A stretch of 64,000 nucleotides of DNA from Cyrtodaria siliqua (Eukaryota; Mollusca; Bivalvia; Adapedonta; Hiatellidae), in NCBI GenBank assembly GCA_037043455.1, contig JAWPHD010011524.1, positions 19,156 to 83,155 of the forward strand, written 5' to 3'. Positions within the stretch are counted from its first letter, which is position 1; the number at the start of each line of letters is the position of its first letter. Of the stretch, positions 1-64,000 are shown piece by piece. Below the pieces are notes generated by a model. The model ran no database searches and had not been told where the DNA came from. It saw nothing but the letters and a program-made list of their open reading frames with translations. Both the position numbers and the translations under genes were made by a program.

Positions 1-611
1 CAATAGGGGTTCACCCCCGTAATGTACACCTCTTTTCAGAGGACAGAGAGAGAGAATTTATAGCTCTCTTGGGGAACCCCAATGTTACTGCCCTGGGAGA
101 GGTGGGTCTGGACATGACTGAACCCTGTCACACCTGGCAGTATCAAGAGGATACCTTAAGGCGTATCCTACCCCAGAGTCGTGTAAGTTTACCACTTGTC
201 CTCCATATAAGAGGGAACAATAGTAGGGAGGGATCAGACCTGTACCTAAAAGCATTCCGTATAGTCCAAGAGTACTGTGGCTGGTCCCAACCTATACACT
301 TGCATTGTTTTGGGGGTGGTGCGGACGATGTGAACGGGTGGCTCAGTTACTACAGGAATTGCTTCTTCGGATTCACAGCCAATGTTAAGCACTTCTCGGA
401 GGTTCAGCTGCTGGGCTTGGCGGCAGTCCCGGAGAACCGTATATTGCTCGAGACTGACTCCCCGTACCTGTCTCCGGCCCCGCATCAAAAACCAAACAAC
501 CCTCTATTCATAGGGTATGTTGGCCGCTTGGTGGCTGAGAGGCGTGGTGGGGATCTGGCCGGCCTAATAGGTGCATCTCTTGAGAATGCGAAAGTTCTGT
601 ATGGGTTCTAA
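1..611 (+). CDS. TatD-like metal-dependent hydrolase/DNase, 3' part
   Basis: The frame is open from the left edge (first full codon at position 3) to a TAA at 609-611 and shows about 202 residues of a TatD-family (amidohydrolase-fold) protein. What I see: GVHPRN near the start, then ALGEVGLD (Glu at visible residue 33), LVLHIR (His about 68), IHLHCF (His about 101) and ETDSPYL (Asp about 152). These are the family's metal-ligand positions in the right order and spacing. The end has the usual helix with NA-x-x-L before the stop. The N-terminal HxH motif would lie left of the window. TatD proteins are Mg-dependent nucleases of about 260-300 residues. There is no stop or frameshift, so it is intact as far as visible. 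An ATG is not visible; the true start lies upstream. It could be a host gene's last exon or a coding segment of a mobile element; the repeat-rich surroundings keep both open. Confidence 0.72.
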   Translation, partial: IGVHPRNVHLFSEDREREFIALLGNPNVTALGEVGLDMTEPCHTWQYQEDTLRRILPQSRVSLPLVLHIRGNNSREGSDLYLKAFRIVQEYCGWSQPIHLHCFGGGADDVNGWLSYYRNCFFGFTANVKHFSEVQLLGLAAVPENRILLETDSPYLSPAPHQKPNNPLFIGYVGRLVAERRGGDLAGLIGASLENAKVLYGF

Positions 612-1847
612 GAGGCAATTCGGATATCCGCAGTGCACCCACTGGGACGATACACGCATACGCCATACTGTCTCTATAACCGTCATTATAGAGCCATTAA
701 TACTATTACTTTTAAGGTAAACTAGTCACAGTACTCTGTTGAGATGTGTGAACCTCTTTTATATATAACTTGCACCTTTGCAAGTTCATCACTTGTAATG
801 TAAATAATCACAGGACTCTATTGAGATGTGTGAAAGTTTTTTGTATATAAGTAACTTTTACTTTCACAACTCCATCGTTGAGGTGTGAATATTTTAACAT
901 AACTTTAACTTTTATAATAATACTTTATAATTCAACGTCTGTTGGTAACTCGCGACCTTACTCTAAACCCATACTATAGTGGGTATTGTAAATCTTCCTT
1001 ATTACAATCTTCAGGCTAATGATTTATATGAAGTCTGGATTGTACCGCCACTGGTACACGGAGTGTACACTCTTGGTAAGAGTGAGCCATTGCTGACGGT
1101 GTCGGGGGACCAGCAGGCATTGGGGGCTTTGCCCTTTTTAAAAGTGACAGGAGTGTTGTAAATCTACCACTGGTGGATCGACACCTGCGATCCAGCCTAA
1201 TCCATTGCGCCTGCGCCGAAGCGGGTGACGTCACCATTCACCCGCTAGAAGCCAGTTCGAGCTCACACACCAACCTGTAAAGACGTCTATACATTCTACT
1301 TGCCAAAGTACTCCGTCCCGGAACCAATACTTGGTAAGTATGTACAGATGCTTTTACAACACATGTTTCTCCCGATTGTATTTCATATATATACACCTTT
1401 ATTCAGGGAGCATCTATCTGTTTTACCGAACTCTTGTTTTTATTTTATTTGTGCAGCAGCTGCTTACTTTTATGTACATGTAGCTACGCCCCCGAGTTTG
1501 TTAGGTAGACTTTTGCTCAGTCATACTTAGTAAGTTACTGTCATTTACATTGTATAAACATGTCACGGATACAAAACAACCAATCATCGCGATCAGTCAG
1601 ATCAGTTGTTCCAATACATTATTAATAACACAATACATGTATTTTAAATTTTAGTACATCACATACGCTACACCAGCTTTTTTTTTCCTTCTTAAGACGG
1701 GTCCGGTTATTTTGAGTAAAAAAATAAAAAAAAATAAAAAAATTCCCAATTCCAGATTTTTCTTCCCAAAATTGTAAAATGTTTTAGAATAATCTTCTTA
1801 ATAAAGTTTTTTACCAGGGTTTTCGACGTTTCTTCTGCTTTTCTGTG
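612..1847. other. No recognisable gene
   Basis: Follows the TatD-like stop. I see AT-rich sequence with two similar short stretches near 720-780 and 790-850 ('CTCT(G/A)TTGAGATGTGTGAA'), which look like a small local duplication. A 60-codon open stretch at 979-1161 resembles nothing I know. The T/A-rich run near 1680-1745 is low complexity. Confidence 0.5.
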
Positions 1848-1858
1848 TAAATTGAACA

Positions 1859-2175
1859 ATTGAATGTTGTTTAACGGCTCATCAACACAGTATGGGTTAT
1901 TTAGAGCCGCCCCAGAGAGAGGGGAAGGATACATAGGAATCCGGGAACCTGCCCTACTCTTATTATCGAATAGATTCCTATGGTTCTTTAACGTGCTCGG
2001 AGGATAAACCGATACACGGGACCGCCCGGTTTACGTCCCCATCCGACGGACGAGGCTAAGGTAAAGTGTCTTGCCCAAGAACACACCGACGGAACTCAGT
2101 GGCACCACGGAGGATTGAACCCGGGGCCTCCGGTTACAAATCCGCCGCGCTACCGACTGCGCCACGCCAGCCCAT
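1859..2175 (-). mobile_element. tRNA-derived SINE, family 1, complete copy with 11-bp TSD
   Basis: Read on the minus strand, the element starts with a tRNA-like head: A box TGGCGCAGTCGGT and B box GGTTCAATCC (2100-2172). It continues with a core containing CTTGGGCAAGACACTT and GTCCGTCGGATGGGGACG, and ends in ACAACATTCAAT. It is flanked by a perfect 11-bp direct repeat TAAATTGAACA at 1848-1858 and 2176-2186, the target-site duplication expected from LINE-mediated insertion. Related copies or pieces lie at 17.07, 18.94, 19.40, 22.49 and 31.03 kb. The head and Pol III boxes look intact. Confidence 0.85.
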
Positions 2176-2481
2176 TAAATTGAACAAAATACAAAAACAA
2201 TTTTTTTTCCCAATTCTGAGAAAAAACGCGTGTTTTTTCCCAATTTTGAGAAAAATCGCGTGTTTTCCCCCAATTTGACCGGTCACGGACCCATTCGCTA
2301 TACACGAGTAACATATTTAGGAAATGTATTTCTCCGAATTGGTGATTACGGCATCTGTGCTGCGGCATTGTTTATATTTTATTCTGCAAGGTCTTGAGAA
2401 ATTGTGTACAACATTCTCTGATTGACCACTCTATCAAACAGAAAAAAGATTGAAAATTCAGAGAACGTGTTTAATACGTAT

Positions 2482-2832
2482 TTTCTATGACAGAGGTCAC
2501 AGGTCAATTTCACAGTGACCTTATTTTGGTATGCGACACACCGCTATCCCAAGATGTATCCACACACCAAGTTTGGTATCTCGAAGTCTTATAGTATTGA
2601 AAATATGACCCGGACAAGCATTTTTGAAACATTTTCTATGACAGAGGTCACAGGTCAAGGGACCTTATTTTTGTACGTGACACACGGTGACACCGCTATC
2701 CCAAGATGTATTCAAATACCAAGTTTGGTATCTCTAAGTGTTATAGTATTAAAAATATGGTCCGGAAAGTCGGACGGACGGACAAGGTGCAAACCTATAA
2801 TCCCCCACCCCCCGGGTCCGGTGGGGGACTAA
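2482..2832 (+). repeat. Two tandem ~151-bp units with (ACGG)n end
   Basis: The segment starting TTTCTATGACAGAGGTCACA at 2482 recurs at 2633, and both units share CGCTATCCCAAGATGTAT and CCAAGTTTGGTATCT. The second unit runs into GGACGGACGGACAAGG and a C-rich/G-rich hairpin-like end (2800-2830). Such units are a common dispersed repeat style in molluscs. The 105-codon open stretch over it is a by-product of the repeat. Confidence 0.7.
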
Positions 2833-2834
2833 AA

Positions 2835-3235
2835 ACTAGGCAGAGGACCATAAGCTTATAGCAAATGCAAATATTAAACCTCTGGCTCTTGCAGTTCCAG
2901 AGAAGAAGATATTTTCATGTTTTACCCTATACAAGCCTATGTAAAACTGTGACCCCGGAGCGGGGCTAAATGTGACCCCAGGGTCACCATTTGAACAAAC
3001 TTGGTAAAGGACCATAATCTTATAGTAAATGCAAAATATTAAACCTCTGGCTCATGTAGTTTCAGAGAAGATTTGTTAATTTCTTTCCTATATAAGTCCG
3101 TAAAACTGTGACCCCCCGGGCAAAGTCACCATTTTATCAAACTTGTTAGAGGACCATAAGCTGATGCTACATGTAATACATGAAAGCTCTGTGCCTTGTG
3201 GTTTCAGAGAAGATTTTTTTTTAAAGTTTAGCAAA
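2835..3235 (+). repeat. Three diverged ~150-bp tandem units (GGACCATAAG type)
   Basis: AGAGGACCATAAGCTTATAG at about 2842 recurs as GGACCATAATCTTATAG near 3007 and AGAGGACCATAAGCTGATG near 3149. Each unit contains AAACCTCTGG or AGCTCTGTGCC, TTCAGAGAAGA, and a GTGACCCC...GGTCACCATTT segment. Minus-strand relatives occur near 23,640-23,860. It has no coding potential. Confidence 0.7.
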
Positions 3236-4047
3236 AGACTAGTCAATCTTTCTAGATTTTCATTAATAATGATGAACTGTATATATGCACATTTCATCAT
3301 AATCGGACGATAAACAAAAAGGATATGACCAATTAAAGGTTGTTCTAAAACGAATATGGGAGCCGCCATTTTTAGAATTATGATGTCATAGTTCCATATA
3401 ACATATTTGGAATATGGATAAATATCATTTAAAACGGAAAAAAAACACTGCAAATAAATGCATTTTTTTACTAGTCATATAAAGCATTATTTCGATTCAG
3501 TATTACATATTTTTCATACAGTTGCTGTTATTTTCCCACTATAAATCATTAATTTTTTATATTAATAAATATTCCATACATGGTCATTTCCAACAGAAAC
3601 TTCAAATGATCATATCTTCTTTGTTTATCATCCGATTTTGATAATTCTTTCACTCTTATTCAAGTTTTTCAGAACTCTCAATAATATTAATAAAGATGGT
3701 TTGGCTGTGTCACTACATTCCCTTTTAAAAAAGTAGCTCTGATTATTCGGGTCTTTACTGTGTCTTTACTGTGTACGGCTTGCCAAATAAATGTGACAAG
3801 CGGTAGCAAAGCAAACATTTATGCTTTGTTCCCCACACCAAGTTTATTGAACATCATCATGGAAAAAAAATACTTCTTTCTTTCTTTACTTCCACACCTT
3901 TATTATTTGGTACCTAGGAAGGTACCTTTTCAGGTACAAGGACAGCTTACGGGCATGCAGTCCTGATAATCATGACATTTTAATATATAAAGGTAACATT
4001 ATATATACCTCAGACCAAAAAATTAAATTTAGTGACTTATGGAACCA
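3236..4047. other. No recognisable gene
   Basis: AT-rich sequence continuing from the tandem units. The only notable item is a short palindrome GGTACCTAGGAAGGTACC near 3909-3926. Confidence 0.4.
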
Positions 4048-4340
4048 GGAGGGTTCTCCATAGCCTAGTAGTCTAAGGTGCTGTCTCATTTATGATCACA
4101 TAGACCTCTCACTGCTGTAAGATCGTGAGTGTTTGAGTCCTGCTTGCAACACATAATTTAATAAGTGAGAAAGTTTGTCAGTTACTTGCGAAAGGACAGT
4201 GGTTCTACTCCGCTATCTTCAGTTGTACTCAAATATGTGATATCTTCAGGTATATGAGTACTACTCAGGTAACTGAGGTCTTCCTCCACCAATAAAACTG
4301 GCCGCCAATTGTATGACCTAATTGATCTGTAAGTGTTTAC
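4048..4340 (+). mobile_element. tRNA-derived SINE, family 2
   Basis: The head has an A-box-like TAGCCTAGTAGTCTAAGG (about 4061) and a B-box-like GTGTTTGAGTCC (about 4130), separated by a long variable arm as in Ser/Leu-type tRNAs. It is followed by a core with TTACTTGCGAAAGGACAGTGG, TTCTACTC and CTTCCTCCACCAATAAAACTGGCCGCC. The same core is present on the minus strand at 23.36-23.64 kb. It is a SINE rather than a tRNA gene because the head is degenerate and fused to the core. Confidence 0.7.
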
Positions 4341-4689
4341 TAGTCTACAAAATTAAATGCGACCGTGGCACACGAATGCCCTGCTAAATGATTATCAGTT
4401 GCATATAAAATGGAGTAACCTAAGTCTCATAAGAAAGAGGAAGTCATTGAAAATGTTTACATTATACTGGTATAATTGTATATACATGCGTATGTGTGCG
4501 ATTTAAAAAGCTGAAAATCTGTCTACAAAGTCTACTTTCGTTTTCGCTATCTGAAAACTGCTTGTCAGCAATTTTTTCGAACTACACACATACAAAGGAT
4601 CTTCTACATCTACTAAAAGTACACTATAACTTGTCCGAGTAAATGTCATTTTCCTGTGTTTAATTCTGTGAAGGTGGACACACAAATAC

Positions 4690-4773
4690 CACGGTGGAGA
4701 ACCTAGACGGTTACTAGTGGAAATAAATCGGCGCCCCGTGATACTAGCGGATTGTTTTACGGTTACTAGCGGA
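4690..4773 (+). repeat. Left terminal inverted repeat of the 4.69-7.66 kb transposon
   Basis: 84 bp starting at CACGGTGGAG and ending TTACTAGCGGA. It pairs with the reverse complement of 7575-7658 with about six mismatches and no gaps. Confidence 0.9.
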
Positions 4774-5289
4774 ACATATTTACAGTTTTAAAATGGACCA
4801 TGCACCACAAAACGGTAAAATTCATCAACGGTATGCGTAAGTGCACTATAACTTCTTGTGCACGGAACATTAGAACGCTTAATGAACATACTGATGCATA
4901 CCATTTTCTACAAAACGTTAATGGAGCTTTACACGAAGTAATCCAAACTACTCACTTACGCTACTGCCCGCACTATCTGTGATACGTTTTGAACGTTTTT
5001 GCAAATTTAAAGTGCAGTAATACTATTTTTCCTCTTGCTACTATAGAAAACAAGATTTCTGCTGCAGAATGGTATTAAATTTATTTAAAAACAGCACTGT
5101 AGGCAGTAATTAAATGGGATAAAATTGATTTTTGTCGGCTACGGATGCTGACGGAAGTTGTTAAAAAACGTTAAAATTTAGGCACCGGTTATTTTTTGAA
5201 AACAATGCACCGGTTACTATACGATTTTTTCCACATTTTAGCTTCAGGAAAAGAAAAACTAAACGTAATGGTTAAATCAGCCAAAGAAG

Positions 5290-6115
5290 CTGAAAAGTAC
5301 GGCAGTCTCGGAAGTGTCCACACCATCATTTGAGGTATGCGATACTGTAAGGCCATCCAGTGTTATCGTAAAGAAAGCACCGATTAAGTTCAATCCACCT
5401 CTGAAGGGGCCAAGATGAAGGCTTTTCGATAACAGTGTAGAGGAGGACATTATTGAGGAAATATGCGATCTCCTCCCTTCTTTTTTGCACAAAGTAAAAC
5501 AGGCTGGTCTACTGGGGGATTTTTGTAACTTCATCAGATTGGTCAGTTCAGATAAGTTGCCCCTCATAAACATAACACTCCTGCTCTTCTTGGATGTAAT
5601 GAGATGGTACTCACTTGACAACTCATCAAACATGGTGTATTCTGAAGAGTGTTGGACATTTTGGAAAGTCTTGTATAAACTCTTTCACGGAAAGGCACTG
5701 CGGTTTATGTGTGGAATTAAATCCAGTGGTAACGTCGCTCAGAATAATAAAAAAACGTGGGGAATATGATCCTCAGAACACTTCAATAAATTTTGCTGTT
5801 CCATAAAAAAACCGTGTTGCTGCGTATGACATTGTTGGACTTTACATTCCAAAAGAAATTTCACCAGGTGTAATTAATCAAGCTCTTGATATGAAACCAA
5901 CAGATAAGACCTATGTCCTTAGCTTTGATGGAAAAAAAATGGCGCCTGGATTGAATAAGGATAATGGCGACCAGGATCTCTTTGGTCACGAAGAGGATGA
6001 ATCGCTATCACATTTAAAGATTGGAACAGGAAATGAATTTGACCGAAGAGACAGCAAATCAATGGGAAAGTTTTTCAAACGAAGACAAGATGGAACGGCT
6101 AGGACATTTAGTTAA
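5290..6115 (+). pseudogene. Decayed transposase-like coding remnant inside the TIR element
   Basis: Open pieces in different frames (about 5485-5769 and 5891-6115) sit head to tail inside the TIR-bounded element. The first contains FLDVMRWYSLDNSSNMVYSE and LYKLFHGKALRFM; the second contains TYVLSFDGKKMAPGL followed by GDQDLFGHE. In-frame stops and frame changes separate them, so no full product is possible. The Asp in SFDGKK is a candidate first acidic residue of a DDE-type transposase, but I could not find a convincing second Asp or Glu and do not recognise the family. The location between TIRs is the main argument that it is the transposase. Confidence 0.5.
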
Positions 6116-7574
6116 TTTGGTGTCATTACGAATCAAGGACTTACGAATATTTACCTGAAACAACGAATGGCTTTGAAAAAAATTCTAAAGGAAAGTGGAA
6201 ATGATTAGAGAAATTCGAAATATGTGTACGCTGTCAGCAGTGTGCAAACGCAAATGTTTCAGATAAGAACGATAGTGGAACGTCTTCTTGATGTAAATTA
6301 CGCCTTGCTGTCAATATGTGCATCACTCAACATTGCAAATATTCGTTAAAATTTACGCACACAGACCAATGCATAAGCCCCCTACGTTTCATATAAATAT
6401 ATTTATATTATTTTAGTAATCGTACAAAATTGGGCAATCCCGTCATTCTTCAGAATCATTTCGAAGAAGTGATTGAGATGTTGCGCATGAAAACCAGGTC
6501 AAAGCGTACAAACTCGGTAATTTCCGCAGAGCACCGGAAATTGTGAGACAGTTCCGATTGAAACCAGGTCCAACCAGTTGGTTCATCTCCGTTTTATCTC
6601 TATATATATATTAGTTCGTTATTTTAATATACAATTATAAACCATTGCAAGCTCGGATTCATATTGGAGGCATATTATAATTCGGGGTATATTATAATCG
6701 TACTGTCCGTGCGTGCGTGCGAAATCGTGTCTCAGCCATTACTCGAAAAGTATTGAAGGGATACGTCAGAAGTGTCGCGCGCAAGAATTAGGTTCCCACT
6801 CAAGGTCATACTTGGAGGTCAAAGGTAAAAAAACTTTTTATTTTCGTGTCCCAGCCATTACCCGGAAACCTGGTCAAAGGTCAAGGGTACATTTGGAGTT
6901 CAACGTCTATTGTTTGTATTCAAATTTGTTTAAAAAGTATTTTTTATACAGAAAAATACCCTTTCAACTCTTATTCAAATGCATATTGTTTGAAATCACA
7001 CGTATACTGTACAGACTTATTTAGGCAAGACATTCTTTTGAAAATACATAAAATACAATAAATACTCAGGGCCAGGTTAACAACAGGAGATAGCGCTGGT
7101 AATGCTAGACGGGAGGTAATTTATAAGTTAATGCTATCTCCGATTGTAATTTTTTAAAATGCGTATAGTAACCGGTGCCTGTTTTTACAGTGTTTTTTTA
7201 CAGTAACCGTAGCCCACATATTCCTATAAAACACAACATTTTTGGTATACAATTTACGCCCATTGCTTATCAAATATATTCCAAGATTAATTAACTATAT
7301 ATTAACTATTTGCATACAAATCTGTGCTGTAACGCGTTACTTATTAGATATAAGTAAAGGAAAACTGCAATAATCTGTCAAATGTCCATGCACTTTCGGA
7401 TACTATTTCAGTTATATCATAATAAAAGCTTCTGTTTGGGAACAAACTTATAATTATCTAATTAGTTAAATATATCTAGCGTTCCGTAGAAGCAAGTGTT
7501 TTTCGAAAAAACGAATAGTTATTTAAAAAATACTACTTTATGACGAACTACTTACAATTCTTCCCAGTTATTTA

Positions 7575-7658
7575 TCCGCTAGTAACCGTAAAACAATCGG
7601 CTAGTATCACGGGACGCTGTTTTATTTCCGCTAGTAAGCGTCTAGGTTCTCCACCGTG
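7575..7658 (-). repeat. Right terminal inverted repeat of the 4.69-7.66 kb transposon
   Basis: Reverse complement of the left repeat at 4690-4773. It ends in CTCCACCGTG directly before the second AATAC. Confidence 0.9.
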
Positions 7659-7663
7659 AATAC

Positions 7664-8828
7664 TCACTGATTCCTTCCTTTGTTGATGTTCGTTGTACTT
7701 TCCCGGGTAAAATAAACAAACGCCGATAAAAGTAGAGCAATTCCGATTGCGGGTGTTAATGTCAAGGTCAGAAGGGATCAGTAATTATTTCTATAGTTCA
7801 ATTTACCGCCACCTGTTGTCATAATGTCCAACGACTATTACAATTTGAGAAGTTCCTAATGAGTATTACAAATTTAGAAGTGCGTAATTCGTAATTTGTC
7901 GAACTTGGTAGTGGGAGCAATAAACAAATTGAATCTCGTCGTTTCAAGTTTGTTGTGTCGTATTTGCAACTATAAATTGGTAAGTATGCAACTTTGATGT
8001 TGTACAATGGACACATTACAAACTAAGACAATTGGAACTCAGAAGTAGCAATGTTGCATGTTTGCATTTATCACAAAGAAGTAAGAGGTACAACATTTGT
8101 ATACACATGGGATATCACTAGACACATTAAGACGTTTAGCATTTGAAAGTTGCAAGGTTGTAATGTTGCATTTGCAACAAAGAAAAAACAAATCTGCAAT
8201 ATTTACACACATGAGACATTGCAGAAACACAATTAACACATTAAGACTTTTGACCCTGATTCCCTTTCATAATTTTCAAGTAGTCATTTGCATAATATTA
8301 ATATATATCAAAACAAGGTTATGATCCAAAATAAGCAATTTCGTTATGTTGTCACTTGATATTCAGATGTCAGTAATCAAATTAAGTAACAAGATATTAT
8401 CTTCACCATGATGTAAAGAACGTTTCAGGTAAAATAATGTTGTAAATAAAATCTTTGACTTGACTTGAATCACTGTCATTGGGATATTAAAATATCTACT
8501 GCGCAAAAAAAAAATGCTGAAGTTTTAATATTACAATTATTTAAGGTAGTCTAATGTTCTAGATTGGCATACCTTTGGCAACCGAACAAAATATGTTGGT
8601 TAGACAGTGCTCTCTATTGATTTGATTTGGGGGTATGTAGGCCATTTGGCAAGGCCACTTTGAATGTTTAAAGAAAGAAAATGTTATAGGTCTAACAGGA
8701 AGAGTAGCATTTACAGAATACAGTCACTCCAACAAGTATTACAACTCAAAGGTGATTCAAAAAGTACAAAACGCTTTTTTTTCGAATGACTTCTCGGTCG
8801 GTCTTCAATATGTAAGTCTCTATTGGTG
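7664..8828. other. No recognisable gene
   Basis: AT-rich. A short TAAATAAAATCTTTGACTTGACTT stretch near 8445-8468 resembles the 3' tail style of dispersed retroelements. Nothing else could be assigned. Confidence 0.4.
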
Positions 8829-8897
8829 CGTGAGTGTGTGTGTGTGTTTGCGAGCGTGTGTGTGTGTGTGTGTGTGTGTGTGCTTGCGTGCATGTGT
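8829..8897 (+). repeat. (TG)n microsatellite, interrupted
   Basis: Runs of TG/GT interrupted by TTGCGAGC and TTGCGTGCA. The longest pure block is about 8851-8882. Cysteine/valine-rich or histidine/threonine-rich open stretches over it are artefacts of the repeat. Confidence 0.9.
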
Positions 8898-9078
8898 TTG
8901 GGTGGGGTGCGGGAGGGGCTCAGATATCAACGGTCAAGGTTTCCATTACCTTATATGGAAATATAAAACACGCTCATGACACGTCATGGATACATTGTCA
9001 CAGAGAAAGGAGCCTATTGTTTCGAGTTCAGAATGTCACAGTTCATGGTCGCCATTATATCATGTGGACATGATTCCG

Positions 9079-9605
9079 CGCGATTACCCCGGAAGTATAA
9101 GACCCGCACTCAAGAAACTTAAAAAGTTCACTGCTCTTGGTGATAACAGGAACCTTATTGCTGTTGGGGTTAGTACGCCAAAGTTCAAGTTCGCCATGAC
9201 ATCGTATGGACATACACTTGACACACGATAACACCAGAAGTATAACACATATGTTTATGACACTTACTAGGTCCATTGCCATTGATGGTGGAAAGACCCT
9301 ATTGCTTCAATGTGGCCATGACCTAATATGAACATACGCATTCAGCACGATTACTCTGGAATTATAATACCCATGTTGGCTATGAAAATACTAAGGTGCA
9401 TCGCCCTTGATGAGAGGATGATGCAATCAATATATTAAGTTCACGATTGCAATGACCGCATATGGATATACGCATTCCCCACGATATCTCTGAAAGTATA
9501 ACGCCCACGCTCATGAAAATTGAGAGGTACATTGCCCGTGGTGATAGATCTCTATTGCTTTGGGGTCAGTAGATCAAACGTCAAGGTCATATTGAATTGA
9601 CAATG
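9079..9605 (+). repeat. About four diverged 125-150-bp tandem units
   Basis: Units begin near 9079, 9226, 9349 and 9482, each with CGATTA/CGATA..C..GAAGTATAA, a CTCATGAAA-like segment, CATTGCCCTTGATGG-like and CTATTGCTTTGGGGTCA-like segments, and an end of the ATATGGACATACGCATTC type. They are strongly diverged and have no coding capacity. A related single block occurs near 31,610-31,780. Confidence 0.65.
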
Positions 9606-10790
9606 ACGCAATTCTGAAATAACTTTTCGCTATACACAATAATTCGACTTTATGTACCGTTTCAGTGCGGTGATCATGATATATAATATGTTGAGGAATC
9701 CGTGCAAGTCATGACATTCGGTATTTCAAAACAGGTTTATAATTTCTCTCTATAGTGTTTGCTTTCTAATTATCACATATTAAATTAAAATAGTTTTAAT
9801 TCTCTTAAAAGCTAACGTCAAGATTAGCGACGGTTTCTTGTTTTTTTTATGTGCATAAAACATCCGTATCTATATATTTTATTTGTGAGACATACCTGTT
9901 TTGTTTATTAACGCTAAGCAGTGATAGTCTCTTATAATTCAAACGTTAAATGGCGTAGTACAGAATGTATTGTATTTTATACATGTTTATTGTGTATTGT
10001 GTGCATTGATGAAACTTAAATAAACATGTTTACATTATATAAAGTTGGCGCGTAGCTAACGTATAGGCCAGGACATTCAAATGAATAAGAATAAATTAAC
10101 GAATCATAATTTATAACGACGAAATATGTAATAAAATATAGGGGAGGATTGTCACAGGAGTAGTTGGGATTAACTTATGAAAAAATCAATGTCAGAAACT
10201 GCATTTACATTAGCTTAATGCAGCTTTTAAAATATGTTAAAAATATACATTGATCAAAGAAAAACAAGCGAATACACAGATGACAGATGAAAAAGAGAAT
10301 GTTGTATTAACGTACAAGAGGTGTGTGCACTGTATCAAATGTACTGACTACTGTCTATAGATGACAACGTAATATAGATGTTGATGATGTTTCTTATTTA
10401 ATCAACAGTAAAGTTAAAAAGAAATTACCACTCTGATATTAACTAACACGATGATATGCGCGAATCCAATTAACGTTGAACTGATCATCAAATGCCTCCT
10501 ATGCGGATTGATGATATGAAGATTATGAGGTTATGATCTGATGGATCTCCATCGAGGTTTGAGGTGGACCAAACACGTATTCCGAGGGTCGTCGCCTCCA
10601 CAAACTCCTGACCTATATGTCCAGTTACGGGCCCGTTATACACCAGCTGAGGGCTTACACACTCAGAGGGTTTAGCTCCGCACCTGGAGGCTTAGGCTTT
10701 AGCAATACATGTAGACGTCGTTTCATAAACCAAACAATCGTAAATAAAGATATCCAAGTCAGGTAATATTCTCTAACAAACAAGGCAGCA
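9606..10790. other. No recognisable gene
   Basis: AT-rich sequence with many stops on both strands. The less AT-rich block 10,540-10,700 contains no reading frame that I recognise. Confidence 0.4.
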
Positions 10791-10800
10791 TTAATATGCA

Positions 10801-11490
10801 ATATACACTCAGTACATTTAAAAACGCACATTTTTTAAAATGTTTTTTTAGTTTGAGAAAAGTCATTCTAAAATAAATTTGCAGTTGCCCCACGGGTTAA
10901 AATATGGTTGTAAGCTGTTACGTAATATCTACACTACGAGAACACACTAAATTCACGTTTTGCACGTGGGTTTTATTGTCGTTGTAGCTTTATGGGCTCA
11001 TGATAAATTTTATCAACCAAAAGATGTGCGTTTTTAAACGTACTGAGTGTAGGTGTAACACATACGTATAGCACAATCCGTAATGATATTTTTACTGCTA
11101 TTTTAGGATCTAAGAGCCCAATAATGTGGCTTTGTAGAAGAATACTGCTTAAGCCGGTGCTAGGGATGTTTATTCTTACATAACCTCTCATGAATAGACT
11201 CAAAACTGAGTGTCCGTCTCTAGGTTGTGTTTGTTGCTTCCAATCAGTATTTATTAACATTCATACTAGATTTCGTTAAGGCAGTTTGGCGGTAGTAAAG
11301 TTTCTCCCCGTGCTATGAATCAGTAGTGTTGTTTTACTGGTACGTTCCAACTAGTACAATATATATGGCTTTGAAGTAGAATACCACTTACGCCGGTGCT
11401 AGGGGGCGTGATAGGTGTTGCTTGTTACACTACCTTTGATGAACTGACTCAATAAAACCGAGTCTGTTACTTTATTTATCAGTATTTATA
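10801..11490. repeat. Local inverted and direct repeats
   Basis: CACTCAGTAC(A/G)TTTAAAAACGCACAT at about 10,805-10,832 is present inverted at about 11,023-11,050. A separate block around 11,131-11,265 (GAATACTGCTTAAGCCGGTGCTAGGG) is repeated directly around 11,375-11,490 (GAATACCACTTACGCCGGTGCTAGGG), including downstream GACTCAA and CAGTATTTAT motifs. This looks like remnants of a small inverted-repeat element. Confidence 0.55.
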
Positions 11491-12331
11491 AATGATCCTT
11501 TAGATAAAAGCTAAACAAAAAGCCTAAAAAGCGTCTTAACAAGTACTCAGTGACTTGGCAAAAGCCAGGGCTACAGAATTACAAACCGATAAGGGTAAAC
11601 TGTCAACCGGTATGTGTTTGAGAAGTTGCATACATTACTTCTTATTAACATTGTAATTGCTATTTGTTTTATTGGGGCGTGTTTTTGGTTGACTGTCTGC
11701 TGAAAGCTACATTTTCTGTTTGACGTTTTGTCGTTTGTTGTTACTTCACAAGATATCACCGCTCAGCGCCATAATCGGAGAACAGCATAAACTGCGTATC
11801 ACCAGGATATAGGCATTTTATACAGTATTGAAAACGTAAACAAGTATTAGACAAAATGTTTCTGCCAACATTTATTTAATTTTATGTAATTTGTTAACAC
11901 ACTTTCCTCAATATTTGATATGACAATTTGTCTTCATCAAGTGAAACAGCCCCATAGGAGGGCCTATTCGTGGAGTGGAACTTTGGAACGGAATCGAACA
12001 AGATTTCTTGTACATTCCACTCATTTTCATTTTCAATCTTTTTCTTTCGGGTGGTATTTGTATATATACAGCATTAACTGAATTGGTCGTTTCTTGTGTG
12101 CGTTTTTTAATTGCAGACATATCTCTTAAATAAGACATTGAAGCTTTAAGATTGATGAATTTAAATCTGTTATCATTAAAAAAAGGAACACGTTGCAATC
12201 TTGAAACTATTGACAAGCATTACAATTAACAATTCAATTTATTAGTCCAGTATTGTTTTGACTTTAAATATGCCTGCACAGAATTTTTTTTTTTAACTTA
12301 GCTTAAATATATTATTGTTGCATTGTAAGGG
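11491..12331. other. No recognisable gene
   Basis: AT-rich. A TTTTTGGTTGACTGTCTGCTG stretch near 11,682 resembles the end of dispersed family 3 (see 37,620-37,897). The 102-codon minus open stretch at 11,908-12,216 has no recognisable domain. Confidence 0.4.
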
Positions 12332-15300
12332 ACCGACCATTATGATTTCTGGGGGTGTGAAGGGGTGGGGCCTGGGATTTTTCTTCCAGCCGGAATAAAA
12401 AAAAAATCATTTCTTTAAAGGCGGGATTTTTATTTCGTCTAATACAATGGCCAGATTATTTTTTCGACAACTTGAAAGCCAGAATAATTAAAGTTTTACT
12501 ATTCTTAGAATAAGAAGAGCTGTTGTAGGTCTCCTTAACGTCTGCTTCGAGATTGGTTTTCAGTTGTTGGCCAAGTCCTGTTATTTCAGTAACCACTGGT
12601 CAGTGAAACTTGAAATATGTCATCAGTTCCATCAAGGACACTGGTAGACACATGTTCTATAACTCTGTATGACATTTAAGCAAAAGCATGGCCCTTTTAT
12701 TACTTTGAATTTCTGGTTTAAGTTCTTTTTTGACAAAAACATTTTTTTAACAACTGAAAGTCGTACATCAACAAAACTTCAGTAAAGCTTGGAATATCAA
12801 GGGCACTAGTAGACACATGTTCCATATTAATTCTGTATTGCATTTAAGCGAAGTTATGTTCTTTTTTCGACTTCAAAATTCTGGTTAAAGTTTTTAGGCA
12901 AGTCCTTTATTTCAGGTGATTGCTAATTATTAATACAACTTCAGTAAAGCGTGGATGCTAGTTTACACATGTTCCTTAACTCTGTATTGCATTTTAGCAA
13001 AATTATGGTCTCTTTTCTGGATAAATATTTTCTGTATTGTATTTTAGAAAATGTGTAGCCTATTTTTGACTTAGAATTTCTTTTATTTTATTTGTTGGCA
13101 AGTCCATTTATTTCAATACCCACTAGACATATATCTCTGTCAAAGGAGCTTGACAAGTGTCATCAATTACAGACACATGTTTCATAACATTTTATTTCCT
13201 TTTAGCCAGATGATATTTTCTTTTTCAACTTAGAGTTTCAGTTCAAGTTTTTTAAGTAGCTTCATATATTTCAATGCAACTCACTGCATACATCCAATAA
13301 CAATGGCAAGCCTGTAAATGTCATTAGCCCCATAAAACCCACACCTTCCCCACTCCTACACCACCACCTCCATCACCACCATATTTATTCTATTCGTTTT
13401 GGTTTCTCTTCAGTTACCATGTCTGCATCATTTTCTCTTCCAGCCCCTCACCAACCCCCTCCCATCAACCCCCCCCCCCCCCCCCCACACACACCAACAT
13501 AAACTCCAACTTAGACTCCCCCAATGAAAATATTGTATTATTTCTGTTTTCTTTCCCTATTCAGTAACACTTCACTTCCCCTCTCCACCCTCTTCAAGTT
13601 CACATTCTTTCTTGGGTATTGAAGGTCTTGCTTTGATATTTGGTATATATGTTTACTAACCACCAGCTCCCCGCACCTCTACACCCTCACCTCAGTCACC
13701 ACCTCCTATTAACCTCCACAATTAAGACTTGACTGATCTTGTAAATGAACTGGCACCAAGGTTGGTGAGACAGAAGTGTCTGTGGCCTTGTTTAAAATTG
13801 ACTGTCAATAGTGGAGAATGTTGTCCTTTCGACAGCTCTTGTTTATGGATCTTTCCATATTTGTTGGATAGAATTTCATGTGTTAATATTTAGTTATGCT
13901 TGTACTTGTATGCTTTCTATATGAGCCCCTTTTTGCTCTTCTAAATCAAGAATTGATTTGATGTTTTGTTTGGTGGTGAAGGGGATTGTCTTGTACTGGG
14001 CAATGACTACCATGTTCCATACCATTCTTATTAACACTGGCATATAGCGCATAGCTTTGTCTATAACCTGGCATTGCATGTGGCTGAAGCTGCTTCCTAA
14101 GTCCACTTACTTGTTGATGATATTCACAAAGTCCATCGCACCAGTACCAGGACTTTTGTATTGTAATACTACCATGACCACTTCATACCACATTGATTAC
14201 TAGCATGTCCAAAGTACATAATATGTATAACTACCATGTCTACTCTTTACCTCAGTTTCTACTACCATGACCATTGTATATTGCACGTATTACTCATATC
14301 ACATTTTGTACTACCATGACTACCAAGAGTGAATACCACATTTATTACTACGATGACTACTGTATACCCCATTCATTACTACCATGACCACTGAATACCT
14401 CATGTATTACTACCATGAGCAATGCATACTACATTTATTACTACCATGACCACTGATACCATATTTATTAATAATATACCTCATGTCAAACACCCATGTT
14501 AAATGTCCATAGACTGTTTTTTTTCCCATTTTTGTAATATCTCATATCGCTTTTAATGTTTCCATGGAGTGAGTCACTGAATGATCGTCTTTTTCTTATG
14601 ATTGTGAAGTCAAAGCAAGTTTATAATTATGTATTGGGGTGTCTTATGCTGAACAGTGTATGTATACATACGCAAATGAAAATCAGTGAACATATACTCA
14701 AATGGCTGACACAGATTGCACAACTTTCTGAAGATGATTTGGAGTTTACTCGTGAGTTCACAGCTGAAGATTCCGAAAGAACACAAAGAACCATCTGCCA
14801 AAAAATATTGTCTAGGTGCTGAGTATGTGATTTTGAACAGAGATAAGTAACCATGTTTTCGCATGTTTTATTTTCAAATGAATATTTAGCAGAACCAAAT
14901 ATCTTTTTCAAACATATTTCTCAGAATAATAACATAAATAGCCTTAGAAAGTTGACACATATTAACTGTCACCCTCACAGGATTGCCATATTTACATACT
15001 ACCATGACCTGTGTATATCCCATTTATGTCCTTATTGTTATTATGTCTTTTAAGAACCATCAAGGCAGAGAATAGCTGTTTTGTCGTTGGAGGGTTCGTA
15101 AAACGAATTATCAAAAAATAATGGCCTTATTACAACCATGACTTATGTATACCACATTAATTATAACCATGACTTTATATGAATATCATGTTCATTACTA
15201 CCATGATCAATGTATACCAAATTACTACCATGATCACATGGTAACACTTTATACAACACATTTACTACCACCATTGCCAGTGTATACCACATTTGTAACT

Positions 15301-15756
15301 GTCATGACTAATGTATACCACATGTATTACTACCATGATCTAAGTACATCACATGTATTACAACCATGAATTCTACCACTGTCTTCTACAATTCATTCCA
15401 ACTGGAGATTTCGATAAACTTCTAAACAGAAGTTGTGGATGTAGCCAGCTTGTGGTTAAACATTTCCATGTTGAATCCAGTGGCTGATGAAGTAGATCTA
15501 CATTTATCATATAGACTGAAGTGGGAGCCAGATTATTTGTTTCCTCTTATTGGACTCACAGCCAGAATGTGAGAGAAGGCTGGATTTTGTTTCCAACAAT
15601 TTGAGGGATTGTTGTTTTTGTTTCCTTCAAGTCAGAGCCAGGATATTTTTTTCAGCAATTCAAGGGCCAGAATATTTTTTCAGGAAAATTCCAAGGCAAC
15701 CCCGCCCCACACCCCCCTCCCCCCAACCCCACGAAACAGAAATCAAAATGGTCGGT
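12332..15756 (+). mobile_element. Non-coding ~3.4-kb inverted-ended element, copy A
   Basis: The ends match in inverted orientation: ACCGACCATTATGATTTCTG at 12,332-12,351 versus the reverse complement of 15,737-15,756, with one mismatch. Just inside, GGGCCTGGGATTTTTC mirrors the GGAAAATTCC/CCAGAATATTTTTTC end. The interior has about five diverged ~130-bp units with ACACATGTTCCATAACTCTG and TGTATTGCATTTTAGC (12,600-13,200), a C-rich tract (13,470-13,487), and a minisatellite with unit TACTACCATGACCACTGTAT (14,150-14,480 and 14,990-15,370). No transposase is visible. Copy B at 32,087-35,667 has the same order, so this is a dispersed, non-autonomous family. Confidence 0.75.
14150..15375 (+). repeat. 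~30-bp TACTACCATGACCACTG minisatellite (copy A), split array
   Basis: Degenerate units of TACTACCATGACCACTGTAT plus ACCACATTTAT occur in two blocks (14,150-14,480 and 14,990-15,375) separated by about 500 bp of unrelated sequence. The same two-block layout occurs in copy B. Confidence 0.8.
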
Positions 15757-17065
15757 ACCTAATCTAAAATATAGGCTTGTGTTTGTTAAAGCGAGTTCAA
15801 ATTGCCTAAATGTAAGAGTCAACGCGACCTTAACCAATGTCATTCGCATTTCTAGTGTGTATAAATTGTTTTTGGGGTTGTTTAACAGATAATGTTACCC
15901 TAGAATACGAAGAAATGCCTGACTGTTGACACGCATTACAGTATGTTGTCCTTGAGCATTAATGTACGTGATTATTAAGTTTTCAAATGACACAATCAGT
16001 AGGACAATTTGTACGCCTATAACAAATAAGTATACATCCGAATCATTAATAATGCTATGAATATCATAATATATGTCCGCGGAAACATTAACTTATTGTT
16101 TAAAAAATAGTTCAAGTATAAGAAAGACAATTTAACATCACTGCCTAAAATCAAAATAAGCTAAAATGTGTTTTACACTTTACCCTGTAAGTCGGTATTA
16201 CCAAAACACTTTTGAGATTGCACAACGTATACGTTTGGAACAAGTTTTGGTCACCTGCGAACATACTGGTTATTGTTTAGCAAACGAATATGACAAATGA
16301 CAGATAGACTCGATCCGAAAACCATGCTGTATTAATGCAACACAACTTTTGGAATTTTTTTTCAGATGGGCGGGAGGGAAAGCTTCCAGATTAATTTACA
16401 TATTTTTCATTCCCCTCTCTCTTGGGCATCTCCAAATAACCTTTAACGTGATGATGAGCCGTTAACAGGTTTACAGTTCTGGTTCTACACAGGAAAAATG
16501 GGGTGGTCTCCTTCTACCATAAAAAAATACACCGTCATGTATGGGCTAATATGTCCTAAAACAAAGCAAAACCAATTAAAACAAAATATCCAGTACGACT
16601 GACGGACAGAGACATGGACCTCTTAATGGCCCCTGTCATAATGTGAAATATCATTTCAGTTCCATTTAAGTAGCTTTTGCGTTATGCTCCGCACAAGAAT
16701 TATTAGTATAACATTTCAAAGGGCAATAACTATAGTTTGAATGACGATAGAGTTTGGTACTTATACTCTGCACCTCCTCCTATTGTCCGCTATCAATGTG
16801 TGAAATTGCATATGTTCTTCCTTCGGGGAGCATACAAATGGGAAATTGAGGTCGCTCATGTTCTTGACATGAATAGGACACACTAAGGAATTATTCTACC
16901 ATCTTACATGCTTGTATCACAATTTGAACTATGCTGCCAATATCACTTAGTTATATCCTCCGCTACAGCACTAAAGGGGGACATCGGTGTCCCTTGGACA
17001 CTTGTTTTAGGTTTCTGGTTATGTTTTGTCCTATTTAGTATGCATCTCATTATCAGAGAACGTAT
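15757..17065. other. No gene; pieces of a dispersed repeat
   Basis: 15,757-16,590 is AT-rich without recognisable content. 16,590-16,860 contains GACTGACGGACAGAG, GTTATGCTCCGCACAAGAA and TTCAAAGGGCAATAACT, a mollusc-style dispersed repeat also seen near 23,905-23,945. 16,970-17,010 has GGGGGACATCGGTGTCCCTT, a short hairpin. Confidence 0.5.
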
Positions 17066-17190
17066 TAAATTGAATGTTATTTAACGGCTCAACACATTAT
17101 ACTATGTTATTTAGAGCCGCCAATGAGAGTGGGGAAGGATACAAAGTAACACCCGCGAACCTACGCTACACTTACTCTGAAGTAATATTA
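17066..17190 (-). mobile_element. SINE family 1, 3' fragment
   Basis: AATTGAATGTTATTTAACGG, TTATTTAGAGCCGCC and GGGGAAGGATACA match, in order, the 3' third of the complete copy at 1859-2175, same orientation. The tRNA head is missing. Confidence 0.75.
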
Positions 17191-17204
17191 AATTGATAAT
17201 TATC

Positions 17205-17325
17205 CAAAATAGTCACTCCAAATCTGACTCCAAGGTCACTCCAAAATTTGACTCCCAGGTCACTCCAATTATTCACTCCCCTCCACTCCAAGACTCCACG
17301 CCAAGACTCCACTCAGTATAAGATA
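17205..17325 (+). repeat. CACTCCAA-rich minisatellite
   Basis: About nine irregular repeats of the type GTCACTCCAAATCTGACTCC, then AGACTCCAC. Purely low-order repetition. Confidence 0.7.
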
Positions 17326-17577
17326 CTATATGCCTCGCTGAAGAGCTTGCTCAGAAACAAATCTACGGAAGCTAATTCGGGCCATATGAGTTAGCTAAAA
17401 TATGTTTAAATATGAAATTGGTAAATAATATCAATCTTCTGAAACATCACTGAATGTAAAAAACAAACCATGGAAGTTACATTTACAGCACTTCCATTTC
17501 CCATCCATCCCAACACTTACAAAAAGCACCGCCCATCAGTGCCTTCAGCACTTTGATTCTATATTCTTTAACATAAC

Positions 17578-18040
17578 TTGGTGTATGTAATCGTCTATGA
17601 AAGATAAACAACATATCAAACGGTTTTATTATTTCTAGCCCGTGGGCCTAGGGTGGGGGTTGTTTGTGTGTGTTTGAGGGGGATTTGGAGTAATTATTAA
17701 TTCTTTTGATAATTTTTCTCAAATGAAACATTATGATGATAGGATTACACTGTATACATTTGTTTCCTCCTACGTAATCGGTGGGGCATGGAGAAAGGGG
17801 CATCAAATACACTAATAATTCAATTATGGTGTCATTTTGTCATACTATTGCACATTAATTGGTATAATAGTCGTCTATGAAAGAGATACACAGCATGTCA
17901 AATGATTTATTATTTAAAACTCGGACGTCTTTCCTGGGGTTGGGGTTGGAAAGGTGGGTGGAGGGGAAAGGGGTCTTTTTTAATTATGTCTCAAATGAAA
18001 ATTTTGATGAGTGGATTACAGTGAATATATTGTGGGGCTG
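17578..18040 (+). repeat. Direct duplication of a ~170-bp segment
   Basis: GTCGTCTATGAAAGA, ATGTCAAA(T/C)GATTTATTATT, a G-rich stretch and TCTCAAATGAAA...GATTACA occur in order at about 17,590-17,750 and again at about 17,868-18,030. The G-rich part (18,035-18,085) has several GGGG runs. Confidence 0.65.
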
Positions 18041-18334
18041 GGTGTGTGGGGGTGGGCGGGGTTAGTGTGGTGTGGGGGGAGAGTAAATTCGGTCAAAAAT
18101 TCTATTATTCTTTCTCAAAAAAATGTAATGATTTTGGAAACATCATTATAGTTTGCTCCAGGGTCACCATGGGACTCTGGGATAGGGGGTCAAAAGTTCA
18201 AATACACAAATACCCTAAACATGTTTTATTCATTTAAAGTGTCATACATGTATACAGAAAAGCATCAATAATACTATTTCTGATCTGAGTATCAAAGAAC
18301 GATCAAAACAATTGCATGTAAAATGGATACAGGG

Positions 18335-18836
18335 TTAAAGGAAATTGACCTGTGTGAAGAGAACAGGGTTACGATAATAAAATGTTGCAAAGGTTTTTCG
18401 AAGTTTCTGGTAACGGTAGCCCTGCTGGAGTAGCTTTTTAGTTATAAAACTAGTAATATTACGAATATTAAAGTCTTCAACACGACTACAAGCTCTAGAG
18501 AAACGAATAAGTTGAGAAACATAGACCCTATAAGAAGTAGGTCGGGGATCATCCCCATCTAAATGGCGATAATTAACAATATCAAAATTAAAATCATCTC
18601 TCTTGTCATAGATTTTACTAATTATTTCACCATTGTAAATCAAGAAAAGAAGCGACAGTATCAGAAATATTAGCTTTGATGAGTTGAAGTTTTTAAGGAA
18701 AGATATTATATTATTAACCATAGTAGAAAAGAAAGGATTGTCAATGTTCAATATATCATCTAGATTCGAGAGGTGTCTTTAAAGGCTTCAGTTACATCTT
18801 TTTTTCTCTAGCGAAAGATTTTTGAATAAGAGCAAT
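18335..18836 (-). pseudogene. Penelope-type reverse transcriptase, C-terminal RT fragment
   Basis: On the minus strand the sequence reads NLDDILNIDNPFF, where LDD is the RT motif C (Tyr replaced by Asn). It is followed by IYDKRDDFNFDIVNY, then SYRVYVSQLIRFSRACSRVE, then QGYRYQKLRKTF and a stop at the 18,335 end. A one-frame change sits just before NLDD; upstream DVTEAFKDTSR is in the other frame. This segment order is the end of an RT of the Penelope-like/related retroelement type found in molluscs and cnidarians. The part after the motif-C region lacks about 15 residues (FLDL-type segment degraded). The 5' half of a similar protein lies at 36,898-37,600 on the plus strand. It is dead by frameshift and truncation. 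Confidence 0.65.
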
Positions 18837-18867
18837 TTTGCCTTTTATTCATCTTTAAAATTGTTCT

Positions 18868-18935
18868 GTGTTTCTGTGTGTATTTGAGGTTGACTGACGT
18901 CCTTGAATGCTACTTTTCCTGTTCGATTTTTGTAT
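18868..18935 (+). repeat. Fragment of dispersed family 3
   Basis: GGTTGACTGACGTCCTTGAATGCTAC followed by TTTTCCTGTTCGATTTTTGTAT matches the 3' end of the copy at 37,620-37,897. Confidence 0.6.
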
Positions 18936-18939
18936 ATAC

Positions 18940-19022
18940 TTGTATGGTTCTTTAACGTGTTCGGAGTATAGACTCCAATACGGGGGTACCCCCGGTATAT
19001 GTTCCCATTCGATGGGAAATTA
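18940..19022 (-). mobile_element. SINE family 1, core fragment
   Basis: ATGGTTCTTTAACGTGTTCGG, then a GGGGGTACCCCC hairpin and TTCCCATTCGATGG, correspond to the core of the copy at 1859-2175 in the same orientation. Confidence 0.65.
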
Positions 19023-19403
19023 TCAGAGAAGATCAAAAATGTTTTTGTTTTGTTTTTCGTATGTGAGAGTGGTGGTGCAGGATTATTCCTGATCACACTC
19101 TGCAATATATTTTTCTAAAATGGGGAGAGTGGTGGGTGGGGTGTAAATACATTATCCAGATGCGGATCTAGGACTGAGTCGGAGCGAATGCCCGAAAGAA
19201 AGTCTTTGTTTCCAGTGCATGTTCTGAATATTGTATTTGTAAACTCGTTACTTGAATAAAGGTGGACCCGCCGCGTGCCCCTTAAAAACAAGCAAGTATA
19301 GGTTAAATCCATACAGTTTCTTTGATTTGGTGGGGTGAGGAGCGCAGCACCGGATTCGCCCTTGTTATCTTGGCGTAACCAAACTCAAATTATAAAGTAT
19401 GAA

Positions 19404-19665
19404 TTAAATGTTGTTAATGGCTCATCATCACTTATAGGTTATTTGGAGATGCCCGCGAGAGAGGGGAATGAATAAAATAAAATGAATCTGGGAGCTTGCC
19501 CTACTCTTACTGAAGACTAGATTCATATGGGTTCTCTTACGTGCTAAGAGGACCGCCCATTTTACGTCCCCATCCGACGGACGATACAAATGTAATGGAA
19601 AGTGTCCAAGAACAATACACAGTGGCGACTTGAACTGTCCTCCGGATTTGACAAAGTATATAGTG
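19404..19665 (-). mobile_element. SINE family 1, diverged copy without intact head
   Basis: TTAAATGTTGTTAATGGCTC, GGTTATTTGGAGATGCCC, CTTGCCCTACTCTTA, TTTACGTCCCCATCCGACGG and AGTGTCCAAGAAC follow the order of the complete copy. The head end (CTTGAACTGTCCTCCGGATTTG) is degraded. Confidence 0.75.
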
Positions 19666-20660
19666 GTATTTAAAATACTTTCAATCACATTTTAATGAAC
19701 ACTGAGTCCAGGCGGTAGCTTGTGTGTACCTGGATGATCGAGATATTAATTTGCGAAAATATGTCTGCGAGGGACACACACCTTGTTATACACTTCGCTG
19801 CTCTCGATATTATTTTGGCTTTTGGCACAGGATTTCGCCATGTTACCACACTAATTACCATAACATTGGCATAGCTGTGCCTAAAATGATGTTAAGGCAC
19901 ACCGGATTTATAGAACGATAGAAGATCCGGGTGCATGCTCCCTCGTATTTTTATTTACAAAACAGAGTACAGATCATGGGTTTTGATGATAAGTTATTCC
20001 CGATGCGTAGACACGTGCCTACAGTGAATATAGGCAGCTACGCCACTGCATAATGTTGTAAAATATCAAGTTCGTTTTGCGATGCTTACTACAATATATA
20101 GACTATAATGTTCAGAGATTTGCTGACGGCAACGAACACCCTTTGCTAGTTAAATTGACGATTTGTTAAGATCAAGCAATTTATTTAGAAAAACATCTAC
20201 AGTCGGCCTAGCACTGGTTTCTATCACTATTAATATGGTGAGCGTTATTATTAAAAAAAATATTGTTGAAATATTACCACAATGCGTAATGTATACCGTC
20301 GACGTCGTTATCTTCAGACGTTTTTTCGAAGGTTATTATGATCAGTAAAACAAGATTAATATTTATTTTATATTCCGATATTAAGAAATTAAATTCTCTA
20401 ACATATATTAAAACTGTGTATTTTTCTTTAAAATCGACAGTAAAAAGCCATTAAAGAAATGGGAAATTATATAAATGATATTTTACATCTTCACTTAAGT
20501 GATATAATTTATATATTAAATGAAAGGTATTAACAAAACGAGCAGCTTGATATAGAAAATAATTGCATGTGACTAGGCTAAACGTTTATATTTAAAAATT
20601 ATGAGATTAAAAACTTGTTTACCTGACGACACAAAAATATATAATTCATATGCATACCCT
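19666..20660. other. No recognisable gene
   Basis: AT-rich sequence with stops in all frames and no repeat that I could match to the rest of the window. Confidence 0.4.
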
Positions 20661-20917
20661 TAAATGTTCGAATAGGTAATTTTTTCTTATTATTATCATG
20701 AAAAATGTTCGAATAGGTAATTTTTTCTTATTATTATCATAAAAACAGAACAAGACGCAAGAAGGTAAAGAAATTATCAAATGGTTATTTACAGTCTAAC
20801 ATACAGTGGTCTAAAAACTGATCAAAACTGTGGAGCAACTTTACTGCTAAATCACAGCATGAAAAAATGATATATAGGGTCCTATAGAAACCACAGCGGG
20901 TCCTATAGAAACCACAG
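20661..20917 (+). repeat. Two short tandem duplications
   Basis: AAATGTTCGAATAGGTAATT followed by TTTTCTTATTATTATCAT is present twice back to back (about 20,662-20,741). GGGTCCTATAGAAACCACAGC is present twice (about 20,877-20,917). Both look recent because copies are almost identical. Confidence 0.85.
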
Positions 20918-21261
20918 CGTCCGAACGGAATGGCATTGTAGGTCCGCACTGTACTGCAAACAAGGACTACTGGTTAGCTTGAATCGATTTTATATGCGCA
21001 TACTTTATTATAACTGACCTGTTAATGCGGGTTTAGTAATTGATATCAATAAAACTGACAGGCCTACCTATTACCACATGCGTTCTTGATGAAACCTGTA
21101 TACAAAACTGTATATCAGGATTGTGGTTACAGCAACCTGTTTTAACTAGAATGAAAACAAGGTATATTTTCTTTTACCAAAATAAAAAGATCAGATAATT
21201 GTTGAAAGAAAAAATTGTGAATTTTAAAATCTAACATGGTTTATTAAAATACTCAATGTTG

Positions 21262-21345
21262 ATTGGCTATTGAGGAGGTCTGAAAAAACCTATATAAACC
21301 TCTGACGTCATGTACGTCAACCGTTTTAAGACGTCATTTTAAACG
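21262..21345 (+). promoter_or_regulatory. Candidate promoter-like cluster (CCAAT, TATA, CRE)
   Basis: An inverted CCAAT box (GATTGGC at 21,261), TATATAAA at 21,291-21,298 and a palindromic CRE TGACGTCA at 21,303-21,310 lie within 50 bp, followed by further ACGTCA half-sites near 21,314 and 21,332. No recognisable reading frame follows, so it may be a chance cluster or a promoter of a degraded element. Confidence 0.3.
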
Positions 21346-21694
21346 TCAAATGCAAAACAACAACGCAATGAAATGCGTTATTTTAAGGGACGCTACGTTC
21401 CAACAACACATTTAAACAGTATGCAGTTGTAGATTCTTCTCATTTGATGTTGAGAGATAGGCATAAAATGTTAGTTGTGAGTATTGTTTGTATTTTGTGC
21501 AATCTCTCGACAAAATGTAATTAATGATACATAAAACTCCACGTTAGATAAGAAATAAAACATTTCCAGCCGGTTTATATTGTGCGAGATCAAAACCTGG
21601 TGTTTGGGACTTGAAACACATCTAAACCGCGGGCCTGTAGCCCTTGGTATCGATGAACTTTAAGCCGCCCACCAGGTATTGATCTGTATGGAAA
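21346..21694. other. No recognisable gene
   Basis: Sequence between the promoter-like cluster and the foldback-like element. Stops in all frames and no matched repeat. Confidence 0.35.
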
Positions 21695-22119
21695 GGGGAC
21701 CCTGCTATTATAATTATTTTTTACTATATGTTTAACTGGCATTAAAAAATTTAAGATGTTTTTATTATAATAAACACTACATTAAAAATGTTAAGATTTT
21801 TTTATCGCATTAAAAATGTTAACAATTTTTTAAAACCAACACACATATTATAATAATCACTTCATCAAAAAGGTTAAACAATTTTTTATCGCATTAAAAA
21901 TGTTTTTGTTTTTTTAAAACCCACACATGTATAATTTATTATTATAATCTGTCCAAGATAATAACAACCTCCCTACGATTTCATTTATTAAAACCCACAC
22001 GTGTAACCTCCCTTAGCTCTCTGAAAATGTATACATTCTGAAAATCGATACATGTTTAGCTGTGTGTGTTAAAATTCTAAATCTCGCGAGACAAATTATG
22101 TCCGTGGGGATGGAAGCAG

Positions 22120-22492
22120 AAAGCGTAAGGTATGCGGGTGGGCAGGAGGGTTTTAGAGTAGAAATGCGTATGTGGGGAGGGGGAGCAGGAAGTTTAGGGA
22201 TGTGGGAGGAAAGAAGGTTTAAGAGAAGAAATGTGTAGGTGGGGAAAGCAGGAAGCTTAAGGGATGCGTGTGGGCAGGAGGTTTAAGAGAAGAAATGTGT
22301 GTGGGGGAGCAAGAAGCTTATGGGATGCGGGTGAGCAGGAGGTTTAAGAGAAGAAATGTGTGTGGGTGAGGGAGGAGCAGGAAGCTTAAGGTATGCGTGT
22401 GGGCAGAAGGTTTAAGAGAAGAAATGTGTGTGTGTGTGGGAGTGGGGAGCATGACGCCTAAGGGATGCGGGTGGACAGGAGGTTTAAGAAGA
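22120..22492 (+). repeat. ~60-bp minisatellite, left arm
   Basis: About six units with AAGCTTAAGGGATGCGGGTG, GGGCAGGAGGTTTAAGAGAA and GAAATGTGTGTGGGGGAGCA. The array is interrupted at its inner side by the SINE at 22,493. Confidence 0.85.
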
Positions 22493-22803
22493 TTTAATTG
22501 AATGTTGTTTAAAGGCTCATCAACCCAGTATAGGTTATTTAGAGCCGCCCCTGAGAGAGAGAGGAAGGATACATAGGAAACCGGGAACCGTGCCCTACTT
22601 TTATTATCGAAGAGATTCCTATGATTGTTTATCGTGTTCGGAGAATAGACCGATATACGGGACCGCCAGTTTACCTCCCAAACCGACGGACGAGGCTAAG
22701 GGATAGTGTCTTGCCAAAGAACACACCGACGAAACTCAGTGGCACCACGAAGTATTGAAACCGAGGCCTCCGGTTACGCTACCGACTGCGCCACGCCAGC
22801 CCT
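22493..22803 (-). mobile_element. SINE family 1, near-complete copy inside the minisatellite
   Basis: Same order as the 1859-2175 copy, from ATTGAATGTTGTTTAAAGGC to the tRNA-like head CCGACTGCGCCACGCCAGCC (plus-strand view). The head has lost part of the anticodon-arm region, since GGTTACGCTACCG replaces a longer segment. It interrupts the left-arm array, so it is younger than the array. Confidence 0.8.
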
Positions 22804-22837
22804 GGTGTTTAAAGACACATTTCGAGCCTATTGTATT

Positions 22838-22874
22838 TGTGGGGTGGGGGGGAGGGGGGGGGGGGTGGGGAGAG
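22838..22874 (+). repeat. G-run tract (G-quadruplex-capable)
   Basis: GGGGTGGGGGGGAGGGGGGG followed by more G runs and TGGGGAG: at least four runs of four or more guanines within 40 bp, which fits the standard intramolecular G-quadruplex pattern. Confidence 0.8.
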
Positions 22875-23204
22875 AACTTCAATAGGTAACTGTAAATCGC
22901 TGTTAGAAATACATTTACACATGGAAATTGAGATTATTAGTTATTTGTCAAAGGATGAGACCCATCCCATAAAGAGTGTATAATAATGTAGTAAATATTA
23001 TTACTGTTTTGCATGTTATGTGCACTTGTATATATGTTAAAACAACTATGTGTAGATGGGTTTTCTTAAAAGACCCGTGTTAACAATTAATAGTTTTTGT
23101 ATTTTTAGCAAAATATACTCTATTACCAGTTACGTCTCTGCCATGTTTTAGTAAATCTCAAATGCAAGAAACTCATTGGGACTTCAGAATTCAAAATCGT
23201 CATC

Positions 23205-23354
23205 TGTCAGTGTTTTTGATCACCTGAGCCTTTCACCTGAGCCAAAGGCTCAATGTGATGTTTTGGAATCACTCTTCGTCCGTCGTCCGTCCGTTGTCTG
23301 TCCGTCGTTGTCGTTATCTTTTTCTCAGAAACCGCTTGTCGGAATTCAACCAAA
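23205..23354 (+). repeat. CCGTCCGT-containing dispersed repeat, 5' end
   Basis: GATCACCTGAGCC...GGCTCA hairpin followed by TTCGTCCGTCGTCCGTCCGTTG and TTTCTCAGAAACCGCTTGTC. A plausible partner end lies at 23,905-23,990 with GACGGACGGACGGACGGC and TATGCTCC. This layout is frequent in mollusc repeats. Confidence 0.5.
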
Positions 23355-23640
23355 TCTTATATAAATTTATTAAACTGGATTTTATAGTTGCACCAACAGC
23401 TACGGTCATTTGGCGACATTCCAGCATTTTATTGGTGGATGAAGACCCCAGGTGCAAACCCGGGCATTTGTTCGTGCACGGGCGCGCACCTGAGTAGAAC
23501 CTCCGACGTTCCGCAAGCAAGCTGGATAGCTTGATACTCACATACTAAACAGTCCTGGCCCCATGGGGAATCGAACCCACAGCGGTGAGGGACATGTGAT
23601 TTCAAGTCTGAGACCATTCGACCACGGACGAACCCAAGTT
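23355..23640 (-). mobile_element. tRNA-derived SINE, family 2
   Basis: On the minus strand the head reads GTCCGTGGTCGAATGGTCTCA (A box TGGTCGAATGG), then GGGTTCGATTCCCCATGG (B box), again a Ser/Leu-type tRNA shape. It continues with GCTTGCGGAACGTCGGAGG, TTCTACTC, CTTCATCCACCAATAAAATGC and ends near TTTAATAAATTTATATAAG. The core matches the plus copy at 4048-4340. The head looks better preserved here. Confidence 0.75.
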
Positions 23641-23945
23641 TATGTGAAGCATCCTTATATGTTTGTTCGAATGGTGCACCTGAGGTCATAAATGCCCCCG
23701 CAATGGGGCTTGTCAGTTTCATTTAACAAATCTTAAAATATCTTCTGCAAAAATACAAGATATAGAGCTGTGATATTTTTCATGTAACATCGTCTTATGG
23801 TCCTCTAACTTGTTTGTTCTAATGGTGACCCAGAGGTCAAATTTGGACCCGCCCCAGTGTCCTAATCATTCACACGAACTTTATTTTAGCATACGTTTTT
23901 AGTTATGCTCCGGACAAAAAGTGTGACGGACGGACGGACGGCAAA
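23641..23945 (-). repeat. GGACCATAAG-type repeat, minus strand
   Basis: CTTATGGTCCTCTAACTTGT and TTCTAATGGTGACCCAGAGG (about 23,796-23,838) are the reverse complement of the unit described at 2835-3235. A second weaker unit is at about 23,660-23,715. It ends in GTTATGCTCCGGACAAAAAG and GACGGACGGACGG. Confidence 0.6.
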
Positions 23946-24929
23946 AGCGGCGACTATATGCTCCTCCATAATAAACAATCTAGTGTTTCTAGTTACAATA
24001 TATATTATATGGAAAACTAAGGTAATAGTAAATGAAAAAAACAACTGTGATGGAGCCTCAATATAATGTCTCTGTTGTAATCAGTCAGCGAGAAGTAAGC
24101 AGTTAAAAAGCATGCTATCCATGATTTTTCAACGACTACATTCAGTTGGGAAATGTGTCTTTAAGAGAAGGAATTTATGCGTGAGTGATTGTTGGTGGGG
24201 TTAACATTTTTTTATTATAATAATCACTACATTGAAAATGTTAACATTTTTTTTTTATTATAATCGCTTTATGCAATAATGTTATTATGATAACCAACTC
24301 AGCGCCTTTATTATAATGTTCGCCACATTGTTATAACCTGCCTAAATATAAACCCTCCAAATGTCGGGCATTATTATAAGTATAATAATGATCATTATTC
24401 ATACACAAGAAGCCAGTTATAACAATGTTTCCCTATAAAATAATGATATCTGCTTCGATTTAGGAAATGGTGGTTGGACAGGAAGTTTAAGGGATATGGG
24501 TGGGCAGGAGGTTTAACGAATGGGGTGGGTAGGCAGGGGCGTAGCATGGTCTGTTTTTCATCCTACTCCAAATACAACGTGCAAAGCACAGAGTGTAGGA
24601 GGGTTTGGGAGTAGATGCACCTCTTCCACAAGCGGTTTCGGAGTCCTCCCCCGATATACACTTTTTTCATTGGGACCAAAATGGCGTGCAAGCGATATTT
24701 GTCAGGAATATAAACATTTGGTGATCGCAACAATGGTAACTTTCCACCCTTACCCTTTCCCTCGCCCCCACGCCATCATGCCCACTCTGATATGTATTGA
24801 ATATTTAAATTGTTTAGGATTTTTATCTTTTTATCGTTTTGCTTTTCCAAATTACTTCCGGGAATAAAGGAGTATGCCATGCTAGCTTCCTGCAACCCCC
24901 ACCCCACGCCCCCATCCCCACCAACACTC

Positions 24930-25860
24930 ACACACGCATATATGTCTTCTCTTAAACCTCCTGTCCACTCGCATCCCTTAAGCTTCCTGCACCCCACTCC
25001 CACACACACGTATTTCTTCTCTTAAACCTCCTGCTCACCCGCATCCCTTAAGCTTTCTGCCACCCCCTCCATTTCTTCTCTTAAACTCTTGTCCACCCGC
25101 ATCCCTTACGCTTCATGCTCCCAATTCCCCCACATATTTCTTAAACCTCCTGCCCACTCGCATCCATTAAGGTTCCTGCTCCTCCCCCTCACACATACAT
25201 ATTTCTGTTCTTAAACCTCCTGCCCATCCACCCGCATCCTTTAAGCTTCCTACCACCCCACCTACACAAAAATATTTTGTCTTAAACCTCATGAATACAG
25301 GAATCCATTAAGGTTCCTGCTCCTCCCTCCCCCATATACACATTTCTTCTCTTAAACCTCCTGCCCACCCGCATCCCTTAAGCTTCCTGCTCCCCCTACA
25401 CACATTTGTCCTCTTAAACCTCCTGCCCACCGGCATCCCTTAAGCTTCCTGCTTCCCCTCTCCCCACACACATTTCTTCTGTTAAATCTTCTGCCCACCC
25501 GCATCCTTAAGCTTCATGCTCCCCCTCCCACACACACACATTTCTTCTCTTGAACATCCTTTCCTCCCACATCCTAAGTTTCCTGCTCCCTCTCCCCCAC
25601 ATACACATTTCTTCTCTTAAACCCTCCTGCCCACCCGCATACCTTAATCATTTTGCTTCCATCCTCCACCCCACCCTCACCCCAACCACACTCATTTCTT
25701 ATCTTAAACTTCCTGCCCATTCACATCCATCAATCCTCCTGCCCATCATCATCTCATCTTAATCCTCTTGCCAATCCCCATTCATTAATCCTCATATAAT
25801 CCAACCCACTCCCTTAAACCGCCTGCCCATCCATTGCCCTAAACACCCTGCACACCACTA
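24930..25860 (-). repeat. ~60-bp minisatellite, right arm (inverted)
   Basis: About twelve units of TTTCTTCTCTTAAACCTCCT, GCCCACCCGCATCCCTTAAG and CTTCCTGCTCCCCCTCCC, the reverse complement of the left-arm array; outer units are increasingly diverged. Open stretches across it (for example 24,810-25,025) are proline/histidine-rich artefacts. Confidence 0.85.
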
Positions 25861-26283
25861 GCACATGTAGAATGTTATGCTGTGCTTATTATTATTATAA
25901 TCGCAACATTTTGCCAAGTCTCCCGGACATAAATTGTCTCGCAAGATTTAAAATTATAATACACACAGCTAAACATGTATCGATTTTCAGGATAAATAAA
26001 ATCGTAGGGAGGTTGTTATTATTTTGGACAGATTATAATAATAATGTATAAATGTGTGGGTTTTTATGTGGTTTAAATGCGATAAAAATATGTTAACATT
26101 TTTAATGTAGAGATTATTATAATATGTGTGTGGTTTTTAAATTTTTGTTAACATTTTTAATGCGATAATTTATTTTTAACATTATGTAGTGATTATTATA
26201 ATAAAAAAACGGTAACATGTTTAATGTGGTGATTATAATTCAATTAAACATACAGTAAAAATAATTATAATAGCATGGTCCCC

Positions 26284-26465
26284 TACGGCTTTTCTCACTA
26301 CATTAAAAATGTTAACATTTTTTTTATCGCATTACATGTATACATTATTATTATAAGCTTTCCAAAATAATAACAACATCCCTACGAGTTTATGTATTAA
26401 AACCCACACGCGTAACCTCCGTTAACTCTCTGAAAATGTATACATTCCGAAAATCAATACACAGT
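26284..26465 (+). repeat. Third copy of the foldback-arm sequence, direct orientation
   Basis: CACTACATTAAAAATGTTAAC, AATAACAACATCCCTACGAG, TTAAAACCCACACGCGTAACC and GAAAATGTATACATTC repeat in order the left-arm segment 21,880-22,040, immediately outside the right end of the element. This suggests a second, truncated insertion. Confidence 0.65.
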
Positions 26466-27102
26466 AGGAACACCACGGACCTATAACATGATTTCTGTTC
26501 GCCTTTTTCTTCCAAGAACATGGACTATTTCTTTGTATCTACGTAGGCGAGAACTGCGGGCATAGCTAGTCTTAAACACATGTACAGTGTTCCATGCAGT
26601 GAAATCGTCCCCCTTATGTGTAAACACAGCTGCAGTGTGTTGTTTGACAGGTCACCGTGACATAAATTGACACTGTTGGTGCAAATTGGATTTGGGATTA
26701 CTGTATCTGCTGATAGAGGTCCATTTCCAAGGTATTTGTTTTGTTATTAAAATTTGCTTGTAAATACATATCAGCCAATAATCGCCAATGCCTAAATATG
26801 TACGATCCACGACCCTGATACGATCTAAACTGGCGTAGATACCGACTAATTTCATTACAGAACGTTCTATGAAATAACAATTCTGATCAATTCTTGGGTG
26901 AGCCTTGCATCAGTATTTTTCGGTGCTCTCCGATCTTTCATGTAACCGGTGTAAACTGTATGTGCAATAAAACAGTTACTTGTAGCAGAGATGTAAGAAT
27001 TAGATTCCCGAACTTTTTATGAATATATATATATACATGTACTACTGCACTTTGACTAACAATTTTCACATTGCTGACATTGGATTGATGGTGTTTTTCA
27101 GA
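26466..27102. other. No recognisable gene
   Basis: AT-rich, no repeat matched. Open stretches of 60-67 codons on the minus strand carry no recognisable motif. Confidence 0.4.
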
Positions 27103-27196
27103 GAGGTCCCAAATGTGAATTGTGCACTTCAGTGTGAACTGATGCTGACTACTTCAGAGTGTCCAGCCGTCTTTAATGCCATTGAACAATACGGAG
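27103..27196 (+). CDS. Possible small Cys-containing exon (weak)
   Basis: A GTTTTTCAG|AG acceptor-like site at about 27,102 and a GGAG|GTGAGA donor-like site at about 27,196 bracket an open segment reading VPNVNCALQCELMLTTSECP and FNAIEQYG. The frame continues past the donor to ENLFQTCLCSD. The Cys spacing is faintly like GDNF-receptor/GAS1 repeats, but this is one short segment without other exons nearby. It may be a chance open stretch. Confidence 0.2.
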
Positions 27197-27394
27197 GTGA
27201 GAACCTATTTCAAACTTGTTTGTGCTCGGATAAAAATCTGCCACCGCACTTTTTGTAGTTCTTTAAATGAAGCTTGTATTACCACATTAATTTTGTTATA
27301 CTTGCACGGTGCTGTTCAAAGTTAGAGTAAAAAATGCTTCCAATGATAATGAAAAATGCTTCCAATGATAATGCAGAGTGATTGTAATATAATC

Positions 27395-30064
27395 TTAACT
27401 TCCACTTAGACAATCCCACAGATAGGGATTCTGCCAGATTCATCAGTGCTCTTGACTCGTGTGGTATGCGGCAGCATGTCAGTGAACCCACACATATTGG
27501 TGGACATACGTTAGATGTTGTGATCACTAGAGATACTGAGAGCATAGTTTCTAATGTAGAAGTTACTGATCCCGGCCTGTCTGATAATTCTGGAAAAGTA
27601 GCGCGTGACCATCTCGCAGTAACTTTTAGTGTTAAAGCGGCAAGACCTGCCCCTGTCAGCAAGACTGTATCTTTCAGAAAAATTCGCTCTATAAACATTG
27701 ATTCCTTTAAAACTGATATCGAAACATCAAAAACTCTACACGATGCTTTAAAATGCACAGACCTTGATTATCTCGTCAATGTACTCCGTTACGTACGAAG
27801 TCGATTATTCTCAGGCCATCTTGTCCTTGGTTTAATGAGGAACTACATGACGCTAAACACTGTAAACGTACGCTGGAACGACAATGGCGTAAAATCAAAC
27901 TAACAGTTCACCACGAAATCTACAGAAACCAATGTGCAAAAATTAATAAACTACTTAAACAAGCTAGAGTCAGTTATTACTCTGACAAAATAGAATCCTG
28001 TGGACATGACCAAAAAAGTATCTTTAAGGTAACCAAACATCTGTTAGGCGCTTCAAAAGATATCATATTACCCTCCAACAATTCATCAAAGAAACTGGCA
28101 CAGGATTTCAGTGACTTTTTCATAAACAAAATAGAAACCATTAGATGCGATATATTTTTAGGAAATCATTCTGGTTCCAATTCCATGAATATTGACTCGG
28201 TTCAGGTACCACTAGAAAATCATCTGACAGATTTTACTCCTGCTACATCCAAGGAAGTGGAACGAATAATCCTACAATCTCCGAATAAATCGTGTGAATT
28301 GGATCCAATACCAACATGGTTGTTGAAATCATGTCTTGATGAACTTTTACCTGTTCTGACGAAGATCATCAACTCATCTCTACACTCGGCATACGTACTA
28401 AAGACATTTAAAAGTTCACGTATAAGACCTCTATTAAAAAAGCCAACCCTTGATCAAAACACTCTTAAAAACTACAGACCTGTGTCCAATCTCCCATTTA
28501 TCTCAAAGGTGTTAGAGAAGGTAGTCGACAAACGTTTGGAACAGATTTGTCCCTTAACGATCTTCACGAGAAACATCAGTCGGCGTACAGAAAGTGTCAC
28601 TCTACCGAAACTGCTTTACTCAAAGTCCAGAGTGACATCCTCCAGTCTTTAGACCAGAACAAGGTTACTATCTTAGTATTACTGGATCTCTCTGCTGCAT
28701 TTGACACCATCGATCATAGCACACTACTCTATCGCCTTGAACATGACTTTGGAATAGCCGGTAAGCCACTTGCATGGATGACATCCTATCTAAGTGATCG
28801 TTATCAAACTGTGTGCATTGACGGCGAACTATCCAATCCAGTGCTTATGAAATACAGTGTACCACAAGGAAAGGTCTTGGGGCCCAAAAACTATATCATG
28901 TATACCAAACCTGTAGGGGCAATTTATAGAAACCATGGACTAAATCATCATTTCTATGCTGATGACTCTCAGCTATACTTATCATTTGAACCTTTAGACA
29001 AAATTTCTCAAGTTGAAGTTATACGGCGAGGTGAAGCCTGTCTCAATGATATTGTCTCCTGGATGCACCACAATATGCTAAAACTAAATGCAGACAAAAC
29101 AGAACTTATATTGTTTTGCTCCAAGCGTAATGTGGAGTGTATATCTGACATATCTATTAAAGTTGGAGACTCTGAGATAAAACAATCATCATGTGTTAGA
29201 AATCTGGAAGCATTTCTCGATTCCAAAATGGACATGTAACAACAGGTGAATGCTGTTTGTAGGTCATGTTACGCCCAGTTACGACAAATAGGTCACATTA
29301 GACAATATCTAACCATTGATGCAACCAAAACCCTTGTAAATTCCCTTGTTACATCCAGACTTGACTATTGTAACTCCCTGCTTAGCGGTCTACCTAAGAC
29401 AATTTTGAACAAACTTCAAGCAGTTCAAAATACAGCAGCTCGTATCATTACTAGGAAATCTCGTTTCGACCACATCACACCAGTGTTAAAGGAGCTTCAC
29501 TGGCTCCCAGTGCAATACCGGATTGACTTTAAAATATTGAGTCACATCTATAAAGCCTTAAATGACCAATCTCCAAGCTACATCAAAAACATGTTAAAGG
29601 TGTATAGACCACAGCGTGACTTAAGATCCCACAGTGACACTCTGACTCTTGCAGTACCAAGATCTCGTAAAGTTACATACGGTGACCGTAGCTTTGCAAC
29701 TGCTGCTCCAAAGTTGTGGAATGCGCTTCCAGTGGGAATCCGGAATTCCAACACACTTGACTCTTTTAAGAGATCACTGTCATCTTATTATGACAGTACT
29801 ATTTTTTAAACATGGATTTTAAATTTAGTCAGTATAATAATAATGTCTTAACATTATCTTAGCAATATAATCTATATGTTGTTTTATATTTTACCACTAA
29901 ATATTTTCGCATATCTTAGAGTTAATACATGTATTATTCTTTTTTAGTTTTGACTGTGTGTGAATGTATTATTGTTTTACTTGTAAAGCACTTTTGAACG
30001 TATGTTATATATGAAAAGAGTGCTATATAAATATGGTATAATAATAATAATAATAATAATAATA
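27395..30064 (+). mobile_element. CR1/L2-like non-LTR retrotransposon, 5'-truncated
   Basis: Contiguous sequence from the end of the endonuclease domain through reverse transcriptase to a 3' terminus made of TGCTATATAAATATGGTATA and an (ATA)n tail (30,038-30,064), typical for CR1/L2-type elements. The 5' end starts abruptly inside the endonuclease, as expected for incomplete target-primed reverse transcription. The tail is intact although the coding part carries a few frameshifts and one stop, so the copy is of moderate age. Confidence 0.85.
27407..29809 (+). pseudogene. ORF2 remnant of the LINE: endonuclease C-terminus and reverse transcriptase
   Basis: In order: FISALDSCGMRQHV and THIGGHTLDVVITR (end of the APE-type endonuclease), PSCPWFNEELHDAKHCKRT (27,816 onward), FSDFFINKIETIR, SPNKSCELDPIPTWLLK, RPLLKKPTLD and NYRPVSNLPFISKVLEKVV (RT finger motifs). 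Then come HQSAYRKCHSTETALL, LDLSAAFDTIDH (motif A Asp), SVPQGKVLGP (motif B, Ser to Lys change) and YADDSQLY (motif C). The C-terminal part is SRLDYCNSLL, LHWLPVQYRIDFK and RSHSDTL, ending in a TAA at 29,807-29,809. Breaks: a frame change near 27,770-27,815, another near 28,545, and an in-frame TAA at 29,237-29,239. The segment after motif B (KNYIMYTKP) is degraded. Not functional. Confidence 0.85.
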
Positions 30065-31026
30065 TGAGCTCGTGTAGACGACATGTACTGAGTACATGTG
30101 AACAAAGGTGTGTTAAAGGGACACATGGCAGTCTTGATTTGTTTAAAACTTGCAGCGTCCCGTTAGGTTTTCTACACAATTTGCATTTGTGCAAACATTA
30201 ATATTAATTATTAGAATAGTTCAAAGGAAATTATTTTTACACATTACTAATGTTGATTATATCAATAATAGATAATAGTCCACCGATAATATAGTTCATT
30301 TTTGGTAGAATAACAAAGGAAAAATGAAAACTCACAATTTTATTTAATTATATGCAAGCAAGTTTAAAGTAAAAATAATACCTGGTTAATAATTGAGATG
30401 CTGATGTTAATGATTGATAAATACTTCAGGATTGTCGTGTATCGCTTTAACATGCTGGTACATCAACAACATGATTGTGCTCATTTTGAAATATAGTATC
30501 TATGTGATGGTCTCCCTTTATTTAAGTGGCACAGAGCAAAATTCCAATCTTGGGTCTGTTTTACACGTTGTCACTATTAAAACAAACAAAACATTTACAA
30601 AAGTGTCTCCCAACTCCCCTATTCAATCGATGGTTTTTCTATAAAAAAAAAAGTTTTGAGAGAGAAAATAAATAATGGTTTAATAAGTTTTCTCTCATTT
30701 CATGACATTATTTAGTCATTAAATTAATATAAAGAACAAAACGTGTACAATTTAACGATTTTAGATTTTTGGCAATAGTTATTTCGTATTTATTAAATAA
30801 ATTGCTTATAAAATAGTACAGCCTCTGTCAGATTAAACTTTTCTTAGAATGGCATGAATAGATTCTTGCTGTACTGTTGGATGAAAATACATTACGTTTG
30901 TTTGTGTGCATCTTTGAGTTTGTAAGCATGTCATTGTCAGATCAGTTATATACTCGTATGAATACAAATATAATATGTATTGACTCATTATTTGATGTTG
31001 CCAGTTACTCAAGTTTTGCCATAGGA
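30065..31026. other. No gene; AAAGGGACA-type MITE remnant
   Basis: A segment beginning TTAAAGGGACACATGGCAGT at about 30,113 resembles those at 36,453 and 57,099 (MITE-like ends). The rest is AT-rich with nothing assignable. Confidence 0.4.
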
Positions 31027-31230
31027 CGTGGTGGTCCAGTGGATAGCACGCACGGCTTTGAATCTAGTGAACACGGATTCGAGTCTCACTGGCTTCAATG
31101 CATTACTTCGATGTGTCCTGAGGCAACACACCCAAGCGTAGTCCGTCGGATGGGGACGAATACCTAGTGGTCCCTTGTATCGAAGTCTCACGTCAAAAAA
31201 CCATAAGAATCTAATCGATAGTAATCCTAA
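31027..31230 (+). mobile_element. SINE family 1 core with a different tRNA-like head
   Basis: The head reads GTGGTCCAGTGGATAGCACG (A box) and ACACGGATTCGAGTCTC (B box). It is followed by GTCCGTCGGATGGGGACGAA, GTGGTCCCTTGTATCG and AACCATAAGAATCTAATCGAT, the same core order as the other family 1 copies. The head differs clearly from GGCGTGGCGCAGTCGGTAGC of the 1859-2175 copy, so the core seems joined to more than one tRNA source. Confidence 0.75.
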
Positions 31231-31479
31231 GTATTCTTTCCCTCTATCCCTGTACCTCTCCCCTCCCATCACCTGGATCCGACTGAATACTCTGCTCGAC
31301 TTATATTCCATGTATTTAATTGAACTTTTTTCACATTGCAAGTCAACGTGGAAGAAGACTCCATGTACACCACTGACCAGAGTCAATGCTGAAGTTTTTG
31401 TTTTCTCAGTTGTTTAATTAATAAAGTATAAATATGAACTAAAATATTGTCTTTATTAGTATGTCTTCCACCACAAAGT

Positions 31480-31800
31480 GGTAGGTGAGACTGATTGTTT
31501 TTGGTCTGTCCGTTCGTCTGTCTGTCCATCACAAATCTTGTCTGCGCTACTTGTTGGATGTTGACGAAACTTTGTTCGAAGCATCAGTATAATGCCTAGT
31601 TGTACATATATGTTTTTGAGGTCAGTAGGTCAACGCTCAATGTCACCATGACAGGAAAATGAAATGTCTTGCCCACACCGTTATTACTCTTTCACTATGA
31701 AACTTCATTGGGGGACTGAAAGTGAAAAGAGGATGACCCTTTCGATTTTTAGGTCAAAGGTCAAGGTCTCTGCTGACAAAACCTTTCCATATCCACAATT
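31480..31800 (+). repeat. GTCCGTTCGTCTGTC-containing dispersed repeat
   Basis: GGTAGGTGAGACTGATTG, GGTCTGTCCGTTCGTCTGTC, GTTGGATGTTGACGAAACTT and two GAGGTCAGTAGGTCAA/TTTAGGTCAAAGGTCAAGG blocks, arranged like the units at 9079-9605. Confidence 0.55.
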
Positions 31801-32086
31801 AAACACATCTTAACAATATTGTGCAGTGAGGTGAGACATCTGTTTTTCTTTAAAAAAAAACACACACTCCAGTCGATTATTGTTGATGGTGCTTTATACA
31901 TATTACAACACGCATGATAACATTGTAATGTATTTCTTGCGTAATGTTGAATCCAGTAAAACCTGTGGTTTGCTTCATCGATACCGCCGCCTCTGAACCA
32001 AACCACATGTGTTGGTGGATTCAATAGTGTGCAAGAAATATATTCCGATCACCCATTTTATTTTAAATTAATAAATTACAAAAAAT
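31801..32086. other. No recognisable gene
   Basis: Short AT-rich stretch between a dispersed repeat and element copy B. Nothing assignable. Confidence 0.4.
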
Positions 32087-32990
32087 GGGCCTGGGATTTT
32101 CCTTTTAGCCGGAATATATTTTTTGCATTTCTTTAAAGCTGGGTTTTTATTTCGCCTAGTACACTGGCCAGATATTTTTCACCGTCAACTTGAAAGCCAG
32201 AATTTTCTTTTTAAGTTTTACTATTCGTAAAATAAGAAGAGCTGTTGTAGATCTACTCAAGCCAAGTCCAATTATTTCAGCAACCACTGGTCAGTGAAAA
32301 TTGAAATATGTCATCAGTACCATCAAGGACACTGGGAGACACATGTTCCATAACTCTGTATTGCATTTAAGCAAAAGCATGGCCCTTTTATTACTTTGAA
32401 TTTTTGGTTTAAGCTCTCTTTTGACAAGTCCAGCTTTGAATATCAAGGGCACTACATGTTCCATATTAACTCTGCATAGCATTTAATCAAAGTTATGTTC
32501 CTTTTTCGGCTCAAAATTCTGGTTAAAATTGTTAGGCAAGTCCTTGTATTTCAATAGGTAATTGTTAATTATTGATACAGCGTGGAAGTAGACATGTTCC
32601 ATAATTCTGTATTGCATTTTAGCAAAATTCTGGCCCTTTTTCTGGATAAATATTTTCTGTATTGTATTTTAGAAAAGGTGTAGTCTATTTTCGACTTAGA
32701 ATTAATTTTGTTTTATTTGTTGGCAAGTCCATTTATTTCAATACCCACTCGCCATATATCTCTGTCAAAGGAGCTTGACAAGTGAGATCAGAGTCACCAA
32801 GGACACTTACAGACACATGTTTCATAACATTTTATTTCATTTGAGCCAGATGATATTTTTTTTCAACTTAGAGTTAAAGTTTTTTAAGCAGCTTCATATA
32901 TTTAAATGAAACTCACTGCATACATCAAATAACAATGGCAAGCCTGTAAATGTCATTAGCCACACAAACCCCACACCTTCCCCACTCCTA

Positions 32991-33130
32991 CATCACCACC
33001 ACCACCACCACCACCACCACCACCCCAGATGGACAAATATGTGTTCTATTCATTTTGGTTTCTCTCCAGTTACCATGTGTGCATCCTGTTATCCCCCAAC
33101 CCCTTCCCACGCCCCCCCCCCCCCACCCCA
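32991..33130 (+). repeat. (CAC)n microsatellite and poly-C tract
   Basis: ACATCACCACCACCACCACC continues to about 33,024, then a run of about 15 C at about 33,110-33,124. Copy A has ATCACCACC and a 17-C run at matching places. Confidence 0.85.
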
Positions 33131-33764
33131 CACACACTCTCAACCTTAGACTCACCCAATGAAAATATTGTATTACGTCTGTTTTTTTCCTATGCAGTAA
33201 CACTTCACTTCCACTCCCCACCTTCTTCAAGTTCATATTCTTTCTGGGGTATTGAAGGTCTTGCTTTGATATTTGGTATATATGTTTACTGACCACCCCC
33301 TTCCCGCACCCCCTACACCTTCACCTCACTACCACCTAAACTCCACAATTAAGACTTGACCTTGTGAATGAATTGGCACCATGGTTGGTGAGACTGAAGT
33401 GTCAGTGGCCTTGTTTAAAATTGACTTTGAATAGTTGAGCATGCTGTACTTTTGACAGCTATTGTTTAATATCATCCTTCCATATGTGGCGGATGGAATT
33501 CCAATGTCCTGGTTTTAATCTTTAATTATGCTTGTCATTGTCTGCTTTCTATGTGAGCGCCCTTTTGCTCTTATAAATTATTAATGGATTTAATGTTTTG
33601 TTTTGTGGTGTAGGAGATTGTCAGGTACTGGGCAATGACTACCATGTTCCATACCAGTTTTATTAACACTGGCATATAGCACATAGCTTTGTCTGTTACC
33701 TGGCATTGCATCTGGCTGAAGCTGCTTCTTAAGTCCACTCACCTGTTGATGATATTGTATTGTA

Positions 33765-35295
33765 ATACTACCATGACCACTGCATACCATGACCACTGTA
33801 TATCACCAGTATTACTACCATGACCACTGTATATCACATCTAATACTACCATGACTACTAAGACTTAATACCACATTTATTACTGCCATGACCACTGAAT
33901 ACCCCATGTATTACTACCATGACCACTGAATACATATTCCTACCATGAGCTATGCATACTACATTTATTACTACCATGACCACTGTATATCCCAAGTATT
34001 ACTAGCATGACCACTGTATATCACATGTAATACTACCATGACTACTAAGACTAAATACCGCATTTATTACTACCATGACCACCGAATACCCCATGTATTA
34101 CTACCATGATCACTGAATACTTCATTTATTACTACAATGAACTATGCATACTACATGTATTACTACCATGACCACTGTATATCACAAGTTTTACTCGTAT
34201 GACCACTGTATATCACATTTAATACTACCATGACTACTAAGACTAAATACCACATTTATTACTACCATGACACTGATTACCCCATTCATTACTACCATGA
34301 CCACTGATACCACATTTATTACTACCATGACCACTGATACCATATGTATTAATAATATACCTCATGTCAAACACCCATGTTAAATTTCTATAGACTGTTA
34401 TTTTTCCATTTTTGTAATATCTCATATCGCTTGTAATGTCTCCTTGGAGTGAGTCACTGAATGATAGTCTTTTTTGTAATGTCACCCCAGTATAATTTGT
34501 ACTGTCTGACAATTGTGAAGTCAAAGCAAGTTTATATGTATTGGGATGTCCTATGCTGAACAGTGTATGAAAAGCAGTGAACATTTACTTAAATGACGGA
34601 CACAATTTCTACAATTTTCTGAAGATTTGAAAAGTTAACTCATGAATTCACAGCTGAAGATTCCGAAAGAAAACAAAGAACCATCCGCAAAAAAATATTT
34701 TCTAGGTGATGAAAATAGTAATTTTGAACAGAGAGAAGTAACAATGTTTTCTCATGTTTTATTTCAAAGGAATATTTAGCAGAACCAAATATCTTTTTCA
34801 TTTTTTTTTCAGTATAATAAAATAAATAGAAGGTTGACAAATATTCACTGTCACCGTCACAGGATTGCAATATTTACATACTACCATGACCAATGTATAT
34901 CACATTTAGGCAAATTTGGTAAAGTATAGTTTAATTATTTTATTTGAAAGGAAGAGAATGAAATGTTCTCTTAAAATCTAAAAAAGCAATAAACTAAAAT
35001 TCCCTACGGAAAAATAAAATACCTAATTTTGTTTTGTCGAAGGAGGTTTCGTAAAATGAATTATCAAAATATAATGGCCTTATTACAACCATGACTTATC
35101 TATACCACATTAATTTTAACCATGAATTTATATGAATATCACATTCATTACTACCATCACCAATGTATACCAAAATTACTACCATTGCCAGTGTATACCT
35201 CATTTATCACATGTATAACTACCATGACTAATGTATACCACATGTATTACTACCATGATCTATGTACATCAAATGTATTACAACCATGAATACTA
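33765..35295 (+). repeat. ~30-bp TACTACCATGACCACTG minisatellite (copy B)
   Basis: Two blocks (33,765-34,345 and 34,880-35,295). In the first block a longer period of about 210-240 bp is visible because the variant TGACTACTAAGACT recurs near 33,856, 34,038 and 34,230, hinting at higher-order duplication. Confidence 0.8.
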
Positions 35296-35667
35296 TCACT
35301 GACATCTAAACTCATTCAAACTGGAGATTTCGATAAACTTCTGAGCAGAAGTTGTGGATGTAGCCAGATTGTGGTTAAACATGTCCATGTTGAATCCAGT
35401 GGCTGATGCAGTAGATCTACATTTAGCATAGACTGAAGAAGGAGCCAGATTATATATTTTCCTCTAATTGGACTCACAGCCAGATTTTTTTTCAAGAATG
35501 TGAGAGAAGGCTTGAATATTTTTTTTCAACAACTTGAGGGACTGGTTTTTCCCCTCAAGTCAGAGCCAGGATATTTTTTTCAGCAATTCAAGGGCCAGAA
35601 TATTTTTTCAGGAAAAATCCCAGCCCACCCCCACCCACACCCCAACTAAGAAATCAAAATAGTCGGT

Positions 35668-36734
35668 GTTACACCACAACAAAAAACTGTTTTCGTCAGA
35701 AGATCCCCCACATGCTCATATTCATGAAAATTGATAGAAGCCAATCAGATTGCAGATCGTAGCATTTGTAACATACTATTTAATACGAATTTGTGGTGCA
35801 ACTAACCTACTGCGTTTGTGTGTCTCCTATTTGTCTACTGACCGGCAGGTTCAGGATTCGAGACCCATATAAGGCAGCATGTTTTAAACCTTATTACATG
35901 TATGTTAACATATTTCAAATTTTGAGAAAATAGTACGGAATAACATCTGATTGGTTCATACCATTATGTATGTGAGTACTTTGTTAGTGTCCGCTTTCAG
36001 GTAAAATGGAAAACGGCAAGCCCCCATTTTGTAATGGTTGGCCTAGATATTGAGAATATCATATCAGAAGCGAATACAGAATTTGAGATAAGAGGGTGTT
36101 TTGGCGCAACATATTTTTTAGATTGGGGATGAGGGTGATGTGCGACGCACATGTATATTCAGAAGTACTGGTAATATAGCAAACCTGTTTGTTTTGTGTC
36201 AGAGAGGCAACCATATAGAAAGCAAAACAAACAAAATCGATTGAAACATATTTATTGTTAACTGTATATGTCATGCCCTATAATTATGATTACAAACATC
36301 TCAATATTTCATTACAGATCCGCACATTTTGGATTCGCGCGTACACTGCTTCACATAATACACTATATCGTGTTTGTTACTGACAGCTATATTGTGTTTG
36401 TTACTGACGGTAGCATGCCTGTTACTTGTCAGTCATAGATGTACTTGGTTAAAGGGACACACACCAATCCTGCTTTCTTTAAAACTCATGGAGTCTCGTA
36501 AGTTTTAAATAAACATTTAAAACAATAACTCTCTGCCTGTTAAACCTATATTAGTTTTTCGCTCTTTTTTTCTGAATAAATAAACTCCGCAAAGCGTATT
36601 ACCTCCATTTTAATTACTATTCTAATACACCCGCACTATATAGCCTTGTTTAAAATATCTCGTTATTTTCAACGATATATGCAACGTTAGGAGAATAAGC
36701 AAGGCAATGCGAAAGATATCACTGTAACGTTTGC
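35668..36734. other. No gene; a MITE-like start
   Basis: AT-rich. TTAAAGGGACACACACCAATC at about 36,452 and AATAACTCTCTGCCTG at about 36,522 resemble the element nested at 57,101-57,619. Tandem TGTGTTTGTTACTGAC copies lie at about 36,370-36,410. Confidence 0.45.
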
Positions 36735-36897
36735 AACGTTAGGAGAGTTCATAGATTTCACTAAAGCTTTGGATTTGTTGGTTAGACAAAACATATTCTA
36801 TAAACTTATGCAATATGGAGTGAGAGGTAAACTCCTTAATATTATTAAATCATTGTATACGAATATAAAATCAAGAGTGAAGTATCAAAACAAGCTT

Positions 36898-37600
36898 TAT
36901 TAGAAATATTATTTTCAACTACAACAAAATAGTTTCTGACCTTGATATAGTATATAATACTCCTAAGGAATGTGAATGCAACACATCAAAATTTTGCTAT
37001 GCTCCAGCAGGTCATGTCATCACTGGCAATTTTGATATTGTTGATAAACGTATTCGGCATTTGTTTTCGAAAGGTCCTAAATAAAGATTACCTTCAACTA
37101 TTGATTTTAATGCCTGTCGAGCCCAGATCGCAAATTCTATTGAAGATTTTAGTATAAAATGGTGTCGTAGAGAACATGCGGACCCAAATTCGCTTTCTAC
37201 TTGGAAAAAGTCAATTCTTAAAATTATATACACACGTATTAACTTTTATAATGCTAACCCCTTTTTACTACCTCCGAGACCTAGGTTTTCCTTTCGTAAT
37301 TTAAAATCAGGAATTCAGGAATTTCATAATAAATTTGTTTTAATTTCTGCAGATAAAGCAGCTAATAATGTAACTATCGTTTGACGCTTACATTACTTCA
37401 ATGTTTTATCTCTGGAACTCAGCAGCATCAATTCGTATACTCCGGTTAATTCTACTGAGGATGATGTTGTTTCCGCACATATCACTCGGTGCACTACTTT
37501 CACGGCTGGTGTAAACGATAAGCAAAATAATCTGCCTACCATGTACTGGATTCCTAAATTACATAAAAATATATTGCCTATTGATGCTGCCTTGTTGGTT
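36898..37600 (+). pseudogene. Penelope-type retroelement fragment, N-terminal/early RT part
   Basis: Reads YNTPKECECNTSKFCYAPAG and HVITGNFDIV, then FSKGPK, a TAA, then RLPSTIDFNACRAQI, IKWCRREHADPN, NPFLLPPRPRFSFRNLKSGI and QEFHNKFVLISADKAANNVT. After a TGA it continues RLHYFNV...LPTMYWIPKLHKN, where it ends. The ADKA..N segment followed by YW-PKLHK is the start of RTs of the Penelope-like/related type. Two nonsense codons and the missing 3' part make it a dead fragment. A complementary C-terminal piece of such an RT lies at 18,335-18,836. It sits inside a LINE, so it is the younger insertion. Confidence 0.65.
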
Positions 37601-37619
37601 AGAGATTAGATCATGGCGG

Positions 37620-37897
37620 GGATTTCTTTATTTACACTGTCCTGTTTTAATGTGATGACAGTAGGGTAAGTGTGAGGTTTTGTGCACCCTAAAACCGGTT
37701 TAAACCCCAGTGGCCTTTGTTGCCAATGACCGTTCCAAGGCGGTAGCCCTATTGACAACCCTTTTGTGTTTGTGATGTCGTTCGTATTTTTTATTACTTT
37801 TGCCTTCTCGTTTGTCTGTTTGCGTGTATGTTTTTGTGTTTTGTGGTTGACTGTCGTCCTTGAATGCTGCTTTCCCTGTCCGATATTTTTATCTTTC
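37620..37897 (+). repeat. Dispersed repeat family 3, best copy
   Basis: Contains GTGCACCCTAAAACCGGTTT, AAACCCCAGTGGCC, CAATGACCGTTCCAAGGCGG, TAGCCCTATTGACAACCC, TTGTGATGTC and GTTGACTGTCGTCCTTGAATG. Minus-strand copies are at 38,825-39,010, 41,570-41,730 and 42,575-42,745; fragments at 18,868 and 42,895 (plus). It is short, non-coding and SINE-sized, but I see no clear Pol III boxes. Confidence 0.7.
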
Positions 37898-38364
37898 TTT
37901 AGTGACAGTTTTAGCTGTTTTCTTGGAGCACCGCAGGGCAATTGTTTGTCACCTTTTATATTTTCTATGTATGTAAATGATTTAGAAGAATTTTTTACAC
38001 TAAATGGTTTTAAAGGTATCGATACTGGAATGTTAAAGTTGCTGTTACTCTTATACGACATAGTGATATTTTTTAGATATACTGTACAGTTATTGCCAGA
38101 AATGGAAATTGGTCGTAAATGAAAATAAAACGAAGGTAATGCTTTTTAAAAAAGGCGGTCAAATAAAAAGGAACATATTGTTCACATATAATAATACTGT
38201 AATTGAAATTGTACATAAGTTTACCTATTTGGGAAATGACTTTACCACAGGCGGTTCGTTTGATCAAACGTTCGAATCATTAAGTGGCCAGGCATTAAAG
38301 GCAATCTTGAAAATGAATTTCGGTGTTCCTGCAATGCTTGTAACATTGGGCCATTCACCGTCGT

Positions 38365-38691
38365 ATGATGGGCATTGCTGATTTAATTGGACGCATTTTG
38401 TTCTGCGTGATGTGTGAAATCTCTTTTAAAGCAAAAGAGAAAATATGTATACGTCGCATCCGTTTTGATAAGCGGCGTTTTAAATATAACTTGCGGATTC
38501 GCAAACAAATATTGGCATTTTGCCACATATTCTGTTATATTTGGACTATTCGCGGGCGCCTATATCGCTCTAACCCCTGTCAATTTGGTGGATTTACTAG
38601 GTATAAAAAGGCTATAAAGTTAATTTGATTTGGCGCTTTTGTTTGAAGGATTTGGATATTTGTAAGGACCTCCGATTGCAGGCAAGTATTT
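38365..38691 (+). pseudogene. SLC16 (monocarboxylate transporter) fragment, disrupted
   Basis: Reads MGIADLIGRILFCVMCEI in one frame, then shifts by one frame to KQKRKYVYVASVLISGVLN, ITCGFANKYWHFATYSVIFG, LFAGAYIALTPVNLVDLLGI and KRL. After two stops comes FDLALLFEGFGYL, then a third stop and GPPIAGKYF. GRILFG, the long YVAS..ISG helix, FG-FAGAY-ALTPV-LVDLLG and GPPIAG are, in this order, the transmembrane helices 8-11 region of animal SLC16 family major-facilitator transporters. One frameshift and three nonsense codons make it a pseudogene. No introns interrupt the segment. It begins within about 25 bp of the end of the LINE remnant, which suggests 3' transduction, retrocopying or capture of an exon. 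Confidence 0.75.
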
Positions 38692-38824
38692 TTAAATACT
38701 AAACAATTGCAGACGATATACTAGTAAAACGCTAGCGAAGTTTATCAGGGACTTCAGCAGCTCATTCATGTATTATGTATCCATTTAAAAGTATATATAA
38801 GAGTATAAAACGAAATGTAGCTAG

Positions 38825-39010
38825 CTTTCACAGAACTCAGTCAACCCCAAACATGCAACACTTACACTGTTAATAAGAAACATGGCATGTGACATCACAA
38901 ACATGAACGGGCTGATAATATGGTTACAGCCTTCGAACGATCAGTGGCACGTAGGCCGCTGCTGAGGTTTAAACCATGTTCTAGAGTGCACCAAACCTCT
39001 CTCTTACCCT
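38825..39010 (-). repeat. Dispersed family 3, minus copy
   Basis: CAGTCAACCCCAAACATGCA, GTGACATCACAAACA, GATCAGTGGCACGTAGGCCG and GAGGTTTAAACC...GTGCACC mirror the 37,620-37,897 copy in inverse order. Confidence 0.65.
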
Positions 39011-39562
39011 ATTGTCATCCAAGTAAAACGGTAAAATGTAACTAAAGAAATCGCCGCCAGTCTATATCATCTAACAAACTAGGCAGGAATAATAGGCAAT
39101 ATCAGTACAACACAAAGATGATCATGTATATACGATTATAAAAATATTAAAGTCTATAAAACCACAAAACACTTGGCAGAAGATAGAGCAACAAGAGAAT
39201 AAACCATTAAAGGGCACTTAAGCAATAATTACAAAATCATTTCTTTATATTATCGTCTATAATATTGTATCACATGGAACTGCTTGTATTCCGTATAATA
39301 TACCCATTACGTATTTCCTTATATTAACCATGTGTAAAACAAGGCGACCGAATCACTCGTCCTAGGTGTTAAAGGGGTCATATTACATTATCATCGTAAT
39401 AATATTCTGGTAAATATGTATATATGAATTGAAGAATGTTTGTTTGGCCTTTATATGATTTTTGTATTTGCAAAAAATGTTACTTATTCATGCTGCTGGC
39501 CTTAACCATGATATTTAATGAAGTCGTACCAAAACATTCAATACTGGCTGAACTAGTATAAA
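39011..39562. other. No recognisable gene
   Basis: AT-rich. A stretch ATCATCTAACAAACTAGGCAGG near 39,068 resembles one near 10,770, suggesting another dispersed sequence. Confidence 0.4.
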
Positions 39563-39735
39563 AAGAAATAAAAGAATCTTTCATGGGTAGCCGGTAAAAA
39601 TAGGGAATTCTATCTCGAGGTATAAGTGTTTTTATCGGAACCGAGGCTCTGCCGAGGTTCCGATTAATACACTTATACCGAGGGTTGGAATTCCCTATCT
39701 GAACCGAATACCCATGATAGATTCTTTTTCTTGCC
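39563..39735. repeat. Large imperfect palindrome (hairpin element), copy 1
   Basis: The left arm AAGAATCTTTCATGGGTAGC and TAGGGAATTC, then TCGAGGTATAAGTG and TCGGAACCGAGGCTC, pairs with the right arm CCGAGGTTCCGA, CACTTATACCGAGGG, GGAATTCCCTA and TACCCATGATAGATTCTT. The whole ~160-bp sequence can fold on itself. A shorter related copy is at 41,735-41,860. This is typical of a foldback/MITE-like element. Confidence 0.8.
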
Positions 39736-40721
39736 TACAGAGACATGTTAAATACGTTGAGGCCGCCAGCTACTTCGTTTTCATGTTTTCTCGCATACCG
39801 GATGTTGACGCGTTTGAATTTTATCTCGATCCTAGGGTGAGATGGAAATATCTAGCCCCGGTAAAATGACGGATATCCTTGTCCGGTATGAAAGAAAAAG
39901 CAATCTTTCACCGACGATTTTGCATATTTTCGTAGATCAGTCTAACATAGTATCAAGCATTAGAGTAGTATTTTTTTTTACCTATTGACCAACCTTTTAT
40001 GCAGATATGCACTTTTCTGCCTAATAAAGGGGTGACCTAATAAATTTTGCTTTAATATGCACTGCCTAATAAAGCAAATCAATGCGGAATCCACCGACTT
40101 TTATTGTACGTAACGTTATCTGACGTCATGCACTTAACGTTGCCAGACGTCATAAAACAAACAAACGGAGCCTCGCCATTCTTCGTTTTCTAAGCCTCGC
40201 CTAATACACTTGATAGTAAAAGGCACTGACATAATATTCACCATTTACAACCTTCTATTTCTGTTTACAGGTTGGTTAAGAGACTTTTCAGGTAACTACC
40301 AATCATCGTTTTACTTTGCTGGTACGTCGGGGTGCTAAGTTCGTTAGTGATAAACATTCCCGACATTTGGGAAAGTCTTACAAGAAAGGGGCAGCAACAT
40401 GAACAAAACTGGATACCAACGTTTCATGAGAATATTGGGTTTCAGGAGAAAGATGATACAGCTTGCGAATTAAAGAGTACTTCTGTGATTTCCGAGACAG
40501 ACATGTGCCGAACAGTGTAATGTCATTGTGAACGATACTATTGCGTATGCTAAATAAAACTCATCATGATTATAGAGAATCACACAACTTCATGTTTTCT
40601 GTGTTGTAGAATTCATAATTGTTTCAAATCATGATATCTTTCAAAGACGAACAAGGAGAATAACCGAATAAGCAAGAAATAGAAAACCTTAAAATGGAGT
40701 TGTTTACCTTTTGTAAAACGG

Positions 40722-41286
40722 TAAGGCGACATTTTTTTATCTTGGTTTACGGATCCGACGATTCGAGAGATTGGAAAAAAAATAAAAATTTGAACATCTG
40801 TGTTTTTTTCACCGCCGGCCGCATTTCAACGCCAGATGAAGAAAAAAAAAAGAAAAAATTTGAATTGGTGAAACAATTTTCTAGTATACAATAATACCAC
40901 GTCAAACAACAGCATAAATCTAACAAAACATCGAACGCAAACGACGCGCGATCACTATCCGCCATTTCCTTGTATGAGGAACATAGAGTAGTATCCCTTG
41001 TTCACCAATGTAAATTGATTTCAACACATACGGGCACTCCATCTGGGCGTGAATACAGGTATTTCATCATTGGGAATATTAAAAGAATATTCAACGATTT
41101 AAATACATGTTGTGTTGTCTTCTGTCTTTGTGTTGTTTAAACTTACGGTTTTATATGAGAAACATGATGACCATGTTTGAAATTTGTACTTAGAAACAGA
41201 TTTAATTATTTTTTCCCCCTTCCGACCGAGCGTAAAAAAATAATAAAAAATCCGTAAACCAAGAAAAAAAAAAGGTGGCCTAATGC
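40722..41286. mobile_element. MITE-like element with TTGGTTTACGGAT-type ends
   Basis: AAGGCGACATTTTTTTATCTTGGTTTACGGAT at the left (about 40,722-40,753) is matched by the inverse of ATCCGTAAACCAAGAAAAAA and GGTGGCCTAATGCGAC at the right (about 41,250-41,286). About 560 bp, AT-rich and non-coding. The 66- and 72-codon open stretches over it are lysine/phenylalanine-rich artefacts. Confidence 0.55.
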
Positions 41287-41569
41287 GACTTTACATTAAC
41301 CGATAAAGTATGAGAGGCGATACGGAAAAATATTTACACAAACTTTTGGGTTTATATTATGAATGTAACATGATGAGCGTTATGCAATTTTTATCAGTAG
41401 CCGTCAACCATGAACTTAGATTGTTTTGATTGTTTTGATTGTTTAATTTAAATCTGTATTATTTTTATCTAAACTATTATTCTTGAAAATTGAATGTTAA
41501 ATATGTTCCATATATGTTAGATATGTGTTAAAAGGTGTTATAAAAGCCGAATAGGAAATGGAGCATTCA

Positions 41570-41730
41570 CAGAACACAGTCAACCAAAAACATGCATTCA
41601 AAACAAACAATAATCACAAGCAAAGCCAGAAGCAATATATGTGATATCACAAACACAGATGGGTAGACAATAGGGTACCGCCTTGGATCGGTCAGTGGAA
41701 AAAAGGAATCTGGAGGTTTAGGTAGATTAT
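41570..41730 (-). repeat. Dispersed family 3, minus copy
   Basis: CACAGTCAACCAAAAACATGC, GATATCACAAACACAGATGG, ACAATAGGGTACCGCC and CGGTCAGTGG in inverse order to the 37.6-kb copy. Confidence 0.65.
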
Positions 41731-41734
41731 ACAA

Positions 41735-41860
41735 ATCTTTCATGGGTATCCGGTGAAGATTGGGAATTCCAATACGAGATAAAAGTTTTTTTTATCGAAA
41801 CAGAGACCGAGGATTGGAATTTCCCTATCTGAACCGGATACCCATGATTGATTCTTTTTC
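41735..41860. repeat. Large imperfect palindrome, copy 2
   Basis: CTTTCATGGGTATCCGGTGA and GGGAATTCC pair with GGAATTTCCC and CCGGATACCCATGATTGATT. The outer arms match the 39.56-39.74 kb copy; the central part is shorter. Confidence 0.75.
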
Positions 41861-42574
41861 TTGCACTTACATTCCGCGCGTTGACGTCGCCAACTACTAA
41901 CGTTTCTCATGTTTATTTACACAATGACGTCATGCAACTGTCATTGTTGATACCAGCGCGCGACGTTTATCCCCCTCCATGTGAACCCAGAGTTGTCGTT
42001 CCTTGCATACACATACATCTCTGTAAAAAAATGAAACTTTCTTGATTGCAAAAATACGTTTCTGAATTAACTTTATATGAAATGTTTTAAATATACAGTA
42101 ACTTATGCCCAGAACTATATTGCGGTAGAATAAGGGTTTGTACTTTGGCATATCACTCCGCCGTCAAAATATTCACAATACGCACCACTAAATCGTTCCC
42201 ATAGGGTTACAGTACAGCATTTTGCTTATCAGCACTTTCCAGTATCACATAGCTCTTAACAACATACCTTATTTAACTACTAACTTCAAATACATATAAA
42301 AATGTAGAAACAAATCGTCTTTCTTTCGACTGTTTACGTGTCAATCAGCAGCCGATAATTGGTGGTGTCATGGTGTGAAGTTCTGTTCGCCATTTTGCTA
42401 TTTTTGCTATTGTCATTTGAAAAATTATCATGTGATCGCAGGCTACTTTCTTAAACGTTGACAGAGGTCAATGATGCCCTCTGGGAGTGATTGGTGAAAT
42501 CAGGCTTTCTAGCACCCATCTAAAACGCGGATCACCTTATCCGGTATGCAAGAAATAAAAGTCGAACAGCAAAT
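41861..42574. other. No recognisable gene
   Basis: AT-rich. A CRE-like TGACGTCA is at about 41,925-41,932 and GTTGACGTCGCC at about 41,880, but no transcription unit is evident. Confidence 0.4.
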
Positions 42575-43005
42575 GTACCATTCAAGGACGTTTCAACCAC
42601 AAACGCGTACAGAAACAAACAACAATTACAAAGGTGGATAAAAGGGAAGATATCACAAATCTAAAAGGGTTGACAATAGGGCTACCGCCTTTAGAACGGT
42701 CAGTGGCAAAAAGGCCGCTGGGGTTTAAACCTTAAGCCAGGTTTATTATTGTGCTAAAACGTATGACAACCCTGGAAATAATTTATTTAAGGGCAATTAA
42801 AAATTCACGGACTTTCTGGATAACATTTGCCATAAGCGTCAAGTTTCATCTAAAACTACTTACGACTTTTCAACACTATAACAAACCTTACCTTTTAACA
42901 TTGACTGTGGTCCTTGAATGTTATATTGCCTGTTTGACTTGAATGTTATATTGCCTGTTTGACTTGAATGTTATATTGCCTGTTTGACTTGTATGTCTTC
43001 TTTTT
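42575..43005. repeat. Dispersed family 3: minus copy, then plus 3' fragment with triplication
   Basis: 42,575-42,745 is a minus copy (CCTTTAGAACGGTCAGTGGC, GGGGTTTAAACC). 42,905-42,996 is the plus-strand 3' end, TTGACTGTGGTCCTTGAATG, followed by the unit TTGAATGTTATATTGCCTGT three times (period 28 bp). Confidence 0.7.
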
Positions 43006-44267
43006 AAGCTCTTATTCAAATAACGGAACGTTGGACAATTATGCTATGTGGACTTGCCAAGAAGTCTGTGAAGCACTTATTTTCGTATTAATAGATAATA
43101 TTGTTATGAGGTATGAAACTACCGTTTATAGATAAAGTGTTGGTACAAACGATACACCTCGTGTCGTAGATTTGTTTTTTATTGCTATGAAAGAGATTCA
43201 TCATATGATTTGATTTTTATATTATATTAATCTTTTTAAAAGTATCGAAAGAGGTTATGACCCTGTCATTTTGCATCACGCTGCATCTTTGGTGGTTGAC
43301 CCATCTACAGTTTGTCACCGAGGGCTTATACCGGCGTATACGCGGTTACATCTATCTTTACACTTTTGTTTTTTGTTATCCCATTAAAAGGGTGAGATTA
43401 TGTATATATTCCCAATCAAGTGTGGAGAACCATATATACGTTTGAAATATATATAGTGATAAGAAAACTGTATTTAAAAAAAGTATTATTATGTTAAACC
43501 AAGTATGTTTAAATTGCTAAACAACTATTGCAATCTATTAATATTAATGAACTTTCTGAATTAACAATATTTATAAAACGTGCCCTAACTATAAAAACGT
43601 CATGATTGACACATAATTCAATTTGATAATTGTATTTATTGATTATATTAAACAAATTTAGTATGTATTTAAAGTGTATTTGATTATCACGGGACTATGA
43701 TATATTTTTATAATATATTCGTATTGATTTTGACGATGTACTGCTTTATAAGTCTTAATAAAACAATGTTCTATTCTGTTCTGTATTTTGGAATAAAGCA
43801 TGTTTCGGCTGGGTGTTGGATATCGTCCCCGTCCCTGGTACAATTAACGTTTCACCTGGCTACATCAACACACATGTATCCTCGTGTTGTCATTATGATA
43901 ATGAACTAAGTCAATAAAATATTCGTAATGTATTGCGTCCCTGCTAAATGGTAGAATGGTCAGAAAATCACAAAATGTACACTTTACAATATTAAACATT
44001 ACAATATTTACTTTTTACAATATTTACTTTGCACAAGATACATATCAGCTTTATTACATAAGAACATATAGGAATCCTCCATTTCATTGGTTGGAAAGAA
44101 ATTCATTTTTCCTACAACTACAGAACTACGGCCTCTGGTCAGGTACCGTAATATTGTCCATGACATTTTATGCACGGATCGATATTTCTCTCCTAGTGAT
44201 AACTATTGCGTGCAACCGTACCTGAAATAGTATTGATAATGATAAAATATGTTTTAATCGAGCCTTG
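43006..44267. other. No recognisable gene
   Basis: AT-rich. Open stretches of 60-90 codons contain no motif that I recognise. A short ACAATATT(A/T)AC repetition is at about 43,985-44,035. Confidence 0.4.
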
Positions 44268-44485
44268 CGGACAAAAAGTGCCGTTTTCAGCGGACAAAAA
44301 GCGTCTTTCGGACAAAAAGCGCCGTTCACTTTTCTAAAAAAATCTGCGGACAAATAGCTCAATTTGGACAAAAAGTCTGCGAACAAAAAGCGTAATTCGG
44401 ACAAAAAGCGCCGTTTGTCTACATTTTTTTATGAGCAAAAAAGTCGCGGACAAAAAACGCCGAGCGGAGAAAAAGCGCCGTCACA
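44268..44485 (+). repeat. CGGACAAAAAGCGCCG minisatellite
   Basis: About ten irregular copies of GCGGACAAAAAGCGCCGTT. The G+C in this array contrasts with the AT-rich surroundings. It produces lysine-rich open stretches, not genes. Confidence 0.8.
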
Positions 44486-44764
44486 ACGAGGAAACTCAGT
44501 AGGACAAGGTCCAATCTCCTCTAAAGTCCTCAACAGTAAAACAATACAAAACAGTCAATAACATTTTTAAAAACACATTTTCAAATCGAAAATACTATAA
44601 AATATTCAAAAACAATGGTCCGTGCATTCAATGGAATAGATTGACAGGCTGAAGAAAGATACACGAATGCAAAAAACATTATAGATAGTTCTGCAAGATA
44701 TAGCACTTAACAAGCACTAGTTAATACAAACGATAGTGCATGTGATTGTTATGATATTTTCTTG

Positions 44765-45572
44765 GGAAATATTGCAACCTCGGTTATAGAGAACATCTGT
44801 TATAAAGAATCTCGGTTATAGAGAACCACGGATACAGTGAATCTCGGTTATAAAGAACCTCGGTTATAGAGAACATCTTTTATAAATAATCTGGGTTATA
44901 GGGAAACACGGACACAATGAAACTTTGTAATAAAGAACGTCGGTTATAGAGAACCACGGATACAGTAAATCTCGGTTATAGAGAAGCACGGATACAGTGA
45001 ATCTCGGCTATAGGTTTACCACCACTAATTACATGTAAGCCTCCGAGGTGTAGTCGAACGTTCTTGTTTGTTTACTAAACAGGTCAACGGTACAGCTGTT
45101 TTTATTGATTGACTGTTTTCATTGCTCACAAAGTGTAAACATAGAGTCGAAATTTCGAAAATGTTCATCAATGATCCAGTAAAATTATTAATACGCTTCT
45201 TATGCTTGCAATCACAAAATAGAATAGGAATGGGCAGTTTTCCCCTACTTATAATGCCCGTTTTCATAAAAAAGGTGGGATTACTTTTTATTATAGGAAC
45301 TACACCTCGGAGGCTTACATGTAATTAGTGGTGGTAAACCTATAACCGCAATTCACTGTATCCGTGCTTCTCTATAACCGAGATTCACTGTATCCGTGCT
45401 TCTCTATAACCGACGTTCTTTATAACCGAGTTTCATTGTATCCGTGGTTCTTTCTAACCGAGATTATTTATAACAGATGTTCTCTATAACCGAGATTCAT
45501 TGTATCCGTGGTTCTCTATAACCGAGATTCTTTATAACAGATGTTCTCTATAACAGAGGTTGCAATATTTCC
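44765..45572. mobile_element. 808-bp inverted-repeat element with internal CGGTTATAGAGAAC array
   Basis: The left arm (44,765-45,054) begins GGAAATATTGCAACCTCGGT and ends AGCCTCCGAGGTGTAG. The right arm (45,300-45,572) is its reverse complement, from CTACACCTCGGAGG to GGTTGCAATATTTCC. Within the arms, 16-35-bp units of the types CTCGGTTATAGAGAACCACG and GATACAGTGAATCTCGG are tandemly repeated, so arms differ by unit number. The 245-bp spacer has no convincing coding sequence. This is a foldback-type structure. Confidence 0.85.
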
Positions 45573-45599
45573 AATAACAATCACTGCATTTGAAAATTT

Positions 45600-45767
45600 G
45601 CAAACGTTATGCCACTTTTCAAAAGAGGTCTTACATATATTTCGACTAATTATAGACCGATCTCGCTGCTAAGTTGTGCAGGGAAAGTTTTTGAACGGGT
45701 CGTTTATAAGTTTATTTATAACCATTTACATATTAATAACTTATTTTCTAGTACGGAAAGACAGTAG
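45600..45767 (+). pseudogene. Non-LTR reverse transcriptase fragment
   Basis: Reads ANVMPLFKRGLTYISTNYRP, ISLLSCAGKVFERVVYKFIY and NHLHINNLFSSTERQ before a TAG. P-FK-G...NYRPISLLS..GKVFERV is the RT finger region of invertebrate LINEs. Only about 55 residues remain. It begins 28 bp after the 44,765-45,572 inverted-repeat element. Confidence 0.7.
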
Positions 45768-45859
45768 TGGATAAAGATTCATGAACGGGACGTTGAATTT
45801 GGTATTACATAAGTTGCTATCTCTTGGATGAATACTAATATGTACATATAAATCTGGTG

Positions 45860-46030
45860 TTAACGCGTACGTCACATTTACCGCGCATGCGCAGACAATT
45901 TTAGAGACATTTTGAGGACGCCATTGTTATTGCAGCACAGTCGTGAGCATTTCGATTGAGGATATTAAACGAATTGCATTAGAGCTCGTGAGTAACGGTT
46001 GTCCAAAAGTTCGCGACGAAAGGTAGGTAC
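45860..46030 (+). promoter_or_regulatory. Promoter-like segment with NRF-1-type site
   Basis: CGCGCATGCGCA at 45,882-45,893 is a perfect match to the NRF-1 binding consensus. It is followed by a CG-containing ~120-bp stretch ending in the donor-like GAAAG|GTAGGTACG (about 46,021). A second GCATGCGC site is at about 46,306-46,313, again followed by a donor-like AAAG|GTAAGTAG (about 46,390). The arrangement resembles TATA-less first exons. No coding exon that I recognise follows, so the gene, if any, is unknown. Confidence 0.35.
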
Positions 46031-46319
46031 GTGTATATGTTGTGAGTTTTGAGATGATGTATTGGTTAAATGTATTTTTGTCTCAAGCGCTCTCGACTGC
46101 CTGTGGTCAGTCGCGACTGACTGTCAGTCGTGATGAACTTGAAAATGCAGAATGTGTGTGTACAGTTTTGAAATTCTGGTTTTACTTGGACGGTTTAGGG
46201 GAAAGTTTGATGTGATTGGTGTGTGTTATGAAGAATTATTTTACCAATGTGATGTATAAACTTGTGATCTAGGCCAACTGATGTTGTTGTTTTTTGTGTG
46301 AGTACGCATGCGCGTCAGT

Positions 46320-46690
46320 CGATTTTGTCAGTTTAGGAAGCCGGCATTGTTTTTGTCGTGTTTGAGGAAGTATTCAAGGCTGTTTCAGTTGAGGTGAAAG
46401 GTAAGTAGATGTGATATTCTGTTATTGTGACGGTTGTAAATGTAGTAATGCGAAGAGAAGTTCGGGTACCTGTGAAGATTGTTAGTTTTATGCGAGTGTG
46501 CATGCGTCGAGTAAGTAGCGTTTGATCTGTCACTCATGTTTGTTGTGGAAGATCTGTCACTCACGTTTGTTTTGGAAGCCATCTTGGAAGCTGCAGTGCT
46601 TTTATATCATATGGTTGTATTCGCGGAAGTGTTAAAGAAGATTTCACTTGATTGCCATTGTAAGTAGATGTGGAATTGGTAAGGAAAATA
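46320..46690 (+). repeat. Two related exon-like segments (GGAAGCC...GTAAGTAGATG)
   Basis: The segment 46,335-46,420 (GGAAGCCGGCATTG, GAAGTATTCAAGGCTGTTTC, GTAAGTAGATGTG) and the segment 46,572-46,675 (GGAAGCCATCTTGG, GAAGTGTTAAAGAAGATTTC, GTAAGTAGATGTGG) share start and end motifs and a donor-like end. They look like duplicated first exons or repeat units. Confidence 0.4.
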
Positions 46691-47299
46691 TATATGCATT
46701 TGAGAAATGGCTGTGAAATATTTAAGCTTGCTAGGCTAGTGCATAACATTTCCGACGGGAGGGTTGTCCTAATACTCCTATGCCTATGGCTATGTATTGA
46801 AGCTTTGTGTAATTGCCTGAAGGTATGAGGTGTGTTGATGCAGTAAAGGGGGTCACGTGCTCCTGAATACACACAGCTTTTGTTATGTCTGGCAGAGTAT
46901 ATGCTAAGTGTCAAGTAAACAAAAGATGATTGGGGAGTTAGTAATTAAAGTTTTGTTTATTGCCCAATTTGTTCATGAGTAAAGGAGAGCGGTATCGTTG
47001 ATTGATGTTTGTCATGGGGAGAATGACGGGTTTTAATTGATAATTCATTTCAATGTTTATCATGTATTAGTAGAATGAGTTTATGCGCACCTGTGTTATT
47101 CTAAGTATTCGGATATGCACAGGTACGTGTTTTGTCTTGTGCACTGCAATAGCAGCAATTGGACAGGGAACTAGAATTTCCCTTTATGATTATCCACTTA
47201 TTGTGTGTCAGACTGGAAAAATAACCCAAAGCAGAGAATGTTGGGCTGCTGTTAATGTCTATAAAGGGGAGATAATTATATCAAATATTCTCTCCTTTC
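46691..47299. other. No recognisable gene
   Basis: A 77-codon open stretch at 47,083-47,316 and a minus one at 46,561-46,914 do not resemble known domains. Nothing else seen. Confidence 0.4.
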
Positions 47300-47606
47300 A
47301 GCAGGCCTCGTACTAGTCCTAGCAGTGTTGGTGAAGCCAGTTGATTTTGTTGAAAAAAGCGGTTCCCTCCAGCGAGAACTTCTTGAAACCGTGCCACCTG
47401 ACTTAGGTATATTGTAAGTGATTCGATTTTGTTGCTTATATATATATATTTCATTTGTTCATGTTGTTTTGCCTCTTTGTGTGCCAGGGGCACAAATTCG
47501 CAGTCGGCCGTGGCGAGTAAAAAATGGTCTGTGCGGCCAAAATTTGAATTCCATGCGGCCATGTGGCAATCAAACATATTCAATAAAAGAAAATGAAAAT
47601 GGGTAA
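47300..47606 (+). other. Possible exon pair, unsupported by homology
   Basis: TCTCCTTTCAG at 47,289-47,299 is a good acceptor and CTTAG|GTATAT near 47,405 a possible donor, enclosing an open segment with VKPVDFVEKSGSLQRELLET. Further on, TGTGTGCCAG near 47,488 precedes an open segment SAVASKKWSVRPKFEFHAAM ending in TGA, with an AATAAA at 47,581-47,586. I do not recognise a family, and the two may be unrelated. Confidence 0.2.
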
Positions 47607-47934
47607 TCATTGGACACACGCGTTAAATTTCGAGGACATTACCGGATAGATTTTGCTTTTGTGCTGTGAACTACATACTTTTGGCCAGAAAACAAACGGA
47701 AACCCTTAACAAAATAACAACGAAGCAAGTGTTTTCTTGTATTTTTCCAATTTTGCTAAATAGTTGTGACTATTTACTGCATTTAATCGTTTAATAAACT
47801 ATGTAAGAACAATTGCCTTGTTGTTCTGTTTCCTAGTAAAACGTTTCTCGGACGATTGGCTAATGGAGTTCCCTCGTCTGGATTCCAATTTCTCCCGTCG
47901 AAACGAGCGGCAAATCAACAAGCCCGTTGGGCTT

Positions 47935-48198
47935 GTGTTCTTGGATATTGGGCAAGCCTGGCAGGCATTTTAGCATTGTCGGGATTGTGCTAATTTTGTC
48001 CACTGCTTTGCGCTTCGACTGTTAATTTAATCTTAGATATCCATGAGTACAAGTAACATTTGCTGGGTGTTCTTGGATATTGGGCAAGTCTGGCAGGCAT
48101 TTTAGCATTGTCGGGATTGTGCTAATTTCGACGGCTGCTTTGCGCTTCGAATGTTAATTGAAACTTAGATGTCCATGAGTACAAGTAACATTTGCTGG
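47935..48198 (+). repeat. Tandem duplication, 132-bp unit
   Basis: GTGTTCTTGGATATTGGGCA begins at 47,935 and again at 48,067. Both units continue GGCATTTTAGCATTGTCGGG and CTGCTTTGCGCTTCGA and end in AACATTTGCTGG. Identity is about 90% or more. Confidence 0.85.
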
Positions 48199-49134
48199 CA
48201 TGTAATCAACTTTTCAACAGACAAGGCAGTGTTTATTTTACACATGATCATAAATTTGTGTTGTAAATTGAAGGGGATATCATTCGGTTTGACTTCTGGT
48301 TCTTTGGTATTCTAAAATGCGGCGCCTTTTGATTGCTAAAATGCGGTGCTTTTAGAAATCATCAATAATAAGGCTGTGAATGATGTTGATAGAAAAGGTG
48401 TCATACCTTTAATTATAAAAGTGTATGTCAACATGAAATATATCTTACACAATAAGACATTGATTTACAAATATCTAATATGTTTTACTGCTTTAATACA
48501 ATAATTTACATACGCAGTTGTGATCATTTATAAAACTAGTCAGTAACACTACTATTTATAAGTAAATACATAACTTGCACTTAGAAGCCTTAATTTTTTG
48601 TGTGGCTGTACATGTTACACAAACGGATAATAAGTCAGACTCGTGCAAGTGTAAACAAACTTTGAGTTGTCGAATGCAAGATTTGTTTGTTTGATTTTGT
48701 CTTTGTTTTAAAATAAACAGTTCCATAGATTAAAAATACCTTCATCAGCTCTAAAGGTTTTACAGAGTTTTCTTTCACACACTGGTAACATTTAGTTAGT
48801 ATACGTATATGTAAATATGCTTTACGGTAACCCTCTGAATAAAGTGTCACACGCTTGCTGTGAATGTTATTAATAAATGCAGACAATTCTCAAGTTTTTG
48901 CGTCTGTGTGATCGAGATCACCTGGTAACAGTGTATAGTTCAATATGTTCCCTTTAACGCGTATACTAATATGTACCACGCGTATAATAATGTGTACCTA
49001 AGACCAAATAAAAACTAATCTGTATTCATACAGTATTTTTTAATTCTTCACTCTATCTTAAGACTACAGGTATGTGACTTGAACAAAATCTACACAAACT
49101 AACCCATTATTAAAAATCGTCTACATATATATAA
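48199..49134. other. No recognisable gene
   Basis: AT-rich with stops in all frames. No matched repeat. Confidence 0.4.
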
Positions 49135-49308
49135 ATGCGACATACGTTTTCATCTTTTTAATTCTGCATATAACTTAGATCATTTGTTTTTAGATTTTAA
49201 CCCCATTGAAAAATTATTGTTTTTAATGAACGCAGATTCTTTGCAATTTGGTATAGCCAATTGTCTTCTTCAGATGCTACGCAGAAGAAAACATACACCT
49301 ACATAAAC
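49135..49308 (+). pseudogene. Possible LINE 3'-terminal coding fragment
   Basis: Open to a TAA in one frame: IRFHLFNSAYNLDHLFLDF, then NPIEKLLFLMNADS and GIANCLLQMLRRRKH. The sequence resembles the extreme C-terminus of invertebrate LINE ORF2 proteins (a Y..DHLF segment, then EKL-FLMN and a final M..RR). No RT core is present, so the call rests on style only. Confidence 0.3.
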
Positions 49309-49864
49309 CGATATCTTCAGCTATATTTATGAAACTTGTGATAGAGATTATGTCAATAATCTTCTTTAAAAGAACACTTTCGTAACTTGTATTATTTTTA
49401 TTTATTTATCTATTTTTTATTATATGTTTCTATAGTTACTTAGTGTTATTAATTGTTATTATCTATTTTACACTTAATTGATGTATGATCATTTTAAAAG
49501 TGAAAAGTATGTGTACATAATGTTGTCTCAGTGTCTCATAAGTCGTGTATACGGCTGGATATAAAAAAAATAAATTGTACTGTGATGTATGTATACATGT
49601 AATTTTATATATGACACTTAAATAAACAATAAAAAAAATATATAAAAAAATATAACGCATGCGTTATACTTTTCTTGTTTTCTGATTAAAGGCAAACACA
49701 GCTTGCGATGCTGTATTGATTATATGGAAAGATAAATATTTAAAAATAAAATGAAACAATTTGAAAGATTAAGATCAAAATAATTATTCTAACAACCAAG
49801 AACGACCGAGTACAATATTAAAACCTTACTGTTTTCATTGATAATATTATAAAATTATTTAATT

Positions 49865-50021
49865 CCTTGGAGGTCAAGGCTTAGAAATATTTATCAGACG
49901 GAGTGACTACTGGCACGAGAAGGGTAGCATTGCACGAGACGGCAAGCCGAGTGCAATAGTATCATTCAAGGGTCAGTAGTCACTCCCGAGGATAAACAGT
50001 TCTAACCATTGACCTCTAAGG
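49865..50021. repeat. Imperfect palindrome (hairpin element)
   Basis: CCTTGGAGGTCAAGGCTTAGAA, TTTATC and GGAGTGACTACTG at the left pair with CAGTAGTCACTCC, GATAAACAGTTCTAA and TTGACCTCTAAGG at the right. The centre contains a second palindrome, TTGCACGAGACGGCAAGCCG/GTGCAATA. Foldback/MITE-like. Confidence 0.75.
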
Positions 50022-50147
50022 CATTACATAGTTGTTTTATATATCATAAACTATAAGCAATATCATTGATTTTTTTACTAATACAATTGAATTGGCATTT
50101 GAAATTTAAAGCCACGTAAAAAAGGTATCTGTTTCCTTTACTGTCTT

Positions 50148-50325
50148 AAAAAAGCGCGCAAGTGACGAAAATAAGACTATTGCACGCTGAATGCAGTATT
50201 GCACGGTCACATAACGCAAAATGTTGTTTTTAAAAAGCGCGCCAGTGACATGGATCGACTATTGCACACTGAATATACTATTGTACGGTCACATAACGCT
50301 TTGCTGTTTTAAAAAAGCGCGTTTA
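50148..50325 (+). repeat. Two tandem ~80-bp units
   Basis: AAAAAGCGCG occurs at 50,148, 50,232 and 50,312, with ACTATTGCAC(G/A)CTGAATG, TATTGCACGGTCACATAACG and TTGCTGTTTT-like segments in each unit. The TTGCACG motif is shared with the neighbouring palindrome. Confidence 0.7.
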
Positions 50326-50552
50326 TCAACCCATAATGCATGATGTCTTTCGTAATAACAAGTGTGCACTGCTAAATTGCAGAAATAAAGAAAGAGCAGT
50401 TTAAAATTTAAAGAAAGTATACATATGCACAACTTTCAACGAAGATAAAAGGACTTACTTTATGTATTCAGCTGCACCAGAATAATTCACATGTCTGAAC
50501 TACAATAACTGGCTACCCTACTCTACCCCAAAGGCGGCCAATGCCTTTATCA

Positions 50553-51089
50553 TCAACATATGATCAAATGAATACCGTCATCCAACATCATCCCGCGATC
50601 GGACGCAAATTCAAATGCTAAAACTGAGATTCGACCGCATGTCCCGGGCCATTCTCTTAAAAACATCTTATTCAAACGTAGTCTTAAGCGCTTCCCTCGC
50701 CCACCATCGGGTTTGTCAAATAGGGGCCCTGTATACCCGTACGCCCTGCGCTTATAGCGTGGGAAAACGCTCCCTATCACGATCTGTGACCTTGGACAGA
50801 TGCGACATACGGCTAAAATCAGGAGCTTGTAGGCCGCAAATATGGAACTGGGACATGTTAATGGTCCCGCGTTGTTACAATCGTTGGTCCCTAACTGGAG
50901 AAATACGCAATCTGGCTGCTGTACTTGGCAAACTTTCATTAAATCCAACCAAACTTCTGTCGTCATGAAACCTTCTATCTTCCCACCACTCTTATGAAAA
51001 TATTGCCGGTTTGAGTGAGTACACTCACGATCGCCGTTGTCCTCCATCAAGCGTCTAATATAACTATGACCAAGCATATATGTTAACAT
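50553..51089 (-). CDS. SGNH/GDSL-type hydrolase-like ORF, probably from a retroelement
   Basis: From the first ATG at 51,089 the frame gives 178 residues with all SGNH blocks in order: LGHSYIRRL (block I, Ser9), GGKIEGF (block II Gly), FLQLGTNDCNN (block III, Gly67 and Asn69) and LDDGIHL (block V, His174). Between them are VIGSVFPRYKRR and a basic RGKRLRLRLN helix. It stops four residues after the His, so the usual C-terminal helix is missing. SGNH esterases act on ester bonds, and SGNH-type domains are known in some LINEs and in Ngaro-type tyrosine-recombinase elements. The short single-exon form and repeat neighbourhood favour a mobile-element origin. I see no recombinase or RT next to it. 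No internal stop. The open frame extends upstream of the ATG to 51,176 without another ATG. Confidence 0.65.
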   Translation of the reverse strand: MLTYMLGHSYIRRLMEDNGDRECTHSNRQYFHKSGGKIEGFMTTEVWLDLMKVCQVQQPDCVFLQLGTNDCNNAGPLTCPSSIFAAYKLLILAVCRICPRSQIVIGSVFPRYKRRAYGYTGPLFDKPDGGRGKRLRLRLNKMFLREWPGTCGRISVLAFEFASDRGMMLDDGIHLIIC

Positions 51090-51179
51090 CTTGAATGTTG
51101 ATATAGCCGGAGTATAAAATACTAAACCTTTATACCAAAGACACCAGTAGGATACACGCGTGAACGAGTAAACCAATGA

Positions 51180-53168
51180 AAAACAGGGTCTGGCACTAGC
51201 AATAATTACGATAATGAGCAGTTTATTAGAGGGTAACCAACTAATTAACTATAATCACGCACAGTATAATTTGATTATCGATCGATATTAGGCCTTCTGG
51301 AATCTTAATGAAAAATAAGAACAGAACAGAACTTATTCAACTCTTCTTAACTGTGATGAATTACACTACTATACTGACTAATAATTAACGTGATTTAATT
51401 ATGTATTGATTTTATACGTATACCTATTTTGTATGATGATGTAGGTATGAACAAGACTATTATATTCTGAACTGGTTCAGCTCATAATCAAATGATTATA
51501 GGGATGCCTGAACTGAGTAGAACCACCGTCCATCCATTATGTGACTCGAGCGGAACTCAAAATCACGATGTAGCGACACCCATTTTCTTTTCATATAAGG
51601 TCAATTATCCAAGTTGTTTTGTATATCTTTTGAGATGGTTTAATTCTAGTTTTGCAACGATAGCTTAATAATTAATAAAACAGATGTTTACGTGTTTACG
51701 CTTGAATATTTATGGTTTGGGGAATAAACAAATTTAATGGCAGCCAATCATATATGGTAAACCAGTCTGTACATCTTGAAAAATGCAATTTATGTGTTGT
51801 CTCCAACTAGAAACTATACATTAATATACACTTACCGTAAGTATTACCGAATAATATAATATCATCTGTATGCAGACGTATATTCTCTGTATGATTGTCT
51901 ATGCTTTAGTTACTTCGCGCTATTTTTTTCTTGTAGAGACTTAAACTTTTACATAGTTGTTCATCTAAAAAACATACATTCTTATAAATAAAATTTAAAC
52001 ACAATTACTATATTAGTACAAGTTCACCAATGTATATTTCATAATATGTGAACGACTACATTAGTTTTTAAATACGGTGCATTCAAAAGTGTTAATGAGA
52101 TAATTATACGGTAATATGCGATAATGAGTAACGAACGTCAAATAATTAGTGGCCAATAACTGTTAATTAGTGTTAATTAGTGTTGATTTGATAGTACCGA
52201 TCCTTGTACCCGAATTAAGAATGTGTGTAGCTATAGCGCATGGAAGATTGACTAAATTCATGTTGATATATAAAATATGATTGGAGAAGAAAATATTTTA
52301 TAACCGACTTTTCCAGATAAAAAGGATAGAAAAAATAATAGCTATTCAATTCCATTTGATCATCACTTTAATCAGGAGTAATTATACATATAATTAATCC
52401 CTGCTTTAATCCTAAAAAACATCTCAGAAGTGATTCATTCCTGAGTACAATTCTGTTATGTACACAAACAGAAATGATACCTTTTTTGCCGAAAAAAACT
52501 GGTGATTTATAATATAACTTATTGAAGCAAAAACCACAATGGGACATCAATGTTACTCTTTTCCTGAAGTTGTTATCACAATTCCGCACACATTTAATTA
52601 TTATTTTTATTTTTAAATTTAGTTTTAATAATTATCATTGAAAAATGAAATATACATTGTAAACTATAATTAATGCAATACACCCTACAAACACATTTTA
52701 AGTATTACTATGATATACAATGTTTAATACAATACATTTTCTCCATGTTAAAATGTGGTCAACGCGAGAAAAAATAAACGACAAACTGAAAATGATATAC
52801 TACTGCTAATATACGGATTTACTTTTCCAGATCATTAACACTAAACTAGTTGATTAAGTCATTTTTTTACATTTTTTTAAATCTACAAATGTGCATGCAA
52901 CACATTTAACTTATGTAACATATTATCAACTTGTATGCATAAACAATAATATAAAGAGAAAAAGTAAGCCATAGACTAATATGATCATACAATATATACA
53001 TATACATTTTTAACAGACGTAGCAAGATTCGCATATAAATGTATGAACAAATATCAGATGCGAAAATAAACAATGTTATACTGTTTACTTCTTTTTAGAG
53101 AACAAAAGTAGAAACAAAACACATGAACACGTCATAATTTTCATTTAAAATTTTACGGATAAGATAAC
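51180..53168. other. Long AT-rich stretch without recognisable features
   Basis: I found no reading frame with a known motif, no tRNA-like sequence and no tandem array longer than the short GTGTTAATTAGTGTT repetition near 52,165. This is the left flank of the TTAA transposon. Confidence 0.45.
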
Positions 53169-53172
53169 TTAA

Positions 53173-53230
53173 GGCCTATGTGCATTGTGAAATGGAAAAA
53201 AAGTGGGTGGGGTAATGAAATTGAGTTTTC
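53173..53230 (+). repeat. Left terminal inverted repeat of the TTAA transposon
   Basis: GGCCTATGTGCATT (53,173-53,186) and AAGTGGGTGGGGTAATGA (about 53,201-53,218), separated by 14 bp that differ between the ends. TTAA precedes it. Confidence 0.85.
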
Positions 53231-53849
53231 AATGAAAGAGTGTATTTGAAGACAAAAATGTGTGTCTAAGTTGAAATATATGTATAAACAATATCATTTG
53301 AAGAAGTGGAAAATAAAATTACCTTTTAATGAAGACGTTGTATATTGTTGCATATGTCCAACTTCACTACCATGGCAAGTGAGTTATCTTCTGTTTATCC
53401 TAAAAATAAAATCAGTATTACATAGTCCATTCTTCTGTTTAGGTGCAAGGAGTTTCAATTTTGACAATAAGGATCACACACGGTTACAATTGGTCAGAAT
53501 GCAAGGACGCTATGCACAAAACAATACAATTTTCAATATAAAAAAATAAGTAGAAAATAGTTCCTATTTACACATTAGTAAAATGTATGGTGGGTGATTT
53601 CTGTCATTATATTGGAGTAATATAGCAACATTAATATATGTATGTGAATGAATGAGAATTATATAAATGTATGCGTCTGTAAACTACTACAATACATAAA
53701 GGTAAGTGAAGGAAATATGCACAGATTCATCATTGCAATTCTTTTCGCAAAAAAGCATTTGTACTTAAATAGATATTTATGACACCAAAAATATTACCTA
53801 CATAGACAGAAGACAGACAGGCCAGCAGACACTGTTTCCCAGACAAACA

Positions 53850-54199
53850 CAGGGCTTTTTTCAACCAAATTGGAAAGAGGTCCAGGTCTGTCCATTTTTG
53901 GAAAAAAGAACACGCTTATTTCTCATTTTAGGAAAATTTTCATAAATTAAGTAAATATGACCTTAATATACTTTATTTATATTGTCATCCATTATTTACC
54001 ATAATTATTAAATTTTCCAAGTCGGAATTTACTTGGCAGCCAAAAACACACTGCAGAATTCATGCTTTTTCTCAAATTCTGAGAGACTGCTGTTTTCCGA
54101 TTGGGAAATATTTCTGCCACAGTTGGGAAAAAACAGTCCAATTTTCTGTTGGGAAGAGGCCCTTTACAGGCCTCTGTTATATAAGGTAAAAAAGCCCTG
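53850..54199. mobile_element. 350-bp MITE nested in the transposon's 3' region
   Basis: The ends are a perfect 12-bp inverted pair, CAGGGCTTTTTT and AAAAAAGCCCTG. AAACA stands directly outside both ends (53,845-53,849 and 54,200-54,204), consistent with a 5-bp target duplication. Inside are echoes of the form TTGGAAAGAGGTCCAG and CTGTTGGGAAGAGGCCC. It is non-coding and lies downstream of the gene's stop codon, so it probably does not affect the protein. Confidence 0.75.
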
Positions 54200-54242
54200 A
54201 AACAGGATCACATATACATGTATTAATACTAGACAGTTACCT

Positions 54243-54500
54243 TTAAATGTCAATAAATTTCACGGAACCACTTTTGAAATCTTCATGAAGGTGTTCAACT
54301 TCATATGGTTCTGCTTCATTATCATATAGTACTTCATATACTGCCGACTGTGTACCGTCACGACCTGATGTCACTCCTAGCACAATTCCTTGGAACCATT
54401 CAGTTTTTTTTGCTGCCTCATCAACTTCCCATTCATGACTTATCCGTCGTCCTACAAATTTTGTCTCAACTGTCCTCCGGGAGGTGCGACTGGGTTGTGT
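54243..54500 (-). CDS. Exon 4: spindlin-like (Spin/Ssty) tudor domain
   Basis: After the acceptor CAATTCACAG| the frame reads TQPSRTSRRTVETK, then FVGRRISHEWEVDE, KKTEWFQGIVLGV, SAVYEVLYDNEAEPYEVEHL and HEDFKSGSVKFIDI, then TAA. (F)VGRRI-H-W...W-G-V...YEVLYD....Y-VEL is the pattern of one Spin/Ssty repeat, the tudor-like fold that binds methylated histone H3 tails in spindlins. Candidate cage aromatics are W1028, F1029, Y1048, Y1052 and Y1059. Spindlins have three such repeats; here there is one. Confidence 0.7.
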   Translation of the reverse strand, partial: TQPSRTSRRTVETKFVGRRISHEWEVDEAAKKTEWFQGIVLGVTSGRDGTQSAVYEVLYDNEAEPYEVEHLHEDFKSGSVKFIDI

Positions 54501-57500
54501 CTGTGAATTGGAGAAAAAAAGTGAATGTTCAATGTTAATTACCGTGGACACAACATGCAGTCCACATAAGGGCAGATTATTATTTTTTTGATATATGTGA
54601 TTTTTTTCCAAATTGAGAAGTCATGGAAGTAGGAGGAGGGAATAAAAAATAAAATTGGAAAAACTCAGCATCTGAAATAAAATTATTAAAATTAAAATAA
54701 AATGATTAAAATTAACAATGATTTTTTTCATTAAACCGTAATTATAATTAAAATCATGATTTGTTTTGAAAAAAAAACACTTCTAAGATGATTAATAAAC
54801 ACATTTTCATATACTGGGTGTAATTACTATTGTTTAGAGCTTGAAAACTGATTTACTGCTCAGTTTTGAAAAAAAAATTCACATAACTGTTAAATGCAAA
54901 TAATCTCACCTAAATAAGTTTTACGCTAGACACAACTTTTGGTTTTTAAAAAAGTTGTAGCAGATCAAACAGGAGGAATTATTTTTTTATGATTTGGACT
55001 TTTATTTTACTTTTACAACATTTAGGGTAGGCTCTCCCGTAAATCTAAAAAAAAAATAAGAAGCTCTGGTCTAATGTTGTTTGTATGAATAAAAGTTGGA
55101 CTAAAAGTTAATGCATGAACACATTTCCTTAGAAGAGGTAAAATGAATTTCAATAAAAACAAATTACAGAAATGACTACTAAAATTTACCAATGTGGAAC
55201 TTGTACTTGGCTGTGGAGCTTCTGTTAGTTTGGCTTTCTTCACTGTTCCACTTGTACTCGGCTGAGGTGATTTCTGTGAAATAAATATTTGTTTCTCATT
55301 TATTAAATCACAGATAATAAATACTAAAGACAATGTTACTTTACACTAAGAATACAAAATAGATGAATTAATAAACAGTTTAAAGTGTGACAGTATTGAC
55401 GGACCAAAAATAAAAACACTTTCGCTGTTACTATTCAATGACACAACCCCTTTAATATGTTGATATTGTAAATAGAAACAATAGGACACGGATGCCTGAA
55501 CTGAAAATAGATCCACAGAAACTGCTAAATTAGACGACACGAAGGGCCATAACTACAGTAAATAAGTTTTGATTTTGATGCAGTATCTACATGCAATCAG
55601 TTGAAAAGTGTCAGAAGAGATGGCCAACACATTTTTCGGGACGGACAGACACTCAGACGATTCGACAGACACTCAAACAGGACGGACATGATGGCTGCGG
55701 TGGTGGGGTCATAAGTGTAGATATATAAATTGAAAAAAAAACACAAACCTTATGTACAGCTTCATCAGTATCTGTATTCGATTCTGATGAGGATTCAGGC
55801 TGACACTGAACACGCTTCTTGGAGATTGCCACGTTCACTGAGGTGTACTGTAATTGAAGTTATCTTTCAAATGTTATTCCAAATATAAATATTGTCATTT
55901 GTGTGTGTGCATGCTTTTGTAAAATAAGCAATTAAACACACACATTTAAATATAACTACACGTACATAAAATACTTACTGCCTAGTGGCTAGGGCATCCT
56001 TCAAAAAGTGTTGGTTTGCAGTTCTGCAACCTACATGTAATGACTAAAAAGGCAGCTACACATTATTTTTAAGCATTCAGGGCCATTTTTGTGCTTTTCC
56101 CTTTTGTTATTTTCAGGATTTAATTCCAAATTGCAGCATTTAGCCAGTGTGAGAGGAATCAGTAAAAATAATTGAATTGAATTTGGTTTTAAGGTTATAT
56201 GGCGCCTAACAGGAATGAACATGCCAGGCTCATCGTTCATGTACATGTACATCAAGATAAAATATGGAACATGGGCCTACAACCTTCCCACCTCCACAAC
56301 TGCAGAGTTGCTGCAGATTCTATTGTAGACATTCCATTTACGCTGGAACCACGTTTATTGTTTTCTGCCACTTCTCCAGTGATTTGATCTAGATGGCACC
56401 CGAAACAATGCAGGGGTCATGATGAAGACCTTTAATATCCATGAACAAAAAATGATCAAATGAACATTTATACAGTTCTACCCTCTGCCTACCCCTCCAA
56501 CGGCATCTGCAGTGGCCCTAATCTTTCCCCAGGAATCAAATGTGGGGCCCCCGGAACTACATGAAAAAATATGTCATTTGCTATTTAATGAATTTAAATG
56601 TGTAAAATACAAAATAGAACAATTTGCAACACCATTTTAGTGTGTAATTCCATTAATATTCAACAGAAAATGCAATGAAATTAAAGCTTGTTAATATTTC
56701 ACAACTTTCATCACTTTAATAATTGGAACTGATGAGTCACGATTTAGATATTAATTTGCTATTCTGCGAATGTTTTTTGTATGTGATCACACACCATGCT
56801 TATCTGTAGGTGGGAAGTATAGTTATTATGGTACTTTTTTGGTAAAACAAGATTTCAAATCAAAAGAAATAAAACTATTAAGACAGCTATTATTTTTTTA
56901 CCCACTTGGGAATGGTACCGCTTTTAGGTAACACTTATACAAATTAAAAAACACTAAGATACAAACCTTTTTTGTTTTTGTGTTGAACACAGTTTTTCAG
57001 CACCTTTTAGGCTATGGGTGATGATGGACTTTATTGAATTAATCCTGGGTAGAACCAGTACTGTATAACTCCTGCCATCCGTAAAACGTAGGTATTTAAA
57101 GGGACACTGTCCGTAAGTAAGCAGATATTGAGCATAACCAAATAACTCTCTGACTTTTATTCAGTGAACATGGTGAAATGTATACATGTACATGAAAACT
57201 TGAGCATAGTCCGAAAGAAGTGTGTAGTAATACATTCGTGAATTTGAAGAAAACAAATATTGTAATTATTATATGTAAATAATGTAGGGCCCACTTTATT
57301 TAACTTTTCTGCTGATCACGTGACTTCCATTAGCGCATTACGTTTTCTATCTAGTATGTATTGCACAATATGTATAGCCCGCTTAGCTCGTCAGGAGCGA
57401 TGTAGACAATCTCGCGCTCACTATTATTACCCGAGAGTGTAAATTTAGTTTGGGCTGCGAGTTCAAACGCACAAAACGGCACTTCTTTTTTTGCACCACG

Positions 57501-60456
57501 ATTGAATTCCTTGAACAATCTTGCATTTAAATAGTAAATATTCAATAATGTTTAGTGTGTAAGGTTTGTGAACGTAATTTGTGTGTGTTTAATAAGCTAA
57601 AAGTTACGGACATTGTCCCTTGAAGATAGGAGAAATAAGTTATACCATTTTTGCACTTACCCATGGAGATGCAGGTTCTCTTATGCCTGTAAATGTACTA
57701 TATCTTGGCAATGCCAATTCTGGGAGTAGAAAACTGTTGTAGAACACCGTCAGTTTCGGAACCATAACGTTTTCCCATAAATGTGAATCTCTGTAGATGC
57801 GCTCAATGTGTAATTCATGTGGATTACTCCTTCGAACAACAAAATCCAACCATTGAAACTGCATTATGTTTAACTGACCTTGAACTTGATAGAAGTAGGT
57901 GTGTGACTTTTTTAGTTTCAATCCTTCCCTTTTTGAATTCTCAAGACAAAATCCTGATATACTACTGGCTGCTTCAGCAAATGATTTGCGATTGGTTTGC
58001 AATAAGTTTTTGATCTCCAGCAACCCTATGTTACCATGATTGTCGGTGACTTTTCCATCAGTAGAGGCGGCCAAATGAGGATACTTATGACAAACAACTA
58101 GTCCAACTGGTTCCACTGAAGCTATGTCTGTTTTTTCATTCTTGTACTCAATTACAGTAAACTCTTCTTGAGCAAGTCCTCGAACAGTATTTATATTTCC
58201 TCGGAAATTGCTGTACAGAAGATCTTTCACAATAGCAGTTGAAACAGTGCATCCTTTTCTACACATTACTTTTCCAAAGTTGGAACTAGTCAGACGAACT
58301 TTCCTTTCATATTTCCATTTTTCTGACTGCGATTGGTCACATGTGGATTCCTCAATTCCTTTTATTTCAATTTCTGTTTTCGTTACAACCTTTTTCACAA
58401 ATCTGTCACACAGATCATTGAGTTTTTCTTTGGATACATCTGGTGTATCATCCAAAACACTAGGGCCGTAATCTCTTTTTCCCTTTTTATTACTGTCACT
58501 AGCAGTCGATGCAAGTTTTCGTTTTCTTCTCTGATCTTTTGCTTTCTGTGTATTTTGAGTTTTCAATGACGTATTCAAATGTTTAACGCGTTTCCTATAC
58601 TCGTTGCAGAAGACACTTCCAGGTCGTGTGCCTGTTGCCTTTTGAAATGCTATAGGTGACCATGCTGGCCCTAGGTTCTTCCGCAATGCACCACCCAAAC
58701 ACCTTGCCTGCCATGAGCCTCTGTTGCATCGGTTAATTACTTTAGCGCCATCAAATTTTGATCTCATGGACATCCAGCTTTCAGCTAAATTTGTTGTGAA
58801 ATTGCCAATGAGCCTACTGCTTTTGTCTGCAAGTCTGTTTAACAAAACTGTGACATCCCTAATTATGTCACTTCTATCCGACTCGTCTACAGAGCTACTA
58901 CATGCCGACCTACTGTTTTCTTCCTCCTTCTCATTACCAAAATTCCAATACTCCGCCTGTCTTTCAAACAATTCATCCAATTCATTACTGTCATCTATTT
59001 CATCAATATCCGGAGAAGAATCTACTTGACCAACTGGCACTTTTTTACAAAAGTCTGAACATTGATCATGTAAACCTAATACATGTCTGATAGAATTTCT
59101 TATGTCCTTTGCCAATTGTTTAGAGTCTTTGGTCTTACTTCGCATTTTTATAGCACAACGCACTGCTGTTGTGAGTTTCACACGGTTAACTTTGGAAAGT
59201 TTGCCCTTTCCTTTATAATGCGGTTTTTCAACAACTAGTTTTTCTAGGCTGCTTCTCAAACACTTGCATGCATGGTTTGCACATTCTAATTTTGTCACTT
59301 TTCTTCCCCAAACTGGAACTAACTCCTGAATTCGTGCGTAGACCGAACTATCACCGTCTCCAATAACTCGCATATACCTAATACCATGCATCGATTCTGC
59401 TTGTTGAAACCCCTTTACTATCATGTCTGCCTCCATGGATTGTGAACTCTGTGACCAGTTTTTATAACAAGTATGCGGCTTTGCCTCCACATTATCAGAA
59501 ATGGCTTTACTGCAAACATAACAGTACTTATTTCTTATTCCTAGATACAGTAATTGTTTAGTTTCTGCTCCAAAAATCACTGCTACACCTCCTGCCGCAT
59601 TATAAGAATGTTTGTGGGTACGCTTACTCCACCCCCCGTCAACAATGACTGTAATGGCTGGCACACCTTCACAATAATCACCTCTCTCAATAGCCAATCG
59701 CTTTTCCTCTGCTCCTGCTTTCATCATTTCCTCCTTTAAAATATCTTCCCACCACGTGCCTATTTGTTCCTCAATTTTGGAAAATGTTCGAGGATCCATT
59801 GCGGGAACGGACATGGTTCCTAAAAACTCATTCATCGATGAAGCCCCACCACCTGTGGCCATTGTTCCCCAAACAGCTCTTATGTTAATGTCATTAAATA
59901 TCTTCTTGCCACTTGTGTCATTCACAGTTTCTGGGCTGGTTCTTAAACAAAATTTCTTTTTGCACCCATGACACTTCACACTAAGAATACTAGCTATTCC
60001 AATCTTGCACGATTCACATTCAATAGAAAGAGGTTTCTTACCTTCAGCCACTAAAGCATGTGCTGCAGAGCACTCGATGCCATGTGTCGTTATTTCCACA
60101 ACATGGTCCTTCAGCATGTCCAGATTTATAATCCTATATCCATCTATATCCACGCTCTCCTTTGATTTAATTACAAACTTTAAACTTGTGCTTCCTAAAC
60201 TAAATACCGCTGTGTCTTTTTTTTTCAACACTGGAATTCTACGAACAATAAATTTTGTACAACTTTTACCACCCACTACACATGCCTTCCTAACCAACTG
60301 ATATGGTTTCGAAAATGTGTTACCTTTATCTATTAGTAATGTCTTCTCTTCTTGTCTGACAAGCACACCTTTCTCATTTATTCTAAACTTCTTACTCTGC
60401 ACACCACCAGCTACATTGAATGGCCTCCTCTTCGTGCCTTTCCGCTTGTTACCCAT
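54243..60456 (-). CDS. Mutator-type transposase - YqaJ nuclease - spindlin-like fusion (4 exons)
   Basis: Model on the minus strand: exon 1 60,456-57,661; exon 2 55,847-55,749; exon 3 55,273-55,190; exon 4 54,500-54,243 (TAA). All three introns are GT-AG, all in phase 0, and the joined frame gives 1,078 residues. Domains: basic N-terminus; C-x2-C pairs (CESC, CHGC, residues 147-166); Mutator-like DDE domain about 190-600 with candidate acids in VDGGW (D273), IGDGDSS (D367/D369) and NLAESW (E559) plus CANH (C392/H395); basic linker 625-665; YqaJ domain about 712-920; Ser/Pro-rich linker 933-993; spindlin-like tudor domain 1008-1075. The protein should move this transposon: DDE strand transfer, a nuclease of the lambda-exonuclease fold, and a chromatin reader. 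The splicing is inferred from sequence only; without it the first exon would end six residues later (VSAKMV). Confidence 0.75.
55190..55273 (-). CDS. Exon 3: PQPSTS-repeat linker (28 codons)
   Basis: Bounded by TTTCACAG| and ACATTG|GTAAAT. It encodes SPQPSTSGTVKKAKLTEAPQ then PSTSSTL, i.e. the motif PQPSTS twice. 84 bp, phase 0 at both ends. Confidence 0.65.
55749..55847 (-). CDS. Exon 2: acidic/Ser-rich linker (33 codons)
   Basis: Bounded by CAATTACAG| and CATAAG|GTTTGTG. It reads YTSVNVAISKKRVQCQPE and SSSESNTDTDEAVHK. The length is a multiple of three and both junctions are phase 0, so it could be skipped without breaking the frame. The KKRVQ and acidic stretch suggest a flexible nuclear linker. 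Confidence 0.65.
55850..57660 (-). other. Intron 1 of the transposon gene, with nested repeats
   Basis: About 1.8 kb between the exon 1 donor and exon 2 acceptor. It holds the 57,101-57,619 MITE and a weak SINE-like stretch at about 55,978-56,050 (CCTAGTGGCTAGGGCATCC), otherwise AT-rich sequence. Short open stretches inside (57,351-57,545; 56,031-56,255) have no domain signature. Confidence 0.55.
57101..57619. mobile_element. 519-bp MITE nested in intron 1
   Basis: GGGACACTGTCCGTAA at 57,101-57,116 is inverted as TTACGGACATTGTCCC at 57,604-57,619, with one mismatch. The related starts AAAGGGACAC at 30,115 and 36,455 suggest a dispersed family. A clear target duplication is not visible. Confidence 0.7.
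57661..60456 (-). CDS. Exon 1: zinc-finger-like, Mutator DDE and YqaJ domains (932 codons)
   Basis: Open without any stop from ATG 60,456. I prefer this ATG because the only upstream in-frame codons are GTG-AAA after a TAA-type stop. The Mutator-like core shows AITVIVDGGWSKRTHKH and GGVAVIFGAETKQLLYLG, then CYVCSKA...C, then MRVIGDGDSS and KLECANHACKCL, then NFTTNLAESWMSMRSKFDGA. The YqaJ part shows KVRLTSSNFGKV, HLAASTDGKV (D800), GLLEIKN (E814, K816) and YFYQVQGQL (Q857), the nuclease motifs in correct order. The exon ends CCATGG|GTAAGTGC, a consensus donor. An AT-rich TATA-like ATATATAAATA is about 60 bp upstream (60,512-60,522). A strong donor (AAAAAG|GTAAGTAC, 60,763) further up may mark a non-coding first exon. 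Confidence 0.9.
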
Positions 60457-61673
60457 TTTCACTTATTTCACACTATAACAACTTCTTGTCTATTTATTAC
60501 AGTTGTCACACAATATTTATATATTCACATATTTTTAAATTACACAATTTGTTATATCCATTTAAACTTATTTACACACACCATTTTCACAGAGAAATCC
60601 ATTACGTTATTTGCTTCCACATGGCTCGTCTTTAGCACGATTTACCCACCATACAGGTGTTCCCCGTGTAATTCAATTTTGTTTTGAATAATGTCCATGC
60701 TTTTTTCATGCATGTCATGTTGTTTACATTTCTCGACGCAATCAAACAAACTGTGTACTTACCTTTTTGGGTTATCATCGGCGTCAAAACACATTGGGAA
60801 AATGCAATGCTAAGTATTAATATCAATATTTACCTGAAACTGCAAATGATCTTCATGTAGATTCTTTAAAATCTGTCAATTACTGCTATTGTGTATAGTT
60901 CCGGTCAAATTCAGAATGACTTTTCACCACTTCCGGAAACAGTTCCGACGGAAAATAGGTCCCATGCCGTTTTGTTTATTTTAGTATTTATTTATTTTTC
61001 TTTCAACAAGTTATTGAAATATTTATCTAATGGATATCACAATACATTTAAAGCATGAAGTAATGCAATATTTTATAACAAATACGATCTTTTTCTGCAG
61101 ACTTCTTTTCGGCGTAAGAATATATATTCCAATTTCCGTTATTCGCCGCTCCAAAACATGAAGATGCCTTCAATGATGACTTACACATGCATTTTAAAAC
61201 TAGCATAACATGCAAAAGGTTTGATAGAAAATGTTCCGATCACAGACTTTATTTAGAGTGAATAATACTTTATAAATTGCATCAGCTTCGTTGCTAAGAT
61301 CTTTTCATATACACCCGAAAAATTATCATGCATTTACTGTGTATTAAATTTTATACAAATTCCATCATTGCGGCACTCTCAACGGTACACATGTCAAACA
61401 CAGTTTATTATAGTTACACTTGCTATTCTTTTTTACACAAAAAAAAGTTTCGTTGCATCTAAAGTAGGTCACTGACAGTTCATTTCACCATTGTTTGTTT
61501 GCCAAATTTTGAAAGTCATTAAGAATGACCGTAGTAAAAATAGTTGTTTACATTTGTGCCAGTCACACTTCACTGCTACTTTAACACGTAGTGCTGTATA
61601 CAAAACAATTTCACCTACCCATTGCTTTTAAGTGGGCTTTTTATTTATTCTTTAAATATACACCTTACAGAGG
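60457..61673 (-). other. 5' non-coding region of the transposon
   Basis: Between the gene's ATG and the right TIR. It contains the candidate TATA-like box and non-coding exon donor described for exon 1; no other reading frame is recognisable. Confidence 0.45.
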
Positions 61674-61728
61674 TTTCAATTTCTCATTACCCCACCCACT
61701 TTTACTCAATCTGTAATGCACATAGGCC
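61674..61728 (-). repeat. Right terminal inverted repeat of the TTAA transposon
   Basis: Inverse of the left end: TCATTACCCCACCCACTT (about 61,684-61,701) and AATGCACATAGGCC (61,715-61,728), then TTAA. Confidence 0.85.
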
Positions 61729-61732
61729 TTAA

Positions 61733-62528
61733 CATATATAATTATATCAGTGTTATGGTTGATGTATTATATATAATCATGAACAAATAAGCACATACAC
61801 ATACATTCAAACACAATAAAAAATGCATAAATAAACAACTGTTATTGTACGAATTTAGTACACCAGAAGTTTGGATGTACAGATTTTGTAATAGCTCATT
61901 AACGTGAAATAAGTCATTTTTATTTATTATTAATAAATTATAAAATTGCACATGTAGCACATTTACTTCATGTTAATTAGCATCGAAGTGTGCGTGGAAA
62001 TGCGAGTAGCCGGCATACTATGGCTATTGTAGTAAACACATGCGTGTATGCAGTACACTTTTACATTTGCAGTAAAAGTCATTTATTTTTTAAACATACA
62101 AATTAAAATGCAACTCATTTAACTAAGTAAAAAAAAATCAATTTATATGCATAAATAACAAAATAATATCAACTTGTACGTATTAATAACACATAAACAA
62201 CTGTTACTGTACGAATTTAGTACGCTAAACGTTTGGGTGTGCAGACTTTGTAACAGTTTATTAACGTGAAATTAGTCATTTTTTTATTAATTATTACTAA
62301 GTTATAAAATTGTACATGTAACAATTTTACTTCATGTTATTAAGTATCAAACTGGGCGTGGAAACGCGAGTAACAGGAATAATACGGTTACTGTAGTAAC
62401 CAGATGCATGTATACAGTACATATAAAGTACAGTGTACCGATGCAGGACACACGTGTACCTATGAAGTACAAAGACTCCCAATAGATCACCATGAGCCTT
62501 CGACTCAGGTAATCTAAAAAAGTAAAAA
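61733..62528. other. No gene; diverged direct duplication
   Basis: A ~200-bp stretch is repeated: ACTGTTATTGTACGAATTTAGTAC...GTTTGGATGTACAGA at 61,840-61,990 and ACTGTTACTGTACGAATTTAGTAC...GTTTGGGTGTGCAGA at 62,199-62,360, continuing to a GCATCGAAGTGTGCGTGG/GTATCAAACTGGGCGTGG end in each. Confidence 0.6.
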
Positions 62529-63100
62529 AATCTGGTAAAGTTTGGTAAAGATAACATGAAAAATAAAGGCCCTATCGTCTTAACGTGGCAAAATATAGCA
62601 TTTTTAACGATTTCAAGGGCCACAACTCCGCTGTTACTGGTCCGATCTGGCTGGTTTTCGAACTTGTCTGAGCTCCCATTGAAATTAACAATCTGGTAAA
62701 GATTGGTAAAGATCTGATGAAAAATGAAGGCCCTACCGTCTTAACGAGGTAAAATATCAACATTTTTTACTAAATCAACTCCTTTGTTACTGGTCCGATC
62801 TGGCTGGTTTTTGAAGTTGTCCGAGCTTTCATTGATATTAACAATCTAGTAAAGTTTGGTAAAGATCGAATGAAGGCCCTATCATCTTAACGAGGCAAAA
62901 TGAAGCATTTTTAACTAAATCAAGGGTCATAACTCCCCTGTTACTGTTCCGATCTGGCTGGTTTTCAAACTTTTCCGAGCTTTCATTGATATTAATAATC
63001 TGGTATAATTTGGTGAAGATCGGATGAAAAATGAAGGCCATATCGTCTTAACGAGGTAAAAGTTAACAGACGGACGGACGACGGACATCTCGCCATCCCA
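62529..63100 (+). repeat. Tandem ~155-bp units (GATCTGGCTGG type) with (ACGG)n end
   Basis: Units begin AATCTGGTAAAG at 62,529, 62,690, 62,843 and 62,997. Each has AAGATC(G)GATGAAAAATGAAGG, CGTCTTAACGAGG, CATAACTCC..TGTTACTGGT and CCGATCTGGCTGGTTTT. The last unit breaks into GACGGACGGACGACGGACAT and CTCGCCATCCCATAAT. Confidence 0.85.
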
Positions 63101-63479
63101 TAATAAATAAACTTTTACAAAAATCGAAAATACTTAAAAATAATTCATGTGTTAGTGGAATAACACAAATTCAAAACGGAGGGCTTTGTAACATGAAAAG
63201 TATTACGAAATGACAATTATTAAAAATATGAAATAAAGATATTAAAATTGTATATAGGTGGTAAAAGAATGTATGTTAAAAACATGTATAAGAACTATTT
63301 ACGAGATATTGCTGTATATGTTATATGTATAATGGCAGTGAACAAAGTAGGCGAAAATCATGACGTATATCAAGGAATTGTTTGTGTATTATTAATTAGC
63401 CTTCTGGTAAGAGAATAATTTATAGATGCAAATTATTATATTAATAGCTGTTGGAAATCAAACAGCCTTCCAAATAAGA

Positions 63480-64000
63480 TTGACTACATAGATCAGATGA
63501 TATGTTCGTGTCCACTGTTAGGTAATGACAATACGTTGACTACATAGATCAGATGATATGTCCGTGTCCACTGTTAGGTAATGACAATACGTTGACTACA
63601 TAGATCAGATGATATGTTCGTGTCCACTGTTAGGTAATGACAATACGTTGACTACATAGATCAGATGATATGTTCGTGTCCACTGTTAGGTAATGACAAT
63701 ACGTTGACTACATAGATCAGATGATATGTTCCGTGTCCACTGTTAGGTAATGACAATACGTTGACTACATAGATCAGATGATATGTCCGTGTCCACTGTT
63801 AGGTAATGACAATACGTTGACTACATAGATCAGATGATATGTTCGTGTCCACTGTTAGGTAATGACAATACGTTGACTACATAGATCAGATGATATGTTC
63901 GTGTCCACTGTTAGGTAATGACAATACGTTGACTACATAGATCAGATGATATGTTCCGTGTCCACTGTTAGGTAATGACAATACGTTGACTACATAGATC
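63480..64000 (+). repeat. 56/57-bp satellite array with 4-unit higher-order period
   Basis: Nine full units start at 63,480, 63,536, 63,592, 63,648, 63,704, 63,761, 63,817, 63,873 and 63,929; a tenth is cut by the window edge. Each begins TTGACTACATAGATCAGATG and ends AGGTAATGACAATACG. Units differ only at one place: ATGTTCG, ATGTCCG or ATGTTCCG. Units 2-5 (TCCG, TTCG, TTCG, TTCCG) and 6-9 show the same series, giving a 225-bp higher-order repeat present twice without visible differences. The array continues beyond the window. Confidence 0.95.

Follow-up and report, generated by a model that had tools for sequence, protein, structure and literature searches.

The integrases of chromoviruses and Mavericks carry a chromodomain, a reader of methylated histone lysines, at their C-terminus, and chromatin readers on retroelement integrases set integration sites. 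To our knowledge, the choice of sites by DNA transposases through a reader domain of their own has been little explored. A YqaJ nuclease is encoded by ISL2EU (PHIS superfamily), a PIF/Harbinger-type DNA transposon of eukaryotes, on a separate ORF. In the KolobokE lineage, transposase and lambda-exonuclease-like nuclease form one fusion protein (Kojima and Bao 2022, PMC9587614).

Here we describe a locus in a 64,000-nucleotide stretch of Cyrtodaria siliqua DNA (the window), at which one gene is predicted to encode a natural three-part enzyme consisting of a DDE transposase, an exonuclease and a Tudor reader (Table 1). As in the chromodomain integrases, a mobile-element recombinase would thus carry a histone-methyl-lysine reader at its C-terminus; unlike them, it joins a DDE transposase, a YqaJ nuclease and a Tudor domain instead of a retroviral-type integrase and a chromodomain. 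With ISL2EU it shares the YqaJ nuclease, here fused to the transposase. KolobokP, KolobokD and KolobokH, as described in PMC9587614, are alike in superfamily, TTAA and the possession of accessory nucleases or helicases, but their accessory proteins are of the His-Me finger, DEDDh and RecQ types. The closest match is KolobokE, which has the same fused nuclease and Kolobok zinc fingers; its three main-text mentions in PMC9587614 name no Tudor or spindlin domain, whereas here a C-terminal Tudor domain recurs together with the transposase across a large clade of elements. An initial reading made from the sequence only had named YqaJ proteins as separate products of some eukaryotic DNA transposons and had known of no described transposase with a spindlin-type reader. 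Since KolobokE already combines transposase and nuclease (PMC9587614), novelty is confined, as far as we found, to the Tudor module: among the titles and abstracts listed in searches of open-access papers, none points to a transposase that bears a Tudor or spindlin domain.

Table 1. Features of the element in the window (positions are those of the window).
Feature	Position	Strand	Basis or detail
TTAA target-site copy, exon-4 end	53169..53172	.	TTAA at both ends in 4/4 A-family copies
Whole element, KolobokE-type	53173..61728	- (gene strand)	copy alignments and family ends
Terminal inverted repeat GGCCTATGTGCATT..., exon-4 end	53173..53225	+	inner limit approximate
Exon 4, single spindlin-type Tudor domain and stop codon (predicted)	54243..54500	-	splice-site prediction, domain comparisons
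Span of predicted methyl-lysine cage W1017, W1028, Y1052, Y1059	54303..54431	-	alignment to spindlin cage
Exon 3, low-complexity linker, 28 codons (predicted)	55190..55273	-	predicted from splice sites
Exon 2, linker, 33 codons (predicted)	55749..55847	-	predicted from splice sites
Splice donor GTAAGT of exon 1 (TGG/GTAAGT)	57655..57660	-	sequence
Exon 1, transposase and nuclease, 932 codons, open	57661..60456	-	ORF and Pfam
YqaJ / lambda-exonuclease-like nuclease, residues 713-864	57865..58320	-	E764, D800, E814-x-K816
Catalytic E559 (NLAESW)	58780..58782	-	aligned E577 of P0005 invariant in 28 proteins
PF20700 transposase match, residues 107-467	59056..60138	-	Pfam E=1.2e-82
Terminal inverted repeat, exon-1 end	61676..61728	-	inner limit approximate
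TTAA target-site copy, exon-1 end	61729..61732	.	A-family copy ends

Ends, target site and superfamily of the element

The window copy of the element measures 8,556 bp, of which a nested insert accounts for about 350 bp, and the inverted repeats of the element, each of about 50 bp, are 84% identical across 58 columns, TTAA counted. Three further copies of the same family (family A) are 98% identical to it from position 53168/53169 to 61734/61742, where the similarity stops abruptly, and all three lack the nested insert; two of them are allelic, so that the family occupies three insertion loci, the window counted. In all four copies the ends read TTAA followed by GGCCTATGTGCATT and AATGCACATAGGCC followed by TTAA, and the exon-4-end pattern has four mismatch-free matches in the genome, one per copy. 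Exon 1 has at least 58 matches in this 2.88 Gb genome, and further subfamilies B, C and D are 47–62% identical in this exon. Their copies start with TTAA followed by GGACTATGG (B, four loci), GGTATTTCC (C, three loci) or GGTTATTTA (D, two loci), with flanks that differ at every locus. Both ends were seen at the three A loci and at every B locus but C7478 (three of four), one end only in C and D; TTAA flanks both ends of the four A-family and three B-family copies, and the termini follow the pattern 5′-RR/YY-3′, with GG...CC at both ends in A and B and GG at the single end seen in C and D.

These TTAA-ended, dispersed copies and the terminal inverted repeats bear out the initial proposal that the gene belongs to a transposon. 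A host-domesticated fusion gene would agree with the open reading frames kept by several copies, but it is hard to reconcile with dispersed copies that have TTAA ends and different flanks, with 98% identical copies at other loci and with the many copies that contain stops, and we consider domestication very improbable.

One A-family copy (C7034) is nested in another dispersed repeat. At this one locus, all four element-free repeat copies that were fetched, out of 40 scored repeat places, have a single TTAA, as opposed to one on each side of the element when the site is occupied; TTAA is therefore a true 4-bp target-site duplication, at least in family A. Together with the GG termini, this duplication places the element in the Kolobok superfamily. 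The repeat that hosts the copy (around 28261 and 36489 of C7034) is uncharacterised and has at least 40 scored copies at 87–95% identity.

Mutator elements (MULEs) have a target-site duplication of about 9 bp (8–11), and IS256 counts as a relative of Mutator. The description of the transposase as Mutator-type, which the sequence-only reading had given, follows the Pfam label only and had to be abandoned in favour of Kolobok. In favour of an element of the Mutator superfamily in the strict sense are the name of PF20700, Mutator-like transposase, and the resemblance of the transposase fold to that of ISCth4, an IS256-type transposase, in structure comparison (VIA-align); yet the duplication comprises the 4 bp TTAA, the termini are GG, the flanks share only TTAA with no longer duplication seen, and both the zinc fingers of Kolobok type and the nuclease fusion agree with KolobokE (PMC9587614). 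We give strict Mutator membership very little credence, and for family A it is refuted by the empty sites. The Pfam name is misleading, as the members studied have TTAA ends and Kolobok motifs, and the "Mutator" label of PF20700 covers Kolobok transposases.

A predicted transposase–nuclease–Tudor protein

The single exon 1 contains both the DDE core and the YqaJ nuclease that had been recognised by eye, each now matched by a Pfam profile (YqaJ, E=1.2e-7). The transposase motifs are D273, D367/D369, CxxH at 392 (CANH) and E559, and the residues aligned to this set are invariant or nearly so among 28 proteins. Downstream of C/DxxH, a zinc finger lies between the second D and E (HVLGLHDQCSDFC at 458–470; residues 458, 463, 466 and 470), and a second finger of the CCHC type follows the first D (CYVC...PHTC at 312–330; residues 312, 315, 328 and 330); the counterparts of the latter in P0005 (C308, C311, H324 and C326) are invariant in the protein alignment. 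The zinc-finger residues were assigned visually, with the text of PMC9587614 as guide, according to which the second finger is not unique to KolobokE and occurs also in KolobokP, KolobokD and Kolobok5. When the full-length model was compared with VIA-align, nuclease and transposase matches filled the list and no spindlin was among the 50 matches listed. Two of five close-copy pairs have exon-1 dN/dS values without clear constraint (1.32 and 0.77, with 3.8 and 2.0 synonymous changes). On contigs C1824 (253672–288854, seven transposases listed), C21886 and C22149, PF20700 transposases are arranged head to tail, mostly at a spacing of about 4.8–4.95 kb, and look like the KolobokP multimers of PMC9587614.

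The consensus donor and the three in-phase downstream exons of the first reading hold up as predicted splicing: exons 2–4 have AG/GT borders and are all in phase 0, and we infer that exons 1–4 are spliced into one protein, with a predicted length of 1078 residues. A donor of the form TGG/GTAnGn is present in 13 of 14 genome loci, the window counted (the end was not located in C44). If intron 1 is retained, the frame continues as ...PW VSAKMV and reaches a stop six codons past exon 1, so that unspliced transcripts would yield a Tudor-less enzyme. Splicing could, by this route, set whether the enzyme carries the Tudor reader.

Among 120 protein homologues, the nearest of which point to molluscs, exon 1 ends in GIR..W in 52. 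The residue that follows is V in 41 of them, as readthrough of a GT donor would give, Y or F in eight, all with a Tudor domain, and M, M and I in the remaining three; the ninth Tudor protein, P0035, is without the GIR..W end. Two Ruditapes models are near-identical (tip lengths 0.030 and 0.0035), one unspliced and without a Tudor domain (P0001), the other spliced and with it (P0021), which suggests that the short models represent the same gene read without splicing.

The Tudor domain, its distribution and possible role

The domain of exon 4 has the Spin/Ssty Tudor repeat fold, and the spindlin-like C-terminal exon proposed at the outset stands as a predicted spliced exon. VIA-align superposes it on the spindlin repeat that binds histone, H3K4me3-bound entries being among the matches, which also include spindlin entries with SPINDOC and HBx. 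The profile match is below threshold: the window exon misses the Pfam cut-off of PF02513 (Spin-Ssty) with 14.2 bits versus 25 (E=0.038), the profile is matched by five of ten relatives when E up to 10 is allowed (best 2.7e-4), and the Tudor similarity of E=2.8e-5 sums several repeats, the best single stretch having E=0.025. Spindlins (SPIN1–4) have three Tudor repeats, whereas exon 4 encodes one domain of the same fold, nearest to repeat 2 and fused to a transposase; no three tandem repeats were found in it, and in each of the nine Tudor-bearing homologues a single stretch passes E=0.01. With the spindlin cage residues of PMC7864079 as reference, the predicted cage consists of W/F, W, Y and partly Y, three positions being invariant across ten aligned rows and the fourth not conserved, four rows having V, Q, C or H there. 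Judged by the match to spindlin repeat 2, H3K4me3 is our best guess for the ligand. Among subfamilies A, C and D, exon 4 is 67–72% identical at codon positions 1 and 2 and 25–38% identical at position 3, and in neither of the two comparisons made does its dN exceed that of exon 1; the Tudor exons of the window and C7034 differ by one synonymous and two other changes, too few to measure selection.

The sequence-only reading had named, as a refuting case, homologous elements with the Tudor exon outside the inverted repeats or in a host gene. At each of the six loci for which both ends were seen (three of A type and three of B type), the Tudor exon sits within the terminal repeats, and it is found downstream on the same strand at all 13 other loci examined, which span four subfamilies and the singleton C44 and include one allelic pair; an intron divides it in B copies and in C44. 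The Tudor exon is a constant part of the element. It is listed at 27 of 49 exon-1 loci, each time downstream on the same strand and 1.2–5.4 kb away, and two of the 22 loci without a listed exon (C2113 and C44) have one on direct search. Exon 4 has at least 150 matches in the genome (150 of 363 candidates scored), of which 113 are without an in-frame stop. Contigs C1999 and C6950 contain four Tudor exons each, those of C1999 being about 41 kb apart and of equal score, as in a large tandem duplication.

In the protein homologues, a Tudor domain is found at E below 1e-10 in nine of 120, namely in Mizuhopecten (two), Mytilus (four, of which P0035 and P0110 look chimeric), Lottia, Ruditapes and the unnamed-contig protein P0040; weak profile scores of P0055 (E=0.026) and P0023 (E=0.36) were not counted. 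One could suspect that exon 4 is a piece of some host gene or of a different element adjoining the transposase, and that its predicted splicing is fortuitous, given that exons 2 and 3 are short and of low complexity and that the splicing is predicted, but the position of exon 4 inside the repeat unit of three A-type and three B-type loci and its recurrence at the 13 other loci and in gene models of four genera render this hardly conceivable. The reading of exon 4 as a host-gene exon is refuted by the element copies and gene models.

Homologue searches aimed at the domain gave two candidates and no match with residues 1002–1078, and only P0006 and P0005 among 262 candidates with residues 900–1070 of P0006; they say little on distribution because other Tudor proteins had already been found by the homologue search. 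In a tree of 65 of the 120 proteins (P0110, P0035, P0052, P0060 and P0076 removed by hand as chimeric or odd, the other exclusions being due to a motif filter that kept complete rows), the models with a Tudor domain are scattered and do not form one clade (5 changes; 85 of 500 shuffles as low). This scatter fits annotation differences, since the near-identical P0001 and P0021 differ in splicing. P0007, P0013, P0023 and P0053, labelled "none", have a slightly divergent form of the motif with a terminal ..WV, and a basal group of seven rows in the midpoint-rooted drawing, arthropod proteins included, has neither a donor-type end nor a Tudor domain.

We think it probable that the locus is a young KolobokE-type transposon with a DDE–nuclease–Tudor enzyme, the Tudor domain of which tethers the complex to methylated chromatin. 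The transposase would cut and join the element ends at TTAA, the exonuclease would trim flaps or DNA ends when the element is excised, gaps are repaired or strands are processed, and the Tudor domain would bind a methylated histone tail and thereby hold the transposase complex at a chosen kind of chromatin. Such an architecture suggests that a DNA transposon may choose its landing site by reading chromatin, while site preference could be explained by TTAA target choice alone. The same element might also employ its Tudor domain without choosing sites, by recruiting a host factor, retaining the protein where chromatin is active to serve expression or repair, countering silencing, or binding a non-histone methylated protein or DNA. 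Spindlins bind partner peptides too, as the SPINDOC and HBx entries illustrate, and the fourth cage position is variable; against this, three cage positions are invariant in the ten rows and the domain aligns to the histone-binding spindlin repeat, H3K4me3-bound entries included, and we regard a Tudor domain without a role in site choice as somewhat unlikely. Carrying the tethering model further, we tentatively propose an animal transposon clade in which a spindlin-type reader steers TTAA integration to or from H3K4me3-type chromatin and alternative splicing decides whether the reader is present. The element exists in numerous copies, one of its families is recent and its empty TTAA sites are clean, so that an insertion bias is measurable and changes of single domains or single residues are testable in a plasmid transposition assay.

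Repeats within and around the element

The nested insert of the window copy (53850–54199) has inverted ends CAGGGCTTTTTT..AAAAAAGCCCTG and a short AAACA repeat at its borders, and is a young nested element. Intron 1 contains a MITE-like stretch (57096–57624) with 21-nt ends that are 90% complementary; it lies within the single-piece alignment to the other copies and thus probably predates their spread. Tandem arrays adjoin the element at 62529–63061 (period 161) and 63480–64000 (periods 56 and 225), and the flanks on both sides have an 82-base direct repeat in common at 78%. Further away in the window (27388–29809), broken reverse-transcriptase-like open frames with a YADD-type motif, noted by eye, are probably a decayed LINE.
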